From: Verrucomicrobiales bacterium
GTDB taxonomy: Bacteria; Verrucomicrobiota; Verrucomicrobiae; Limisphaerales; UBA1100
NCBI GenBank assembly: GCA_002721895.1
Contig: PBLV01000011.1
Location: 62,001-126,000, forward strand
DNA length: 64,000 bases
Reading direction: 5' to 3'
Below the pieces are notes generated by a model. That model did no database searches. It had not been told where the DNA came from and was given only the letters and a program-made list of their open reading frames with translations. A program made the position numbers and the translations under genes. Positions 1-64,000 of this stretch are shown in pieces (positions within the stretch are counted from its first letter, which is position 1; each line of letters opens with the position of its first letter).

Positions 1-548
1 TTCGCCAAGTACACTTGGTTGGCACTGACGCCAACCAAATCCTGCACTTCCTTAACGCTCATTCCCTTGACACAGTGAGCCAAGAATATCTTGAATTGTT
101 GTGGCTTAATCCGGGGCTTGATCCGCTCCAGTGCCGTATGCAGCAAATGGCTGCGTTCCTCCTCATCCCAAACGGACTCCCAGTCACTCGCTGAATCTGG
201 CATTCTCCGAATCTCGGTTTCCGATGACACCCGCGGCTGTCCCGGGACCATGGGCGCAATTGGAATTTTACGAAAATGACTCGCCGCCTGTTGCTTGGCG
301 ATCAGGCAAAGCCAATTCCTGAACTTCCCCTTTTTGGAATCATATTTAAACCTGCCGATATTTTGAGCCACCTTGATAAAGGTCTTCTGGACAACGTCCT
401 GGGCATCGGCATGGGGCAGACCTGAGTTCGTGGCCACCTTGTAAACCAGCCTCCAGTAAATCTCGTAGAACTCGTCCCAATCCTTCTTGGCCACACTGGT
501 CATCCGGAGTTTATCCAGCAGTTCCCGCCTTGTCTTGGGAGCTTCCAT
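1..548 (-). CDS. ECF-type RNA polymerase sigma factor, 3' end outside window
   Basis: The leftward frame is open from an ATG at 548 to the window edge (182 codons seen), so the C-terminus is missing. It reads as a sigma-70 family ECF factor that would direct RNA polymerase to a specific regulon. Region 2 is visible as DAQDVVQKTFIKVAQNIG followed by GKFRNWLCLIAKQQA, the core-binding and -10 recognition helices. The start of the region 4 helix-turn-helix is KEVQDLVGVSANQVYLA near the edge. No anti-sigma gene is visible in the window; it could lie to the left. Family assignment is secure; the regulon is unknown. The intergenic 549-739 stretch upstream is AT-rich and holds no further gene I can support. 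Confidence 0.88.
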   Translation of the reverse strand, partial: MEAPKTRRELLDKLRMTSVAKKDWDEFYEIYWRLVYKVATNSGLPHADAQDVVQKTFIKVAQNIGRFKYDSKKGKFRNWLCLIAKQQAASHFRKIPIAPMVPGQPRVSSETEIRRMPDSASDWESVWDEEERSHLLHTALERIKPRIKPQQFKIFLAHCVKGMSVKEVQDLVGVSANQVYLA

Positions 549-739
549 CGGCTTTGATTTAACACCAATCCGTCAATTTCGTCCAGCCCACTAAGCACCC
601 AAATCCCCACAAAAACAGACTCTTTCTGGTGATGAAAAAAAATTTCAGGAAAATGACAGAAATCCGAGGCAGCCCCAGTACTATCCAATGAGAATAACAA
701 TCTGCCTTCAGGCAGTGAACAAACTAAAAAAGGACGAAA

Positions 740-1189
740 ATGAAATTCTGGGCCAAAAAAATCACCCTTTTGGGACTCGCCGCCTTCGGCACATTTCTTG
801 GGGACATTGCCAATGCACAAAGCCGTTACTCACCCCAATTCAGCAGTCGTTACTCGTACTACGGCGGAAACTACCACATGAACCCCTATCAGCGAATGAT
901 GATGAATGCCATGCAGGCGCAGGAATCCGTCTCCCGCAACATGGGTTCCATGTTTCAGCAGGACGCAGCGTATTGGGCTGCGGTTCGTCGGAAACACGAG
1001 TACATGGAGCACGCCCGCCAGAATCAGGAACGCGCCATGGCGATGTACAAGCAAGCTCAGGAGATGTTGAAGAAAAACCCCTCTTATGCCTTCCAGTCGT
1101 TCCAATACAACCGGATCCAGTTCCCCATGCCCCAATTGCAAATGGGCTCCGCCATATCGCCCACCATTCCGACCCTTAGCCGGCGCTAG
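740..1189 (+). CDS. Small secreted protein of unknown function, Met/Gln/Tyr-rich
   Basis: 149 residues. An AGGA ribosome-binding site precedes the ATG at 740. Residues 1-26 form a good Sec signal peptide (KK, hydrophobic core, cleavage near ANA-QS). The mature part is rich in Met, Gln, Tyr and Arg (for example NPYQRMMMNAMQAQESVSRN) and has a helical, charged middle with repeated MYKQAQEML-like spacing. I recognise no domain. It is probably periplasmic or cell-surface. It overlaps the 3' end of the convergent FHA-GAF gene by 14 bases. A divergent ECF sigma factor lies upstream, so shared regulation is possible but not shown. Confidence 0.7.
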   Translation: MKFWAKKITLLGLAAFGTFLGDIANAQSRYSPQFSSRYSYYGGNYHMNPYQRMMMNAMQAQESVSRNMGSMFQQDAAYWAAVRRKHEYMEHARQNQERAMAMYKQAQEMLKKNPSYAFQSFQYNRIQFPMPQLQMGSAISPTIPTLSRR

Positions 1190-2201
1190 GCGCGCCACTC
1201 CGCTCCACGGTCAACTTGCCGTGGATCAAGGCCCCGAGCACCTGTGAAGTGTTGATAAACAAAGCCAACTCTTCATGGGTGAACTCGGCCTTGGGGTTGG
1301 TGGAATCCACACACGCAACGCCAATCTGCTGGGAGCCGAAGGCAATGGGCGCGTAAATGCCCCCGCAGATATTCAGCATTTTGATTGAGTCAGACGTCAT
1401 CCCGCTTAAATCACGCTCCCAAGTAAATGCCCTCCCGGACGCCAAGACTTTCAGGGCCAGCGTGCGGCTAAACGCAGGCTCAAACACCGGGAAGTGCGCC
1501 CCAACCTCCAGCCGGGTATGCGATTCATTCAACAACAAGACCGCACCGCGCTCAGCCGGCTCCATGGTTTCCACAATCGCCTTAACAGCCAGCTCAAGCA
1601 ATTCTTCCAAAGGTTTCTCAGCCGAAAAAATATCCGCCAATCGCCCAAACAAGCCTGACGAATGACTTCTGGTAGCCAACCGCGTTCTCTCGGTATCCCT
1701 CCAAGTCCATTTTCTCCCCTCACCTCCCCCCTCCTCAACAGCCAACTCTTCCACCTCATCTTGTGCTCTCTCCTGAGCCACTACTTTTGCTTGGAGGCTG
1801 GGGCTTAGTTCAATCGTTTCATCCGAAATTCCAATATCCTTCACGAGATGAAAATCCAGCAACTCCTTTAGTTCGCCTCCGTCAGTCCCCAAGGAAATAT
1901 CCGCACGATCAATGGTTAGCGCCGAGTCTCCCAAGTTGAAACAATCCCCTGAACACAAACGCGCCGGCATCGTCAACCGATGCCCATCCTTGAAAGTCCC
2001 ATGCGTGCTGCCCAAGTCCTCCATCCAATACCCGTCCAGCGCCCGCCAAATCCTGGCATGTCGGCGCGACACCTTGTCATCCATCACAATTAATGCCGGG
2101 AAACCCCCTTTCACCATTCTCCCCACCAACACCTCATCCTCATCAAAGGCATAATGCTCCCGCTTGCCTCGCACACAAACCGTCACCTCGATGCCGGGCA
2201 T
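1176..2201 (-). CDS. FHA-GAF domain signalling protein
   Basis: 341 residues. The N-terminal forkhead-associated domain (about 5-100) shows the phosphothreonine-binding signature: GR near the start, SRRHARIW, then GSTHGTFKDG. A low-complexity Glu/Gln linker (about 120-170) leads to a C-terminal GAF domain (about 190-335) containing AERGAVLLLNESHTRLEV and IGVACVDS. No output enzyme domain follows, so it probably acts as a cytoplasmic adaptor that reads a phosphoprotein and a small ligand or protein partner. The ATG at 2201 is the only start before the FHA fold. A truncated duplicate of the GAF half lies immediately upstream at 2251-2691. Confidence 0.85.
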   Translation of the reverse strand: MPGIEVTVCVRGKREHYAFDEDEVLVGRMVKGGFPALIVMDDKVSRRHARIWRALDGYWMEDLGSTHGTFKDGHRLTMPARLCSGDCFNLGDSALTIDRADISLGTDGGELKELLDFHLVKDIGISDETIELSPSLQAKVVAQERAQDEVEELAVEEGGGEGRKWTWRDTERTRLATRSHSSGLFGRLADIFSAEKPLEELLELAVKAIVETMEPAERGAVLLLNESHTRLEVGAHFPVFEPAFSRTLALKVLASGRAFTWERDLSGMTSDSIKMLNICGGIYAPIAFGSQQIGVACVDSTNPKAEFTHEELALFINTSQVLGALIHGKLTVERSGAPSAG

Positions 2202-2250
2202 GCTTTAAAACTAGCCCCTCCCCGCGCGGTGTCAAAGAAAAATCCAGTTT

Positions 2251-2691
2251 TTAATGATCCTCCTTGGAAGCACAAACCGAAACCGAGAGCACCTTGGCCA
2301 TGCTCACAAAATCTGACAGATGATCCCCCGAAAATTGTGCACTGGAATGGGTTGAGTCCACACAAACAACCCCTAGGCTGTTGGCCCCAAAACCCAGCGG
2401 CGCATACAAGCCCCCCTGAATATTCAATCTCTTGATAGAGGATGAAGCTGCCGCATCCGTATCTCTTTTCCAAACAAAAGCCGACCCGCTGTTCAGGGTG
2501 TTGATGGCTAACGTGCTGCTGAATGCCGGTTTATATTCGGGAAAATGCGCGCGAAATTCCAACCGCGTGTGATCCTCATTCAGCAATAAAACCGCCCCCC
2601 GCTCAGCAGGCTCAATCCCATTGACAATAGCTTCCAAGGCTAATTTGAGCGAAGCCTCCAAGGAAGATCCCCCCGCAAAAACATCCACCAA
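2251..2691 (-). pseudogene. GAF-domain remnant, truncated paralogue of the neighbouring FHA-GAF gene
   Basis: An open frame of 146 residues closely matches the GAF half of the gene at 1176-2201. Shared stretches include EPAERGAVLLLNE and HTRLE, then G(G)(I/L)YAP and GV(A/V)CVDST. It lacks the FHA domain. The only usable start is TTG at 2691. Similarity continues upstream of that codon (RSYSAF...ARLVDVFAGG against RSHSSGLFGRLADIFSAEK) up to a TAG at 2746-2748. This indicates that an ancestral full-length copy has lost its 5' end rather than a compact gene with its own start. It could still be expressed as a stand-alone GAF protein. Confidence 0.65.
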
Positions 2692-2761
2692 CCGCGCCTT
2701 GAGCGAGGCGGAAGTGAAGGCACTATATGATCTTGAAAAGCGAAACTAATCGGTTTATGCG

Positions 2762-3613
2762 ATGACCCATCGGATGAAATCGTTACCTTCCCTGGCCCTT
2801 TGGTTGTTACTTTCCTGTTCTATTGCGTGGAGCGACAATCCTCCACCCAATGTTCCCAAGCTGGATATTCGGTTTACGCAGAAGGGTTTCAGGACGGTGC
2901 CGGAGAATTTTGTGGCGGTTTGCAACTCGGCGGCAATGGCAATTGCGCGGCATTATCCGGACCGAAAATTCAAGCCGATCCTGATCCCCAAGGCGAATCA
3001 TGGTTATCCCGTGCAACTGGACCGGAAGGGGCCGAATGGGGAGTCGCGCATTATGCTTAGCGTCTCGGATGGCTGGGGCTGGGCACAGATTGCCTTCCAG
3101 TTTTCCCATGAGTTCACGCATATTGTCATCAATCAGGATCAACCCAGTGCCGGGCCCAACCACTGGATCAACGAGGCTTTTTGCGAGGCAGCCTCGTATC
3201 ATGCCATCATGGTGATGGCCAAAGAGTGGAAGACCCATCCGCCTTATCCAAACTGGAAGGGATATGCGAAGCACCTCGATTCCTACGCCGGCAATTACTT
3301 GAAAAAGGAGAATGCCAAGCCCGAGGGGATGGAATTTATCCCATGGCTGCGCAAGCATGAGAAGGCGCTTCGGTTAGGCAAACGCTATCCCAACCGGGAA
3401 ATTTATAAATACGTTTCCTATCAGCTTTATGGATTGATCGAACGGAACCCAAAACATCTTGCTGCCATCGGACTCTTGAACACGGGGTTGAAAGATCAGG
3501 CGCTCACGACCCGCCAGTATTTGGCTCGCTGGAAAAAGGTGTTGCCTCCCACCCACAAGCCGTTTGCGGATCAAACGGCTGCTCTCCTTGGCTACCCTTT
3601 GTCTTCGCCGTAA
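2762..3613 (+). CDS. Secreted zinc metallopeptidase-like protein (HExxH)
   Basis: 283 residues. An N-terminal signal peptide (about 1-25, MKSLPSLALWLLLSC...AWS) is followed by a globular domain with a zinc-binding HEFTH motif near residue 119 and, about 20 residues later, NHWINEAFCEAASY. The glutamate there is a likely third ligand, as in gluzincin-type peptidases. The arrangement suggests a periplasmic or exported metalloprotease; the substrate is unknown. ATG 2762 is used here; ATG 2774 would give a cleaner signal peptide. The next gene starts 20 bases downstream on the same strand, but no functional link to that oxidase is evident. Confidence 0.75.
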   Translation: MTHRMKSLPSLALWLLLSCSIAWSDNPPPNVPKLDIRFTQKGFRTVPENFVAVCNSAAMAIARHYPDRKFKPILIPKANHGYPVQLDRKGPNGESRIMLSVSDGWGWAQIAFQFSHEFTHIVINQDQPSAGPNHWINEAFCEAASYHAIMVMAKEWKTHPPYPNWKGYAKHLDSYAGNYLKKENAKPEGMEFIPWLRKHEKALRLGKRYPNREIYKYVSYQLYGLIERNPKHLAAIGLLNTGLKDQALTTRQYLARWKKVLPPTHKPFADQTAALLGYPLSSP

Positions 3614-3633
3614 CACAATCCATCGAGGATTCC

Positions 3634-4782
3634 ATGTCATACCAAGTGATTGTTGTCGGCGTTGGCTCCATGGGAGCCGCAACTTGCTGGCGACTGGCCC
3701 GGAAAGGCATCAGGGTTCTGGGCCTTGAACAGGGGGCACTGCCTAACCCCCTGGCCTCCTTCGCCGGGGCGACGCGAGCCATCAGGCTTTCATACACGGA
3801 ACATCCGGATTATGTGCCGCTGCTGCGCGGGGCTTACCGGCTGTGGGATGAGTTGGGAGAGGAAACCGGGGATCAATTTCTGGTTCGAACAGGTGCGGTT
3901 TACCTTGGGAAAAAAGAGGGTTACATGGTGGGCGGCGCACTCCGGGCCGCGGTGGAGCACAGGCTGGAACATGAACTGTTGACGAGCGAGGAGTTGGCCA
4001 AACGTTGGCCCCAGTTTCAAATAGCGGAAGAGGATGTGGGGCTGTTCGAAAAAGAGGCGGGCTACGTGCTTTCGGAGAGGGCCGTGGGAGCCATGGTGCA
4101 TCGCGCTCTACTGGCGGGGGCAGAGTTAAAGGGGCATGTCGCAGTGACGGATTGGCAGCCAGATGGGGATGGTATCGTGGTCAAGACAGACCAGGGGAAT
4201 TTTCGGGCGGACCGGGTGGTCTTCGCGGCCGGGGCGTGGTCGGGAAAGATCTTGGGAGACTTGAAGACGCCCTTGAAGGTAACCCGCCAAGTGCTGGGAT
4301 GGACTTGGCCCGAGTGCCCCTTGGATTTCACGGCGGAAAAATTCCCGGTCTGGGTGGCGGATGCGGGCGGCGGTGCGGTGCACTATGGATTCCCCCTGAC
4401 ACCGGATGGATCAGGTGGCGTGGGCCTAAAATCCGCGCGGCACTTTCCAGCCATGGAGGTCGATCCGTATCATGTGGCACGTGACGTGTCGGCGGGCGAT
4501 GAAGAAGAAGTGCGGAATGGCCTGCGTCGTTTCGTGCCGAGTGGCGACGGACCGCTCTTGTCCCTGCGCGTTTGCCTCTACACCAACACTCCGGATGGAC
4601 ACTTTATTGTGGATCAGCATCCCGATTGCGAGCGCGCAATCATTGCGTGCGGCTTCAGCGGGCATGGTTTTAAATTCGCCCCGGTGATGGGCGAGGTGCT
4701 GGCGGACCTAGCGACGGAGGGAAAAACGGATTGGCCAATTGACTTTTTGGGGTTATCCCGTTTCACCGAGTCACGCACATGA
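3634..4782 (+). CDS. Monomeric sarcosine oxidase / N-methyl amino acid oxidase family flavoprotein
   Basis: 382 residues, the usual length for the MSOX/SolA family. The N-terminal Rossmann motif [17 protein letters not shown] binds FAD. The C-terminal region has [10 protein letters not shown] followed by [15 protein letters not shown]. Cys314 corresponds to the cysteine that anchors FAD covalently in bacterial monomeric sarcosine oxidase. It would oxidatively demethylate a secondary N-methyl amino acid, producing formaldehyde and H2O2. It overlaps the next gene by four bases (ATGA), so the two are translationally coupled. With the enolase-superfamily partner this suggests catabolism of an N-methylated amino acid such as sarcosine or a proline-derived betaine. 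The exact substrate is an inference. Confidence 0.85.
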
Positions 4783-5879
4783 AAATTACCGGCATCAAGG
4801 TTTATCAGGTGGATTTGCCTCTGCACGAGGGATCGTATAAATGGTCCGGCGGCAAATCGGTGGAGGTGTTCGACAGCACCGTGGTGGCGGTGGAGACGGA
4901 CGCGGGATTAACCGGCCATGGCGAGGTTTGTCCCTTGGGCCCATTCTATTTGCCGGCCTACGCGAAAGGAGCACGAGAGGGCATTGGCGAACTGGGGCCG
5001 CACTTGATCGGCCAAAACCCAACCCGGCTCGGCCCTGTGAATAGGCTGATGGATCAGGCACTGCAGGGGCACCCCTACGTGAAAAGCGCCTTGGACATGG
5101 CCTGCTGGGACATCCTCGGGCAATCAAGCGGACAAAGCGTGTGCGAGTTGTTGGGTGGCCGGCATGGGGAGGACTTTGTCCTGTACCGCGCCATTTCCCA
5201 GAAGGAGCCGGAGGCCATGGCGGAGAACATTGCCGGCTACCGCGAGGAAGGATACCGCCGGTTCCAACTGAAGGTGGGAGGCAATCCCGATGTGGATATC
5301 GAGCGCATTCGGCAAACGCGAGCCGTACTGGAACCCACAGACAAGCTGGTGGCGGACGCCAATACCGGCTGGACCCAGCATGAGGCGGCCCGGGTAGTCC
5401 GTGCGGTTCGGGACGTGGATGTGTATATCGAACAGCCTTGCCAGACCTACGAGGAATGCCTGGCCATTCGCCGGAGAACGGATCATCCTTTTGTGCTGGA
5501 CGAATGCATCGACAGCCTTCGTCCATTGATTCGCGGTCACGCGGATGGAGCCATGGACGTCGTGAACCTGAAGATCAGCAAGTTGGGCGGCTTGACGAAA
5601 TTAAAACAGGCACGAGACTTGTGTGTGGACTTGGGCATTGCCATGACCGTCGAGGACAGCTGGGGAGGCGACATTGTCACCGCCGCGATTGCGGCCCTGG
5701 CACACGGGACGCCGCCTGAACTGCTCTTCAGCTCCACGGACTTCAACAGCTACGTGACCACGAGCATTGCGGAAAATGCGCCTCAACGCGATGAAGGCCG
5801 GCTGAGAGCGAATGAAACGCCCGGACTGGGCATCGCCCCCCGGCTGGAGGTGCTGGGCAAGCCGGCCCTGGAACTGTAG
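4779..5879 (+). CDS. Enolase-superfamily (mandelate racemase/MLE) protein, possible hydroxyproline dehydratase or betaine epimerase
   Basis: 366 residues with the complete MLE-subgroup active site. Lys165 lies in FQLKVGGNP. The metal ligands are Asp193 (VADANTGW), Glu218 (YIEQP) and Asp241-Glu242 (LDECID). The second-face lysine region is KISKLGG (Lys265/Lys268). The late motif [18 protein letters not shown] resembles members that act on cis-3-hydroxy-L-proline or on hydroxyproline betaine. It would abstract an alpha proton in a Mg2+-dependent racemisation or dehydration. Coupling to the sarcosine-oxidase-like gene supports a role in imino-acid or betaine breakdown. The specific reaction cannot be fixed from sequence alone. 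Confidence 0.8.
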
Positions 5880-5904
5880 TCACGCCGCAGCGCGGCACTT
5901 CAAT

Positions 5905-6642
5905 TCAGACATTGCCGCCAAGCACAATATCGAACGTGCCTTTCAGGTAATGGCCGTTGCCTCGCTTGATCTTTTGAGTGGCAATGACCAGCGGTGAATT
6001 TGCAGCACCCAGATTCTGGCCGAAAGAGTCGTTTTTAATGTTGGGGTCGCCCTTGAAATAGATCTGCGTGATGAGCCGGGCATGGCCGGGTGCCTGAATC
6101 ATGTAATGAATGTGCGATGGGCGGGTTTGGCGGCCAACGCTGTAGGCGGCAGGCTTGATCGTCTCGTATTCGTAACGGCCCTGCTCATCGGTGAGTAAAC
6201 GGATACGGTTACGGAAGTGAGCCAGTTTGGGTTGCCTGCCGCCCACGACCGGACGCGGCTCGGTGGCGGGATGATCCTGAAAATCATATCGCCCCTTCGC
6301 ATCTGCCTGCCAGACATCCAGAATGACATTGGCCATGGGTTTACGCGTGGCATGGCTCCAGACCCGGCCACTGATGACCAGCAATTCGCCAGGCTCCAAC
6401 GGGGGCGTCACCTTGCCTCGAAACGGCGCGCCACCAGCCCAAAACGGGCCTAGGATGTCCGGGTGCGTGGGCTTCCACTTTCCCTCAGGGGAAATCGCCG
6501 GCACTCCTTGTTGCTGGAGATAGGCCACGTAATTGTGTGCATCGGGCGTGGCCGGAGTGGGGTTCGCATCCGCGCGAAGAATCAGCGCACCGGATGCGGC
6601 GGCGAAGCCGAGAAATTGGCGCCGGTCAAGGGAGTCGTTCAT
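5905..6642 (-). CDS. Tat-exported intradiol ring-cleavage dioxygenase family protein
   Basis: The chosen start (ATG 6642) gives MNDSLDRRQFLGFAAASG, a twin-arginine signal peptide; ATG 6651 is also possible. The mature domain has the protocatechuate 3,4-dioxygenase/catechol 1,2-dioxygenase fold pattern: GPFWAGGAPFRG, then VLDVWQADAKGRYD, and the Fe(III) ligands Tyr (in YEYETIKP), a second Tyr (AAYSVG) and the His pair in RPSHIHY. It would cleave a catecholic ring between the two hydroxyls, or act on a related compound in the periplasm. Exported members are common in Planctomycetes and Verrucomicrobia and their substrates are mostly unknown. It is divergent from the Tat-signalled gene at 6973. 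Confidence 0.82.
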   Translation of the reverse strand: MNDSLDRRQFLGFAAASGALILRADANPTPATPDAHNYVAYLQQQGVPAISPEGKWKPTHPDILGPFWAGGAPFRGKVTPPLEPGELLVISGRVWSHATRKPMANVILDVWQADAKGRYDFQDHPATEPRPVVGGRQPKLAHFRNRIRLLTDEQGRYEYETIKPAAYSVGRQTRPSHIHYMIQAPGHARLITQIYFKGDPNIKNDSFGQNLGAANSPLVIATQKIKRGNGHYLKGTFDIVLGGNV

Positions 6643-6972
6643 GTTGTGCATGGGAATGGTTTTCGGTTGAGTCAACGTGTGGGTTTGGCTATTAAACGTG
6701 CGCGCTGGCGGCTCATCGGCTGCTCCCCACAACATACCGTCTGGCAATGAATATTCAAATGTATTCAGGCAACATGATGTATGACATGTATCCGGGCACG
6801 CCCATGGATCACCTCATGTCACAACATGAGCAAACCAGCGCAATTCTCCCGAATTTCTACGCCACGCCCCAAGGAGGAACCGGCCAAATGGTATTTGGGC
6901 AGTTGCAGGCATTTGACGTGATGAACCTCGACCGGTATCGTCCCGGGGTCTTCTTCAATGCACTTGCCTGAA
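6643..6972. other. Divergent intergenic region between two Tat-signalled genes
   Basis: This 330-bp gap separates two divergently transcribed genes and must hold both promoters. The most visible structure is an inverted repeat at 6813-6830, CTCATGT-CACA-ACATGAG (7-bp arms, 4-nt loop). It lies within a stretch rich in CATG words between about 6770 and 6830. It could be a regulator site or an RNA hairpin in the leader of the rightward gene. A 74-codon frame across it is not convincing as a gene. Confidence 0.4.
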
Positions 6973-7881
6973 ATGAATCGCCGCCAATTCCTCGCCTCCT
7001 CGGCCCTGCCACTCGCGGGCTGTGTCACCCCCACCCTTCCCCTAGCCACGCAGCCTCGAGTTAAGTTTGCCATCGCCACCTATTCCTACTGGCACTTTAC
7101 GCCAACCCGTTACCCGATCAAAAAAGTCATCGACCACGCGGCGGAAATGGGTGCGGAGGGAGTGGACGTGTTGAAGGTTCAAATGACCAACACCTCCACG
7201 ACCTACCTGCAATCCTTGAAGAAACACGCGCTGGTCAATGGAGTGGATCTGGTTTGCCTTTCCGTGCATCAGGATTTTGTCGACCCCGACCGTGCCAAGC
7301 GTGCCCAGCAGGTGGCCCGCACTCTCGGCTACATCGACATCGCCCACGAAATGGGCATCCCCTGCATCCGTCTCAACACCGGCCGCTGGGGCACAACGCC
7401 CACCTTTGACGAACTGATGGCCAACCGCGGCATCGAGCCCGTGCTGCCGGGCCATACGGAAGATGAAGGCTTCAAGTGGTGCATCGACGCCATCAACCAA
7501 TGCCTGGGACACGCGGAAAAACGCGGTGTGATGCTGGCCCTGGAAAACCACTGGGGATTGTCCCGCACGCCGGAGGGATTGATGCGCATCATCAACGCCG
7601 TCAACTCGCCGTGGCTGCGGGTGTTGATGGACACGGGCAATTTTCTGGAAGACCCCTACCCCAAGCTCGAGCAGATCGCCGCGCACACCGCCTTCGTGCA
7701 GGCCAAAACCTATTACGGCGGCGGAAAATGGTACACACTCGATCTGGATTACACGCGCATTGCGGAAATTTTGCGCAAGGTCAACTACCGCGGCTACGTC
7801 TCGATTGAGTTTGAGGGCAAGGACGACGCAAAAACCGCCGTTCCGCGAAGCCTGAAAATGTTGCGCCGGGCCTTCGCCTGA
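6973..7881 (+). CDS. Sugar phosphate isomerase/epimerase-like TIM-barrel protein, Tat signal with lipobox
   Basis: 302 residues from the ATG at 6973. The N-terminus MNRRQFLASSALPLAGC combines a twin-arginine motif with a lipobox (LAGC), so it is probably a Tat-exported lipoprotein. The rest follows the AP-endonuclease-2/xylose-isomerase-like barrel: FAIATYSYWHF at strand 1, LVCLSVHQDF, LALENHWG (metal-ligand Glu), VLMDTGNF (Asp) and the closing YVSIEFEGKDD (Glu). Such proteins isomerise or epimerise sugars with a divalent metal. Exported versions of unknown substrate are frequent in this phylum. The longer frame from 6958 lacks any advantage. Confidence 0.82.
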   Translation: MNRRQFLASSALPLAGCVTPTLPLATQPRVKFAIATYSYWHFTPTRYPIKKVIDHAAEMGAEGVDVLKVQMTNTSTTYLQSLKKHALVNGVDLVCLSVHQDFVDPDRAKRAQQVARTLGYIDIAHEMGIPCIRLNTGRWGTTPTFDELMANRGIEPVLPGHTEDEGFKWCIDAINQCLGHAEKRGVMLALENHWGLSRTPEGLMRIINAVNSPWLRVLMDTGNFLEDPYPKLEQIAAHTAFVQAKTYYGGGKWYTLDLDYTRIAEILRKVNYRGYVSIEFEGKDDAKTAVPRSLKMLRRAFA

Positions 7882-7909
7882 TGGCACGCGTTGTGCTGTG
7901 TCTCAGGGG

Positions 7910-8071
7910 ATGCGAGATTCAGCGTACAACAAGCCCCGCAAGCGCAAGATGCCCTACCGCCGCCACACCAAGCACAAGGTAATTGACGAGTTGGAACCGG
8001 AGATCCAGAAGGCCTTGGAGGAACTTCCCGCTTGGCTTCAGCGACACGCGCACCGCGCCAACATGCATTAG
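7910..8071 (+). CDS. Small basic protein candidate, 53 residues
   Basis: The frame reads MRDSAYNKPRKRKMPYRR, then HTKHKVIDELEPEIQKA and a tail ending RANMH before TAG. The first 23 residues are strongly basic; the following 20 would form an amphipathic acidic helix. This layout suits a nucleic-acid or ribosome-associated small protein, but I do not recognise a family. The gap it fills (7882-8119) has no other function I can see. A GGGG run directly abuts the ATG and no well-spaced ribosome-binding site exists, so support is moderate only. Confidence 0.42.
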   Translation: MRDSAYNKPRKRKMPYRRHTKHKVIDELEPEIQKALEELPAWLQRHAHRANMH

Positions 8072-8119
8072 GGTAAACCCCGCGCTTGCCAGCCGACCGA
8101 CCCCGCGCCAAAGTCCGGC

Positions 8120-9520
8120 ATGCGAAAGACCCCTTCCCTGCTGTGGGCCGCGCTGCTGGCCCTGCCCGCCGGGGCCGCCGAAAAAACCGCGCCCCCCACT
8201 CACAAGGTTCAACCCGCCCCCTTCAAGATCGAGGTTCAGCTTGACGGCAGGTTCTCGGCACAAAAGGTGCATGAAATCACGCTGCGCCCCAAGTCATGGA
8301 CCGACCTGAGCGTGCTCAGCGCCGTTCCACACGGCGCAACGGTAAAGAAGGGTGACCCGCTGGTGAAACTCGACCTTGAAAAACTGGACCGCAAAATCCG
8401 AGACACCAAAATCGATCTGGAACTCAGCAAGCTGGACTTGGCCCTCGCCAAGGCAGACTTGGAATATGCCGAGGCCACCATCCCGCTGGATCTCACCGCG
8501 GTGGAACGCGCCTACCATGAGGTAAAGGAGGATCTCGACCGCTACCAAAAGGTCACCAAGCCCTACAACGTCAAGTCCGCCGAACGTACCGTCATCAGCG
8601 CCGCAAACTACCTCGCCAATGCCGAGGAGGAACTGAAGCAGCTGAAAAAAATGTATGAAGCCGACGACGTTGCGGAGGACACCGAGGAGATCATTTTAAA
8701 GCGCGCACAGCATGCCGTGGATCGTGCACGCCATTCGCTTGAGGGTGCCAGGATTCGAAGTGAAACCTCGCTCAAAATCACTATTCCGCGTGAGTCAACG
8801 GCCAAGAAGGAGGGCGAACTACGCAAGCGACTGGAACTGGTCAAGGCGCGCGTTTCCAATAATGCCGACCTGAAAAAGAAACAACTCACCGTTGAAAAAC
8901 AGGAAATTTCACACAATCTGGCCATCGAAGCCCTGACCAAGCTGGAGGCCGACCGGGACCGACTCATGCCCAAGGCACCAGCGGGCGGCACTGTTTTCTA
9001 CGGCACCTTTAGCCGCGGCGCGTGGAGCGGCTTGAAACTCGTTGAACCCAAGCTCAGGAAACACGGCAAACTCACCCCGGGCACCGCGTTCATGACCGTC
9101 GTGGAGCCCGGGCCACTGCGCATCCACGCGCTACTGGATGAGAAAGATTTGCGACATGTTGAAGCCGGCGACAAGGGCAACGCCACAGCCAAGGCGGATC
9201 CGGACCGTAACTTACCCGTGACGGTGGCCAACGTATCCCGTGTGCCCGTGGATGTCGGCAAGTTCGAGGTCATTCTCGAAAGCCAAGCCGGCGGCATTCT
9301 CGTGCCTGGCATGGCCTGCACGGTGAAGCTTGTGCCCTACAAAAACCCCAAGGCACTGGCGGTACCGGCCAAGGCGGTTTTTGAAGAAGACGCCGCGACG
9401 TATGTCTGGCTCAAGGGCGGCAAGAAACGCATGGTAACCACCGGAAGGAGTTTTAGTGGCAAGACTGCAATTCTGAAGGGCCTGAAAGCGGGTGATGAAA
9501 TTCTTCTCGAAAAGCCTTAG
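8120..9520 (+). CDS. HlyD/RND-type periplasmic adaptor (membrane fusion) protein
   Basis: 466 residues. A signal peptide (about 1-19, ending PAGAA) is followed by a lipoyl-like half motif (GATVKKGDPLVKLD). A long coiled-coil hairpin spans about 95-295. The second half motif and beta-barrel region include PAGGTVFYGTFSRG and PGTAFMTVVEPGPLRIHALLDEKD. A C-terminal membrane-proximal domain ends AGDEILLEKP. Such adaptors link an inner-membrane transporter to an outer-membrane channel. No transporter or TolC-like gene follows: the next genes are a toroid protein (overlapping by 26 bases) and a deiodinase-like selenoprotein, so this adaptor may work in an unusual complex. Confidence 0.82.
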   Translation: MRKTPSLLWAALLALPAGAAEKTAPPTHKVQPAPFKIEVQLDGRFSAQKVHEITLRPKSWTDLSVLSAVPHGATVKKGDPLVKLDLEKLDRKIRDTKIDLELSKLDLALAKADLEYAEATIPLDLTAVERAYHEVKEDLDRYQKVTKPYNVKSAERTVISAANYLANAEEELKQLKKMYEADDVAEDTEEIILKRAQHAVDRARHSLEGARIRSETSLKITIPRESTAKKEGELRKRLELVKARVSNNADLKKKQLTVEKQEISHNLAIEALTKLEADRDRLMPKAPAGGTVFYGTFSRGAWSGLKLVEPKLRKHGKLTPGTAFMTVVEPGPLRIHALLDEKDLRHVEAGDKGNATAKADPDRNLPVTVANVSRVPVDVGKFEVILESQAGGILVPGMACTVKLVPYKNPKALAVPAKAVFEEDAATYVWLKGGKKRMVTTGRSFSGKTAILKGLKAGDEILLEKP

Positions 9521-10691
9521 CCTGCTGGCCGCAACAGCCGCGTTCTGGGCAGCAGGGCCGGCATTGGCCGCCGAGCCGGATTTCTCCAAGAGCAACTCCG
9601 TGCCCAAGGTCGCACCGCCGGGCAATGCCAAGGTGGCCAAGTCCATTGAGCGCGGGGTTTATTTCCTGCTGGAGCGGCAGAACAAGGATGGTTCGTGGGG
9701 CAGCCCGCGCAACACGAAGGGGCTGAACATCTACGCGCCCACCTACCAAAGCCATTATGCCTTTCGGCTCGCGGTCACGGCGCTTTCCACGTCGGCCCTC
9801 ATCGAGGCAGGCGAAGATTCTCCGCGCGTGAACCGCGCGATTGAAGATGGCGAAAAATATCTGCTCGAACATCTCCCCAAGCTTCGCCGGGCCACGGCAG
9901 ACGCCATGTACAACGTGTGGTCACACGCCTACGGCATCCAAGCGTTGGTGCGAATGCGTGCGCGTCTGCCCAAGGACACCGCGCGGGTCACACAGATCGA
10001 CAAGCTAATCCGGCACCAGTTCGATCGGCTGACCCGTTATGAATCCGTCGATGGCGGCTGGGGTTATTACGATTTTCGCGCGGGTGCCAAGCAGCCCTCC
10101 AGCAGTTCCATTTCCTTCGTCAACGGCACCGTATTGCACGCCTTTCACGAGGCTAAACAAGCCGGGGTCCAACCACCCCAGCGTCTTGTCACGCGTGCGC
10201 TGGCCGCCATCAACCGCCAACGCCTTCCCGACGGCAGCTACCTCTACGGCGAATACCTGAAAATGCGCCCTCGCTCCGGTATCAACCGGCCCGCCGGCAG
10301 CCTCGGGCGTTCCCAGTGCTGCAACTTGGCCCTCCGGCTTTGGGACGACAAGAAAATCACCGACAAGGTCATGGTCACTTGGCTGAATCGTCTGTTTGCC
10401 CGCAACGAGTGGCTGGGCATGGGGCGCAAGCGACCCGTGCCCCACGAGTCGTGGTTCGCCGTGGCCGGCTATTTTTACTATTACGGCCATTACTACGCCG
10501 CACACTGCATTGAATTGGTGCCTGAACCCGATCGTGGCAGACTGCGTGACCACCTCGCCACCACGCTCATGAAACTGCAGGAAAAGGACGGCAGTTGGTG
10601 GGACTTTCCCCTCTACGACTACCACCAACAATACGGCACGGCCCTCACCGTCATGGCACTCAAGCGCTGTTTAAAACCAGAACACAAGTAA
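9495..10691 (+). CDS. Secreted alpha/alpha-toroid (terpene cyclase/prenyltransferase-like) repeat protein
   Basis: 398 residues from ATG 9495, with a signal peptide ending near ALA-AE. The body has QW-like repeats typical of squalene-hopene-cyclase and related alpha6-alpha6 barrels: LERQNKDGSWGSP near the start, VDGGWGYYDF in the middle and LQEKDGSWWDFP at the end. The catalytic DxDD motif of cyclases is not evident, so a binding or scaffolding role is more likely than terpene cyclisation. The signal peptide places it in the periplasm. It overlaps the adaptor gene and is followed 29 bases later by the UGA-containing deiodinase-like gene, suggesting one transcript. Confidence 0.75.
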   Translation: MKFFSKSLSLLAATAAFWAAGPALAAEPDFSKSNSVPKVAPPGNAKVAKSIERGVYFLLERQNKDGSWGSPRNTKGLNIYAPTYQSHYAFRLAVTALSTSALIEAGEDSPRVNRAIEDGEKYLLEHLPKLRRATADAMYNVWSHAYGIQALVRMRARLPKDTARVTQIDKLIRHQFDRLTRYESVDGGWGYYDFRAGAKQPSSSSISFVNGTVLHAFHEAKQAGVQPPQRLVTRALAAINRQRLPDGSYLYGEYLKMRPRSGINRPAGSLGRSQCCNLALRLWDDKKITDKVMVTWLNRLFARNEWLGMGRKRPVPHESWFAVAGYFYYYGHYYAAHCIELVPEPDRGRLRDHLATTLMKLQEKDGSWWDFPLYDYHQQYGTALTVMALKRCLKPEHK

Positions 10692-10720
10692 CGCCGCGCA
10701 CTCTCGACGCGTCTAACAGG

Positions 10721-11503
10721 ATGATGCAAAGGATGACATGGGCCATGGCGGCCCTCGGGCTGGCGGGGATAATGTTCGCCCAAAACGCACCCCGCCGACC
10801 GGGCAGCATGGCTGCCCGGGAGTTCTTCCGTCTGATTGATGCGAATTCCGATCACCGCATCAGCGCCATGGAATGGTCGGCCTTCTGCAAGCCCGCGGAT
10901 TTCAAGGCCGCTGACACCGACAAGGACGGCCACGTTGTTCCACGCGAGTTGCATCATTTCATGCAGCCCGGCCAAGGTGCCCCGATTCGTGGCATGGGGC
11001 CGGTCGTGGGCACACCCGCACCAAAGGTCAGCGCCAAACATCGGGACACCGGCAAGCTCATTAACCTTTCCAAGGTCAGCCGGCCAACCGTCTTGATTTT
11101 TGGATCCTACACTTGAGGGCCCTTCGCCCGGGAGGCCGTGCGCCTCCAGAAAAACTACGAGCAGTTCAAGGATCGCGCTGATTTTTGGTGGGTCTATATC
11201 CGTGAGGCGCATCCAACTGATTCCGCCCGACCCGCACGCCATGTGCAGATCGAGCAGCCAAAGACGTTTCTGCGGCGACAGGAAATTGCCGGCCAATGCT
11301 CCGCCGGGTTGGACCTGAAAATCCCCTGTGTGGTGGACGATATGGAGGACACCGTCGCCCGCGCCTACGCTGCTTTTCCCGACCGCCTTTACATTCTGGG
11401 AACCGATTCCCGCATTGCCTACCAAGGCGGCCGCGGGCCACGCGAATTCAACATCCCCGAGATGGAGGAAGCGCTGAAAAAACTGCTGTCGAAAAATGAC
11501 TAG
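10721..11503 (+). CDS. EF-hand deiodinase-like selenoprotein (in-frame UGA read as selenocysteine)
   Basis: One continuous frame of 260 residues if TGA at 11114-11116 is decoded as Sec132. A signal peptide (about 1-21) is followed by two EF-hands, loop 1 DANSDHRISAME and loop 2 DTDKDGHVVPRE. The thioredoxin-fold domain then reads LIFGSYT-U-GPFAREA. Vertebrate iodothyronine deiodinases have FGSxT-U-xxF here, and further downstream ADF..(V/I)YI.EAH..D, matched by ADFWWVYIREAHPTD. The frame stays open and family-like on both sides of the TGA. A bacterial-type hairpin follows it. It is probably a periplasmic Sec-dependent oxidoreductase; iodothyronine chemistry is not implied. Conventional annotation would give two fragments. 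Confidence 0.9.
11131..11147 (+). promoter_or_regulatory. Candidate bacterial SECIS hairpin of the deiodinase-like gene
   Basis: Directly downstream of the UGA at 11114-11116 lies a perfect 6-bp stem, GGAGGC (11131-11136) with GCCTCC (11142-11147), closing a 5-nt loop CGUGC. The loop G is about 22 nt after the UGA. Bacterial SECIS elements sit within the coding region at roughly this distance and carry a G early in the apical loop, where SelB binds. The match is by eye; no folding was run. Confidence 0.65.
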
Positions 11504-11514
11504 CCAATCCCACG

Positions 11515-11916
11515 TTACTTTTTCGTGTAGGGATTCTTGCCCGGCGGATACTCCTTGTGAGGCTCGTGGCAGCCCCGGCAATTGGTGGCCGCTTCAAAAT
11601 CGTCCACCGTGCCCATGCCATCGGCTATCGCCTTGGCCGCCGCCACCACCGCCGCCGACTTTTCCGCCCAGCTTGCCGCCGTTCCCTTCTTGGGAGCAAA
11701 CCCTGGAAGCGTCTCCGCATAGACTAGGAACAAATCCTTGTCCGCCTGCGTCGCCACGCCGTCGATAATCTTCTTGCGTAGCGACTCGTCACCCTTGAAC
11801 CCCTCCTGCATCACAGTCTTCATCGACGGTTGCCCGCCCTCGAACAACTTGCAGGCCGTGGTGAGCAAAGCGAAAACGGCACACAAGGTGCCCCAGCGAA
11901 TCATGGCATTTTTCAT
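11515..11916 (-). CDS. Small lipoprotein with one CxxCH haem-binding motif (cytochrome c-like)
   Basis: 133 residues from ATG 11916. The N-terminus MKNAMIRWGTLCAVFALLTTACKLF is a lipoprotein signal with a TTAC lipobox. The body is helical (KKIIDGVATQADKDLFLVYAETL), and the single haem site is CRGCHEP close to the C-terminus, with a Lys/Pro-rich tail. It resembles small cytochrome c-type proteins, with the haem motif placed C-terminally as in cytochrome c-prime-like four-helix bundles. It is probably periplasmic and membrane-anchored, with an electron-transfer or ligand-binding role. It converges on the selenoprotein gene with an 11-base gap and no clear terminator. Confidence 0.7.
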   Translation of the reverse strand: MKNAMIRWGTLCAVFALLTTACKLFEGGQPSMKTVMQEGFKGDESLRKKIIDGVATQADKDLFLVYAETLPGFAPKKGTAASWAEKSAAVVAAAKAIADGMGTVDDFEAATNCRGCHEPHKEYPPGKNPYTKK

Positions 11917-12097
11917 CGGATCAAGTCTCATGGCGGACACATCCGCCCAACACAGGATTGGGCAACCCGGCCCTGCCTGTCAATCACATCACCCGGCACC
12001 CATAACATTCTGGGGTTGCATTCCCTAAATGGCGAAGTAGTCTTGGAGCGTCAAAGTCCTAACGCGCTTGGACAACAGCGTTAAGAAAAACATAGCT

Positions 12098-12403
12098 ATG
12101 AAATACATCACGACTATCGCATTGGCTCTCGGCTTTAGCGCCACCGTGGCGCTCGCCGGTGAGGCGACCCTCGAAGGCAAGGTGCAGTGCGCCAAGTGCA
12201 CACTGAAGAAGCAGGGGAAGTGCCAGGCGGCACTCGTCGCCAAAGGCAAGGACGGCAAGGAGCAGGTTCTCCTGCTGTTGGGCAAAGAAGCCAAGGCCCT
12301 CCACAAGGCCGTGTGCAAGCCCGGCTCAAGCGTAGCCGCCAAGATCACCGGCGCGGTGAAGGAAGGCACGCTGAAGATCTCGAAGGTCGAGAAAAAGAAG
12401 TAA
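12098..12403 (+). CDS. Small periplasmic cysteine-containing protein of unknown function
   Basis: 101 residues from ATG 12098. Residues 1-20 are a clear signal peptide (MKYITTIALALGFSATVALA). The mature protein has a KVQCAKCTLKKQGKCQAAL segment, three cysteines in a CxxC-x7-C arrangement. It then has a beta-rich part (QVLLLLGKEAKALHKAVC) and a Lys-rich end. The pattern suggests metal binding or a disulphide-stabilised fold. It may be related to small verrucomicrobial and planctomycete secreted proteins, but I cannot name a family. It is a single-gene transcript, since a strong terminator follows immediately. Confidence 0.75.
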   Translation: MKYITTIALALGFSATVALAGEATLEGKVQCAKCTLKKQGKCQAALVAKGKDGKEQVLLLLGKEAKALHKAVCKPGSSVAAKITGAVKEGTLKISKVEKKK

Positions 12404-12425
12404 TTTCAGGAATACCTGAACACGA

Positions 12426-12452
12426 CCCTGCGGTGTGCCGCAGGGTTTTTTT
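12426..12452 (+). terminator. Rho-independent terminator
   Basis: A perfect 8-bp stem CCCTGCGG/CCGCAGGG with a TGTG loop is followed by seven T. It lies 22 bases after the stop of the gene at 12098-12403. Confidence 0.92.
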
Positions 12453-12462
12453 GTGCACCCAC

Positions 12463-13392
12463 CTACTGTTCTGCTTCAAGCACCTTTTTCAGCCGGTCAA
12501 AATTTGACCGCATCACCCCCAAGTAATCCCCCTCCGCAGGCGCATCGCCACACGGTACAAAAACCACCGGCACAACTCCCAACGCCCGAAGCCGTTCCTC
12601 GGTCTCCCTCGCCGGCTCACTTTCCCAAAGCATCGCGGACGCGCGGTGCTCTTGCAGCCTCTCCTCCAAGGCGGCCCATTCCTTTTCCGACGGCACAATT
12701 CCCGACTCCCAATGGACACTCTGCAGGTTCAAAGCAAACCGCCTTTGCAAATATTGGTACACTGGATGAGATGCCAGCAACGGCGTGGCAGACTCTGGCA
12801 AATCCGCTCCTAGTATCTCCAAATCAGTTTTAAGCGCTTCAAAATGCTTCTCAAACATCGAAGCCCTGTCCGGCCGTTTCCGCGTCAGCGCATCCCGGAT
12901 GGCCTCCGCTTGGCGCACGGCCAGACCTGGATCCAGCCACACCGTGTATGAAATTTCCCCGTGACTGTGTTCGCGACCGCCCTTCCCGTGCCGATGAACA
13001 ACCCTGTGCGCCTTCTCCAGTTCAATCAGACTGCTGCGAAATGTCCGGGAGGTATTCACCAGTTGCGATTCCCGCCATGAGCCATACTTGATCCACTTCG
13101 CATACCCAGCCCCGTTCATCAGAATCAAGTCCGCCTTTTGCGTCTGTTGCACAAACTCGCGCGCTGCCTTCCCCGCGGGCCTCCAGTCCGCTGGATCCTC
13201 CCCCGTCGGCGCGGGCATCGTCACCTTGACAAAATCGCCGCCAATCCTTTCCGCGAAATATTGAAGAGGATAGTTCACGGCCACGACCGTCAGGGGGCCA
13301 CTTTGCCCATTCTTGGACCCCCGCCCTTCCTCGAGGTCTCGCCCACAAGCCACCAGCATCACCAGCATAAGCCATATCCATCCCCTCATCAT
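12463..13392 (-). CDS. Zinc/manganese-type ABC substrate-binding lipoprotein (ZnuA/TroA family)
   Basis: 309 residues from ATG 13392. A lipobox (MLVAC) anchors it to the membrane. The cluster A-I binding-protein pattern is clear: VVAVNYPLQYFAERIGGDFV, LILMNGAGYAKW and SHPVYQYLQRRF. A flexible His-rich loop HRHGKGGREHSHGE sits where ZnuA proteins carry theirs. It would capture Zn2+ or Mn2+ in the periplasm. Its start overlaps the stop of an FtsX-like permease by one base, and no ABC-3 type ZnuB permease is present. That pairing is unusual and is discussed in the findings. Confidence 0.82.
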   Translation of the reverse strand: MMRGWIWLMLVMLVACGRDLEEGRGSKNGQSGPLTVVAVNYPLQYFAERIGGDFVKVTMPAPTGEDPADWRPAGKAAREFVQQTQKADLILMNGAGYAKWIKYGSWRESQLVNTSRTFRSSLIELEKAHRVVHRHGKGGREHSHGEISYTVWLDPGLAVRQAEAIRDALTRKRPDRASMFEKHFEALKTDLEILGADLPESATPLLASHPVYQYLQRRFALNLQSVHWESGIVPSEKEWAALEERLQEHRASAMLWESEPARETEERLRALGVVPVVFVPCGDAPAEGDYLGVMRSNFDRLKKVLEAEQ

Positions 13393-14558
13393 CAAAGTCC
13401 CATTCCCCGCATCATTCCATCCACGTAGTCCAAGGTAACCCAGACACCCAACAAGGCCAGCACTACGCTCATCATCACCACAATGCCCAATTCCGCCACC
13501 TGCAGCCAGAACACCATCGCCCGGCTACAGCCCAGTTGAAACAGGGTCTCCATTTCATCACGCCGCAAACGCAGCGACAACAAAATCACCAACCCCAAAA
13601 ACAGTCCCGTGCAAACGGCCACTACCAGTTGGTTGGCATCGATAAATCGCTTTGCGCGCAGGATCACGTCCAGCATCTCCCCCACCACTGCCGCCGGTTC
13701 CAAGGCCTGCAACATGGCGTCTTGTTCAAGGAATCGGTTTTGCCCCTGGAGAATCACCGAGTCCGCCTCGCTTTTCGGGAGGGCAATCACCGCCGTCAGC
13801 GGCAGTTTTTCAGGTGGATCATGAAAATGAAAACTTCCCAGGTTTCCGCCGTCCACTTCCCCCGCGGTCTCCAGCGCGGCGTTAAACACCGTCTCATTTC
13901 CCTCTCCCGATTCATGGCCATGACCATGCCCGGCAATGATCCACGCCGTTTTCAGGTCGGTAAAGATCGCCGCGTCATCCGCCGTATGGGTCCTTTTCAG
14001 AGTTCCCGTCACGCGCATTTTCAATGGCAGACTGGTCAAGTCCGCCAGTGACCCTGGGTCAGGTGTCACCGCATCACCCACCTTTGCACCCAGTGCCCTG
14101 GCCGCCTCCGCACCGAGAACGCAATCCCCCAGCAACGCCATGGCGCCACCCTCAGTAAATCCCAAGCTCCGGAAATCCAGATAGTCCATCGTCGTGCCAA
14201 CGATCGGAAACGCCCGCCCTTTCCGTTGCTTAAAATCTTGCAGGAACAACGGCACCGGTGCCGCCAAGCCATCCTCACGCAGACGTTGCAACTCGGCCGC
14301 GCCAAAAGCACTGCCCTCCGGCAACGGACGGAAATTCAGCGCATGCAATACCAAGTCAAACCGGCTTCCGCGTGCCCCAATCACCAGCGGCGTCGCCGTG
14401 TGCACCCCCACCCGCGCCGTCATTCGCGCGTCAAATTCTCCCACCAACCAATGGCTCACCAGCGGCAGGTAAATCGTCAGCCCAACGCATACCACCAAGA
14501 TCACCGTTTTTGCCCGGTGAAACCGCAGGTAGAACAAAGCCAACCGCAGCGCGTTCAT
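13392..14558 (-). CDS. FtsX/LolC-like ABC transporter permease
   Basis: 388 residues. One N-terminal membrane helix (about 17-40) is followed by a large periplasmic MacB-like domain and three C-terminal helices (about 300-325, 345-370 and the end), the MacB/LolC/FtsX plan. The periplasmic domain carries a short histidine-rich loop, AGHGHGHESGEGNE, near residue 210. Upstream is its ATPase (4-base overlap) and downstream a zinc-type binding protein. By topology it would work as a mechanotransmitter or extractor rather than as a channel-type importer. Its metal link is inferred from neighbours and from the His loop. Confidence 0.8.
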   Translation of the reverse strand: MNALRLALFYLRFHRAKTVILVVCVGLTIYLPLVSHWLVGEFDARMTARVGVHTATPLVIGARGSRFDLVLHALNFRPLPEGSAFGAAELQRLREDGLAAPVPLFLQDFKQRKGRAFPIVGTTMDYLDFRSLGFTEGGAMALLGDCVLGAEAARALGAKVGDAVTPDPGSLADLTSLPLKMRVTGTLKRTHTADDAAIFTDLKTAWIIAGHGHGHESGEGNETVFNAALETAGEVDGGNLGSFHFHDPPEKLPLTAVIALPKSEADSVILQGQNRFLEQDAMLQALEPAAVVGEMLDVILRAKRFIDANQLVVAVCTGLFLGLVILLSLRLRRDEMETLFQLGCSRAMVFWLQVAELGIVVMMSVVLALLGVWVTLDYVDGMMRGMGL

Positions 14559-15202
14559 GCGGCAAACTCCCCGAAATCCTTCACCACATCAAACCGCTCC
14601 ACCAGCGAATGGTCGTGTGTCACCATCACCACGGTGGCCGACGCCGCCTGTTTCAAGAGCAAGTCCATGATTTTCATGGAATTATCCGGGTCCAGATTTC
14701 CTGTCGGTTCATCCGCCAGGACAAGCCGCGGCCCCGGCAGCAAGGCCCGGCCGATAGCCACCCGTTGCCGTTCCCCTTGCGACAGGTCGCCCGGATGTCG
14801 ATCCAACAAACCCGAAATCCCCAGCCCTTCCGCCAAGCTCTCCAGCCCCTCCACCCGCTCCATGGGCAAAGCCCTGTTGATTCGAAACGGCAACAACAGA
14901 TTTTCCCGCACATCCAGATATTCCACCAACCGAAAATCCTGAAACACAAACCCCACGTTCCGGATGCGAAACGCCCGCCGCTCCCCGTCACCCAATCCCC
15001 CCAAATCTTCCCCGCCCAGTTCCACCTTCCCTTCATCCGCCAACAGGATGCCTGCCAACATGCGTAGCAATGTCGTTTTGCCCGATCCACTCGCCCCCGT
15101 GAAAACCGCCCTGCCGCCGGCCTCCAGTTGCCACTCCGGCACCCGCAGCCGAAACCCATCGCCGCCGTACCGGAAATCAACCCCTTGCAGGCGAATCTCC
15201 AT
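14555..15202 (-). CDS. ABC transporter ATP-binding protein, LolD/MacB type
   Basis: 215 residues from ATG 15202, which follows the stop of the preceding gene. It shows Walker A GASGSGKTT, Q-loop FVFQDFRLVEYLDVRENL, signature LSQGERQRVAIGRAL, Walker B LVLADEPTGNLD and the H-loop VTHDHS. The EPTGNLD sequence is typical of the LolD/FtsE/MacB group, matching the FtsX-type permease encoded next. It powers that permease from the cytoplasmic face. The upstream 17 residues of the longest frame lie outside the domain and overlap the tautomerase gene, so they were excluded. Confidence 0.88.
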   Translation of the reverse strand: MEIRLQGVDFRYGGDGFRLRVPEWQLEAGGRAVFTGASGSGKTTLLRMLAGILLADEGKVELGGEDLGGLGDGERRAFRIRNVGFVFQDFRLVEYLDVRENLLLPFRINRALPMERVEGLESLAEGLGISGLLDRHPGDLSQGERQRVAIGRALLPGPRLVLADEPTGNLDPDNSMKIMDLLLKQAASATVVMVTHDHSLVERFDVVKDFGEFAA

Positions 15203-15203
15203 C

Positions 15204-15551
15204 TCAACCAAACGTCTTGCCGTCCCAGCCCCACATCGGCCGTGGAAAATCAAAGAAGTTGATAAACACCCGTTCCGCCGGCACCCCCAGTTCGCCCTCC
15301 AACATCCCGCAAATCCCCGCGCTCAACTCCCGCGCCATATCCTCCGGAAGCCCCAGACTGCGCAATTCCACCAAGGCGGAATTTCCCGCCTCACCCCCAA
15401 ACGCCATCGCCATACCCGGTTCCACCACCACCTGCACCACCCCGCGCGGTTTGCCCATCAAATCCACCACCAAATCCGTCCCACGCTCCAGCAACACCTC
15501 CACCTTCTCACTGGAAACCTCCTCGCTCACCTGAATCTTCAAAAGCGGCAT
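15204..15551 (-). CDS. MIF/phenylpyruvate tautomerase family protein
   Basis: 115 residues, the normal length of macrophage migration inhibitory factor relatives. Met is followed by the catalytic Pro2 (MPLLKIQ), exposed after Met removal. Other family marks are VVVEPGMAMAFGG, NSALVELRSLG and the C-terminal VFINFFDFPRPMWGWDGKTF. These trimeric enzymes tautomerise phenylpyruvate-like keto acids in vitro; the physiological role in bacteria is unclear. It is the first gene of the leftward cluster with the ABC genes, one base before the ATPase start, so it is probably co-transcribed. Confidence 0.85.
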   Translation of the reverse strand: MPLLKIQVSEEVSSEKVEVLLERGTDLVVDLMGKPRGVVQVVVEPGMAMAFGGEAGNSALVELRSLGLPEDMARELSAGICGMLEGELGVPAERVFINFFDFPRPMWGWDGKTFG

Positions 15552-15634
15552 GAGCGATTGTTGCGGAAGAGCCCTCCTTCTCGCCAGACAAAAGACGATT
15601 GACCAAACCGCAACCAGCTCCTTTGCTCTCGTCC

Positions 15635-16345
15635 ATGACTTTCAGGCTCCTGACATTGCTCACCCTCTTGGCCGCCACCCTCCATGCCGCCCCGGACAAG
15701 GAACGCTTTTACAAGCCCATACAGAAAAACGTCGAGGGCTGGAACATTGCCGTGGACCCCGAGCTGCTCGAGCCCAAGCACAAGGCCGTCGCCGACAAGG
15801 CCTTCACCGCACTGGCCAACCACCTGCAGCGCGTCAAGTTCATCCTGCACGAGGCCAAGGTCAAGGAACTGCAAAAACTCCCCATCCGCCTCGAGTACAA
15901 CAATGACCGCCTCGGCAACATGCAATACCATCCCTCCGTCTCCTGGCTGCGCATCAACCGGCACGATCCCGCCCTCGCCAAGCACGTCCATCTCCCGCGT
16001 GCCAAGTCCCTCTTCGATCCCCACATGTGGGCCAAACACCCCTACGTCGTCCTCCACGAGCTCGCCCACGCCTACCACGACCAAGTCCTCGGCTTTGACA
16101 ACAAGGAAATCATCCAAGCCTACGAAGCCGCCAAAAAGGAAGGCATCTATGAGAAAGTCCTCCTCTACACCGGCCGCCGCCCCGTGAAGCACTATGGCCT
16201 GAACAACCACAAGGAATACTTTGCCGAAAGCACCGAGGCCTATCTCGGCGTCAACGACTTCTACCCCTTCGTCCGCGCCGAGTTGAAGGAACACGACCCC
16301 CGCATGTACAAGATCATGGAAAAGATCTGGGGCCCCATCCGCTAG
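15635..16345 (+). CDS. Secreted zinc metallopeptidase-like protein (HELAH)
   Basis: 236 residues from ATG 15635, which opens a good signal peptide (MTFRLLTLLTLLAATLHA). Zinc site: HELAHAYHD near residue 140, with a later EYFAESTEAY supplying a glutamate third ligand about 60 residues on. The spacing and the HPYVVLHELAHAYHD context resemble the anthrax lethal-factor-like (ATLF) catalytic fold found in many environmental bacteria. It is exported; the substrate is unknown. It is divergent from the MIF/ABC operon. It is the second secreted zincin in the window and shares no obvious sequence with the one at 2762. Confidence 0.75.
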   Translation: MTFRLLTLLTLLAATLHAAPDKERFYKPIQKNVEGWNIAVDPELLEPKHKAVADKAFTALANHLQRVKFILHEAKVKELQKLPIRLEYNNDRLGNMQYHPSVSWLRINRHDPALAKHVHLPRAKSLFDPHMWAKHPYVVLHELAHAYHDQVLGFDNKEIIQAYEAAKKEGIYEKVLLYTGRRPVKHYGLNNHKEYFAESTEAYLGVNDFYPFVRAELKEHDPRMYKIMEKIWGPIR

Positions 16346-16436
16346 AGAATAACCTGCTCCCACCTCCTCCCCTTACCCGCACTCGAAAAACCCGAGCAAG
16401 AATACGAGGTGCGAGGCACGAGCAGGATTAACCCAG

Positions 16437-16790
16437 CTACTCACCATCCCCGCCATGACAACCCGTGCAATTCTTGCGGGGAACCATGTCCAACTCCGCA
16501 AGGAATGGATGGACCGGGCCCAAGTCCGGGTCTCCTTTCATGGCGCTGATGACCCCGAATCGCCAGTCTAACAGCAACGAAGCCATGTCATTCCGTCTCA
16601 CCATGTCGGAACGATATTTACGCTTGCCATCCGCCATGTCTCCCACCAGCGAACCCAGTTCGCCCACTTTTTCCTCCACCACATCCGGCGTAAGTCCGAA
16701 GTAAGACTTGTTTAACGCGTATTTTCCCCAGAGGCCGACCAGTACGCGATGCTGCTCGACTTGACCTTTTCTATACTTTGACTGTTTCAT
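16437..16790 (-). CDS. Short protein with C-terminal CxxCH motif, no signal peptide
   Basis: 117 residues; the AAAGGA site is well placed before ATG 16790, and an AT-rich promoter-like TATTATAAAATAAC lies just upstream. The protein is charged and helical, and the only recognisable feature is KNCTGCHGGDGE at its extreme C-terminus, a c-type haem-like CxxCH. No signal peptide precedes it, which is odd for a cytochrome c, since haem is attached outside the cytoplasm. Either the motif binds metal instead, or export is non-classical, or this is the remnant of a larger protein. Function unknown. Confidence 0.6.
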   Translation of the reverse strand: MKQSKYRKGQVEQHRVLVGLWGKYALNKSYFGLTPDVVEEKVGELGSLVGDMADGKRKYRSDMVRRNDMASLLLDWRFGVISAMKGDPDLGPVHPFLAELDMVPRKNCTGCHGGDGE

Positions 16791-16930
16791 ATATATTCCT
16801 TTTGTTATGTTATTTTATAATAACTACATGTTCGACGACGCCCTGGGCGTGTCATTCAAATAAAATAAACAAATTTTACTTTTTTTAATAATTACATTTA
16901 AACCAGCCTGCCCCGGCGTGCCCGAAGGCC

Positions 16931-17029
16931 CTTGCAACACGCTGCAAGACCCAACGGACACGCCGCTCCTCCATGCAACACGTTGTTTGGTCGTCGCAAC
17001 ACGTTGTTTGGCCGTTCAACCGAGTTGAA
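16931..17029. repeat. Phased array of CAAC-n-GTTG palindromes
   Basis: Four related dyads occupy this intergenic stretch: CTTGCA-ACACGC-TGCAAG (16931-16948), CAACACGTTG at 16976-16985 and again at 16997-17006 (inside a repeated GCAACACGTTGTTTGG), and TTCAAC-CGA-GTTGAA (17015-17029). The CAAC cores begin at 16935, 16976, 16997 and 17017, spacings of 41, 21 and 20 bp, close to whole pairs of helical turns. This fits a multi-site operator for a dimeric regulator acting on the divergent genes at 16790 and 17273, but no binding protein is known. Confidence 0.5.
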
Positions 17030-17080
17030 TTGCTGATACAACATGAAAAGGAAGAGTTTTGCCCCTGAAACCCGGCAACC

Positions 17081-17211
17081 CTGTAGCGCAGGTTTCCAAA
17101 CCTGCCGTAGCGCAGGCCTCCGAGCCTGCGGAAATGGAGAAGCATTTAGGTTTTCAGCGTCGACTTAAATTGCCGGCACCCACTCACGCAGGTTTGGAAC
17201 CTGCGTTACAG
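17081..17211. mobile_element. 131-bp MITE/REP-like element with terminal inverted repeats and 7-bp flanking direct repeat
   Basis: The left end CTGTAGCGCAGG and right end CCTGCGTTACAG are inverted repeats matching at 11 of 12 positions. The sequence GGCAACC flanks both sides (17074-17080 and 17212-17218) like a target-site duplication. Inside are REP-like hairpins: GCAGGTTTCCAAACCTGC, a second unit GCAGGCCTCCGAGCCTGC, and an inverted copy near the right end. There is no coding capacity, so movement would need a transposase in trans. Confidence 0.6.
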
Positions 17212-17272
17212 GGCAACCGACACAACTCCCATCCAGAAATGAACTTCCAATCCGGTTGCCACTCATCCCGCG

Positions 17273-17719
17273 ATGTGCCAAGGTTTCCTCGTGTCGTGCT
17301 CGAATATATCCCTGCTGACCTTGGTGGCCCTGATTGCCTATGGGTGCGGGAACAGCAACCCGGACATCATTGGGAAATGGGAAATGATCCTGGAACGCCC
17401 AGAGGAAGGTGGTGGATCAACCTTCATCTTCAACGAGGATGGTTCCGGATCTTTTGGGTCTTGGGCGGAAACAAACAAAGTCACCCACCAATTTAAAGAA
17501 GGGCACCTGTACATTAACCACGCTGCGCCCAACGGCCAAGCCCTCACCCAAGAAATCTTTTATGCCTCACGAAACGGCAATATTCTGACTCTTAAAACGA
17601 CCGACTCCGAGCTTCGCTTTAAAAAATCTCCTTCAAGGAAAAGTCATTCGGTTTGCACAACGGGTATTCCCATCAATTCCCAAAATTGCTCACGCAGGAA
17701 TCCATTTTGTGACCCGTAA
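17273..17719 (+). CDS. Putative lipoprotein with lipocalin-like beta-strand pattern
   Basis: 148 residues. A hydrophobic N-terminus ends in a lipobox (ALIAYGCGN), so it is probably lipid-anchored. The mature part starts [16 protein letters not shown], then [16 protein letters not shown], a pattern seen in small lipocalin-like or DUF-type proteins in which GxW opens a beta barrel. The final 30 residues, rich in Ser, Lys and Cys, look less ordered and overlap the convergent pseudopilin-lipase gene by 47 bases. A frameshift near the end is possible. The start is uncertain because the first 10 residues are atypical for a signal peptide. Confidence 0.6.
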
Positions 17720-19298
17720 GGGCTCCTCCCTTGTCATTCTTTACAGCCTTCGCAAAATTATCGAATGAATTTCTCCCAAATGTCCAACCTGAAGGTTTTT
17801 CCGAGCATTTGTAGTAACAAGTAGTAGCAAACGACGATTTATAAGAGAGTTGCCCCTCTTGTTGTTCTGATTTCTCTCCAGCAGTTTTATTGGTTCCAAA
17901 CCCCTTGGAACCCCCGTCTCTAACACCCAAAGAGCAAGGATCTCCCTTCATACTGTAAACATGCATGTTGGCTATTCCCTGATAACTCTCCCATTTCGGA
18001 ATCGCAGGGTTGAATGCGAATACTTTTGTCACTCCTCCATCTTTGGATAAATCCATCGCAATTCTTCCCCCAAGGCTGTGCCCCACCAGCATCAAGGTGT
18101 GTTCTGGATATTTTCCTTTCACACCATCGACAAACGATTTGGCATTCTGATACCTGTTGCTTGCCTCATAATCTGTGAGGTCACCAAGCCAAATATTGCC
18201 AACTGACGAACGTTCAGCGAGAGCGGAGGCAAACCCAAGAAGTTTTGGATCAACCCCGCGAATCGCAACGACTGCCAGCTTATTCTCATCGCTGATACAT
18301 GCCATTTCTTTTGTTCCGGACTCCCCATAAGTTGTGAACCCTTCCACAGCAGCTCCATTACCGGCCGCCCATTTGTAAACATTACTCGCCATCTCGGGCG
18401 CTTGGGCCACGGTCAACTCTGGCTCTTCAGTCTGTTCCTTAGGCTTGTTTTCTGGCGGAACAACAACGGCGGTAGCAACACCACCCAATGTCGCCTGTCC
18501 AGCCGGCCTCAGAACGAGTGTGCTGGAAGGTCCCTTGGTGAGTCCGCCGGTGGCCTCAATATGTTTGCGGACGGCGCCGCCCTTGGGGCCGAGGTCGGTG
18601 TCGTTGGATTGGGCGGCCTTGCCGTCAGTGAGAACCAAATGGCCTTCGTTCTTATTGAGCAGGGCCATGGATTGGGGAAGCATACCGCCGCCAGCGGTAT
18701 CCGTTTCCTCGGCACCCGCCCAGCGGGCATTTGCCAGATCGTCGGTGGAGATATTGCGGGTGGTCGCCAGAATGGTGGTGGGCCGGGCCACCTCGGCGCC
18801 CTCGATCAGGACATAGCTGATAGCGTCGCCAGGGATGGGGTTGGCGGGCTCCCATTTTTTCCAGTCGGCCTCAACTGCATCGTTGGCGGCCTGCCGGTCG
18901 GGATCGCAGGGGGAAAACAGAAGCTTGGCGGTGGTCAGGCCGGACTTGATTTCGGGTAATGAAAAGACAATCTCGGGCCGGGCCAGCGGGTTGGCCAGTG
19001 TGGCTTGGGCACTGGTGGCATCGGGAGCGTTGCTGACCACGCCGCGCAGCAGCACCCGGGCGTCATTGGGCTTGACCTGCCATGGCAGGCGTCCGTGGTA
19101 ATCATTGGCAAAGCCCTGAAAGGCGATGCCAATCTGGCGCAGGTTGCTGACGCATTGGGCGCGCAGGGCGCGTTTCTTGGCAGCAGCCATGGCGGGAAGC
19201 AGGATGGCGGCCAGAATGCCAATAATGGCAATCACGACCAGCAACTCGATGAGGGTAAACGCCCGCCGCCGCCGAACGTAATCAAAAGTGGAATTCAT
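17673..19298 (-). CDS. Pseudopilin fused to a lipase-like alpha/beta-hydrolase
   Basis: 541 residues from ATG 19298. Residues 9-45 are a type II secretion/type IV prepilin leader and helix, [19 protein letters not shown], with the conserved Glu after the cleavage site. Residues 45-280 follow the long verrucomicrobial pseudopilin pattern ([32 protein letters not shown]). A Pro/Glu linker (280-300) leads to a class-3-lipase-like domain: VVAIRGVD, a nucleophile elbow VGHSLGG (Ser408), VFAFNPAI and MKGDP (probable Asp453). The combination would place a hydrolase on a pilus-like structure or in the inner membrane facing the periplasm. The hydrolase part is Cys-rich near the C-terminus. Confidence 0.82.
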
Positions 19299-19508
19299 AA
19301 GCGTGTCCCAGTTCTTTTCCACCGGACCGCATCATTTCATTCGCCCTTTTCATTGTAAAGGGTTGCGGGGAGAAAAATAACCTATTTTTGCTGACAAGCG
19401 GACCTCGGGAGTCATCCGGATCAACCCGCCAAATGCACCCCGCTGCCTCTTGTCCGCGACCTGAATAGGCGTTGCCCCGTTGCGTCAAAACTGGTAGATT
19501 TTTTGCTT

Positions 19509-22500
19509 ATGCTGACACGCGATTTTACCATCGGATTGGCACTTGCGACGGTGTTGGCCGCTTCGATTCAGGCGGCTGAGAAACCCGTTAGCTATTACGA
19601 GGATATCCGCCCCATTTTTCAGGCCCACTGTCAGGGCTGTCATCAGCCCGCCAAGGACAAGGGCGGATATGTGATGACGGATTTTGCCAGCCTGTTGGCC
19701 GGTGGCGACTCGGAGAAGACCGCCGTGGTGCCGAAGGACGGCGCCAAGAGCCATCTGCTCGCGCTCATCACCCCCAACGCCAAGGGCGAGGCGGAGATGC
19801 CCAAGGACAAGGCGCCGCTTTCCAAGCCGGAGATTGAACGGGTGCAAAAGTGGATCGCCGCCGGCGCCATCGACGACACACCCGCCAACGCCAAGGCGAA
19901 GTATGACGTGGACAATCCTCCCACCTACACCCTGCCCCCGGTAATCACTTCGCTGGACTTTTCACCGGACGGCCAGCTGCTCGCGGTGGCCGGCTTTCAC
20001 GAGGTGCTGCTGCACAAGGCGGACGGCTCGGGACTGGTGGCACGCCTGATCGGCATGTCCGAACGCATCGAGAGTGTGCGTTTTTCACCGGATGGCAAAC
20101 AGCTCGCGGTGACCGGCGGTAAGCCCGCGCGCATGGGCGAGGTGCAAATTTGGAACGTGGCCAAGCAAACGCTCGAGCTTTCGCACCCGACCACCTTTGA
20201 CACCGTGTACGGCGCGTGCTGGTCGCCCGACGGCCAACACCTTGCCTTCGGTTGCGCGGATAACACCGTGCGCGCCATCGAGGTGAAAAGCGGCCGGCAG
20301 GTCTTCTTCCAAGGCGCCCACAATGACTGGGTGTTCGACACCGCTTACGATGTGAAAGGTGAGCACCTCATTTCCGTGGGGCGTGACATGACCGCGAAGC
20401 TCACCGTGTTCCAAACTTCACGTTTCATCGACAACATTACCTCCATCACCCCCAAGGCGCTGAAGGGCGGTCTGGCCGCCATCGCACGCCATCCCAAGCG
20501 CAACCAGATCCTCGTGGGCGGCTCGGACAGCGCGCCGCAGGTGTTCCGCATCTTCCGCCAAACCGCCCGTAAGATTGGCGACAACGCCAACCTCATCCGC
20601 AAGTTTCCCGAGATGCCTGGGCGCGTATTCAGCGTGCGCTACAGCACCGATGGCAGTGTGTTCGCCGCCGGCAGCGGGCTGGACGGCAAGGGTCAGGTGG
20701 TTATTTTCCGTGAGATGTTGCCCGAGAAAATTCCCGATGACATTCAAAAGCTCATCGCCAAGGACAACCTCAACTCTGGCGAGACTATCAAGCTCGACAA
20801 GTTTTATCTCGATCACGTGAACGAAGTCGCCAAGGTGGACATAGGCGACAGCGGAATTTATGCCGTCGCCGTGAGCCCCGACGGCAAAACTGTGGCCGCT
20901 GCCGGGTCCGACGGCAAAATCCGTTTGCTCAACACTGCGGACGGCAAGGCAACTACGGCGTTTGTGCCGGTGAAACTCGAGGGCGAAGGCGTAGCCAAAA
21001 GCAACGTGAAGGAGCCCACGCCCAAGGCCGACCTCCCCGCTGCCGAGTCATTGCCCAAGGGTGCCACAATACAGGAACTGACCATTGAGCCGGCCGAGGT
21101 GGTGCTGGCCAGTCCCATTGCTTATGCGCAGGTGCTCGTGAGTGCCAAGCTTTCCACCGGCGACGTGGTGGACGTAACACGACTGGCCAAGCTGCAGTTG
21201 AGTGACATGGCGGCCATCACGCTGCACGGCGTGGCCACACCGTTGAAGAACGGCAACACCACCCTTACGGTTTCGTTGGCTGGCAAAAGCGCCTCGGCAC
21301 CGGTCAAGGTCAGTGGGCAGGGGACGGATTTTAAGGCCGATTACGTCCGCGACGTGACGCCCGTGCTATCCAAGGCCGGCTGCAACGCCGGCACCTGCCA
21401 CGGCGCGAAGGACGGTAAGAACGGCTTCAAGCTGTCGCTGCGCGGGTACGATCCGATTTACGACGTGCGGGCGTTCACTGATGAGCTGGCTTCGCGCCGT
21501 GTGAACGTAGCCTCTGCGGATGACAGCATGATGCTGCTCAAGGCCACCGCTGGTGCACCACATACCGGCGGACAGGTGATTCCGCCCGGCGGCAAATATT
21601 ACCGCATCATCCACAACTGGATCGCCAATGGCGCGAAGCTGAATCTGAAATCCGCCAAGGTGAAATCCATTTCGCTTTCGCCGATGAACCCCGTGGTGCA
21701 GCAGATCGGTTCGCGCCAGCAATTCCGCGTGGTGGCCACCTACGCCGATGGCAGCACGCGCGACGTGACGGCCGAGGCAGTCGTCGAGAGCGGCAACACG
21801 GATGTTGCGGACCACGATGCACGCGGCCTTCTCACCACTCTTCGCCGTGGTGAGGCTCCCGTGCTCGCCCGCTACGAGGGTGCTTACGCCGCCACCACCC
21901 TCACGGCCATGGGCGACCGCACCGGATTTGTCTGGGAAAAGCCCGAGAACTGGGGCCGCTTGGACCGGTTGGTCGCGGCCAAATGGGAGCGCATGAAGAT
22001 CAAGCCCTCGGAGCTGTGCACGGACACGGAATTTATCCGGCGCGTTTATCTGGATCTCACGGGGTTGCCCCCTTCGGCGGATGCCGTCAAGAAATTCATC
22101 GCCGACGAACGCGACACCCGCGAAAAACGCAATGAGTTGATCGACAAGCTCATTGGCAGCGAGGAGTTTATCGACCATTGGGCCAACAAGTGGGCCGATT
22201 TGCTGCAGGTCAACCGCAAGTTTCTGGGCACCGAAGGTTCCAAAGCGTTCCGCGCCTGGATTCGGAATGAGATCAAGGAGAACACGCCGTACGACGAGTT
22301 CGCGCGCAAAATCCTTACGGCCAAGGGTTCCAATAAGGCCAACCCACCGGCAAGTTACTACAAGATTCTCCGCAAGCCCGATGAGACGATGGAGAACACC
22401 ACGCACCTCTGGCTGGCCACGCGGTTTAACTGCAACAAATGCCACGACCACCCCTTCGAGCGCTGGACGCAGGATCAATATTATGAGATGGCGGCCTTCT

Positions 22501-24572
22501 TCGCCCAAGTCGGCCTGAAACGCGACCCTGCCAGCGGCAAGTCTACCGTGGGCGGCACAGCCGTGGAGGGCAAAAAGCCGCTGTACGAGGAGGTCTACGA
22601 CAAGCCGGACGGCGAAGTGACGCATCAACGGACAGGTGCGGTGGCCCCTCCGGAATTCCCTTACTCCGCCAAGTTTGAGCCAAAGGCCGATGCCACGAGA
22701 CGGGAAAAATTGGCGGCCTGGATCACCAGTTCCGACAACCAGTACTTTGCCCGCAGCTACGTGAACCGCATCTGGGGTTATCTGTTTGGTATAGGCATCA
22801 TTGAACCGCTGGATGATATCCGCGCCGGCAATCCCCCCACCAATCCTGAACTGCTCGATTGGCTGACGGCCAACTTTGTGGTGCACGACTTTGATGTGAG
22901 GCACATTATCCGAACCATCTGCCAAAGCCGAACCTACCAGCTGTCCATCAACACGAACAAATGGAACGTAGATGACACCCGGAACTATTCCCATGCCATC
23001 CCGCGGCGTCTTCCGGCGGAGGTGCTGTTTGATGCGATCTACTTTGCCACCGGCGCGCAATCCAAGATTCCCGGTGTGCCCGCCGGCACACGCGCTGCCG
23101 CCCTCCCTGATTCCGGCGTAAAACTGGCCGACGGCTTCCTCGGCAACCTCGGCCGCCCTCCTCGCGAAAGTGCCTGTGAATGTGAGCGAAGCGGCGACCT
23201 GCAACTCGGCCCCGTGATGGCGCTCATCACCGGCCCCACGGTCGATAACGCCATCAGCGACAAGAACAATGCGATTGCCAAGCTGGTGGAAAACGAGAAG
23301 GACGACCGCAAACTGATTGATGAGTTGTTCCTCCGAATCCTGAACCGCCACGCCAGCAACAAGGAGATTGAAAGCAGTCTCAAGCTTCTGGCATCCATTG
23401 AGCCGGAACACAAGACGCTACTCGCGGAACAGGCTGCCCACGCTGAGAAACTGAAGCCGGACATCGAGGCCCGGGAGAAAGTGCGCCAAGCAGACATCGC
23501 CAAGGCCCAAAAAGCTGTGGAGGACTACGAGAAGTCCATCGCCGCACGCGAGACTGAGGAGGAGAAGAAACGTCAGGCCGCCATCGCCGCCGCTGAAAAG
23601 GCCGTCAAGGATCACGAGACCTCCGAGGAGACACGCTTCAACGAATGGTTGAAACGGGGTGACGGCAAATCCACTTGGATCACGGTGGAGGCGAAGGAGT
23701 TGAAATCCAAGATCGGCGCCACCTTGACCAAGGAAAAGGACGGCGTGATTTTCGTCAGTGGCAAGAATGGCAAGGACACCTTCACCATCTCCGCGGAAAC
23801 CACGCTAAAAAACCTGACCGGTCTGCGCTTGGAAGCGCTGACCGACAAGCGCCTCCCCAAGAATGGCCCCGGCCGCGCGCCCAATGACGGCAACTTTGTC
23901 CTCACCGAGCTGGAACTCATGTGGGCACCCAAGGACAAGCCGGGCGAACAGAAAAAACTAAAACTGGAAGCAGCCAAGGCGGACTTCAGTCAAGGGGGTT
24001 ACCCGGTCGCCTCTGCCATCGATGGCAAACTGGCCGACAGCAATAATGGCTGGGCCGTGGCTCCTCAGTTGGGCAAGCCCCATCAGGCGTCATTTGAAAT
24101 CAAGGATGCACCGAAGCACGACGGACCCATCCTGCTCACCTTTGTGATGAAGCAGGAGTTTAGTGGCAACAATTGGCAGCTGGGCAAATTCCGCTGGTCC
24201 ATCACCAACGCGAAGAAGCCCTTGAACTTCGGTCTACCCAAAAACATCAATGACCTGCTGGTTCTGGAAACGAGGGACGACAAGCAAACCAAGGTTTTGC
24301 GCGACTATTACCGGGCGCAGGATAGCAGGCTCAAGGGTCTGCAAACCGCGCTGAACAACGCCCGCAAACCGCGTCCTGTCGATCCCAAGCTCAAGAAGTT
24401 ACAGGACATCGTCGCCAGCGCCTCCAAGCCGTTGCCCGAGGACCCGCAACTGGCCGTTTACAAGCGAGCGGTGGAACTCAGCACCCGGCAACTGGCCAAC
24501 AAGCGGCTGTACGGCGCGCAGGACATTGCTTGGGCTCTCATCAATAACCCGGCATTTCTATTCAATCACTAG
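19509..24572 (+). CDS. Giant PSCyt1-WD40-DUF1549-DUF1553 protein
   Basis: 1687 residues from ATG 19509, with a signal peptide (about 1-23). Domains in order: a planctomycete-type cytochrome c (CQGCHQPAKDKGGYV); WD40-like repeats about 145-480 (SPDGQLLAVAG, SPDGKQLAVTG, SPDGQHLAFG, SPDGKTVAAAG); Big-like segments; a second CxxxCHG-type site (CNAGTCHGAKDG); another Big-like segment; DUF1549 (TDTEFIRRVYLDLTGLPP, FNCNKCHDHPFERW); DUF1553 (YFARSYVNRIWGYLFG, YQLSINTNKW); then coiled coil and a C-terminal beta-rich region. Such proteins act in the periplasm and are linked with polysaccharide breakdown in Planctomycetes and Verrucomicrobia, though their chemistry is unproven. The partner DUF1501 gene follows 50 bases downstream. 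Confidence 0.9.
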   Translation: MLTRDFTIGLALATVLAASIQAAEKPVSYYEDIRPIFQAHCQGCHQPAKDKGGYVMTDFASLLAGGDSEKTAVVPKDGAKSHLLALITPNAKGEAEMPKDKAPLSKPEIERVQKWIAAGAIDDTPANAKAKYDVDNPPTYTLPPVITSLDFSPDGQLLAVAGFHEVLLHKADGSGLVARLIGMSERIESVRFSPDGKQLAVTGGKPARMGEVQIWNVAKQTLELSHPTTFDTVYGACWSPDGQHLAFGCADNTVRAIEVKSGRQVFFQGAHNDWVFDTAYDVKGEHLISVGRDMTAKLTVFQTSRFIDNITSITPKALKGGLAAIARHPKRNQILVGGSDSAPQVFRIFRQTARKIGDNANLIRKFPEMPGRVFSVRYSTDGSVFAAGSGLDGKGQVVIFREMLPEKIPDDIQKLIAKDNLNSGETIKLDKFYLDHVNEVAKVDIGDSGIYAVAVSPDGKTVAAAGSDGKIRLLNTADGKATTAFVPVKLEGEGVAKSNVKEPTPKADLPAAESLPKGATIQELTIEPAEVVLASPIAYAQVLVSAKLSTGDVVDVTRLAKLQLSDMAAITLHGVATPLKNGNTTLTVSLAGKSASAPVKVSGQGTDFKADYVRDVTPVLSKAGCNAGTCHGAKDGKNGFKLSLRGYDPIYDVRAFTDELASRRVNVASADDSMMLLKATAGAPHTGGQVIPPGGKYYRIIHNWIANGAKLNLKSAKVKSISLSPMNPVVQQIGSRQQFRVVATYADGSTRDVTAEAVVESGNTDVADHDARGLLTTLRRGEAPVLARYEGAYAATTLTAMGDRTGFVWEKPENWGRLDRLVAAKWERMKIKPSELCTDTEFIRRVYLDLTGLPPSADAVKKFIADERDTREKRNELIDKLIGSEEFIDHWANKWADLLQVNRKFLGTEGSKAFRAWIRNEIKENTPYDEFARKILTAKGSNKANPPASYYKILRKPDETMENTTHLWLATRFNCNKCHDHPFERWTQDQYYEMAAFFAQVGLKRDPASGKSTVGGTAVEGKKPLYEEVYDKPDGEVTHQRTGAVAPPEFPYSAKFEPKADATRREKLAAWITSSDNQYFARSYVNRIWGYLFGIGIIEPLDDIRAGNPPTNPELLDWLTANFVVHDFDVRHIIRTICQSRTYQLSINTNKWNVDDTRNYSHAIPRRLPAEVLFDAIYFATGAQSKIPGVPAGTRAAALPDSGVKLADGFLGNLGRPPRESACECERSGDLQLGPVMALITGPTVDNAISDKNNAIAKLVENEKDDRKLIDELFLRILNRHASNKEIESSLKLLASIEPEHKTLLAEQAAHAEKLKPDIEAREKVRQADIAKAQKAVEDYEKSIAARETEEEKKRQAAIAAAEKAVKDHETSEETRFNEWLKRGDGKSTWITVEAKELKSKIGATLTKEKDGVIFVSGKNGKDTFTISAETTLKNLTGLRLEALTDKRLPKNGPGRAPNDGNFVLTELELMWAPKDKPGEQKKLKLEAAKADFSQGGYPVASAIDGKLADSNNGWAVAPQLGKPHQASFEIKDAPKHDGPILLTFVMKQEFSGNNWQLGKFRWSITNAKKPLNFGLPKNINDLLVLETRDDKQTKVLRDYYRAQDSRLKGLQTALNNARKPRPVDPKLKKLQDIVASASKPLPEDPQLAVYKRAVELSTRQLANKRLYGAQDIAWALINNPAFLFNH

Positions 24573-24622
24573 ACTGGACTTTTTATCAGCACCCATTAGA
24601 ATATTAACAACAGGAGCCAATC

Positions 24623-26092
24623 ATGATCAGAATTCCAGGAGAACTCGGGAAAGACTTGTGTGACAGCCACCTTGGTGTTTCACGCCGCGACGTGTTGCGC
24701 GTGGGCGGTTCAGGCATGCTCGGCCTGTCGTTGGGCGGCATGTTTGAGCTGGCGGCCAAGGCAGAGGAAAACAAGAAGGGCGGTGGCCCCGGCTGGGGCA
24801 AAGCCAAGAGCGTCATCCTTTGCTATCTACAAGGCGGTCCCTCGCACTTGGATCTGTGGGATCCCAAACCCGGCGCAGCCGAGAACGTTCGCAGCATATT
24901 CAAGCCCATCAAGACCAAGCTCCCGGGCGTGAACTTCACCGAGCTGCTGCCCCGTCTGGCACAAGTGAATGACAAGTTTACGATGATCCGCTCGATGAGC
25001 TACACGCCCAACGGGTTGTTCAATCACACCGCCGCCATTTACCAGATGATGACCGGTTACACCACCGACAAGGTGAGTCCCTCCGGCCAGCTGGAACCGC
25101 CAAGCCCGAAGGATTTCCCGAATTTCGGCTCCAATATCACACGCCTCAAGCCGCAGGAGGAGCCAATGCTCCCCTTCGTAATGCTGCCGCGCCCGCTTCA
25201 GGAGAGCAACGTGGTCGGCAAGGGTGGCACCGCCGGCTTCCTCGGCAAAGCGTACGATCCCTACTACCTATACCCACCCGGCGGCGACATGGACATGGGC
25301 AAGATGGACAAGATTTCCATCGATGACCTCAAGATGCGCCCCGAGGTTTTCAGCAAGCGCCTCCGCCGACGTGCACGCCTGCGCGACGCCATCAATGAAG
25401 CCGCGCCCGAGCTGGACGAAGCCGTTGCCAAGTTCAATCTGAACGAATACTACGATCAGGCCCTAAACCTCATCGTAAGCGGCCGCGCCCGCAATGCGTT
25501 TGACCTTGCACAGGAAAAAGCGGTCACCCGCGACATGTACGGTCGCAACACCTTCGGCCAAAGCTGCTTGCTTGCCCGCCGCTTGGTGGAAGCCGGCACT
25601 CGGGTTGTGGAGATCGTCTGGCCCAAGGTCGCCAACAGTGACAACCACTCATGGGACGTCCACAAGGGCCTGCCCAAGCGCATGCGCGACCAAGCCGCTC
25701 CCATGCTGGACATGGGCCTGAGCAGCCTGTTTACGGATCTCGACGAGCGCGGCTTGCTGGACAGCACGATGGTCATTTGTGTCGGCGAATTTGGACGCAG
25801 CCCACAGAAGGGCCTTTCCACCAGCGGCAATGGCAACGGCGCCGACAGTCGGGATCACTGGCCCTACTGCTACACCGCAGCCATCGGTGGCGCGGGCATC
25901 AAGCGTGGATTTGTTTACGGTAAATCGGACAAGACCGCCAGTGCTCCGGATGAAAACCCGGTGCATCCCACGCAGTTGTTGGCCACCATCTACCACAGCT
26001 TTGGTATTCATCCGAATACGATCGTCTATAACCACCTCAACCAGCCCCGGGAACTGGTCAAGGCCGAGCCCGTCAACGGCTTGTTTGCCTAA
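24623..26092 (+). CDS. DUF1501 family protein, Tat-exported
   Basis: 489 residues; AGGAG precedes the ATG. The N-terminus contains [20 protein letters not shown], a twin-arginine signal. The rest matches the DUF1501 (sulfatase/alkaline-phosphatase-like) family: [79 protein letters not shown] and [17 protein letters not shown]. It is almost always encoded next to DUF1549/DUF1553 proteins, as here, and the two probably form one exported system. The natural substrate is unknown. The transcript ends at the hairpin at 26123. Confidence 0.92.
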
Positions 26093-26122
26093 ACCGGACG
26101 CGAGCCGGCAACAATCTTGATT

Positions 26123-26154
26123 AAAATGGCCCGTCAAATAACGGGCCATTTTTT
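26123..26154 (+). terminator. Rho-independent terminator
   Basis: A 10-bp stem AATGGCCCGT/ACGGGCCATT with a CAAATA loop is followed by TTTT and preceded by AA, so it is near-symmetrical. It ends the giant gene/DUF1501 transcript and may also serve the convergent dehydratase. Confidence 0.9.
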
Positions 26155-26181
26155 GCGGCTCGAACCCCTCGTCAAGCTCAC

Positions 26182-27957
26182 TCAATGATTGTGCCGAGCC
26201 ATGCAGTCGGCAACGCAATGATAGTGTGTCGCTAGTTCTAGGCAACCACCAGTGGAAAGCTGCCCGACATTCGCACGGTAAATTTCCTGCCAAGGCGTTT
26301 GATGCTTCAGTTCCAGCGAAGGCATCGCCTCGCGACGCCTTCGCAGTTCACCATCCGATACCTGCAGGTCCACCCGGCATGAATTCAAGTCCACGCGAAT
26401 CTTATCGCCTGTTTGCAACAGAGCCAAGTTTCCGCCCGCCGCTGATTCCGGCGATACATTTAGAATGCTCGGGCTGGCCGAGGTGCCGCTCTGGCGTCCA
26501 TCCCCCATCGTGGGCAGCGTGCGAACACCATCCCGAATGAGTGCAGCCGGTGGCTGCATGTTCACCACCTCCGCGGCGCCGGGATAACCGACCGGGCCGC
26601 AGCCACGAATCACCAGCAAACTGCGTTCATCAATATCCAGCGCCGGGTCATCGATGCGAGCGTGATAATCCTCCGGCCCCTCAAACACCACCGCGCGCGC
26701 CGTAAAACAATTTTCTGCGCCCGCCTCTGACAAATAGCGCCCGCGAAAACCATCACTGATCACACACGTCTTGATGAGTGCCGCATCAAACAGATTTCCT
26801 GAGAGAACGAGAAAACCCGCCTTTTCCCGCAACGGACTGCTGTAGGCACAAATGACATCACGATCTGGCTCCGGTGTTTCGACATGATTTTCCCCAACGG
26901 TTGAGCCGCTGACGGTCATCACATCGGCATCAATTCGATCGGCTCCAATCAGCTCGCGAATCACCCCCGGCACCCCCCCCGCGCGGTGGAAGGCCTCCCC
27001 AAGATACTTGCCCGCCGGCTGGCAGTTGACCAACAGGGGCACGTCATAGCCGATAGCCTGCCAATCGGCCAGTTCCAGTGAGACGCCAATATGGCGCGCA
27101 ATGGCGTTCAGATGGATCGGGCAATTGGTGGATCCGCCGATTGCGGTGTTCACCACGATGGCGTTTTCAAATGCCTCCCGGGTCATAATTTGCGATGGCC
27201 GCAAATCTTCCCTCACCAAGTCCACGCTGCGCCGGCCGGTCTCATATGCCATTTGCATCCGCTCCCGGTATGCGGCCGGAATGGAGGCGCACCCGGGAAG
27301 CGACATGCCCAGTGCCTCGGCCAATGAGTTCATCGAGAGTGCCGTGCCCATGGTGTTGCAGTGGCCAATGCTGGGTGTCGAGGCCGCTACCTGTTCCATG
27401 AATTGCTCGTAGGTAATCCGCCCTTCCGCACAAGCCTTGCGCCCTTCCCAGACCATCGTACCCGAACCCGCCAGTTCGCCCTCGTGCCAGCCATCAAGCA
27501 TCGGCCCGCCGCTCAGCACGATGGCAGGCAGGTCCAGCGTGGCCGCTCCCATCAACAATGCTGGCGTCGTCTTGTCACAGGCAGTTGTGAGCACCACACC
27601 GTCAAACGGATAACCGTGAAGAATTTCCACGAGGCCCAAGTATGCCAGGTTGCGGTCCAGCGAGGCCGTGGGACGGCGGCAGCTTTCCTGGATGGGATGC
27701 ACCGGAAAGACCATTGGAATGCCGCCGGCATCGCGGATGCCTGCAGTCACGCGTTCCGCAGTCTCCAAGTGAATCCGGTTGCAGGGGGCAAGATCGCTCC
27801 CCGTCTGCGCAATTCCGACCACCGGGCGGCCGGATTGCAATTCCTCCAGCGTAAGGCCAAAGTTTAAATATCGTTCCGCGTAAATCGCGGTCATCGCCGG
27901 GTCATCCGGATTGTTGAACCAGTCCTCGCTGCGAAGTCTTTTGCGCGGCTCTGCCAT
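26182..27957 (-). CDS. IlvD/EDD family sugar-acid dehydratase (L-arabinonate/xylonate dehydratase type)
   Basis: 591 residues. The three cysteines that hold the [2Fe-2S] cluster in Rhizobium L-arabinonate dehydratase are present at the same numbers: Cys59 (DLAPCNRIH), Cys127 (TTACDKTTPA) and Cys200 (SIGHCNTMGTA). The motif MSLPGCASIPAAYRERMQMA and a C-terminal GDGRQSGTSASPSILNVSPE are also typical. It dehydrates a C5 or C6 aldonic acid to the 2-keto-3-deoxy acid, a step in non-phosphorylative sugar breakdown. Branched-chain amino-acid synthesis (true IlvD) is less likely given the arabinonate-type signature. An Lrp-type regulator gene lies just upstream. Confidence 0.87.
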   Translation of the reverse strand: MAEPRKRLRSEDWFNNPDDPAMTAIYAERYLNFGLTLEELQSGRPVVGIAQTGSDLAPCNRIHLETAERVTAGIRDAGGIPMVFPVHPIQESCRRPTASLDRNLAYLGLVEILHGYPFDGVVLTTACDKTTPALLMGAATLDLPAIVLSGGPMLDGWHEGELAGSGTMVWEGRKACAEGRITYEQFMEQVAASTPSIGHCNTMGTALSMNSLAEALGMSLPGCASIPAAYRERMQMAYETGRRSVDLVREDLRPSQIMTREAFENAIVVNTAIGGSTNCPIHLNAIARHIGVSLELADWQAIGYDVPLLVNCQPAGKYLGEAFHRAGGVPGVIRELIGADRIDADVMTVSGSTVGENHVETPEPDRDVICAYSSPLREKAGFLVLSGNLFDAALIKTCVISDGFRGRYLSEAGAENCFTARAVVFEGPEDYHARIDDPALDIDERSLLVIRGCGPVGYPGAAEVVNMQPPAALIRDGVRTLPTMGDGRQSGTSASPSILNVSPESAAGGNLALLQTGDKIRVDLNSCRVDLQVSDGELRRRREAMPSLELKHQTPWQEIYRANVGQLSTGGCLELATHYHCVADCMARHNH

Positions 27958-27974
27958 GACGCATGCCTCGTGGG

Positions 27975-28454
27975 TCAGGGTGAAACAGAAAGTCTCTCGT
28001 CGGTGTATTCACTGCTCATCATGACCCCAAACTCCTTGTAGGGCTTAAGCATAAAATGGGTGGCGGTAGAGAGTACCCCAGTCATGGTCGCCAGTTTCTC
28101 GGAAACGAAGGTGGATACCGCCCGCAAATCCGTGCCCTCAACGATGACCAACAGATCGTAACCGCCACTCATCAGGTAACAAGACTGAACCTCGTCAAAC
28201 CGTGAAATCCGGAGAGCAATCCGGTCAAAACCACCCTCGCGTTCAGGCGTAATCTTGACCTCGATTACCGCGCGGACAACATCGAGGCCAAGTTTCTCCT
28301 CATTGAGGACCGTGCGGTAACCAAGAATCACATCGTCTTCCTCATATGCCGCTACCCGACTGGCCACTTCCTCCTCGGACTTGTTCAACAACCCGGCCAG
28401 TTGGGCTGGCTGCAGGGACGCGTTTTCGCGGAGAAGTTTGAGCAGTTCATCCAT
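27975..28454 (-). CDS. Lrp/AsnC family transcriptional regulator
   Basis: 159 residues. The N-terminal winged helix (MDELLKLLRENASLQPAQLAGLLNKSEEEVASRVAAYEE) is shorter than usual and Leu-rich. The C-terminal RAM/ligand-binding domain shows VRAVIEVKITPE, VQSCYLMSGGYDLLVIVEG and THFMLKPYK. Such proteins form octamers that sense amino acids or other small metabolites. It sits between ispE and the dehydratase on the same strand with short gaps, so it may be co-transcribed with either. Target genes are not evident. Confidence 0.85.
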   Translation of the reverse strand: MDELLKLLRENASLQPAQLAGLLNKSEEEVASRVAAYEEDDVILGYRTVLNEEKLGLDVVRAVIEVKITPEREGGFDRIALRISRFDEVQSCYLMSGGYDLLVIVEGTDLRAVSTFVSEKLATMTGVLSTATHFMLKPYKEFGVMMSSEYTDERLSVSP

Positions 28455-28480
28455 GCCCGGAGATTAGCGGCCCGCCAAGG

Positions 28481-29356
28481 CTAAAGCAAGACGGTCCGCG
28501 ACCAGCCGGCTTGGCCAAACCGTCCGTGGTACTTGGCACGAAGCGCCTCCGCCTCCGGCCGACCCGAGGTCAGGGCAAACACCGTTGCTCCGCTACCGCT
28601 CATCATGGCCACTAATGCTCCGTTGCTTTCCAGAAAATCTCGAATCACTGGCAACACTGCGTGCTTTTCAAATACAGGTTTCTCAAGTGAATTGAAAAAC
28701 AAGCCCTTCGCATTTTCCAGCGATCCCCGGGCCAATTCGTCCGCCAACGAATCCGCCATCCCCTTTTTTGATTTGTTCATATTCAAGTGGGAAGCAAACT
28801 GGCGGTACGCCCAAGGGGTGCTGACGCCAAAACCGGGATTCACCATCAACAAACCGAGGTTGCTCAGCGACGCCATGGGTTCCAAAACCCGAATTTTCTC
28901 CCCGCGACCCGTAACAATCGCAGGGCCATCCGCCAAAAAGAAGGGAACATCAGACCCAATCCCTGAAGCCAAATTCCGAAGAGAATTGTCACTCAAGGGC
29001 CTACCCCACAGTTCATTCAAGCCGCGCAGCGCATAGGCCGCATTGGCACTGCCAGCGCCAATGCCGGCCGCCAAGGGCAGATTTTTCTGCATGTGGATGG
29101 TGATCCCCTCGCCCGTGACGACAGCCCCAAAAAAAACCCGAGCAGCTTGATATACAAGGTTGGATCCATCCACGGGCAAGTGCGGGTCACTGCAGGAAAG
29201 TCGTACCCCCGCTTCACCGCGTTCCATGCGAAGCTCATCACTGATGGGGACGGGAAGCATCAACGATTCCAGTTCATGAAAACCATCCTCGCGGCGGCCG
29301 AGAATGTTGAGGCACAGGTTTACCTTGCAGGGTGAGGCAAGAGTCAGAGCATTCAT
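28481..29356 (-). CDS. ispE: 4-diphosphocytidyl-2-C-methyl-D-erythritol kinase
   Basis: 291 residues, a GHMP kinase. SPCKVNLCLNILGRREDGFHELESLM at the N-terminus is diagnostic of IspE. The ATP-binding loop is LPLAAGIGAGSANAAYALRGLNELW, with Gly-Ala-Gly-Ser in place of the commoner GGGSS. The C-terminal motif is MSGSGATVFAL. It phosphorylates CDP-methylerythritol in the MEP isoprenoid pathway in the cytoplasm. The gene lies seven bases after tatC in a leftward run (tatA, tatC, ispE, lrp, dehydratase). Confidence 0.93.
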   Translation of the reverse strand: MNALTLASPCKVNLCLNILGRREDGFHELESLMLPVPISDELRMERGEAGVRLSCSDPHLPVDGSNLVYQAARVFFGAVVTGEGITIHMQKNLPLAAGIGAGSANAAYALRGLNELWGRPLSDNSLRNLASGIGSDVPFFLADGPAIVTGRGEKIRVLEPMASLSNLGLLMVNPGFGVSTPWAYRQFASHLNMNKSKKGMADSLADELARGSLENAKGLFFNSLEKPVFEKHAVLPVIRDFLESNGALVAMMSGSGATVFALTSGRPEAEALRAKYHGRFGQAGWSRTVLL

Positions 29357-29362
29357 TGCCGG

Positions 29363-30874
29363 TTACTCCTCACGGTCTTCACCCGTTTCCTCGGCCGCCT
29401 CCGCTGCCTCCTCGCGTTTGCGCCACAGGCGCGCGATGAAAAGGCTGATCTCGTACAACAACTGAAGCGGCCCCGCCACCATCAGCATGGTGAAGGGATC
29501 CACCGTTGGGGTGATCATGGCGGCAAGGATAAGGTTGATGATAACGGCATAGGAGCGAAACTTGGCCAGCCCCCGATCGTCGACAAAGCCAATCTTGACC
29601 AGCGACAGGATGATCATTGGCATTTGGAAGGCCAGCCCCATCCCAATGGTAAACTTAGCCACGAAGCCAATCAGGTTGTCCGCCCGCCATTCATCCGCGC
29701 CAAAGCCAAGCATATGGGCAAAGCTGACCGAGATGAGCATGGTGATCTTCAACAACACGAAATAACAGAACGCCGCCCCCGCAAGAAAGAGGAGAGTGCC
29801 GCCACCCACAATGTAATAGATAAGTTTTCGCTCCTTGCTCTTCAGGGCGGGAAGAATGAAGTCCCCCACAAAATATAAGATAAATGGAATTGAAATAAAT
29901 ATGCCGCCGAATATGGCCAGCTTAATCGCTCCCATGAAGGGATCAATGACCCCGTAATATTTTGCCTCGGGGATGGGGGCGTCGATGTTCCCGGTGGTTT
30001 TTGGCACGAGTGTCAATGCCTGGTTGGTTTTACCATCAATTGGCGGAAGGTTGGTCAGAACCAACTGCAGTTCCTGGATGGAGTTCTGGTGTGTCTTGTT
30101 GGCCTCGGGATACAACTCCAAAAGCGAGGTGCCCTTGAGCGTGGTGATTTGCTTGTCCCCTAGGCGGACAGGAATGAACTTCTTGTCCAAGCCGCGCGAC
30201 AACTTGATGTATTCCATCTCCCGCGCCCATTCCATGGGTTTGGTGAGAATGCCCATGATGTTTGGCGCTGCCACCAGAGACACAACCATGCCGATGGCAA
30301 CCGAGGAGAATATTTTCAACAGCATCCACCGGAAATCCTCCAGATGGTCAAGAAACGGCTTTACGGGTCCTCCATACGGGTTGCCATCATCATCGTACTC
30401 CGGTGAAAAATCATCATCCGGATCGTCCGGCACACCGCCGCCGTAATGGCTGCTGCTGTATGCATGGGGATCATCGTGGTGAGGATCCCCGTGTTGGTCA
30501 TCATGATGGTATTCTTCATGGTAGGAATCGTGATATTCACCGTGTTCCCCATGATGATATTCGTCCCCCTCATGGTAGCCATAATGGTCATCATTGTACT
30601 CGTCATGATGAGGGTCCGCATCTTCACTATCCGAGCGATCCGCATCAGCATCACCAGTATCTGCCGGCTGGCTTGACTCTTCCGCCTCCTCGGATGCCCC
30701 TCCTTCCGGGGAAGTGACGGATTCCAAAGGGGCAGAAATCTCCAGTGGCAGTTCAGGCTGCTCTGCATCTTCAGGGGCCGTCTCCGGAGCAGAAATATCC
30801 TCCGGGCTTGGATCCTGATGTGCTGGCGGCTCTGCCTTTTCCGGTTCGGGGTTTCCGGAGGGCTCCTTGGCCAT
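29363..30874 (-). CDS. tatC: Sec-independent translocase TatC with long acidic, histidine-rich N-terminal extension
   Basis: 503 residues, about twice the usual 250. Residues 1-170 are an acidic, disordered extension. Its middle (about 87-150) contains 16 His among roughly 60 residues, mixed with Asp, Glu and Tyr (HHDEYNDDHYGYHEGDEYHH). The TatC core begins at PFLDHLEDFRWMLLKIF and includes helices near 180-205, 315-340, 355-380, 405-430 and 440-475. The core keeps TatC marks such as LEDFRWML and GMGLAFQMPM. The first periplasmic loop is also enlarged (about 110 residues). The translocase exports folded proteins; many Tat-signalled genes occur nearby. The extension may bind metal ions in the cytoplasm. 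Confidence 0.9.
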   Translation of the reverse strand: MAKEPSGNPEPEKAEPPAHQDPSPEDISAPETAPEDAEQPELPLEISAPLESVTSPEGGASEEAEESSQPADTGDADADRSDSEDADPHHDEYNDDHYGYHEGDEYHHGEHGEYHDSYHEEYHHDDQHGDPHHDDPHAYSSSHYGGGVPDDPDDDFSPEYDDDGNPYGGPVKPFLDHLEDFRWMLLKIFSSVAIGMVVSLVAAPNIMGILTKPMEWAREMEYIKLSRGLDKKFIPVRLGDKQITTLKGTSLLELYPEANKTHQNSIQELQLVLTNLPPIDGKTNQALTLVPKTTGNIDAPIPEAKYYGVIDPFMGAIKLAIFGGIFISIPFILYFVGDFILPALKSKERKLIYYIVGGGTLLFLAGAAFCYFVLLKITMLISVSFAHMLGFGADEWRADNLIGFVAKFTIGMGLAFQMPMIILSLVKIGFVDDRGLAKFRSYAVIINLILAAMITPTVDPFTMLMVAGPLQLLYEISLFIARLWRKREEAAEAAEETGEDREE

Positions 30875-30891
30875 GTTTTGAAGAGACCGTC

Positions 30892-31197
30892 TTAGGTCTT
30901 GGAGGTGTCGGACTCCGTGGTGGATTCCACAGTCACGGCATCATCCTTGCTCGAGGTTTCCTTGGCCACACGCTCGCCACTTTCGGGGCGGTGTGTACGA
31001 TGGTCTTCCTCATAATAGGTCCGGTCCATTTCATCCTGAATGTCGGTGGAGGCACGTTTGAATTCCTTGATTCCCTTGCCCAATCCCTTGGCCAATTCGG
31101 GCAGTTTTTTTGCGCCGAACATGATCAAGACAATGGCCAAGATCAAGATCACCTCGCCCATGCCGAGTCCCATAAACGCCAACATCACGTTTTCCAT
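30892..31197 (-). CDS. tatA: Twin-arginine translocase subunit TatA/TatB
   Basis: 101 residues. A single N-terminal membrane helix ([28 protein letters not shown]) is followed by the amphipathic helix [13 protein letters not shown] and an acidic, Ser/Thr-rich tail. FGxKKLPELAxGLGKGI is the TatA hallmark. It forms the protein-conducting oligomer that works with TatC, whose gene starts 17 bases downstream. No separate TatB-like gene is present in the window, so it may serve both roles. Confidence 0.92.
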
Positions 31198-31333
31198 ATT
31201 GCTTCCTGAAGTAGCCGGTTTATTCGCCTGAAAATCCGCGCACAGTTGGGACGGTTCAATACGTCCGCCGCGCTGCGGTTTTCCAAGATAAGCGGCCCAT
31301 TGAGAATAGCCCCGTCCGGTCTTGAGTAAAGAA

Positions 31334-31365
31334 CAAAAAAAGCACGGCCCCCTCGGGGACCGCGC
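31334..31365 (-). terminator. Rho-independent terminator of the tol-pal operon
   Basis: Read leftward, GCGCGGTCCCC and GGGGGCCGTGC form a stem (with G-U wobbles) around a tight loop, followed by seven T. It lies just after the stop of the last pal gene at 31382. Confidence 0.85.
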
Positions 31366-31381
31366 TGAGGAATTTTCAAGA

Positions 31382-32068
31382 TCATTGTCCCGGCAACGTC
31401 ATCAACACAAATTCCCCACGACGGTTTGCTTGGTAGGAATTCTCATCCGCGCCCTCCACAACCGGCTGCTTTTCACCATAGCTGATGGTCTGGATGCGTT
31501 CCCCATGGATTCCAAACTCAGCCAAAACGCTGCGCACCGCCTGTGCCCGGCGCTCACCAAGGGAGAGGTTGTATTGTTCCGTGCCCCGCTCGTCACAATG
31601 GCCCTCAATATACAGCAGATGGTTTGGGTTCGAAAGCATGTGCCGCGCAACGGCTTCCACCTTGCCACGGTCTCCCGGCCGCACCGACGCACTGTCATAG
31701 TCAAAATGAACAGTGTGGGCGCTGAAGAAGTCATAGTTCGGTTGCGTGTTTGCAAAGTTGGCAAACTCCTGATTCGGTCCAGACGGAACGATGGGCGGCT
31801 GGACAGGATTAACCACCACCGGGGGCGGATTTCCACCGGGCACACCTGGCGTCACTATCGGCCCCGTAGGCCCACCGGGTACAGAGGTCCCGGGAGGCGG
31901 CCCCTGCGGATTGGATGGACCCGAGGGAATCCCTGGATTCGGATTCTGTACAATGGCCTTCAGTCCAGGGATGGTCGTCAGTTTCCCCGGCCGTTGCGAT
32001 TTACAACCCAGCCCCAGCGCAAGTCCCAGCGCCAATAGGGCCGTCATGGTTAACTTGTTTTTTGTCAT
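31382..32068 (-). CDS. pal: Peptidoglycan-associated lipoprotein, second copy
   Basis: 228 residues; AAGGAGG precedes ATG 32068. The lipoprotein signal ends LGLGC. A Pro/Gly-rich linker (about 45-100, [20 protein letters not shown]) leads to an OmpA-like domain: [22 protein letters not shown], then [25 protein letters not shown] and ISYGEKQP. It is anchored in the outer membrane and binds peptidoglycan through that domain; TolB contacts it when the Tol system is energised. It is the last gene of the tol operon, 23 bases after a paralogue with a quite different linker. Confidence 0.92.
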
Positions 32069-32091
32069 GGTCCCTCCTTGTGGTGTTTAAA

Positions 32092-32829
32092 TCATGGCAC
32101 AATAACCGGCTGCCCGGCGGGCGGCTGGATGGCCGCCGGCACAGGACGCCAGATCACGAACTCTCCCCGCCGGTTTTCCTGATAGGAAACCTCATCAGTG
32201 CTTTTCAACACTGGAAATTTTTCTCCATAACTGATGGTCTGGATGCGCTCGGGGCTAATGCCAAATGGCGCCAACGCCTCACGCACCGCCTCCGCCCGCC
32301 GTTGACCCAGCGACAGGTTGTACTGTTCCGTGCCTCGCTCATCACAGTGCCCCTCAATCACCAGATGAAACGTGGGCTGTGCCGAGAGATACCGCGCCAC
32401 GAGCCCAATCTTTGACTGGTCCGTCGGTCGTACAGCTGCGCTGTCGTAGTCGAAATGTACGGACTGCGCCGCCAAGATTTCCCGGTCCTCCATGTAATCG
32501 CCAGGACGCGGCCCCAGCTCCCGGTTGCGGTCGTCACCCGTGTTGTCGTTGTTGGTGTTGTCGTCACCGCCGTTGTTTCCATTGCCACCATTGTTGTTGG
32601 TCACGACCGTGTCGTTGCCACCGCCCGTGTTGCCCGAACCAACGCCGCCATTGCCACCATTGTTTCCACCGCCGGTATTCCCATCGCCTCCGTCACCCTC
32701 GGAGGAATCTCCATTATTGTTTTCTGGAATATGAGTCAGACCTGGCTCCTGAGTTGATTTGCAGCCCGCCGCCAAGGCAAGGCCCAACACGGCTGTCAAC
32801 GCGACTGGATACAGTTTTCGTCCCAACAT
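32092..32829 (-). CDS. pal: Peptidoglycan-associated lipoprotein, first copy, Asn/Gly-rich linker
   Basis: 245 residues from ATG 32829, chosen because AAAGGAG sits eight bases upstream. The lipobox is LAAGC. Residues about 30-110 are an Asn/Gly/Asp low-complexity linker (GGNNGGNGGVGSGNTGGGND). The OmpA-like domain follows with [19 protein letters not shown] and [21 protein letters not shown], nearly identical in these motifs to the next copy. The two probably arose by duplication and may differ in reach across the periplasm. It lies between tolB and the second pal gene. Confidence 0.92.
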   Translation of the reverse strand: MLGRKLYPVALTAVLGLALAAGCKSTQEPGLTHIPENNNGDSSEGDGGDGNTGGGNNGGNGGVGSGNTGGGNDTVVTNNNGGNGNNGGDDNTNNDNTGDDRNRELGPRPGDYMEDREILAAQSVHFDYDSAAVRPTDQSKIGLVARYLSAQPTFHLVIEGHCDERGTEQYNLSLGQRRAEAVREALAPFGISPERIQTISYGEKFPVLKSTDEVSYQENRRGEFVIWRPVPAAIQPPAGQPVIVP

Positions 32830-32876
32830 AAATGAACTCCTTTCAGTTATTAAAAAATCCTTGGTTTGCACCACCC

Positions 32877-34100
32877 TTAATTTGCCCAAGCTGGCGACGT
32901 CGCCGCGCCACCCTCAAGCGGGACCAGCTTAACCCGCTTGGTGGGCACGTCAAGCAGTGCCAGCCTTCTCTTATTCACACCCGCACCTGTGCGCAGCGTA
33001 AAGATGATTGTGCGGCTGTTCGGCGCCCATGACGGGTTCTCCCCGGCCACCAGAATTCGCGCCTCGCCGCCATTCGCCGGCACCACGCAAATGTTAAACC
33101 CCCCTCCCGGCGCCGTGAAGGCGATCCACTTTCCATCCGGGGACCAGTCCGGCTCCGAAGGGTTGTGAATACCCTTGGTGTCCACCCGAAACATCGGGCC
33201 GCCATTGGGGCGCTTCTTGACCAGCCATCGTCGCCCGTTCGTACGCGTGGCAAAGCAAAGCCATTGGCTGTCGGGCGACCATGTTGGGCTGGATTCGCCT
33301 TCCTCTGTTGCGGTCACCCGCACAAGTTTGCCACCACCTTGGTCCCCCTTAAAGTCGTACTGCGGGGGGGCAAGATAAACATCCGGGCTGCCTCCCTTGC
33401 TCAACACCATCGCCAGCCAACCGTTTGATCCCATGGCCGCCCCAGTGTTCAACCCGCGATACCGCGCCACAATATCCCTCTTGCCGGTATTCAAATTATG
33501 GCGCAGCACAGTGGGGTTTATGATCCCGGCGAATGTCAGATAAGAAGTGTAGAAAACCTCGCGATTGCCCTTCCCCCAGGACGGCGTGACACACAGCACT
33601 TTGTCGTTCGTCAATGCCACCGCATTGTGTCCGTCGAAATCCGACTGAAACACCTCCCAAGAGCGTGCCCCGGTTTTTCTGGTGAAAATGATCTTGGTTT
33701 GCCCGATACCGGGGATGCGATGGACAGATTCCACCACCGCATCGGAAAGCGCATGTGCTTGGCTGCGCAGCGACCCTCCATTGAAGGATTTGTTGAACAG
33801 AAAATCCTGATTGGCATCCTGCAGGGCCCCTTCCACTGCGGCACCGTTCTTTCCGGAGAGGATGTATTTCGCATTGTCCGGAGGCACAATTTTAAAGCCC
33901 TGCACCTCAAGGTCGAATCGCAGCACCGCAGCCACCTCACCACTGAACCCCTGAAGCGCAAGGGGCACGAGCTTGCTCTCGTCCACCGCGCCAATCACCG
34001 TCACTCGGTTTGGATCCCCCGCTGCACCCGCGGCCGGCGGCGCCGCCGCCAACCAAGCCGCACCAGCCAAACATCCCGCCAATATTGCCAACTGTTTCAC
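32877..34100 (-). CDS. tolB: Tol-Pal system beta-propeller protein TolB
   Basis: 407 residues, starting at GTG 34100. A signal peptide (about 1-26) leads to the TolB N-terminal domain (VDESKLVPLALQGFSGEVAAVL). A WD40-like propeller follows, with repeats such as VTATEEGESSPTWSPDSQWLCFATR, SEPDWSPDGKWIAFTA and GENPSWAPNSRTIIFT. It is a periplasmic partner of Pal, and its position after tolA and before pal is the standard order. It is involved in outer-membrane constriction and lipid retention. Confidence 0.93.
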   Translation of the reverse strand: MKQLAILAGCLAGAAWLAAAPPAAGAAGDPNRVTVIGAVDESKLVPLALQGFSGEVAAVLRFDLEVQGFKIVPPDNAKYILSGKNGAAVEGALQDANQDFLFNKSFNGGSLRSQAHALSDAVVESVHRIPGIGQTKIIFTRKTGARSWEVFQSDFDGHNAVALTNDKVLCVTPSWGKGNREVFYTSYLTFAGIINPTVLRHNLNTGKRDIVARYRGLNTGAAMGSNGWLAMVLSKGGSPDVYLAPPQYDFKGDQGGGKLVRVTATEEGESSPTWSPDSQWLCFATRTNGRRWLVKKRPNGGPMFRVDTKGIHNPSEPDWSPDGKWIAFTAPGGGFNICVVPANGGEARILVAGENPSWAPNSRTIIFTLRTGAGVNKRRLALLDVPTKRVKLVPLEGGAATSPAWAN

Positions 34101-34120
34101 TCTGTCTTTCCTCCCAATTG

Positions 34121-34996
34121 TTATCGCATCTGGAAATCAATCGTAAACGTCTGCCGCGATTCCTTCACACCCGCGGGAAACGATCGCCCGATTGAACGCA
34201 CAACGTTGAGCGTCCCCTGCACCGAGGCATCCAGAGGCGCCTGTCCGGAGCGACGAACGATGCTCGATGAAAGCACTTGACCGCTGCGCGACACCGTCAC
34301 CTTCACTGTCACCACCTGCCGATACCGCTGGCCCGGCAACCGGCCGCTGTTCCAAGTTTGCTGGTATTTTTGCCGAACCCACTCCTTGTAATTGTTGTAA
34401 CTCGATGAGCCCGGCCGAAAAACCACCGCCTGCAACGTGCTGCTCAATTTGCTTTTCAAGTTGTTCACGGCATTGGGGTTCACCTTCACCGTGTTGACCG
34501 CCTTGCGCGCAGGGTTCACCTTGGGTTGGCTGCTGGCAGTTCCCTTGTTCGAAAACACCTTACTGTTGACCTTGATTTTCGGAACCTTGGGCCGGCTCTT
34601 TTGTTGCTTCGGCTGACTTTTCGGCTTGGCCGCGTTCGTTGACTTCCGGGTGTTCTTCGGCTTCACCGGACTGGGGTTCTTCGGCGGCGTGGTCTTCACT
34701 GACCGCTGCGTGTGGGTCTTGACCTGCTTCCGCGGCGGCTCCACCACCTTTCGAGGCGGAGTTGGTGGTGTCACTCGGCGAATGTTTTCCGGCGGCACAA
34801 CCCTCCGGGCCTGATGCTGCTGCGGGGCAGCCGAGGGTGCCTCCTCACGGGCAACCGTCAGTGAAATATATTTGACCGGCTCCTCATCCTTCCGGGTCGT
34901 TGCAAATGCCACTCCAAACACCACCACCAACAGGAGCAGCAAATGCATACCCAGCGAAACCATGAAGCATTTTTTTTGCAGGCGTTTCCGGCTCAT
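34121..34996 (-). CDS. tolA: TolA/TonB-type energy transducer
   Basis: 291 residues; TAGGAGG precedes the ATG. A single N-terminal membrane helix (MVSLGMHLLLLLVVVFGVAFA) is followed by a Pro/Lys-rich spacer (RVTPPTPPRKVVEPPRKQV, SPVKPKNTRKS). The C-terminal TonB/TolA-like domain is YNNYKEWVRQKYQQTW, then QVVTVKVTVSRSGQVLSSSIVRRSG. It spans the periplasm, taking energy from TolQR to TolB-Pal. Its place in the operon argues for TolA rather than TonB. Confidence 0.88.
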   Translation of the reverse strand: MSRKRLQKKCFMVSLGMHLLLLLVVVFGVAFATTRKDEEPVKYISLTVAREEAPSAAPQQHQARRVVPPENIRRVTPPTPPRKVVEPPRKQVKTHTQRSVKTTPPKNPSPVKPKNTRKSTNAAKPKSQPKQQKSRPKVPKIKVNSKVFSNKGTASSQPKVNPARKAVNTVKVNPNAVNNLKSKLSSTLQAVVFRPGSSSYNNYKEWVRQKYQQTWNSGRLPGQRYRQVVTVKVTVSRSGQVLSSSIVRRSGQAPLDASVQGTLNVVRSIGRSFPAGVKESRQTFTIDFQMR

Positions 34997-35004
34997 GTTC
35001 CCTC

Positions 35005-35415
35005 CTATCTTTGCGGCCTTGTCCGCAGCGAAAACTTCGTCAGGTCATTCCGTTGACAGACATCAATCACATCATACAGATGCTTATTTCGCCCATTCTC
35101 ATCCACACGGATGTAAATAACGGTGTTCGTATTTGCCTGGTGCGCCTGCACCAAGGCCCGCTCCAAGTGAGACAGCGACATTTCCTGACCATCAAGCTCG
35201 AGCCGACCTTCCGGGCTGATTTCAATGGTCTTTTTCACCTCCGGCTGGTTTGAATCCACCGCACCACCCTGCGGCAATTCAAGCGCCATTCCCTGCTCCA
35301 ACAGTGGCGTGGCAATCACGAAAATGATCAGCAGCACAAACGCCAAATCCAACATCGGCGTGATGTTGATGTCACTCAAGGTCACCAAGGAATTCTTCTG
35401 GGAATACCGTTTCAT
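35005..35415 (-). CDS. tolR: ExbD/TolR biopolymer transport protein
   Basis: 136 residues from ATG 35415. A short cytoplasmic N-terminus is followed by one membrane helix with the proton-path Asp in NITPMLDLAFVLLIIFVIATP, the ExbD/TolR signature. The periplasmic domain ends DVIDVCQRNDLTKFSLRTRPQR. With TolQ it forms the proton-driven stator. Its start lies three bases after the tolQ stop, so translation is coupled. Confidence 0.92.
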   Translation of the reverse strand: MKRYSQKNSLVTLSDINITPMLDLAFVLLIIFVIATPLLEQGMALELPQGGAVDSNQPEVKKTIEISPEGRLELDGQEMSLSHLERALVQAHQANTNTVIYIRVDENGRNKHLYDVIDVCQRNDLTKFSLRTRPQR

Positions 35416-35417
35416 GC

Positions 35418-36272
35418 TCAACCCACTCCCGTCCCCAGCAGTTCCGGCTGCTGCTCATCATCTCCCTTCTTTTCCTCTTCCATCTCTCCCTTCTTGTGAG
35501 ACTTCGCCTCGCCCGTGTTGGGAGCCTCGCTTCGCGGGGTTTCCGGCAGGGGCTCATCCACTAGGAATTCCGTCTCCAAGCGTGAGGCAAATTCCTGTGC
35601 GAAATTGTCTAGCTCCACGTTGTGAACCCTTAAATTATGAACCAGCCAGTTGTAGCCGAACATGGAGGGGATCGCCACCACCAGCCCTGCCACAGTCGTT
35701 GCCAATGCCGCCGCCACGCCGGGAGCCACGGTGACCAAAGTCGCGTTGCCCGCTTGGGCAGCCGCACTGAACACCTCCATCACACCCCACACCGTGCCAA
35801 ACAACCCAATGAACGGCGCGCCACTCACCGCAATAGCCAGTAGGATCAGTCCTCCTTCCAAAGCCACCGCCTCGCGCGCCACCGACGCCTCGACCATACC
35901 CTTGATGTGTTCCATTGACTTGAGGCTCAACCTCTTCCTCCTTTCGCCGTCCGGCCCTTTCAGGCGTTCCTCCAAGGCGTGACAGCCATCTGAATAGACG
36001 TTGAAAAACGGGCAACCCTCCACCTGAATACGGCGATCGAACATGGCCGTCACTCCCGACTGCACCCTGAACTCATTCTCGAAGCACCCGTTAAGGTGCC
36101 GCGCTTTGCGCATTTGCAGCGCCTTGTAGGCCATCACCGCCCAAGCGCACATGCTCAACAGCACCAGCACAATGATGATTCCCACTCCGACCGACGACGC
36201 TTCCTCCCAGACAAACCGCAACGTCGGCTTGCTGGCAGCGGGCTGCGCAGCCAATATCAAAAACCATTCCAT
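35418..36272 (-). CDS. tolQ: MotA/TolQ/ExbB proton channel family protein
   Basis: 284 residues. Helix 1 (about 28-50, VGVGIIIVLVLLSMCAWAVMAYKAL), helix 2 (about 140-165, GLILLAIAVSGAPFIGLFGTVWGVME) and helix 3 (about 180-205, GVAAALATTVAGLVVAIPSMFGYN) match the family. GTVWGVM and TTVAGLVVAIP are typical proton-channel motifs. The C-terminus carries an acidic tail (EEEKKGDDEQQPE) longer than usual. It is the first gene of the leftward tolQRAB-pal-pal operon; the 235 bp upstream (36273-36507) must hold its promoter. Confidence 0.92.
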   Translation of the reverse strand: MEWFLILAAQPAASKPTLRFVWEEASSVGVGIIIVLVLLSMCAWAVMAYKALQMRKARHLNGCFENEFRVQSGVTAMFDRRIQVEGCPFFNVYSDGCHALEERLKGPDGERRKRLSLKSMEHIKGMVEASVAREAVALEGGLILLAIAVSGAPFIGLFGTVWGVMEVFSAAAQAGNATLVTVAPGVAAALATTVAGLVVAIPSMFGYNWLVHNLRVHNVELDNFAQEFASRLETEFLVDEPLPETPRSEAPNTGEAKSHKKGEMEEEKKGDDEQQPELLGTGVG

Positions 36273-36507
36273 TTATCTGCCTTCCTCCTTAAAAGGCACC
36301 TCCTGTGTACCCTCTTTTGTACCCCTGTCACCACCCTCAGTCAAAGCTTTTCCGGCCTCAAAAGGCATCTTTTCCCTATAGAACCGCCCGAAACGCCGCC
36401 CGACAACCAATTGATATTAACTTTGCCAACCGCAGCTTGTTAACAATGAGTGCCATTTTCGCCGACAAAGGATCTCCTGCCACAAATGCTCACAGCTCAC
36501 CTCTGCG

Positions 36508-38691
36508 TCAACTCCGCTGAAACATCAGGCATCCTAGGGGCGGCAGTACAAATTCAGCCGAAAACGGTTGGCCGTGCCAGAGAACGGGTTCCGCCATGAC
36601 TCCCCCTCCATTTCCGAAATTCCCGCCGCCATAAATCTCCGCATCACTGTTCAAGGCTTCATGCCACCAGCCGTCACGCGGCAAGCCAAGCCTATAGCTC
36701 ATTCGCGGTGTAGAAGTTAAATTCAACACCACCAACACTTGGCGCGAACAGGCCAAATCCTGTCGCACGAATGAAACCACACTGGAGGCATGATCCGAGC
36801 AATCCACCCAATAGAAGCCCGATTCCTCGTAGTCCGCCTCCCAGAACGCCGGCTCGCCAACATAAAGCCTGTTCAAATCCGCCACCCACCGCCGCACACC
36901 CTCGTGCCCCTGCACCTCCATCAATTCCCACGGCACTTCTCCATCCTCGCTCCACTCCGTCGGCTGTCCTAGTTCTCCTCCCATGAACAACAACTGCTTA
37001 CCCGGAAATCCCCATTGTCCCCCCAGCAAGGCCCGCAAGTTCGCCAACCGCTGCCAACCATCCCCGGGCATCCGCATTAACAACGACCGTTTTTCGTGAA
37101 CCACTTCATCGTGCGACAACGGTCGCAGGTAATTCTCGTTGCTCCGGTACAACATGGAAAATGTCAGCTCATCCTGATGCCATTGCCGGTGAACTCCCTC
37201 ATGCTGGAAATATCCCAAGGTATCGTGCATCCAGCCCAAGTCCCACTTTAACGAAAATCCAAGCCCGTCCGCGGCGGGCGAACCTGTCACCCGCGGCCAA
37301 TCCGTCGACTCCTCGGCAATCATTACCACTCCCGTATGCTCCGAGTGTACCACATGATTGGCATGCCTTAAAAACTCAACCGCCTCCAAATTTCGGTTAT
37401 CCCCATGCACATTCGGCACCCATTCCCCCTCCTTGCGCCCATAGTCCAAATACAACATTGATGCCACCGCGTCCACCCGCAACCCATCCACATGAAACAT
37501 GTCGTACCAATACAACGCATTGGCCACGAGAAAGTTCCTGACCTCGTGCCGCCCATAATCAAACACCAGCGTCCCCCATTCCGGGTGATGGGCCTTGCGC
37601 TCGTCCGCATATTCAAACAACGCCTCCCCATCAAACCGCGCCAACGCCCAATCATCCCGTGGAAAATGCGCGGGCACCCAGTCCACTAGCACGCCAATCC
37701 CCGCTATATGCAGTGCATTGATCAGAAACTGCAGATCCTCCGGCGTCCCATACCGGTTTGTGGGCGCATAAAAACCCGTTACCTGATATCCCCAGGATGG
37801 ATAATACGCATGCTCAGCCAGCGGCAAAAATTCCACATGCGTGAAGCCCATCTCCAACACATAATCGACCAGCGGCCCCGCCAATTCCCGATAGTTAAAG
37901 GAATTCCCATTTGCTTTTCGGCGCCACGAACCCATGTGCAGTTCATAAATGCTCATCGGTCTGCGCGATGGGTCTGACTTGCTCCGCGCCTCCATCCATT
38001 CCCCATCACCCCAGGCAAACTTCCTCGGATTCCAGACAATCGCCGCGTTCTTCGGAGCAGACTCGAAGAAAAACCCGAAAGGATCCGTTTTCTCACGCAC
38101 CTCCCCACCTAGCGTCAGCAGGTCAAACTTGTAATGCACCCCCTCCCCAACTCCCGGCACAAACAACTCCCAAACCCCGGAGTCTCCAAGCCGGCGCATA
38201 AGATGCGAGTCTGCGCGCCAATAATTAAAATCCCCCTTCACGCTCACCCGTGCCGCGTTGGGTGCCCATACGGCAAACGCAGTCCCATTCACTCCATTCA
38301 ACTCAAGCGGATGCGCTCCCAGCTTGTTGAAAATCCGCCGCTCGTCTCCCTGGCCAAACAAGTAAAGGTCCTGCTCGCCAACCGTCGGCTCGAACGAATA
38401 AGGATCCCGCGTCCGCCATTGCTCCCCACTTTCCCATTCGATCGCCAGTTCATAGGGAAACATCTCCGTCACATCGCCCATGAGCCCCTCAAAGATATCC
38501 GTTCGCCCCAGCCGGCGCAGGGGCACCACCGGTCCGCCCGCGTTCAGGGCCATGGCCGCCACTGCACATGCCTGCGGCAGCAACGCTCGCACCACCACTC
38601 CATCCTCCATCAAGTGCATACCCAACACGCCATGGGGAACGGCGTGGCGTCGCGCATCCAGCGCAGTCAATTCGGATTCGGATAAAATCAA
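36508..38691 (-). CDS. glgB: 1,4-alpha-glucan branching enzyme
   Basis: 727 residues with a TTG start at 38691, nine bases after coaE. The N-terminal CBM48 region (GVNGTAFAVWAPNAARVSVKGDFNYW) precedes a GH13 barrel: VLEMGFTHVEFLPLAEHAYYPSWGYQ, VDWVPAHFP, DGLRVDAVASMLYLDY (nucleophile Asp), VMIAEESTDWP (acid Glu) and PLSHDEVVHEK. It makes alpha-1,6 branches in glycogen. No other glycogen gene is nearby; it is the last member of a mixed housekeeping operon. Confidence 0.93.
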   Translation of the reverse strand: MILSESELTALDARRHAVPHGVLGMHLMEDGVVVRALLPQACAVAAMALNAGGPVVPLRRLGRTDIFEGLMGDVTEMFPYELAIEWESGEQWRTRDPYSFEPTVGEQDLYLFGQGDERRIFNKLGAHPLELNGVNGTAFAVWAPNAARVSVKGDFNYWRADSHLMRRLGDSGVWELFVPGVGEGVHYKFDLLTLGGEVREKTDPFGFFFESAPKNAAIVWNPRKFAWGDGEWMEARSKSDPSRRPMSIYELHMGSWRRKANGNSFNYRELAGPLVDYVLEMGFTHVEFLPLAEHAYYPSWGYQVTGFYAPTNRYGTPEDLQFLINALHIAGIGVLVDWVPAHFPRDDWALARFDGEALFEYADERKAHHPEWGTLVFDYGRHEVRNFLVANALYWYDMFHVDGLRVDAVASMLYLDYGRKEGEWVPNVHGDNRNLEAVEFLRHANHVVHSEHTGVVMIAEESTDWPRVTGSPAADGLGFSLKWDLGWMHDTLGYFQHEGVHRQWHQDELTFSMLYRSNENYLRPLSHDEVVHEKRSLLMRMPGDGWQRLANLRALLGGQWGFPGKQLLFMGGELGQPTEWSEDGEVPWELMEVQGHEGVRRWVADLNRLYVGEPAFWEADYEESGFYWVDCSDHASSVVSFVRQDLACSRQVLVVLNLTSTPRMSYRLGLPRDGWWHEALNSDAEIYGGGNFGNGGGVMAEPVLWHGQPFSAEFVLPPLGCLMFQRS

Positions 38692-38700
38692 TTTGAAAAA

Positions 38701-39285
38701 CTAATCCACCAGCCCCAGTTGCCTCAGTTGAACCTCAAGTGCCTCTATTTCGCCCTCGTTCCATAACACGTGGTCGGAGCGGTCCATTTTGGTTTCGATG
38801 CCTAGTTGCGCTTCCATTCGTTGGCGGACCTGAGTATCGCCCCAACCCCTTTCTCGCAGGCGGGCCATCTGGGTTTCCGCCGTACAGGCAACACACAAAA
38901 CAGCATCAAAATTTGACTCCGCACCCACCTCAAACAATAGGGGGATCACCACCACTCCCCCTTGCCTCGCCTTGCGCCAGCCAGCGATAGATTCCTGCCA
39001 GCTTTCACGCACTCGAGGGTGTATGATGCCCTCCAAACATTCTCGGGCCAAAGAATCTCTAAAGACATGTTCCGCCATCTTGGCACGATCCAGCCGGCCA
39101 TCAGTCTGGATAAATTCGTCCCCAAAAATCCGCCGGATTTCCTCGAGTGCGGGTTGGTCCGGTCGCACCACATCACGCGCCAAGTCATCTGAATCCACGA
39201 CCGGCCAGCCCGCCTTTCCCAACAATCGTGCCACAGTGGTTTTACCCATCCCAATCCCACCCGTGAGCCCAAGGATTTTATTCAT
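38701..39285 (-). CDS. coaE: Dephospho-CoA kinase
   Basis: 194 residues. A P-loop GLTGGIGMGKTTVARLL opens the protein, followed by VVDSDDLARDVV and VIPLLFEVGAESNFD, the standard CoaE set. It phosphorylates the ribose 3' hydroxyl of dephospho-CoA, the last step of coenzyme A synthesis. It overlaps metF by four bases (ATGA). Confidence 0.93.
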   Translation of the reverse strand: MNKILGLTGGIGMGKTTVARLLGKAGWPVVDSDDLARDVVRPDQPALEEIRRIFGDEFIQTDGRLDRAKMAEHVFRDSLARECLEGIIHPRVRESWQESIAGWRKARQGGVVVIPLLFEVGAESNFDAVLCVACTAETQMARLRERGWGDTQVRQRMEAQLGIETKMDRSDHVLWNEGEIEALEVQLRQLGLVD

Positions 39286-40181
39286 TCAACTTGACCAGCA
39301 AGGCCGAGATTATCGAGAATTTGAACCGTAGAATACGACTTGTTCAGGGTATAAAAGTGGAGCCCCTCGACACCCGCCTTCAACAGGCCTTGGCACTGCT
39401 CCGTAGCGTACTGGACTCCGAACTGGCGAACAGCGTCGTTATCATCCCCCAATTCCTCAAGTTTCGCGGATAGAGCAGGCGTCAGCTTGGCCCCGCACAA
39501 GTCCGTGAACCGCCGAATTTGCGCACCACTCAGTATCGGGATAATGCCCGCGGTAATTGGCCGACCCATGCCCAAGCTGCGCAGATGGTCCCGAAACCGG
39601 AAAAAATCTTCATTATCGAAAAACAATTGTGTGATAACAAAATCAGCACCGTGATCCACTTTCTCCTTGAGGCGCTGCCAGTCCACATCCTTCCCCTCCG
39701 TGCAGGCGATATGGCCCTCTGGAAAACCCGCCGTGCCAATCGAGAAGCCTCCGTGTGCATGGATAGCTTCGACCAGTTGATACGAAAACTCAAAGCCACC
39801 CTCCGGTTTCACAAATACATTTTCCCCGGCAGGTGGATCACCTCTCAGGGCGAGAATATTTTTGATTCCGCGCGCCTGGGCCTCGTTTAAAAATCCGCCG
39901 ATGTCCTCCGCCGTGGACCCCACGCACGTCAAGTGCGCCATGGCCGGAAGATCGTGCTCATTCTGGATGGCTTCGACAATGTCCAGAGTCTTGCCGCGCG
40001 TGCTGCCCCCAGCGCCATAAGTCACCGAGCAAAATGACGGCCCCGCCGCTTTGAGGCGCGGAATGGTTTTCTCCAGCAAACTACGCTCGCCCTCGGGAGT
40101 TTTGGTGGGAAAAAACTCACAGGAAACCACCGGCCGTCCCTCGGCGCTGGCCTCAGCAAAAATGTCGCGAATAAAACGCAC
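39282..40181 (-). CDS. metF: 5,10-methylenetetrahydrofolate reductase
   Basis: 299 residues from GTG 40181. The N-terminal VVSCEFFPTKTPEGE carries the catalytic-type Glu of MetF. Other marks are SVTYGAGGSTRGKTLDIV, AHLTCVGST, ILALRGDPP, GADFVITQLFFDNEDFFRF and PITAGIIPILS. A TIM-barrel FAD enzyme, it makes 5-methyltetrahydrofolate for methionine synthesis. It lies between moaA (39-base gap) and coaE (4-base overlap). Confidence 0.94.
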   Translation of the reverse strand: MRFIRDIFAEASAEGRPVVSCEFFPTKTPEGERSLLEKTIPRLKAAGPSFCSVTYGAGGSTRGKTLDIVEAIQNEHDLPAMAHLTCVGSTAEDIGGFLNEAQARGIKNILALRGDPPAGENVFVKPEGGFEFSYQLVEAIHAHGGFSIGTAGFPEGHIACTEGKDVDWQRLKEKVDHGADFVITQLFFDNEDFFRFRDHLRSLGMGRPITAGIIPILSGAQIRRFTDLCGAKLTPALSAKLEELGDDNDAVRQFGVQYATEQCQGLLKAGVEGLHFYTLNKSYSTVQILDNLGLAGQVE

Positions 40182-40220
40182 GGCGGGATGATGGGGAATT
40201 GCGCAGGAAGGAGCAAGGCA

Positions 40221-41276
40221 TCAGCCGCCAATGGCGCTCATCGTGCGGTCGGGCTGCTCGAAATCTGTCTCGCCGATATGGTGGCGCTCTTCCTTTTTCA
40301 GGGCAACGCCATCCAGCCACTGGGCAATTTCGGAATCAGTAGCGCTTCCGCGCAGCAGCGGCTTGAGATCATGTTCATGCAAACTGAATAGGCATGTGCG
40401 AATTTTCCCGTCAGATGTCAGGCGAATCCGGTTGCAATTTCCACAAAACGGCTCGCTAACGGGCATGATGAGGCCAATCTCAGAAGAACAACCCTTGAAG
40501 CGCCAACGCTTGGCTGTGGCGGCAGCATGTTCACGATCGGCCGGCTCCAAATCAAAACGTGCCCTGAGCCGCCCGAGAATTTCCCGGCCAGTCACCACAT
40601 GATCCTTTTGCCAGACACGACCGGAATCCAACGGCATGAATTCGATAAAACGAAAACTGATCTCCTCCGCCCGGGCAAATTCGGCCAACGCCTCAATCTC
40701 GTGGTCATTCAGTCCGCGAATGACGACTGCGTTGACCTTGACCGGCTGAAAGCCTAGGGAGCGGGCTTGTCGAATGGCGGACAAGACCTCCTCCAGCCCG
40801 TCCCGCCCCGTCATTTTTTTAAAATTATCGCGGTCCAACGAATCCAAGCTGAAGCTCACCCGCCGCAAACCCGCCGCTCGCAACTCCTCGGCGTGACGCG
40901 CAAAATGAAATCCATTGGTTGTCATCGCCAAGTCCTCAACCGGAAGCGCGGCGAGTTTGCGAATCAATACCGGCACATCACGTCGCAAAAGCGGCTCGCC
41001 GCCCGTGAGGCGCAGCTTGGTGATACCCCGCTTTACAGAGACGCGCGCCACCCGCTCAATCTCCTCATAACTCAGGAAATGCGAGCGAGGCTTCCAGTCG
41101 CGCGGGATGGGCTTGGAATCGCCGTCCGTCCCTTGACGATAAAAATCCGCCGCCTCTTCCGTCTCCGGCAGACAGTAGAGGCAGCGGAAATTACAACGGT
41201 CGGTAATGGAGATCCGCAGGTCGCGCAATGTGCGGCCAAACGAATCTTTCAACCGTCCGGACGCGCTCACGCTCAC
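40221..41276 (-). CDS. moaA: GTP 3',8-cyclase (molybdenum cofactor biosynthesis)
   Basis: 351 residues from GTG 41276. The radical-SAM cluster motif is CNFRCLYC. LRLTGGEPLLRRD is the SAM-binding GGEP region, and the second [4Fe-4S] site is FCGNCNRIRLTSDGKIRTCLF. The protein ends in Gly-Gly (MSAIGG), which is needed for activity in MoaA. A short insertion (about 35-60) separates the first cluster from SYEEIERV. It makes the cyclic pyranopterin precursor. No other moa gene is in the window. Confidence 0.94.
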   Translation of the reverse strand: MSVSASGRLKDSFGRTLRDLRISITDRCNFRCLYCLPETEEAADFYRQGTDGDSKPIPRDWKPRSHFLSYEEIERVARVSVKRGITKLRLTGGEPLLRRDVPVLIRKLAALPVEDLAMTTNGFHFARHAEELRAAGLRRVSFSLDSLDRDNFKKMTGRDGLEEVLSAIRQARSLGFQPVKVNAVVIRGLNDHEIEALAEFARAEEISFRFIEFMPLDSGRVWQKDHVVTGREILGRLRARFDLEPADREHAAATAKRWRFKGCSSEIGLIMPVSEPFCGNCNRIRLTSDGKIRTCLFSLHEHDLKPLLRGSATDSEIAQWLDGVALKKEERHHIGETDFEQPDRTMSAIGG

Positions 41277-42574
41277 GGGTTGGCGGGTGCCGGCGCGGAC
41301 GTAGGCTCTACCGATGGAGCCGCAGGGGTATCCTCACTAGGTTCCGCAGGCTTGGGAGCCTCGGGTGCTTCTGAATTGCCCGGGTCCGGTGTTTCAATTT
41401 TGGGCTGCACGGGTTCCTCCGCCGCTGGTGTCACCACACCCTTGGGTTCCTCAACGGCCCCCTCCGGTTGCGGCGCTGGCGTAGAGTCATTCGGCTCCTC
41501 CTTCGGCTCCGGCGTCACGACCTTGGATTCGCCATCCGGAGTGGTAATGGTCACCGACCCGTCATTTTTCAGTTCCACACTCAATTTGCTTGGATCCAAG
41601 CCGGGCTTGCCATCCTCGGCCGCGGACTTTTGACGGTCACGGGCATTCAACCTAGCCAGATTATGCAGGCTGCCCTTCTTCTGTCCATTCGGCCGGAAGT
41701 AGCCAATCTGCTCCCGGATCATACGCAGACGCTCGCCGGCGACCCACTCGGACTTCAGCTTCTTGTACTGCGCCTGTACAAACTCGAGGTTGTTGAGCTG
41801 TTTTTCAAGCGCGGCTTTTTCCTCCTGCATGCGCTTGAGTTCCCGAAGCAGGAAAGCGCGGTCACCCTCGGCGGCGTCGAGTTTCTGCTGGGTCACGGCA
41901 ATGTTCTGCTCCAAGTTGCCAATCTGGTTCTTGAACGCACCCACCTGCTCGGTCACCACCTTCAGGTCGCCTTCCAGCTGGGCAATGCGATTCTGGCCAT
42001 CCTCCAGTTCCTTCACCGCCGTGGCAAGCGCTTCATTCTTCCTCTCTACCTCCTCTTCGACTTCAGTGATCTTCGCCGTGGCCTCTTTCAGCTTGCGGTC
42101 GGCATCGGTTAGGGCCTGCGTCTTGGTGGCCACGTCGGCCTTGACTTGCTGCAATTCCTGCGCCGTTTGACCCAGTCGAGTCTCAACGGCGGTCATATTC
42201 TCCTTGGTGACAAGCAAATCCTGCTGACTCGCCGCCAGCTGTGCCTCCGCATCCGTCAGCTTGGTGTTCGTGGTGTCCCGCTCCTGAGTCATGGCGTCTA
42301 GGCTGGCTTGTGTGTCCGTGGTTGACTGCTCGGCAGCCGTCAACTGCGCCGCCAGCGATGCCACATCATCATCCTTGTCGGACACATCCTTCTTGGCCTT
42401 GTCCAAACCCTCCTGCAAAATGGCGACTTGGTCCTTGAAATCCACGACTTTCTTTTGATGCTCATTTGCGGCAGCCTGCTCGCGTGCCTTGGCGCTGTTG
42501 TGTTGCACAACCAAAAGAATTCCCAGCCCCAGTGTGGTGGCTAACAATATGATTACCGGCGTTTTCTCTTTCAT
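41273..42574 (-). CDS. Membrane-anchored long coiled-coil protein
   Basis: 433 residues. One N-terminal membrane helix (PVIILLATTLGLGILLVV) is followed by an extended coiled coil from about 25 to 270 with repeated heptads (ADVATKTQALTDADRKLKEA, VERKNEALATAVKELEDGQN). The C-terminal 130 residues are Pro/Glu-rich and acidic. The orientation suggests a periplasmic rod tethered to the inner membrane. It could be a structural spacer or envelope organiser; no specific family is recognised. It overlaps moaA by four bases (GTGA) and heads that operon. Confidence 0.72.
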   Translation of the reverse strand: MKEKTPVIILLATTLGLGILLVVQHNSAKAREQAAANEHQKKVVDFKDQVAILQEGLDKAKKDVSDKDDDVASLAAQLTAAEQSTTDTQASLDAMTQERDTTNTKLTDAEAQLAASQQDLLVTKENMTAVETRLGQTAQELQQVKADVATKTQALTDADRKLKEATAKITEVEEEVERKNEALATAVKELEDGQNRIAQLEGDLKVVTEQVGAFKNQIGNLEQNIAVTQQKLDAAEGDRAFLLRELKRMQEEKAALEKQLNNLEFVQAQYKKLKSEWVAGERLRMIREQIGYFRPNGQKKGSLHNLARLNARDRQKSAAEDGKPGLDPSKLSVELKNDGSVTITTPDGESKVVTPEPKEEPNDSTPAPQPEGAVEEPKGVVTPAAEEPVQPKIETPDPGNSEAPEAPKPAEPSEDTPAAPSVEPTSAPAPANP

Positions 42575-42719
42575 ACCCGGGAGGGATTCTGCGCATCACA
42601 ACCGTTTAATCCAGCGGACCTTATTCTTTCTTTTCGGCACCCAATTCACAGGTTGTCCCACGAGGGCCGCCGGAATTTTTTGATCGCCCAACCGGCAAGT
42701 CCCCCGCCAGAATAGCCGC

Positions 42720-43199
42720 ATGGATACCGGCCCCATGCCACCCATGAGCCCGAGCCCGGAGCAAATTGCTGCCGCGCTGTTCGCCGAGTCGTTGCAGGCA
42801 CAAATCACCACCTGCATGATGCTCCTTGGCCGTGCGCGTCACCCCGCGCTCGACAAGCCTGTCACCGATGCCCCCAAGGCCAAGCGCATCATCGACCAGC
42901 TTGAGTTGCTTGACAAGGATTCCACAGGCTTGGGGCTCGAGGAAATCCAGATGGTTCGGGATAGCCTCCACCAGCTTCGCATGGCATACGTGGAAACAGT
43001 CGGGTCAACCCCGGAGGACAGCCTGCCAACCCCCGAAGAGCCGGAAGATTCAACGAACGATTCCGCGACTGCTGATCCCGCTGAAAACCACGCCCCTGAG
43101 AATCCGGCAAGCCCCTCCCCCGGCAAGCCTGCGGCAGAAGCCGGTGATGACGAAGACGACGACGAGCCCCGCAAACGGTTTGTTAAAAAATATGACTGA
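42720..43199 (+). CDS. DUF1844 family protein
   Basis: 159 residues. The first 90 residues match the DUF1844 pattern: EQIAAALFAESLQAQITTCMMLLGRARHP, then KAKRIIDQLELLDKDSTGLGLEEIQMVRDSLHQLRMAYVE. The C-terminal third is an acidic, low-complexity tail ending in a basic patch (RKRFVKKYD). The function of the family is unknown. It is a lone rightward gene between two leftward operons, divergent from the coiled-coil gene. Confidence 0.78.
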   Translation: MDTGPMPPMSPSPEQIAAALFAESLQAQITTCMMLLGRARHPALDKPVTDAPKAKRIIDQLELLDKDSTGLGLEEIQMVRDSLHQLRMAYVETVGSTPEDSLPTPEEPEDSTNDSATADPAENHAPENPASPSPGKPAAEAGDDEDDDEPRKRFVKKYD

Positions 43200-43202
43200 C
43201 GC

Positions 43203-44198
43203 TCACGGGCCGAGCGTCACCTTCACCTCTGCATCCTCACGCAGCTTTTTGTAGTAACCCGGAAGGCGCACCGATGCCTCCTGCTCCGCGAGGTGTTTGC
43301 GAATGTCCTTTTGCAGTTCGATGAAAGGCTTCACTTTTTTTGGAATCCGCTGAACCATGCGAATGACGTGAAATCCAAATTTAGTCTCCACCACGCGGCT
43401 GATCTGATTGGCCTGCATCGCAAATGACACCCGCTCAAACTCGGGCGCCATCACCCCACGCGCAAATGTGTACTCGCCTCCCTTGCGCCGTGTTCCCGGA
43501 TCCTCAGAAAAATTTAAAACCAACTCCTCAAACTTGCGCCCCTGCAATGCCAGCGTACGCACCTGCTCAGCCTGCTGCCGTTTTTGTGCCTTGCCCGACT
43601 CGGAAAGCTCCAGTCCGGTCACGGGGTTCATGGTCGCGAGCAAAACATGCTGAACACGTACCTGCTCCGGCTCCGTCCAGTTTTTTTGGTTGTCCTCGTA
43701 AAACTTGCGACATTGCCCCTCAGTGATGTCGATCTTGGAAGTCAATTCCCGGTCCATCACCGCCCGGGCCAATGCCTCCTCATATAGCCGCTTTCGATAG
43801 GCGTTTGTGCTGATGCCCATTGCCGCCACGCGTAGGTTAAACGCCCTTTCACTCGTGTAACCGGCCAGTTGGTTGTTATAAGCCTCTTTCGCTTGGGTAT
43901 AGGCCTGACTGCGGTCGTTTCGCGTTGCCCGGCCGAAGGCCAAACGGGCAAAGATCAACTCATGCAACAACTGTTCCTCCAATGCTTGGGGAGCCACCGC
44001 CAAAGGGATACCTTCCGCTGCGGAATTCATCAGGGAAAATTTCACGGCCGCGTCCAGTTCCGAGCGGGTCACCTTGACCCCCTGCCCCTCGGCCACCACC
44101 TTGTTTGACTTGGGAAACAAGTCATCCAAGCCATCCCCCCAACCCCAACATACGAGTACGCAGGCTATGGCCACCGACATCAAACGAGTCGCCCTCAT
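43203..44198 (-). CDS. Parvulin-type peptidyl-prolyl isomerase (SurA/PrsA-like)
   Basis: 331 residues. A signal peptide (about 1-22) is followed by a SurA_N-like helical region (VTRSELDAAVKF, LEEQLLHELIFARLAFG). A rotamase domain follows, with VRVQHVLLATM, GRKFEELVLNFSEDPGTRRKGGEYTFARGVMAPEFERVSF and FGFHVIRMVQR. It probably assists folding of outer-membrane or secreted proteins in the periplasm. It follows serA closely on the same strand. Confidence 0.87.
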   Translation of the reverse strand: MRATRLMSVAIACVLVCWGWGDGLDDLFPKSNKVVAEGQGVKVTRSELDAAVKFSLMNSAAEGIPLAVAPQALEEQLLHELIFARLAFGRATRNDRSQAYTQAKEAYNNQLAGYTSERAFNLRVAAMGISTNAYRKRLYEEALARAVMDRELTSKIDITEGQCRKFYEDNQKNWTEPEQVRVQHVLLATMNPVTGLELSESGKAQKRQQAEQVRTLALQGRKFEELVLNFSEDPGTRRKGGEYTFARGVMAPEFERVSFAMQANQISRVVETKFGFHVIRMVQRIPKKVKPFIELQKDIRKHLAEQEASVRLPGYYKKLREDAEVKVTLGP

Positions 44199-44204
44199 GG
44201 CATC

Positions 44205-45776
44205 TTATAGTTTCACCACCCGCACATTGGAGATATCCGGGTCAGCGTTTACCTTGTCCAACAAGGCGTCCGGGGGAACACTGTCCAGATTCAGCACCGT
44301 CAGCGCATTGCCCCCCGCCTCGTCGCGGTTCAAGCTCATGCTGGCGATGTTCACCTTGTGCTCGCCCATCAGTGAACCAATGTATCCGACCATGCCCGGT
44401 TTGTCGCTATTATTCATGATGAACAACACGCCCTCCGGCACAATCTCCACATTGTGCCCCGAGAGCCTGACAATCCGTGGCTGTGTGCCAAAGAATGTTC
44501 CCCCCGCAGACACGCTCTCCCCGTCCGATTCCGCACCCACGTGCATCCATTCTGCATAGTCCGGTCCTTCATGCGCCTTAATCTCCTCAACCATCAATCC
44601 CAGCGAACTGGCCAAGCTCCTAACATTGACCGGGTTGACATCCTGTCCGCCCGCCATTGACAGGAAGCCCATTAAAACGTAGCGCGTGACCGGGTCAGCC
44701 GGCACCTCCGCAGCCTTGCCGCCATAGGTGATCACCAGACGCTCGTTGCGCTTGGGCGCAAGCTGCGCCACCAATCGCCCCAGTTTTTCTCCCAGTTCCA
44801 GATATGGCTTCACCGATTCATAGGTCTTCGCGTCCAAGCTCGGCATGTTCACCGCATTGCGCACCGCCCCGTTCACCAGATAGTCCGTGACGGCCTCTGC
44901 CACCTCCAGCCCCACACTCTCCTGCGCCTCCTTCGTACTCGCGCCCAAGTGGGGCGTCATCACTATTTCCGAGACACCTCGCAGGGGCGAATCTTCCGGC
45001 AACGGTTCCGATTCATAAACATCCAGTGCCGCCCCAGCAACCTTTCCATCGCCAACAGCGGCCACCAAATCCGCCTCGTTAATGATGCCACCCCGGGCAC
45101 AATTCACCAGATATACCCCTTCCTTCATTTTTGCGAACGCCGCCGCGTCCAGCATATTCCGGGTCTCCTCGCTCAAGGGCATGTGGACCGTTATGAAATC
45201 TGCCCGCTCGAAAATTTCATCCAGTTCCAACAATTCCACCTGTTGCGCGCGCGCCTTGCTCAAGGACAGGTACGGATCAAAGGCCAACACACGCATCCCG
45301 AACGCAATTGCCCGACGCGCCACCTGGCTCCCAATTCGCCCCATGCCCAGCACGCCCAGCGTCTTGCCGCTCAGTTCCGTGCCTCCAAATTTTTTGCGGT
45401 CCCACGCTCCGCCCTTCATCGCCATGTGCGCCTGCGGAATCTTGCGCGCCAGTGCCATCAACATGCTGAAGGTCAACTCTGCCGTGGAAATCGTGTTCCC
45501 GCTCGGCGTATTCATCACCACGATACCCCGCTCCGTGGCCGCCTCCACATCCACATTGTCCACTCCGACACCAGCCCGCCCCACCACACGCAACCGTGGC
45601 GCCTTATCCATCACCTCACGCGTCACCCTCGTGGCCGAGCGAACAATGATCGCCTCACCGTCTCGCAGCAGTTCATCGGATAAACCACCCTCAACCGCCA
45701 CCACCTCAAGGCCCTGCTGCGCTTCAAGAAACGCCACGCCCTTGGCGGAAACATTGTCACATACCAAAACCTTCAT
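44205..45776 (-). CDS. serA: D-3-phosphoglycerate dehydrogenase
   Basis: 523 residues from ATG 45776, the long form with an ASB domain and C-terminal ACT domain. The NAD motif is GVLGMGRIGSQVARRA. The substrate-binding and catalytic motifs include VVGRAGVGVDNVDVEAATERGI, VNCARGGIINEADL and VMTPHLGASTKEAQ (catalytic His). The ACT domain ends NALTVLNLDSVP. It catalyses the first step of serine synthesis. It lies between maf and the PPIase gene in a leftward operon. Confidence 0.94.
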   Translation of the reverse strand: MKVLVCDNVSAKGVAFLEAQQGLEVVAVEGGLSDELLRDGEAIIVRSATRVTREVMDKAPRLRVVGRAGVGVDNVDVEAATERGIVVMNTPSGNTISTAELTFSMLMALARKIPQAHMAMKGGAWDRKKFGGTELSGKTLGVLGMGRIGSQVARRAIAFGMRVLAFDPYLSLSKARAQQVELLELDEIFERADFITVHMPLSEETRNMLDAAAFAKMKEGVYLVNCARGGIINEADLVAAVGDGKVAGAALDVYESEPLPEDSPLRGVSEIVMTPHLGASTKEAQESVGLEVAEAVTDYLVNGAVRNAVNMPSLDAKTYESVKPYLELGEKLGRLVAQLAPKRNERLVITYGGKAAEVPADPVTRYVLMGFLSMAGGQDVNPVNVRSLASSLGLMVEEIKAHEGPDYAEWMHVGAESDGESVSAGGTFFGTQPRIVRLSGHNVEIVPEGVLFIMNNSDKPGMVGYIGSLMGEHKVNIASMSLNRDEAGGNALTVLNLDSVPPDALLDKVNADPDISNVRVVKL

Positions 45777-45814
45777 CAAATAGCCGCGCAGTCTAGGGAG
45801 CCACCAAGGCCCGG

Positions 45815-46399
45815 TCAAACCATCTCACGCCCGTGCCAAGTCTCCAGTTCCGCCCGCACCCGCCCCACCGGCAGGCCCACCACGTTGGTAAACGATCCGT
45901 CAATCCACTCCACGATCCATTCCCCATGCTCTTGGATTGCGTACCCTCCCGCCTTGTCCAGCGGATTCACCGCCGCCAAGTATCGGCGAATCTGCCTGTC
46001 ACTTAACGTCCCAAATCGCACCCGCGTCGTCTCGACAAACACCATCCGCTTGGGCGGACGCCATTGGGTAAGACAACACGCCGTTGTCACTTCATGCACC
46101 TGCCCGCTCAACCGTCTCAACATCCGCCGTGCACCCGCCATGGAACCCGGCTTGCCGAACGCTTCTGCCCCAAGATGGACCAAAGTATCCGCCCCCAACA
46201 CCAGTCGCTCCGGGTGTCGCATTGCCACCACCTGTGCCTTGCGGAACGCATTCGCGCGGCACAATTCCACCGGCGTCATATGCCCGCCCGACAATTCCTC
46301 AACATCCTCCGTCACCACCTTGAACCGTACCCCCAGCTCCTCCAACAACTCCCGTCTCCGTGGTGACCCCGAAGCCAGAATGAGCGATGGCCATTTCAA
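45815..46399 (-). CDS. maf: Maf family nucleotide pyrophosphatase
   Basis: 194 residues. The N-terminal LILASGSPRRRELLEELG is the Maf hallmark, followed by LVLGADTLVHLG and YAIQEHGEWIVEWIDGSFTNVVGLP. Maf proteins hydrolyse dTTP, UTP or modified nucleotides to monophosphates and are linked to septum control. The start is a TTG that overlaps the stop of the preceding gene (TTGA). Confidence 0.92.
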   Translation of the reverse strand: MKWPSLILASGSPRRRELLEELGVRFKVVTEDVEELSGGHMTPVELCRANAFRKAQVVAMRHPERLVLGADTLVHLGAEAFGKPGSMAGARRMLRRLSGQVHEVTTACCLTQWRPPKRMVFVETTRVRFGTLSDRQIRRYLAAVNPLDKAGGYAIQEHGEWIVEWIDGSFTNVVGLPVGRVRAELETWHGREMV

Positions 46400-46953
46400 C
46401 CCGCCACCTCCCCTTCCACTGCCTCTCGAAATAACGACAGCTTGTCCGCGAAGGCCGCCTCGCCCAAAACAGGCTCAGTCGCCTGCGGCAAATCACACCC
46501 CAACTCCACCCACGACTTGCACCCACCATATGCATCCGCCAGCGACAATTCCACCGGCTCCGGTAGCCGCGACACCCGCACTGCCATCGCGTAAATCCCC
46601 TCATCCCGTCCCCAGTCAAACCGATTGGCAATCACCTCATCGCGCCAAATGTGCTGCCCGCGCAGTCGTTCCGCGATCTCAAGCACCTCCAGCCTTCGCG
46701 CCGCCACCACTTCCGCACGAAACTCAATCCGCACCAGCCCCTTCGAAGGCCACGAAATATGATCAAAACCCACCTTGGCCGATTCCACCACTCCCTCGCG
46801 CTGCTGGTGAAACTCAGTTGGAAACAACCAGAAATTCTCATGCTCAACCCGAAACCCATCTCGCCCTTCGGAAATCCCCCCCTTGCGCAAAATCACAATC
46901 TGCTCCCCACGCCCCAACGCATCAACCACAACCCCCCATTCTTTAAAAGCCAT
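46396..46953 (-). CDS. DUF1802 family protein
   Basis: 185 residues from ATG 46953. [26 protein letters not shown] and [18 protein letters not shown] match the conserved N-terminal block of DUF1802 proteins of cyanobacteria and Planctomycetes-Verrucomicrobia. The family function is unknown. It overlaps maf by four bases and is the first gene of the operon with serA and the PPIase. Confidence 0.75.
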
Positions 46954-47045
46954 CCGCACCTCCTCAGCCTAGCCATCCCGGCCACAAAAGTCGAGCCGGG
47001 CGGGCTTGCCTTAGCCCTTCGTTTTACCTAACGTCCAGCCAGCTT

Positions 47046-48596
47046 ATGAACCCAACGGTACGCCTCCAGTTGTCCATCATGATGTTCCTACAGTTCTTCA
47101 TTTGGGGAGCATGGTACGTCACCGCACCAAACTATCTCGGCACCATCGGCTTCACTGGGGGCGATTTTGGATGGACCTATTCGGTGGGGCCTATTGCCGG
47201 CATGATTACGCCGTTTTTCGTGGGCATGGTGGCCGACCGGTTTTTCTCCGCACAGCGTATCCTCGGAGTCATGCATTTGACTGGCGCGGGCCTGATGTTA
47301 CTGGCCACCACCTACATGACTGCTGACAACCCCGCGCCCTCCACCATCAACTGGATCTTCTTCGGCTACATGCTCACCTATTTTCCAACGCTTGCGCTGA
47401 CCAATACGCTGGCGATGAAAAACATGTCCGATCCCGAGAAGGAGTTCCCCGGCATCCGCCTGCTGGGCACTCTCGGCTGGATCGTTGCTGGTCTGGCACT
47501 CACATGGCTGGACATTGAGAAGGGCATCAACATGTTCTATCTCTCCGCAGGGTCGGCAGCCCTGCTGGGTTTCTACAGCTTTTTCCTGCCCGACACCCCG
47601 CCCGTGCGCGAAGGCAAGATCACTGCTCGCCAAATCCTCGGGCTTGACGCACTTGTTCTTTTAAAAAACCGCTCTTACCTCGTGTTCCTCGTCGCCTCCA
47701 CGCTTATCTGCATCCCGCTGGCGTTTTATTACCAAATTACCAGCCGCATTGTGGAGATGAGCAACCTCCCCATCGGCCAAACCATGGGTTATGGACAATG
47801 GGCGGAGGTTATATTCATGTTTGTCATGCCCTTCTTCTTCAGGCGACTGGGTGTAAAGTGGATGCTGGCGGTGGGCATGCTCGCGTGGGTTGCGCGTTAC
47901 GTGCTCTTCTCCATCGGCGCGCCGGACGAAATCCGCTGGATGATCATCGGCGGCATTCTGTTGCACGGCATCTGCTACGATTTCTTCTTTGTCACCGGCC
48001 AAATCTACACTGATCAAGCCGCCGACAAGCCCATCCGTGCGCAGGCGCAAGGTCTGCTGGTGTTTTTTACGCTGGGGCTGGGCATGATGATCGGCGCTCA
48101 GGTAGCCGGAAAAATTGAGACCCAACACACACCGGACAACAATAAACTGGAGGCCATCTCCAAGGATCCGACCCAAAAGGAACGCCTCACTGCTGCCTTG
48201 GGAGAAGGCAACGCCACGGAGACCGTTAAACACTGGGGCGAACTGGCGGACATCAACCGCAACCTAGAAACCGTTAATGCCGAGCACGCTCTCCTGAAAT
48301 CCATCACCGACCGTGATTTGGCAATCAAGGGACTGACCCTTGCCGAGGGCAATTGGACCAACTTGAACAGCGAAGTAGCAAAGCTGAGAGCTGGACTGGA
48401 TTCACAGATCAAAACAATCGAAGTCCAGCAGAAGGAATTGGGCGAACAAAAGAAAGCCCGGCGAACAGCGGAACTCAGGGCCGTGGAGTGGAAGCCACTC
48501 TGGACCAAGCCTGCGATCTTCGCTGGTTTTATCCTGCTGCTTTTCCTGTTGCTCTTCCGCGACAACAAAAAACGCGGAAATTCAGGTACTGATTAG
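47046..48596 (+). CDS. NupG-like MFS transporter with a long hydrophilic insertion before the last helix
   Basis: 516 residues. The first helices ([30 protein letters not shown]) and loops resemble the nucleoside:H+ symporter (NupG/XapB) branch of the major facilitator superfamily, with about twelve membrane helices. After helix 11 (about 355) there is a charged, partly coiled-coil segment of about 120 residues, and then the final helix ([16 protein letters not shown]). NupG itself has no such insertion. It is probably an inner-membrane uptake carrier for a nucleoside or other small molecule; the insertion would form a large extra-membrane domain. Confidence 0.83.
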
Positions 48597-48614
48597 GCCG
48601 CAAAAAAAAATCGC

Positions 48615-48642
48615 TTGCCGGGCGTGCCGCCTTGCGTATTCT
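48615..48642 (+). promoter_or_regulatory. Candidate sigma-70-type promoter of the initiator tRNA gene
   Basis: TTGCCG (48615-48620) and TATTCT (48637-48642) are separated by 16 bp. The -10 box ends five bases before the tRNA 5' end at 48648, as expected when transcription starts close to the mature end. Inferred by eye only. Confidence 0.42.
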
Positions 48643-48647
48643 TCCCG

Positions 48648-48721
<74 letters not shown>

Positions 48722-48724
<3 letters not shown>

Positions 48725-48755
48725 AAAGCCGCCAGCAAATGCTGGCGGCTTTTGG
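48722..48755. terminator. Bidirectional rho-independent terminator
   Basis: A 15-bp perfect stem CCAAAAGCCGCCAGC/GCTGGCGGCTTTTGG surrounds an AAAT loop and abuts the tRNA CCA end. The A and T runs on each side let it serve the tRNA rightward and the peroxiredoxin gene leftward. Confidence 0.9.
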
Positions 48756-48793
48756 TTGTAGGAAGTGTCCATTCACCATTCGCTACTCACAAC

Positions 48794-49276
48794 TCACTCA
48801 CTCCTTATAGCTTCCAACACTTCTGCCGCATGCTCAGCCGGCTTTACCTTAGGCCAGATTTTCTGGATTTTCCCCTTGGGGTTGATGAGAAATGAGATGC
48901 GAAAAATGCCGTCGTATTCCCGGCCCAGAAATTTTTTCCGACCCCACGCGCCGTAGGCTTTGCAGATTTCCCTGTCCTCATCCGCCAGCAAGGCGAATGG
49001 CAGCCCATACTTGGCGACGAACTTATCATGTTTCGCCACCCCGTCGCAGCTCACCCCAAGTACAACTGCATTGGCCTCTTCAAATTGAGCGTGTTCATCA
49101 CGGAACGCGCAGGCTTCCTTCGTTCAGCCAGGCGTGTCGTCCTTGGGATAAAAAAACAGGACCACATGCCGGCCCTGGAAATCCTTCAACGCCACCTGGC
49201 CACCGCCATTTGTAACAGCCGTGAACGCCGGTGCATCGTCCCCTTCCTTCAATTCCAAATCGGGTGCAGTTGCCAT
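48794..49276 (-). CDS. Selenocysteine-containing peroxiredoxin (Bcp/PrxQ type)
   Basis: 160 residues in one frame from ATG 49276 if the TGA at 49126-49124 is read as Sec51. The N-terminus is MATAPDLELKEGDDAPAF, then [25 protein letters not shown]. In Bcp/PrxQ enzymes this position is the peroxidatic Cys (TPGCTKEAC), and the resolving Cys56 five residues on is kept. The downstream part (HDKFVAKYGLPFALLADEDRE, AYGAWGRKKFLGREYDGI, WPKVKPAEHAAEVL) is normal Bcp. It would reduce H2O2 and organic peroxides with thioredoxin. It is the last gene of the panE-gltX-pgsA run. A plain gene caller would start at 49054 and lose the active site. Confidence 0.93.
49100..49123 (-). promoter_or_regulatory. Possible SECIS hairpin of the peroxiredoxin gene
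   Basis: Immediately after the UGA, ACG pairs with CGT and GAAGC with GCGTTC (one bulge on each strand) around a CUGC loop at 49112-49109. The hairpin is weaker and closer to the UGA than the textbook element, so it is suggestive only. Confidence 0.35.
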
Positions 49277-49313
49277 CGGCGCAGATCATGCCCGCCAAGT
49301 CGCCGGTCGACAA

Positions 49314-49907
49314 TCAGTTTTCATCGTCCAGTTCCGGGTGCGCCGCCGGGTGCTCGGCAAATTGGCGGATGCCGTCAAATACGTACATTACTCCTGTGAC
49401 CGCCGTCGTCACGCTCGCGCCCAGCGCCAGCCAAAATGTCATCACCGACGGCATCTTTAACAGCACCCAGGAGATACAGACCATTTGCAGGACGGAGGAG
49501 ATTTTGCTGAGAATGTGCGGCTGCACTTTTAAATCTCCCGTCGCCAAATAAACCAACGTGCTGCCGGACACGACAATCAAATCCCGCCCCAAAACCGCGC
49601 CCACAAACCACAACGGCAAGGGCTCCCCGAAAGGCGAATTTTCGAACTTGATGCTCAGCAGGATCAATCCTGAGATGAGCAGCAACTTGTCGGCCAGTGG
49701 ATCGAGATAGGTGCCCAATTTGGTTTGCTGATTGCGGTGGCGCGCCAACCAGCCATCCACCCCGTCGCTGATCGCCGCCACGAGAAAGGCCCCCACCGCC
49801 AGATACCTGTGCATCTCATCTCCCGTTCGGAGATAATACATCAACTCCACAACGAAAAACGGCACCAGCATGATGCGCGCGATCGTAACTTTGTTTGCCG
49901 TGGTCAT
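49314..49907 (-). CDS. pgsA: CDP-diacylglycerol-glycerol-3-phosphate 3-phosphatidyltransferase
   Basis: 197 residues. ANKVTIARIMLVPFFV at the N-terminus and the CDP-alcohol phosphotransferase signature SDGVDGWLARHRNQQTKLGTYLDPLADK (DG-x2-AR-x8-G-x3-D-x3-D) identify the family. Several membrane helices follow. It makes phosphatidylglycerophosphate at the inner membrane. It overlaps the gltX stop by four bases, and the peroxiredoxin gene follows 37 bases on. Confidence 0.92.
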   Translation of the reverse strand: MTTANKVTIARIMLVPFFVVELMYYLRTGDEMHRYLAVGAFLVAAISDGVDGWLARHRNQQTKLGTYLDPLADKLLLISGLILLSIKFENSPFGEPLPLWFVGAVLGRDLIVVSGSTLVYLATGDLKVQPHILSKISSVLQMVCISWVLLKMPSVMTFWLALGASVTTAVTGVMYVFDGIRQFAEHPAAHPELDDEN

Positions 49908-51232
49908 GCCTTGCCCAGCGCACGGTCAAACCGCGCCAAAACTTCCCCACGCCCTAGCACACTCATCAGATGATACAAGCTTGGCCCCACCTTTTGTCCC
50001 GTACAGGCAAACCGCGCCGGCTGCACCAGCACCCGCACCTTGACCTCCAGCCGTTCCGCCACGTTTTTAAGACACTCCTCGAGTGATTCCCCATCAAAGT
50101 TTTTTACCGCCACATAGGCATCCCGAAGCTCCGCCAAGGCCGCGCGATTTTCCGGTGTCATGGCCTTTTCTTCAAACGCCGTGTCCACCGGGTAATCCTC
50201 CTCGAAATAGAATGCGCTGAACGCATGCAAATCTCCGAGCTGCTTCACCTTTTCCTGACAGGTTGCCAGCGCGGCGTTCACGTAATCCACGTCCTTTCCC
50301 GCCAACGCCACCCCCGCCTTCTCTGCCAAGGCGCGGTAGCGCTCCATCGGCAACTCCCGCAGATGCTCGTAGTTCATCCACAACATCTTCTCGGCGTCAA
50401 ACCGCGCATTGGCCCGGTTGATTTGCGGTAGATCAAACCGCTCGACAATCTCCGCCACCGTCATCACCTCCGAGTCATCCTTCGGCGACCACCCCAGCAG
50501 ACTGAGATAATTCACTACCGCCTCCGGCACAAAGCCCGCCTGCTGCCATGTCTCCAGCGATGCCCCTTCATCCCGCTTGCTCATCTTGCTCCCATTCGGA
50601 TTCAGAATCAAAGGGATGTGGGCAAACCTTGGCGGCTCAACGTCAAATGCTCGAAAAAGCGCCATGTGCTTTGCCGTGTTTGACAAATGGTCTTCACCAC
50701 GGATCACGTGCGTAATACCCATCTCAATGTCATCCACCACATTCACCAAGTGAAAAACCGGCTTGCCATCAGAGCGCACGATTACGAAGTCAGGCTGTTC
50801 CTGCTCGCGATCCGTCAGCTCACGCATCACCTCCCCGCAAATCAAGTCGGAAATCAGCGATGTCTCCCGCGGCATGCGAAACCGAACCGCCCCCTCATCC
50901 TCGTACGCCAGCCCTTTCTCCCTCAACTCCGCCACGCGCCGGGCATAAATTCCCGAACGCTGCGACTGGAAAAAATCCCCATCCGGCACACTGCCCACCG
51001 GCCCTTCATCCCAATTCAGCCCCAGCCACTGGAGTCCGTTGATCAAGGCCTCGATGGCTTCGGGCGTGTTGCGCTGGGCATCCGTATCCTCTATGCGCAG
51101 GACAAACCGTCCGCCCGTGTGCCGCGCGTACAGCCAGTTAAACAACGCTGTGCGCGCCCCGCCAATGTGCAAATAGCCCGTCGGACTGGGGGCAAACCGA
51201 ACACAAACGTCGCTTGATTTAATGTCTGCCAT
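49904..51232 (-). CDS. gltX: Glutamyl-tRNA synthetase
   Basis: 442 residues from ATG 51232. The class I HIGH-type motif is VRFAPSPTGYLHIGGARTALFNWL, and the KMSKS loop is NGSKMSKRDEG. FALRIEDTD-like RFVLRIEDTDAQRNT and FVIVRSDGKPVFHLVNVVDD also fit GluRS. It is slightly short, with a compact anticodon-binding domain. A separate gluQ lies at 53659, so this is the genuine protein-synthesis enzyme. It lies 62 bases after panE. Confidence 0.94.
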   Translation of the reverse strand: MADIKSSDVCVRFAPSPTGYLHIGGARTALFNWLYARHTGGRFVLRIEDTDAQRNTPEAIEALINGLQWLGLNWDEGPVGSVPDGDFFQSQRSGIYARRVAELREKGLAYEDEGAVRFRMPRETSLISDLICGEVMRELTDREQEQPDFVIVRSDGKPVFHLVNVVDDIEMGITHVIRGEDHLSNTAKHMALFRAFDVEPPRFAHIPLILNPNGSKMSKRDEGASLETWQQAGFVPEAVVNYLSLLGWSPKDDSEVMTVAEIVERFDLPQINRANARFDAEKMLWMNYEHLRELPMERYRALAEKAGVALAGKDVDYVNAALATCQEKVKQLGDLHAFSAFYFEEDYPVDTAFEEKAMTPENRAALAELRDAYVAVKNFDGESLEECLKNVAERLEVKVRVLVQPARFACTGQKVGPSLYHLMSVLGRGEVLARFDRALGKA

Positions 51233-51294
51233 GTCGCGGCAGACAATGGCCAATTGACGCCCTCTCGCCAAGACCACAATCCCGGTCAACTCAA

Positions 51295-52254
51295 TCAATG
51301 GTCCAGTTTTTTAAGGACCGCGCAGAGAGCTTCAAGCCGGGGAATCTGCACAGGGGTTTCCCTTGCCTGCCGAAGCGGCTCAAGAAACATGCTCTCCAAC
51401 TCCAAAGACTGGCCACGCTGAAAATCTATCAGGGTCGATGCCCGGTATTCCCCCATCGCCCGCGTGTTGGCGACCATTTTATCCGGCAACCCCAAATCCA
51501 GGGCCAAACCCTTCGCATTGGCCACCGCGATGATCTCTTCCATCATTCCCCGCACCCACCCTTCCCAACACGAATCTCCCAAGAGGACATCTGTTGGCAA
51601 TGCGTCCCCTATTGAGCCCGGCCAAGCCGTCGCGCCACTCTCCAGCGCCGCCAATCCCGCCGCGCCAGCAACCCCCAAGCCATTAAATGGAACGTTCCAG
51701 ACCAGCTTTTCCCACAACGCCCGTTCCAAGTCATCCACCACCTCGCAGTCAATGCCAGCCTCCTTGAACAAGGCAGCGACACCCCGTATCTGCTCGCCGG
51801 CCTTTTTGCCAAGTTGCCCCATCACCACCCGACCAAACGCAATGTGGCACACCACTCCCGGTGTCGTCCGGTTCAGACAGACAAAGCACAGACCGCCCAA
51901 CACTCGTTCCGGCCCAAACAACGCCCCCAGCCGCTCACAGTTGCCCAAGCCGTTTTGCAGGCACAAAATCAACGTGTCCCGCCCCAACAACGGCCTGATC
52001 AACTTATCGTAGCGGTTATTCGCCGTGGTCTTCAGCCCGACCAGAACCAAGTCGCACTCTCCAATACTCGAAGGCAACTCATGGGCGCGTGGAAACAAGA
52101 CCGTGTTCCCATCCGGCGACTCAATCCGCAGTCCGCCATCGCGAATTGTCTCGAAGTCGCTTCGCAACAACAGGTGGACATCGTACCCTGCTTGGCAAAG
52201 GCGTCCGCCATAGAAACAACCCAGTGCGCCGCTGCCCACTACACCGATCTTCAT
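51295..52254 (-). CDS. panE: 2-dehydropantoate 2-reductase (ApbA/PanE family)
   Basis: 319 residues. The NADP-binding motif GVVGSGALGCFYGGRLCQAGYDVHLLLR opens the protein. KTTANNRYDKLIRPLLG and LCLQNGLGNCERL follow, and the C-terminal domain has WEKLVWNVPFNGLGV with the catalytic Lys and STLIDFQRGQSLELES. It reduces ketopantoate for pantothenate synthesis, or a related 2-keto acid. The family contains several paralogues, so the substrate is likely but not certain. Confidence 0.87.
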   Translation of the reverse strand: MKIGVVGSGALGCFYGGRLCQAGYDVHLLLRSDFETIRDGGLRIESPDGNTVLFPRAHELPSSIGECDLVLVGLKTTANNRYDKLIRPLLGRDTLILCLQNGLGNCERLGALFGPERVLGGLCFVCLNRTTPGVVCHIAFGRVVMGQLGKKAGEQIRGVAALFKEAGIDCEVVDDLERALWEKLVWNVPFNGLGVAGAAGLAALESGATAWPGSIGDALPTDVLLGDSCWEGWVRGMMEEIIAVANAKGLALDLGLPDKMVANTRAMGEYRASTLIDFQRGQSLELESMFLEPLRQARETPVQIPRLEALCAVLKKLDH

Positions 52255-52282
52255 GCGCTGATCCTAAGCAAAGTCCGAGGAC

Positions 52283-52310
52283 AAAAAAAGGCGCCCCGCG
52301 CGGGACGCCT
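52283..52310 (-). terminator. Rho-independent terminator of the HU gene
   Basis: Read leftward, AGGCGTCCCG and GGGGCGCCT pair around a short loop, followed by seven T. It lies 18 bases after the HU stop codon. Confidence 0.9.
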
Positions 52311-52328
52311 AGGTGAAATTCCTTGGCC

Positions 52329-52616
52329 TTAGCCGAGAATCTCTTCCTTTGCCGCCTTGAGGAAGGTGAACTTCAACTTGGTCTTCGCCGGCACATCAAT
52401 TTCCTCTCCAGCCTTCGGGCCAAAGCGCATGATCATCTTGCGGGCCGCTGTCTGCCGCACGGACACCTTGCCGATGCCGGGAATAGTGAAGCCATCCTTA
52501 GCGTTGCTGTACGCCAAGCTCGCCAGCGTCTCGATCGCCGCCTTGGCTTGCGCCTTCGAGATGCCCGCGCCTTCCGCGACTTCGTTAGTGATTTGTGTCT
52601 TTGTCAGTTTTGCCAT
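52329..52616 (-). CDS. HU family DNA-binding protein
   Basis: 95 residues. MAKLTKTQITNEVAEGAGISKAQAKAAIETL is the helical dimerisation part, and GFTIPGIGKVSVRQTAARKMIMRFGPKAGEEIDVPAKTKLKF is the beta-arm, here with GPKAGEEI where HU usually has NPQTGEEI. It compacts and bends DNA in the nucleoid. It is a single-gene transcript with its own terminator and a divergent neighbour. Confidence 0.93.
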   Translation of the reverse strand: MAKLTKTQITNEVAEGAGISKAQAKAAIETLASLAYSNAKDGFTIPGIGKVSVRQTAARKMIMRFGPKAGEEIDVPAKTKLKFTFLKAAKEEILG

Positions 52617-52705
52617 TTTTTCTAGTTGGTTTGCGATTAATTCGTGTCTCGCGACTGCGCGTTATTAACCGCGCCGAACACTACCCGCGCAAGGCAAATC
52701 ACTGT

Positions 52706-52731
52706 ATTGTGAATAAGAAGAAATTCACAAT
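52706..52731. promoter_or_regulatory. Inverted repeat in the HU-aguB divergent region
   Basis: ATTGTGAAT and ATTCACAAT form a perfect 9-bp dyad with an 8-bp AAGAAGAA spacer. It lies 90 bp upstream of HU and 53 bp upstream of the chosen aguB start. Half-sites one turn apart suit a dimeric regulator; it resembles a CRP/FNR-type dyad only loosely. Confidence 0.45.
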
Positions 52732-52783
52732 CATCGCACACCACAGGCTTGACACCTCTCCACCAACACACCATCACGGCCTC

Positions 52784-53653
52784 GTGACACTCGCCCTTCT
52801 CCAGCGCCGCGCCTCCTCCAATCCCGCGGAGAACCTACAAAATACACTCGCCGCTACCATCGATGCCGCCCGCGGTGGCGCCCAAGTCATCTGCACCCAG
52901 GAGCTCTTCGCCACTCAATACTTTTGCCAGGAAGAAAATTACGACCACTTCCAACATGCCGAACCCATCCCCGGTCCCGCCACTGAGGCATTCCAGAAAA
53001 TTGCCAGCGAGCATCAAGTTGTCATCATCACCTCCGTCTTCGAGCAACGCGCCCCCGGCCTTTTCCACAACAGCGCCGCCATCATTGACGCCACCGGCGA
53101 ACTCCTCGGTATCTACCGCAAGATGCACATTCCCGACGATCCGCTTTATCACGAAAAATTCTACTTCACACCCGGTGACCTTGGCTTTCGCGCCTGGCAA
53201 ACCCGGTTCGGTCGCATTGGCGTACTCATCTGCTGGGACCAATGGTATCCCGAGGCTGCCCGGCTCACCGCATTGGCCGGCGCCGACCTGATTCTCATTC
53301 CCACCGCCATCGGCTGGCATCCAAGCGAAAAAGCCACTGAAGGTGAAGCCCAACACAACTCTTGGCAAACCATCCAGCGTAGCCACGCAATTGCCAACGG
53401 CTGCTTCGTAGCTGCCGCCAACCGTACCGGCCACGAAACGCCCCTCGGTGGTGATGGCTTGGAGTTCTGGGGCCAAAGTTTCATCGTCGCCCCCTCCGGG
53501 AAGATCATCGCCCAAGCCGGTATCCACACCGAGGAAATCCTCACTGCCACCCTAGATCTCACTCAAATCGGCCATACCCGCACCCACTGGCCATTCCTGC
53601 GCGACCGCCGCATAGACGCCTACGACGGCCTTACCCAGCGATTTCTCGACTAA
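52784..53653 (+). CDS. aguB: N-carbamoylputrescine amidase (nitrilase superfamily)
   Basis: 289 residues from GTG 52784, giving MTLALLQ as the first strand; upstream in-frame sequence is not family-like. The catalytic triad is Glu (CTQELFATQYFC), Lys (YRKMHIPDDPLYHEKFYFTPGD) and Cys (GVLICWDQWYPEAAR). NRTGHE and GLEFWGQSFIVAPSG are typical of this subgroup. It converts N-carbamoylputrescine to putrescine, CO2 and ammonia. No agmatine deiminase gene is in the window. gluQ follows five bases later. Confidence 0.9.
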   Translation: MTLALLQRRASSNPAENLQNTLAATIDAARGGAQVICTQELFATQYFCQEENYDHFQHAEPIPGPATEAFQKIASEHQVVIITSVFEQRAPGLFHNSAAIIDATGELLGIYRKMHIPDDPLYHEKFYFTPGDLGFRAWQTRFGRIGVLICWDQWYPEAARLTALAGADLILIPTAIGWHPSEKATEGEAQHNSWQTIQRSHAIANGCFVAAANRTGHETPLGGDGLEFWGQSFIVAPSGKIIAQAGIHTEEILTATLDLTQIGHTRTHWPFLRDRRIDAYDGLTQRFLD

Positions 53654-53658
53654 GTCCC

Positions 53659-54459
53659 ATGTACCGCGGCCGCATTGCCCCCACCCCCACCGGCCATCTC
53701 CACCTTGGTCATGCCCGCACTTTTTGGACCGCCTACCAGCGCGCGCAATCGAACAATGGTCAACTCCTCTATCGCAATGAAGATCTTGACCCGCAACGTT
53801 GCAAAACCGAATACCGCCAAGCCGCCATTGAAGATCTCAAATGGCTTGGCATCCAGTGGAACGGCGCTCCTGTTGACCAATCCAACCGCCTCCCTATCTA
53901 CCGGGCCGCCTTTCAGAAACTATATGATGGCGGACACCTGTTCCCCTGTGATTGCTCCCGCAAGGACCTTCGCGAAGCCATTACCGCCCCACACAGCGAG
54001 GATGGCGACCCCATTTATCCCGGAACCTGTAGAGATCGACAGCTGAATGACAGCAGGCAAGAGTTGAACTGGCGTTTCCGCATTCCCGAAGGAAAAACCG
54101 TTGAATTCACCGACACTCGTCTTGGCCACCAACAGTTTGTGGCTGGCCGCGATTTTGGCGACTTTCCGGTCTGGCAAAAAAACGGGCTCCCCGCCTATCA
54201 ACTCGCCGTGACCGTCGATGACAACGCCATGAAAATCACCGAGGTGGTTCGTGGCGCGGATCTGCTCCTGTCCACCGCCCGCCAAATTCTACTCTATCAG
54301 GCGCTAAACATCGTTCCTCCAGTCTTTTACCACTGCGAATTGATGTGTGATGAAAATGGCCAACGGCTGGCCAAGCGTCACGACGCGCTGAGCTTGCGCG
54401 CTATCAGGGAGTCCGGCGGCATTCCGAACGAGATCAGAAAAAACTGGACGGCACCCTAG
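53659..54459 (+). CDS. gluQ: Glutamyl-Q tRNA(Asp) synthetase
   Basis: 266 residues. MYRGRIAPTPTGHLHLGHARTFWTAY holds the HIGH-like motif. The four-Cys type zinc site appears as CDCSRKDLR and a later Cys (YPGTCRDRQ). VWQKNGLPAYQLAVTVDD and RLAKRHDALSLR (KMSKS-like) follow. It lacks the anticodon-binding domain of GltX, as expected for GluQ. It charges glutamate onto queuosine at position 34 of tRNA-Asp. Confidence 0.92.
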   Translation: MYRGRIAPTPTGHLHLGHARTFWTAYQRAQSNNGQLLYRNEDLDPQRCKTEYRQAAIEDLKWLGIQWNGAPVDQSNRLPIYRAAFQKLYDGGHLFPCDCSRKDLREAITAPHSEDGDPIYPGTCRDRQLNDSRQELNWRFRIPEGKTVEFTDTRLGHQQFVAGRDFGDFPVWQKNGLPAYQLAVTVDDNAMKITEVVRGADLLLSTARQILLYQALNIVPPVFYHCELMCDENGQRLAKRHDALSLRAIRESGGIPNEIRKNWTAP

Positions 54460-54986
54460 TGCCCCAGCCCATGCCCCGGCACATTGCACCACGGCAAACT
54501 CCCCAGCGCCCCCACTGAGTACGTTCCTCCCACGGGACAAACCAGCCTTGCCTTGGGCACAAAATCTTCCAAGCCAAACTCCATCTCACCCCCCTTCTGG
54601 AAATCCACTTTCACCTTTCCATCGTTTTCCACCTTCCCGTTCTCTGAAAGAACCGGGTGCAACACCGTCCCCCTGCCGTGCCCCTCCACCTCCACGAAGC
54701 AACCCTTGAAGTGGATCACGTTGGTCTGTAAATCCAGCAGTGTTACCGGCGTACTGTCGTCCGCGGCGCCCAACACCTTCGCAAGGTCCATGGCCCTTCT
54801 CAATGCGGTCAGATTTTTACGGGCACAAGTATCCTCCTCCCCAAGAATGCGATCCGTGGTGCGTACGTGGAAAATCTCGAAAAGCACCAATCCCAACAAC
54901 GACACCAAGGCCAGCCCCACCAGCAACATGTCCACCGCAGCCACCCCCGCGCGGCCCGCAAACATCCTGCCCCCCCGCAAATCCAT
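54456..54986 (-). CDS. Pseudopilin-like membrane protein lacking the canonical leader motif
   Basis: 176 residues from ATG 54986, with GGGAGC upstream. One N-terminal helix (VAAVDMLLVGLALVSLLGLVLFEIF) has no FTLxE motif. The middle has NLTALRRAMDLAKVLGA, and the C-terminus CPVGGTYSVGALGSLPWCNVPGHG closely parallels the end of the adjacent pseudopilin (CRSGGSYTVGDMSTSPTCSEHG). It is probably a minor pilin-like component or the product of a duplicated pilin gene that has lost its processing site. It lies eight bases after that gene. Confidence 0.65.
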   Translation of the reverse strand: MDLRGGRMFAGRAGVAAVDMLLVGLALVSLLGLVLFEIFHVRTTDRILGEEDTCARKNLTALRRAMDLAKVLGAADDSTPVTLLDLQTNVIHFKGCFVEVEGHGRGTVLHPVLSENGKVENDGKVKVDFQKGGEMEFGLEDFVPKARLVCPVGGTYSVGALGSLPWCNVPGHGLGH

Positions 54987-54994
54987 CAAGCTCC

Positions 54995-55375
54995 CTATTC
55001 GTCGCCTTCGTCCCCCTCTTCTGCCTCGTCAAGATAGCACCCATGCTCAGAGCAGGTAGGCGACGTGCTCATGTCACCCACCGTGTAAGAGCCACCAGAA
55101 CGACACTTGGGCAGCTTCTTCCCCTCAAAATAATCCTTCAGGTCATCCATGCTCGGCGAGGCGGACTTCGAGCCCACCTTGTTGTTGTCCGTCGCCCATG
55201 ACAGCTTGTTGGCATTAATGGTTCGCTGATTGGTGAAACAATTCATCTCCGCCCCCTTCGCGCTGGACCGCATCAGGTTCGGGATAGCCACCGCCGCGAG
55301 CATGCCGATGATGGCCACGACGATCATGATTTCCACCAAGGTGAAACCCCTCGAAAAAGCAAACTTTCTGTTCAT
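54995..55375 (-). CDS. Type II secretion/type IV pseudopilin
   Basis: 126 residues from ATG 55375. The leader MNRKFAFSRGFTLVEIMIVVAIIGMLAAVAIPN has the Gly-Phe cleavage site and Glu5. A short globular part ends CRSGGSYTVGDMSTSPTC, with a Cys pair as in the verrucomicrobial GspG-like group. An acidic tail (EEGDEGDE) follows. It would assemble into a pseudopilus in the periplasm. No secretion ATPase or platform gene is in the window. Confidence 0.85.
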   Translation of the reverse strand: MNRKFAFSRGFTLVEIMIVVAIIGMLAAVAIPNLMRSSAKGAEMNCFTNQRTINANKLSWATDNNKVGSKSASPSMDDLKDYFEGKKLPKCRSGGSYTVGDMSTSPTCSEHGCYLDEAEEGDEGDE

Positions 55376-55423
55376 CACTCCTCTTGGACGCCCTATAACA
55401 CAGACGCGCCCCTTTGGCAACTG

Positions 55424-56425
55424 TTACGCTTTTGATGCGTCCTTGGTTACGCAGCAGGTGCAATCGCTAAGCCAGTAACCCGGCTCCATCTCAACCAATT
55501 CCGGCACGCGCAAGGTGCATTCATCGCCGACTCGCACCGGGCAACGGGGGGCAAAGGCACAGCCGGGTGGTGGATCGATGGGGCTGGGCACATCCCCTTC
55601 CAAAACTTGGCGCTCCGGCACATGCGTAGGGTCCGGCACGGGAATGGCGGAAATAAGCGCCTTCGTATACGGGTGCCGCGGATTCTCGTAAACCCTCGCC
55701 GAGTCACCCATCTCCACCAGCTTGCCCAAGTACATGATGGCGATGCGGTCGCTGATGTGTTTCACCACCGCCAGATCGTGCGAAATAAACAGGTAACTCA
55801 GGCCCAAATCGCGCTGCAATTCCATCAGCAGGTTCAGGATCTGGCTCTGGATGGACACGTCCAGCGCACTCACCGGCTCATCACATATAATCAACTTGGG
55901 CTTCAGCGCCAATGCCCGCGCGATGCCGATGCGCTGCCGTTGCCCTCCGGAAAATTCAAACGGATACCTCTGCGCCGCCGCAGGCGGCAAGCCTACCTTG
56001 GCGAGCAGATCCGCCACCCATTGCCGGCGCTCCTCGCGCGTCCCCATCTGGTGAATCACGAACGGCTCCTCGATGATTGCTCCCACCGTGTGGCGCGGGT
56101 TGAGGCTCTCGTATGGATCCTGAAAGATCATCTGGATTTCGCGCCGGAAGGGCTTCAATTCCGATCGCGACAACCCCTCCAACTCCGTGCCCTCAAACTT
56201 CACGCTGCCGCCCGTGGGCTCATAAAGCCGCGCAATCGTCTTGCCCAGCGTGCTCTTGCCACAACCGCTCTCGCCCACGAGTCCAAGGGTTTCGCCCGGA
56301 GCAATCGACAAGCTCACGCCATCGACCGCCTTGCACGACGCCACCGCCCGCCGAAAGATGCCTCCCTTCACCGGGAAATGCATCTGCAGGTGATCCGTCT
56401 CGAGAATGGGTTGGCCGTTGTTCAT
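55424..56425 (-). CDS. oppF: Oligopeptide ABC transporter ATP-binding protein OppF
   Basis: 333 residues from ATG 56425. Walker A is [11 protein letters not shown], the signature is [15 protein letters not shown] and Walker B is [12 protein letters not shown]. The C-terminal oligopeptide-type extension carries [10 protein letters not shown], and further Cys residues follow. It pairs with OppD to power peptide uptake. It overlaps oppD by four bases and is the last gene of the operon. Confidence 0.92.
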
Positions 56426-57426
56426 GCGCGTGTACAAACCGGACAGGCTTCCACCCAATGACCCGGGGCAATCTCCTCAAACGGCGGCCGTTCGGTTAGC
56501 AAATGTCCCTCGTGCTCACGCCCACTACGGGGAGCAAAACGGCAGCCGGCTTTCAATTCACTCAGCGAAGGTACCATGCCCTCGATAATGTTCAGCTCGG
56601 TCTTAGGCTTGCCGTCCAATCGCGGAATGGAATTGAGCAACCCCTGAGTATAGGCATGGCGTGGATTGGCAAAAACCTCCTTCGCCGCAGCCCGTTCAAC
56701 CACCCGGCCAGCGTACATCACGCAAACCTCATCGCAAGTCTCGGCGATCACGCCAAGATCATGGGTGATCAGCATCACGGACATGCCGAGGTCGCGCTGG
56801 AGGTCGTTAATGAGCTGGAGAATCTGCGCCTGAATGGTGACATCCAGCGCGGTGGTCGGCTCATCGGCAATGACCAGCTCCGGACCACAGGCCAAAGCCA
56901 TGGCAATGACCACCCGCTGCCGCATGCCACCAGAAAGTTGATGGGGGTATTCAGTCACGCGAATTTCCGGCGACGGAATGCCAACCTGTCCGAGGATATC
57001 GATGGCCTTTTGCCAGGCTTCATCGGGCTCAAGGTCGTTATGCTCGGTGAGCACCTCGCAGATTTGTTTGCCGATCCGATGCACTGGATTAAGCGCGGTC
57101 ATCGGCTCCTGGAAGATCATGCTGATGCGGTTGCCGCGAATGGAACGCATTTTTCCCGACTCGGCAGTGACGAGATTTAGGCCGTCAAACAACACCTCGC
57201 CGCCGAGGATTTTGCCCATCGGCTGGGGCAACAGTCGCATGATACTCATGGCGGTGACGCTCTTGCCGCAGCCACTCTCACCGACAATGCCGAGCGTCCT
57301 GCCCTTATGAACCTCAAAACTGATGCCATCCACTGCAGTAACCTGTCCGTCGTCCGTATCGAACGCGGAAACGAGGTTGCAGACCTGAAGCAACAGCTCG
57401 GTTTCGGAGGGGGCAGATTCGGCCAC
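56422..57426 (-). CDS. oppD: Oligopeptide ABC transporter ATP-binding protein OppD
   Basis: 334 residues from a GTG start. It shows [18 protein letters not shown], the signature [16 protein letters not shown], Walker [15 protein letters not shown] and the C-terminal [13 protein letters not shown] region. The first half of the oligopeptide-family Cys motif is altered (RFAPRSG rather than RFAPRCP). It forms the ATPase heterodimer with OppF. It lies eight bases after the binding-protein gene. Confidence 0.91.
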
Positions 57427-57434
57427 GGTGCGTG

Positions 57435-59459
57435 CTATTTGCGGTATTGGGCGTGAACCTTGACAACCTTTTGAAAGGTCTTACCGCCCTTCTTGGCGTC
57501 CAGCGTGACCTTTTTGTCGGCGGAATCAATCCAGTGCACATGGAATTCCTCCCAGTCGCGGCTTTGCTTCACGTTAAAGGTTTCCGGCCATTTAACCCAG
57601 CGCCAGTAGCCAACGCGATACCACGGCTTAGACCACGCGGGGATGAAACCGGCATGATCGTGCAATTTCTCGATAAGTTGATGTGACAACTGGGTTATCT
57701 CGCCAAGATCCGAAGCTTCGCGGTATTTCTTGATCAAGGCATCAATCTCGCGATCCGCAGTGACGGTGGCGTTGTTGGTATTTGGCTTCAGGTTGAGGCT
57801 AACCTTAAGAGTGCCGTCGGCGTTGTATTTGGTGTCGCCCTCTTCCTTGTAGGCGTTATCCGAGTGGTACGGCTCCCAAAAGCGCGGATATAATTCCACC
57901 GAGTTGTTCAGGCCACCAAACACAATCTCGTGGTTCTTTTCATCGGCCTTCTTCCAGCCTGCGGTAAGCTCGAGAATTTCAAGGTTCAACTCAACACCCG
58001 CTTTTTTTGCTTCCTGCTTCAAGACCGTAAGCAATGAGGTGAAGCGCTTGTAGCCGGTGGAAACAGTGAAGGACAGTCGCTTGCCTTCGGCATTTTTCAG
58101 GATACCATCCGTGCCGCGCTCGTTGAAGCCCGCCTTCGCAAAGGCTGCCTCGGCTTTCTCCACGGAAAATTCACGCACCTTCACATTGTCGTTGCTCCGC
58201 CCGCCGTAACCATCGGCCACCGTTTGCATACGCTCGAAGTCACCGTGGAAAATCTCCTTGTTCACCAGTTCCCAATTCATCGCGTGGTGCAGTCCATGCC
58301 GGATATGCTTGTTGTCCAGCAACGGCTTGGAGCAGTTAATGCGCAACGCCCATGTAGGGCGCGGGATGTCATTGTAAAACTGCACCTTGTGGATGTACCC
58401 ACCTGCCACCTCGGGCGCATCATGTGGTAGTTTCTCATACCAATATTCCGGCAGACTCAATCCGTGCCAGTCCAGCTCGCCCTTGCGGAACAACTCGAAG
58501 ACCTTTGCTGGTTCCCGCACCACGGTGACGCGGATTTTGTCGGGGTTGAAGCGGTTCCTGTAAAATTTCTTATCCGAGGCCCACCAATCCGCCACCCGCG
58601 TGAGCGTGATGGATACACCGTCCTTAATGTTTTCCTTGCGCACCTCATACGGCCCCGCCGTCGGCTCAAAGGTAAACTTGTACTCCTTCAAGTACCCTTC
58701 ATCAATCTCCTCGTAATGATGCTCTGGCACCGGACGAATGTTCACCTTGTGCACCACGTCCGGCTTGGCCTTGTAATAGGTCAACGAAAGTGTGCGGCTG
58801 TTGTAGATGGTGATGTTCTTAAATTTCTCATTGTCATAATGGTCGTTGTACCACGGTGCCTTGATGTGCTTGCTGCGCATGAAGTAAAAGTGAAAGAAAA
58901 AATCCGATACCCGCACTGGCTCGCCATCGGAGAAGCGCGCATCAGGATCCAGCTCGAAAAACACCGTGCGCTTGTCCTCACTCACCGCCCAGCGCTTGGC
59001 AATGGCCGGGTAATACCCATCGGACTCGGGATGATTATCCACCAATCCCAATGCATTGTTGTCCAGAATATGCCTGCGAAACGAGCCACTGGCGTCCGGG
59101 CCAACAAAACAAAGAGTGCGAGGCCAATCACCCGTATGCACATTCATTGTGCCACCACGCTTGGCGTTGGGCGAGCTGAATACCGGCTCGTTGCTGCCGT
59201 CTTCCCATTTTAGACCCTTTGGAATGTCGGTGGTGGCCTTGATAGCAAAAAAATCAGCATCCGCCCTGTAGAATTCCTTTACCTCTTCAACCGAGGGCAG
59301 CGTGGTCCACGTGACTTCAGTAACCGGCTCGTTTCTCTGCTTGGCCTTGGCCCTGCCGTTGCCACCACCGGATTTGTCGGACTTGCCACAGCCAACAGAC
59401 ACCACTGCGGCGGCCAGCATTAGCGCGCTGGACTGCATGATTTTTTGAATGGATTTCAT
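57435..59459 (-). CDS. Oligopeptide-type ABC extracellular solute-binding lipoprotein
   Basis: 674 residues. The lipobox VSVGC follows a short signal. The SBP family 5 pattern is present: [60 protein letters not shown], shown here in pieces such as [20 protein letters not shown] and [33 protein letters not shown] follows. It captures peptides or a similar ligand in the periplasm. It is unusually placed between the permease and ATPase genes and is longer than E. coli OppA. The ligand is unknown. Confidence 0.88.
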
Positions 59460-59460
59460 G

Positions 59461-60588
59461 TTATTCGTAGGTTGAAAATTTCTTGGGATCGAAGGCTTCT
59501 CGGACTGCCTCGCCGATGAACGTCACCATTGTCAGCACCAAAAAGATGGCCGTCAACGCCGAACCAATGATCCACGGTTTTTCCTTGATAAACTCCTGTC
59601 CCAGCCGCAACTGGTGCCCCCAACTCGGTGTGCCTTCGGGCAAGCCGAAGTTTAGGAAATCCAGCGCTGTCACTGAGGAGATCGCCACGGCCACAGTGAA
59701 TGGCAGAAAAGTGACGAGAGTGGATACGGTGTTGGGCAGTAGGTGCGCAAAGATGATCCGGATTGGACCGGCACCGAGCAGTTGTGCCGCGGACACATAA
59801 TCCCGTGCTTTTTCCTTATAGGTGGAGGCGCGCATGTAATAAGTCATGCTTGTCCAACTGAAGAGCACCATGATGACCAGCAGCAACAGGATGCGTGTCA
59901 TCATCCCCACTTTCGCCGGCACCACACTGACCATGATCATGACCATGTACAGGAATGGAATGTTCGCCCAAATTTCCACCACACGCAGCCCAAGCAGATC
60001 CGTCCAGCCACCAAAATAGCCCATCAGGCAGCCCAGTGCCGAACTGATGAGAAACACCAGCATCGTGAATCCCAACGCAAAAAGCATCACGATGCGAAAC
60101 CCATAAAACAACCGCGCCGCAATATCACGGCCGGCCTTGTCTGTACCTAGAAAATGGCGGTGCTCCCAACTAGGTGCAGCAAGAATTTTCACCCCCGCCT
60201 TGAAGTTGGACAAGTCGGGTGAGTGCGGGATGGGCGGCATGAGAATCCAGTTGGCCGACTTTTCTTTTTCCCACTTGGCCTGAAGACTGCGGTAATGGAC
60301 TTCGCCGGTGTATTTCTGTCCGTCGGCGTCGGTTTGCTCGCCAAAAAAAATGCCGCTGCGAAATTCCGATGGCTTGTAAATCCACTTCACCGGATACATG
60401 GAAGCGAACACGGGAAAATATGTCCTGCCGTTGTATCGCACGATGAGCGCCTGATCGTTGACGAGCAGTTCACCGAAGAGCGAAACGAATAACGCGCCGG
60501 CAAGGAGCAGAAAGGACCAGTAGCCGCGCTTAACGGATTGGAAGCGCTTTAGCTTGCGAATGGTGAGTGGATTGAGCTTCCAGTTCAT
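59461..60588 (-). CDS. oppC: Oligopeptide ABC transporter permease OppC-like
   Basis: 375 residues from ATG 60588. An N-terminal helix (SFLLLAGALFVSLFGELLV) is followed by a periplasmic segment and then the DppC/OppC core with helices about 165-350. Family marks are HFLGTDKAGRDIAARLFYGFRI and the EAA-like loop QLLGAGPIRIIFAHLLPNTVSTLV. The extended N-terminal periplasmic loop resembles the YejE type. It lies between oppB and the binding-protein gene. Confidence 0.9.
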   Translation of the reverse strand: MNWKLNPLTIRKLKRFQSVKRGYWSFLLLAGALFVSLFGELLVNDQALIVRYNGRTYFPVFASMYPVKWIYKPSEFRSGIFFGEQTDADGQKYTGEVHYRSLQAKWEKEKSANWILMPPIPHSPDLSNFKAGVKILAAPSWEHRHFLGTDKAGRDIAARLFYGFRIVMLFALGFTMLVFLISSALGCLMGYFGGWTDLLGLRVVEIWANIPFLYMVMIMVSVVPAKVGMMTRILLLLVIMVLFSWTSMTYYMRASTYKEKARDYVSAAQLLGAGPIRIIFAHLLPNTVSTLVTFLPFTVAVAISSVTALDFLNFGLPEGTPSWGHQLRLGQEFIKEKPWIIGSALTAIFLVLTMVTFIGEAVREAFDPKKFSTYE

Positions 60589-60590
60589 GG

Positions 60591-61868
60591 TCAATCAAAC
60601 CGCACGCGCGGATCCACCGCGGCCATAAGCATGTCGGAGAGGATGTTGCCCAGCAGCATGAGGAATGCCGAGAGCATGAGTACGCCCATGACGACCGGGA
60701 AATCGCGGAGAATGATCGCCTCAAAGCCCAGCAGGCCGATGCCGCGAATGTCAAAGATTTTCTCGATGAGGAATGAGCCGGTGACGAACAGCATTACTTG
60801 ATGGCCGAGGTTGGTGGCAATGGGGATGAGGGAATTGCGCAGGGCATGGCGGCGCACAGCATCGCGATAGGCCACCCCCTTGGAGAGCGCGGTGCGCATG
60901 TAGTCGGCGGCGAGGTTGTCCATGAGGTGATTTTTCATGAGCATGGTGACAAAGGCAAACCCGCCGACGAGGTACGCGCACAGCGGCAGTACGGTGTGAT
61001 GCGCCACATCTTTCACTTTGCCCCAGAAGGTGAGGTCATCGAAATTTATGCTCGTGAAACCGCCGGAAGGAAACCAATCCAATTGAATGGAGAACAGCAA
61101 AATGAGTAGGAAGCCCAACACATAGCCGGGGATGGCATAACCCATGAAGATGAGCACGGAGGTGGAATTGTCGAACCACGTATTGTGCTTGATGGCCTTG
61201 AAGAAGCCGAGCGGGATGCACACGCCGTACACCACCAACATCGTGACCACGCCAAAGTATGTCGAAATCGGCAAGCGCTCCCAGATGACCTGCTCCACCG
61301 GCTTTGAATAACTAAACGACACCCCGAGGTCGCCCTGTAACAGTCCCGAGTAATCTGACCGAAACACCTCCCCGCGCAACATGCCCGGCTTGTCGTTTGG
61401 TTTGGGCACCACCTCGCGCCACATCCAGTTGCCCTCGAACACCTCCGGGTTGGTGATCACCACCGCATTTGCCCTATCCCGCTCCATCCGCATGCGTTTC
61501 TTCTTTGGATCATCCTGTGCTAGGCGCATACGCACGCTGCTCTTCATTTCGCCCGGCTCAAACTCCACCTGCCGGTGCCCATTTTCGCGCGGCCAAAGCC
61601 CCAGCCAAATGAAATAAGAGGTAACCACAGGTTTGTCCAAGCCGTAATAACGCTCCAGATCTTTCTTCTGCTCTTCGTCCAGTAGCCCCGATTCTGCCGG
61701 GCCGCCGCTGGTGCCACCGGTGCTTTCCCCGCCCATCTGCTGCATCTGCATCATCGCCTGCTCAATGGGGCCACCCGGAGCCGCGCGAGTTACCAGAAAC
61801 ACCATAAAAGAAATACCCAGCATGGTGGGGATCAGCAGCAGGAATCGTCTGATGAAATAATCACGCAT
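60591..61868 (-). CDS. oppB: Oligopeptide ABC transporter permease OppB-like
   Basis: 425 residues from ATG 61868 (MRDYFIRRFLLLIPTMLGISFMVFLVTRAAPGGP). A Gln/Met/Gly-rich segment and a long periplasmic loop precede the core. The core has DLGVSFSYSKPVEQVIWERLP and the EAA loop ALSKGVAYRDAVRRHALRNSLIPIATNLG. The enlarged first loop again resembles YejB-type transporters. It is the first gene of the leftward five-gene operon oppB-oppC-SBP-oppD-oppF. Confidence 0.9.
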   Translation of the reverse strand: MRDYFIRRFLLLIPTMLGISFMVFLVTRAAPGGPIEQAMMQMQQMGGESTGGTSGGPAESGLLDEEQKKDLERYYGLDKPVVTSYFIWLGLWPRENGHRQVEFEPGEMKSSVRMRLAQDDPKKKRMRMERDRANAVVITNPEVFEGNWMWREVVPKPNDKPGMLRGEVFRSDYSGLLQGDLGVSFSYSKPVEQVIWERLPISTYFGVVTMLVVYGVCIPLGFFKAIKHNTWFDNSTSVLIFMGYAIPGYVLGFLLILLFSIQLDWFPSGGFTSINFDDLTFWGKVKDVAHHTVLPLCAYLVGGFAFVTMLMKNHLMDNLAADYMRTALSKGVAYRDAVRRHALRNSLIPIATNLGHQVMLFVTGSFLIEKIFDIRGIGLLGFEAIILRDFPVVMGVLMLSAFLMLLGNILSDMLMAAVDPRVRFD

Positions 61869-61938
61869 CGCTCGATTTCGGCGAGCAGATTGACAAATCA
61901 ACCGGTGAACACCAGCCAAATCGATCAAACGCATCGAC

Positions 61939-62814
61939 ATGACCCCTACCTTGCCCCACTCTCACCCCGTGCAGAAGCTCACCCTCGGCCATTCGCCTGA
62001 TCCCGACGATGCCTTCATGTTTTACGCGTTGGCCAAGGACCTCATCGATCAACGCGCCTACGCCTTCGAGCACATCCTGCAGGATATCCAGACGCTGAAC
62101 GAACGCGCCACGCGCGGCGAGCTGGATATCAGCGCCATCAGCATCCACGCCTACGCCTATGTGAGCGACCAATACGCCCTGCTCCCCAGCGGCGCCAGCA
62201 TGGGCGATGGCTACGGCCCGATGCTCGTGGCCAAGGAAAATTTCTCCAAGGAGGAAATTGCCGGCAAAAAAATTGCCGTTCCCGGCAAAATGACCAGCGC
62301 CTTTCTGGCGCTGCAATTGTGGCTTGGCCGGCCAAAGACGGAGTTTGATTACGTGGTCGTGCCGTTCGATGAAATTTTCAACACTGTCAACGCCGGTAAC
62401 GCCGATGTGGGGCTGATCATTCACGAAGGCCAATTGACGTTTGAAAACGAAGGGCTCGTTTGTTGTGCGGACCTCGGCGTGTGGTGGGGCGAGGAAAACG
62501 ACGGCCTTCCCCTGCCCCTCGGCGGCAATGTGATCCACAAACGCATCGCCGAGCCCGAGCGGAAGGTGGTGAGCGATCTCCTCACGGAAAGCATCCAATA
62601 CAGCCTCGACCATCGCCCCGAGGCGGTGGAACACGCACTGCAATATGCGCGCGACATGGGCGTGGAATTGGCCGACCAGTTTGTCGGCATGTACGTAAAC
62701 CATTGGACGCTCGATTACGGCGACAAGGGCCGCGACACCATCACGCGCTTCCTGCATCGCGCCCACGAGGCAAACCTCATCCCGCACCGGCAGGAACTGG
62801 AGTTTGTGGAATGA
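61939..62814 (+). CDS. mqnD: 1,4-dihydroxy-6-naphthoate synthase (menaquinone, futalosine route)
   Basis: 291 residues. LTLGHSPDPDDAFMFYALAKDLID is the MqnD hallmark, followed by GELDISAISIHAYAYV, GYGPMLVAKE, GADVGLIIHEGQL-like NADVGLIIHEGQLTFE and LPLGGNVIHK. It converts cyclic dehypoxanthine futalosine to dihydroxynaphthoate in the alternative menaquinone pathway. It shares a divergent promoter region (61869-61938) with oppB and is coupled to the next gene by an ATGA overlap. Confidence 0.93.
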   Translation: MTPTLPHSHPVQKLTLGHSPDPDDAFMFYALAKDLIDQRAYAFEHILQDIQTLNERATRGELDISAISIHAYAYVSDQYALLPSGASMGDGYGPMLVAKENFSKEEIAGKKIAVPGKMTSAFLALQLWLGRPKTEFDYVVVPFDEIFNTVNAGNADVGLIIHEGQLTFENEGLVCCADLGVWWGEENDGLPLPLGGNVIHKRIAEPERKVVSDLLTESIQYSLDHRPEAVEHALQYARDMGVELADQFVGMYVNHWTLDYGDKGRDTITRFLHRAHEANLIPHRQELEFVE

Positions 62815-63995
62815 TGAGATACCGGCGGTTTGGCAAAACGGATTTGGAGATGCCCGTGTTCTCCTGCGGAGGCATGCGGTATCAGCACAAGTGGAACGAC
62901 ATCGAGTGGAGCGAGGTGCCCGATGAGGGCCAGAAAAACCTCGAGGCCACCATTCATCGCTCGGTGGAGCTGGGCATCAACCACATCGAAACTGCGCGCG
63001 GCTACGGCAGCTCCGAGATGCAGCTCGGCCCCGTGCTCAAGCAAATCCCGCGCGACCAACTGATTGTGCAAACGAAGGTCGCCCCCTTCGCCACCGCCAG
63101 GGAATTCCTCGAGACCTTCAACACCTCGATGGATTACCTGCAGCTGGATCACGTCGATCTTCTTTCGCTGCACGGCATCAATAATCAGCAATTGCTCGAC
63201 TGGTCACTGGGCGAACAAGGCTGCGTCGCCGCCGCGCGCTGGTTGCAAAAGGAAGGCCGCTGTCGGCATGTCGGCTTCTCCACGCACGCCACCACAGACA
63301 TCATCGTGAAAGCCATCGAGAGCGACGCGTTTGATTATGTGAATCTCCACTGGTATTTCGTCAACGACCTCAACTGGCCGGCCGTGGAAGCGGCAGCAGC
63401 GCGCGACATGGGCGTGTTCATCATCAGCCCCAACGACAAGGGCGGCAAACTCTACGCCCCGCCACCCAAGCTCACCGACCTGTGCGCCCCGCTGCACCCC
63501 ATGCAGTTCAATGCGCTTTACTGCCTGAACCGCCCCGAGGTGCACACCCTCAGCTGCGGTGCGGCCAAGCCGAGTGACTTCGACTGCCACCTCGAGGCAC
63601 TGGAACACTACGACAACATTGCTCCAACGATTGAGCCTGTCGAGCAACGGCTCCGCGCGGAAATGGATACCGTGCTCGGTGCAGACTGGTGCGCCCGCTG
63701 GCCCGAGGGCCTGCCGCATTACGTGGATGTACCCGATGAGGTGAACATCTCCGAAATCCTGCGTCTCTGGACCTACGCCAAAAGCCTCGATCTTGTGGAC
63801 TGGGGCCAAATGCGCTACAACCTCCTCGGCCAAGCCGACCATTGGTTCCCGGGGGAACACGTGGCCAAGCTCGATGTTGAAAAAGTGGCCAGCGTGTTAA
63901 ATGGAAGCCCTTTCGCGGATCGAATTCCCGATATCCTGAAGGAAGCGCACTCGATGCTGCACGCCGAGGATCAAAAACGGCTCAGTGAATCCTGA
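62811..63995 (+). CDS. Aldo/keto reductase family protein
   Basis: 394 residues from ATG 62811 (62814 is equally possible). RRFGKTDLEMPVFSCGGMRYQ at the N-terminus, VELGINHIETARGYGSSEMQLG (active-site Tyr) and LLSLHGINNQ match the AKR barrel. The C-terminal part is longer than usual and lacks the ferredoxin-type CxxC cluster of some large AKRs. It probably reduces an aldehyde or ketone with NADPH; the substrate is unknown. It is translationally coupled to mqnD. The last five bases of the window follow its stop. Confidence 0.83.
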   Translation: MMRYRRFGKTDLEMPVFSCGGMRYQHKWNDIEWSEVPDEGQKNLEATIHRSVELGINHIETARGYGSSEMQLGPVLKQIPRDQLIVQTKVAPFATAREFLETFNTSMDYLQLDHVDLLSLHGINNQQLLDWSLGEQGCVAAARWLQKEGRCRHVGFSTHATTDIIVKAIESDAFDYVNLHWYFVNDLNWPAVEAAAARDMGVFIISPNDKGGKLYAPPPKLTDLCAPLHPMQFNALYCLNRPEVHTLSCGAAKPSDFDCHLEALEHYDNIAPTIEPVEQRLRAEMDTVLGADWCARWPEGLPHYVDVPDEVNISEILRLWTYAKSLDLVDWGQMRYNLLGQADHWFPGEHVAKLDVEKVASVLNGSPFADRIPDILKEAHSMLHAEDQKRLSES

Positions 63996-64000
63996 GCTAT

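Follow-up and report, generated by a model that had tools for sequence, protein, structure and literature searches.

The bacterial gene, likely from the Verrucomicrobiota, at positions 10721 to 11503 of the window, by which we mean the whole 64-kb stretch of DNA analysed, raises the question of whether a single in-frame TGA ends a short EF-hand protein or encodes the selenocysteine (Sec) of a longer, deiodinase-like enzyme, as the initial annotation had proposed. The frame was found to be open save for this one TGA (11114-11116), and translating TGA as U gave a protein of 260 residues followed by a TAG stop, with the codon in the context LIFGSYT-U-GPF, in line with the active site of deiodinases. 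The gene was laid out as follows:

10721..11503, plus strand: whole gene, predicted to encode an EF-hand deiodinase-like selenoprotein (open frame with TGA as U; PF00837 across the TGA; TGA kept in 51 other loci)
10721..10780, plus strand: likely signal peptide, residues 1-20, with predicted cleavage between A20 and Q21 (hydropathy; A-Q junction common to relatives)
10838..10873, plus strand: EF-hand loop 1, DANSDHRISAME, residues 40-51 (PF13405 and PF00036 over cut-off)
10913..10948, plus strand: EF-hand loop 2, DTDKDGHVVPRE, residues 65-76 (PF13202 over cut-off)
11009..11485, plus strand: T4_deiodinase domain, residues 97-255 (PF00837; nearest solved structures 4tr3 and 9h48)
11114..11116, plus strand: in-frame TGA, predicted selenocysteine codon, residue 132 (sequence; same TGA in relatives)

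Pfam searches with the U-containing translation gave a match to PF00837 (T4_deiodinase) that spans the TGA (residues 97-255; E 1.1e-26, 94 bits, cut-off 27), bearing out the deiodinase-like domain of the initial annotation. The piece after the TGA matched PF00837 by itself (1.8e-18) and the side before it matched EF-hands. Three EF-hand models (PF13202, PF13405 and PF00036) scored above their own cut-offs with the acidic loop positions present, in agreement with the two loops first noted, and a match to a further model, PF13499, lay under its own cut-off. The N-terminus, which had been described as a signal peptide, contains a 12-residue stretch with a mean hydropathy of 2.1, and an A-Q pair was present in the same region in all 21 N-termini compared (from 25 sequences, with starts set by hand); both observations fit that description, and the protein is likely to be exported. 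The NCBIfam model NF038285 (deiodinase_rel) matched residues 92-256 (2.4e-51, profile positions 174-344 of 347), with a score of 175.3 bits that did not reach its curated cut-off of 250.

Were the UGA an ordinary stop, the gene product would be an EF-hand protein of 131 residues, and what follows would be either decaying sequence or a separate product translated from a GTG at 11138. A frame beginning at this GTG does exist, but it lacks the catalytic residue and the first part of the fold. The residue found at the TGA position in relatives bears directly on this, and the initial annotation had suggested looking there for Cys or Sec. Protein databases gave 365 homologue matches, and among the 120 listed, to which our counts refer, 112 carry Cys at this position, two carry Trp and six start just past the site, so that Cys accounts for 112 of the 114 listed sequences in which the position is covered. 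The six (P0004-P0007, P0061 and P0103) start directly after the TGA position; such cut proteins would suit an ordinary stop, and they are also what is expected from frames cut at TGA.

At the DNA level, a scan of genome contigs yielded 27 loci, mostly in Verrucomicrobiota assemblies, and TGA was present at the active-site codon in 24 of the 24 that were readable. L023, which lies at a contig edge, L026, in which no active-site motif was found, and L027, which matched only in its EF-hands, were left out of this count. One of the 24 (L015) has unknown letters near the site, with the TGA itself certain. Over the domain, the nearest relative of the window (L001) shows 77% identity. A Cys homologue then served as query in a DNA-level search of a second draw, made up of 149 genomes from the phylum of genome G011, whose locus L011 is titled Planctomycetaceae; 49 matched, 46 of these with a TGA inside the match, and in 27 loci the position of the TGA was confirmed. 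Here 28 of the 30 loci fetched were readable (L057 and L083, without a motif match, were left out), with 27 TGA and one TGC. Altogether, 51 of the 52 readable loci besides the window have TGA and the other has TGC, with no TAA or TAG, a pattern that argues against an ordinary stop and, with the Cys of the database homologues, answers the search for Cys or Sec in favour of Sec. In a third draw, from the phylum of G023 (Roseibacillus), 14 of 288 genomes matched; the match covered the deiodinase domain only in G023 and G239, both with TGA, and the other matches were to the EF-hand region. Since standard gene calling cuts genes at TGA, the protein search returned Cys forms for the most part (112 of the 120 listed), and the excess of Cys forms in databases is probably due to Sec frames cut in this way.

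The two Trp-bearing homologues, P0002 (a cluster of 60 sequences) and P0003, could be taken to mean that UGA is read as tryptophan under an altered genetic code. Against this stand the Cys of nearly all covering homologues, the SECIS-like hairpin that follows the UGA (below) and the TGA stops with which the same gene closes in L003-L006, L012, L013 and L016-L018. P0002 and P0003 fall inside the TGA clade and come from contigs of 1.2-1.4 kb, and so their Trp may be the product of gene calling under code 4. We rejected the tryptophan reading, to which we give almost no credence, on the Cys in homologues and the TGA stops that end relatives' own genes.

A tree was built by a quick method from 80 rows, with 46 of the 112 Cys rows used and L024 left out for its frame break. 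The window lay within a group of 24 Sec rows, eight cut or Trp rows and one Cys row (P0008), with SH-aLRT support of 99. Mouse Dio3 and L039 were placed on long branches, and the tree therefore gives no origin for the animal deiodinases. Alignment A3 was made without L024 (frame break), L004, L005, L013, L015 and L018.

Several loci drew attention in their own right. L039, in G239, is a deep-branching TGA form with the motif SSFT-U-PPF; its contig also carries selB, about 2.4 kb away. In Roseibacillus persicicus KCTC 12988 (L024:5926-6493) the TGA-form gene loses its frame past mid-domain and its tail lies in another frame, through an indel or a sequencing error. L011:4008-4973 is a Verrucomicrobiota-type gene, closest to L007, on a 5-kb contig titled Planctomycetaceae, a placement that reflects mis-binning or transfer. 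Residue 129 was seen to track the catalytic residue, being Asn in 101 of the 120 listed homologues (mostly Cys forms) and Ser in most of the TGA forms shown.

The sequence after the TGA evolves as coding sequence. dN/dS after the TGA was 0.03-0.14 in all 11 locus pairs, out of 13, for which it was defined, values that are rough for several pairs in which dS exceeded 1 and synonymous sites were near saturation; for the window against L001 it was 0.10 after the TGA and 0.24 before it. This low dN/dS indicates that the tail is very probably translated in frame, and such strong purifying selection is at odds with an ordinary stop. A sequencing error or a pseudogene was rejected, as the same TGA occurs in 51 other loci and the tail is under purifying selection.

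Folding of the RNA after the UGA, which the initial annotation had put forward as a check, revealed a candidate recoding signal:

11131..11147, plus strand: SECIS-like hairpin GGAGGC-CGUGC-GCCUCC, its loop beginning 20 nt past the UGA

The loop carries a G at position 2, and the structure agrees with the description of bacterial SECIS elements in PMC1088965 (a stem-loop that directly follows the UGA and has a small apical loop containing G). The hairpin is kept at a nearly fixed distance past the UGA in relatives. In an alignment of 20 rows (A2, made without L005, L013, L015, L016 and L018), double-sided changes occurred at two pairs (G-C to C-G and G-C to A-U), 90.8% of cells were paired compared with 81.2% in shuffles, and sliding the partner strand broke the pairing. 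Three of five measures were better than all 500 shuffles, the counts of double-change pairs and of pair types in A2 being no better than shuffles, and RNAalifold agreed on the helix. Stems in the second phylum are more diverged and still paired; among their loops are CGGGC (at 20 nt) and GGUC (at 21 nt). When hairpins of -6 kcal/mol or lower were counted at the site, the first set had one in 19 of its 25 sequences (the window counted) and the second in 25 of 27; for other in-frame codons in these loci the figure was 247 of 8164. One middle-pair mismatch breaks it in L012, L013, L016, L018 and L024; within the second set L062 has no such hairpin and that of L076 is weak. Taken whole, the 76-nt stretch after the UGA in the window folded no better than shuffles (z 0.38), and an Rfam search for SECIS gave no match. 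The check thus came out in favour of the initial proposal, with a hairpin that is kept in relatives with compensatory changes, and this covariation also weighs against an ordinary stop.

Selenocysteine would require its decoding genes, which the initial annotation had proposed to seek in the rest of the genome. No sel gene was found within the 64-kb window (tblastn, long frames of L032, L036 and L037), and the search was run in 25 relatives' genomes, where SelB was over cut-off in 21, SelA in 21 and SelD in 23. A tRNA-Sec was reported in 20 by tool count and in 18 at 54 bits or more; only these 18 were counted because the hits in G008 and G010 (47 bits) are accompanied by other tRNA-like matches. 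SelB, SelA, SelD and tRNA-Sec occur together in 16 of the 24 genomes whose TGA gene was readable, and at least one of the four occurs in 23. G010, a 1.7-Mb assembly, is without SelA, SelB and SelD and has no tRNA-Sec by the count at 54 bits or more. In G001, the genome of the nearest relative, tRNA-Sec, SelD, SelA and SelB all lie on one contig. As background, 14 of the 288 genomes drawn from the Roseibacillus phylum had SelB over cut-off. The second draw had SelB in 43 of 46 TGA-form genomes (the exceptions being G373, G443 and G458) compared with 62 of 103 others (Fisher 1.2e-5, with kinship ignored). In 12 of the 23 genomes with SelD over cut-off (G011-G013, G016-G020 and G022-G025), the SelD gene carries a single in-frame TGA of its own, which is an independent sign of Sec decoding. 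The presence of Sec genes in relatives' genomes is a further point against an ordinary stop, which we now consider very improbable.

The open frame, the family match, and the TGA and hairpin of relatives agree on the selenocysteine reading first proposed for 11114-11116, and we hold with considerable confidence that 10721-11503 is the gene of an EF-hand deiodinase-like selenoprotein. On this reading the hairpin at 11131-11147 would be the binding site of SelB, which would bring Sec-tRNA to the UGA; failing Sec-tRNA delivery, translation would end after the EF-hands, at 131 residues.

The structure of the protein was modelled with AlphaFold2 (mean pLDDT 80.5; below 50 at residues 16-28, 85-90 and 167-170, the last of these falling inside a deiodinase-type insertion). 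Foldseek with this model returned mouse Dio3 (4tr3) and Dio2 (9h48) first, with ResA-type thioredoxins and peroxiredoxins next, and a profile search of the PDB also placed 4tr3 (7.7e-30) and 9h48 (1.3e-24) first. PMC11592359 names Ser, Thr, Tyr, Glu, His and His as residues of the proposed deiodinase proton relay. All but the last are kept in the window protein (S129, T131, Y159, E162 and H164), the second His being Pro180, and the positions of Tyr159, Glu162 and His164 are kept in 120 of the 120 listed homologues. According to PMC9141512, DIO1 and DIO3 have a proximal Cys two residues before Sec, which is Ala in DIO2, and in DIO1 a disulfide between this Cys and the catalytic residue was demonstrated; the position is Tyr130 in the window protein, which differs in this from DIO1 and DIO3. 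The position of animal-deiodinase Phe258 is Pro220. Another cysteine could take the resolving role:

11297..11299, plus strand: codon of Cys193, candidate resolving cysteine (Cys in 116 of the 120 listed homologues)

Outside the cytoplasm, the selenolate of Sec132 would take an electrophilic atom from the substrate, with a proton supplied via a deiodinase-type relay of S129, T131, Y159, E162 and H164. The oxidised selenium would then be resolved by Cys193, the candidate resolving thiol, and reduced by a thiol, and the EF-hands may bind external calcium and stabilise or dock the enzyme. We prefer a deiodinase-like reductive step because the relay Tyr, Glu and His are kept throughout the listed homologues. 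The substrate class that we tentatively favour, at rather less than even confidence, is small iodinated or brominated organics, which would undergo reductive dehalogenation; hydroperoxides rank close behind.

If hydroperoxides were the substrate, the protein would be an exported, peroxiredoxin-like selenoprotein peroxidase in which Sec132 reduces the hydroperoxide, Cys193 resolves and the likeness to deiodinases is one of fold only. The peroxiredoxin model PF00578 (AhpC-TSA) is over cut-off in the window protein (2.1e-06), Redoxin or AhpC-TSA matches occur in several relatives, the ResA-type thioredoxins and peroxiredoxins come after the deiodinases in Foldseek, and a redox function was suggested by the authors of the 2005 study (PMC1088965). 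The invariance of the deiodinase-type Tyr, Glu and His and the presence of the relay-bearing insertion speak against a peroxidase, which we regard as a possible reading, somewhat on the doubtful side.

The neighbourhood of the gene offered no clear clue to its function. Two genes lie directly upstream:

8120..9520, plus strand: periplasmic adaptor-like gene of RND_mfp/HlyD type (TIGR01730 7.2e-25, under its cut-off)
9492..10691, plus strand: squalene-cyclase-like repeat gene, upstream, 29 nt before the selenoprotein gene (weak PF13243 match)

The cyclase-like gene is possibly co-transcribed with the selenoprotein gene, and no match to a sigma-70-type promoter was found at 9400-11700. Kin of the cyclase-like gene lie upstream of the gene in L001-L006 (the L006 copy at a contig edge) and kin of the adaptor-like gene were found in L001, L003 and L005; ten neighbours from seven loci gave mixed Pfam families or none. 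Elsewhere in the window, the plus-strand frames 3634-4782 and 4779-5879 were over NCBIfam cut-offs for N-methyl-L-tryptophan oxidase and cis-3-hydroxy-L-proline dehydratase, respectively, and are likely an amino-acid catabolic pair. Just downstream of the selenoprotein gene, a small converging frame on the minus strand (11515-11940) carries a terminal CxxCH (TNCRGCH; by eye) and is c-type-cytochrome-like, with no Pfam or NCBIfam match.

The initial annotation had called the combination of signal peptide, EF-hands and Sec domain unusual and perhaps undescribed. The first of these views did not hold: EF-hand Pfam domains are present in 100 of the 120 listed homologues (of 365; counted by eye), making EF-hand plus deiodinase a common architecture, and EF-hand TGA forms occur in two phylum sets. 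By eye, 18 of the 24 readable loci of the first set have EF-hand loops, and the other six (L019-L022, L024 and L025) have a signal-like N-terminus and no such loops; in Pfam, EF-hands were over cut-off in L001, L003, L013 and L017 and absent from L019. At least two EF-hand-like loops were seen in 10 of the 27 TGA loci of the second set, and the five of these run through Pfam (L056, L072, L073, L075 and L080) were all over cut-off. As to the second, bacterial deiodinase-like selenoproteins have been known since 2005, when the Sargasso Sea study (PMC1088965) described deiodinase-like proteins of bacteria, four with Sec and six with Cys, together with bacterial SECIS elements; the GOS study of 2008 (PMC2398784) lists 22 and 21, respectively, and two reviews (PMC9312934 and PMC13188914) list the family with the motif UxxC. 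The word EF-hand is absent from the main text of these four papers, and no report of an EF-hand/Sec deiodinase-like fusion was found among the open-access papers searched. The fusion and the extent of Sec dominance are thus what we did not find in print.

Compared with these bacterial selenoproteins (PF00837), the window protein is alike in its domain, its predicted active-site Sec, and a SECIS-like hairpin right past the UGA with a small G-bearing loop, and it adds EF-hands and a likely signal peptide ahead of the domain; its U-G-P-F also differs from the UxxC of the reviews. With the Cys-type 'deiodinase family protein' of planctomycetes and others (NF038285) it shares EF-hands and a deiodinase-like domain, whereas the window gene has TGA in place of Cys, a shorter N-terminal part and a score of 175, below 250; where the window protein has Ser129, most Cys forms have Asn. 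Animal DIO1-3 (4tr3 and 9h48) are alike in fold, Sec position and relay Ser, Thr, Tyr, Glu and His, but the window protein is without the proximal Cys, the second relay His and Phe258, has EF-hands and a likely signal peptide where the animal enzymes have a membrane anchor (PMC9141512), and has its SECIS inside the coding frame rather than in the 3' UTR; we do not class it as an iodothyronine deiodinase proper. Peroxiredoxins and ResA-type thioredoxins share the thioredoxin fold and a nucleophile at a helix start, but match more weakly (PF00578 compared with PF00837) and contrast with the deiodinase-type insertion and relay residues of the window protein.

A broader proposal, which we put forward as a speculation and think unlikely as it stands, is that the typical deiodinase-like enzyme of bacteria is an exported selenoprotein, and that external calcium gates or stabilises many of these enzymes by way of EF-hands. 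On this proposal they would form a large, database-hidden set of selenium-based reductive dehalogenases in Planctomycetota and Verrucomicrobiota and could be the stock of the animal thyroid-hormone deiodinases. If true, the deiodinase-like family would in those bacteria usually have selenocysteine as its catalytic residue, in many cases together with EF-hand modules, and would provide soluble bacterial enzymes with which to test deiodinase chemistry, calcium dependence and origin.
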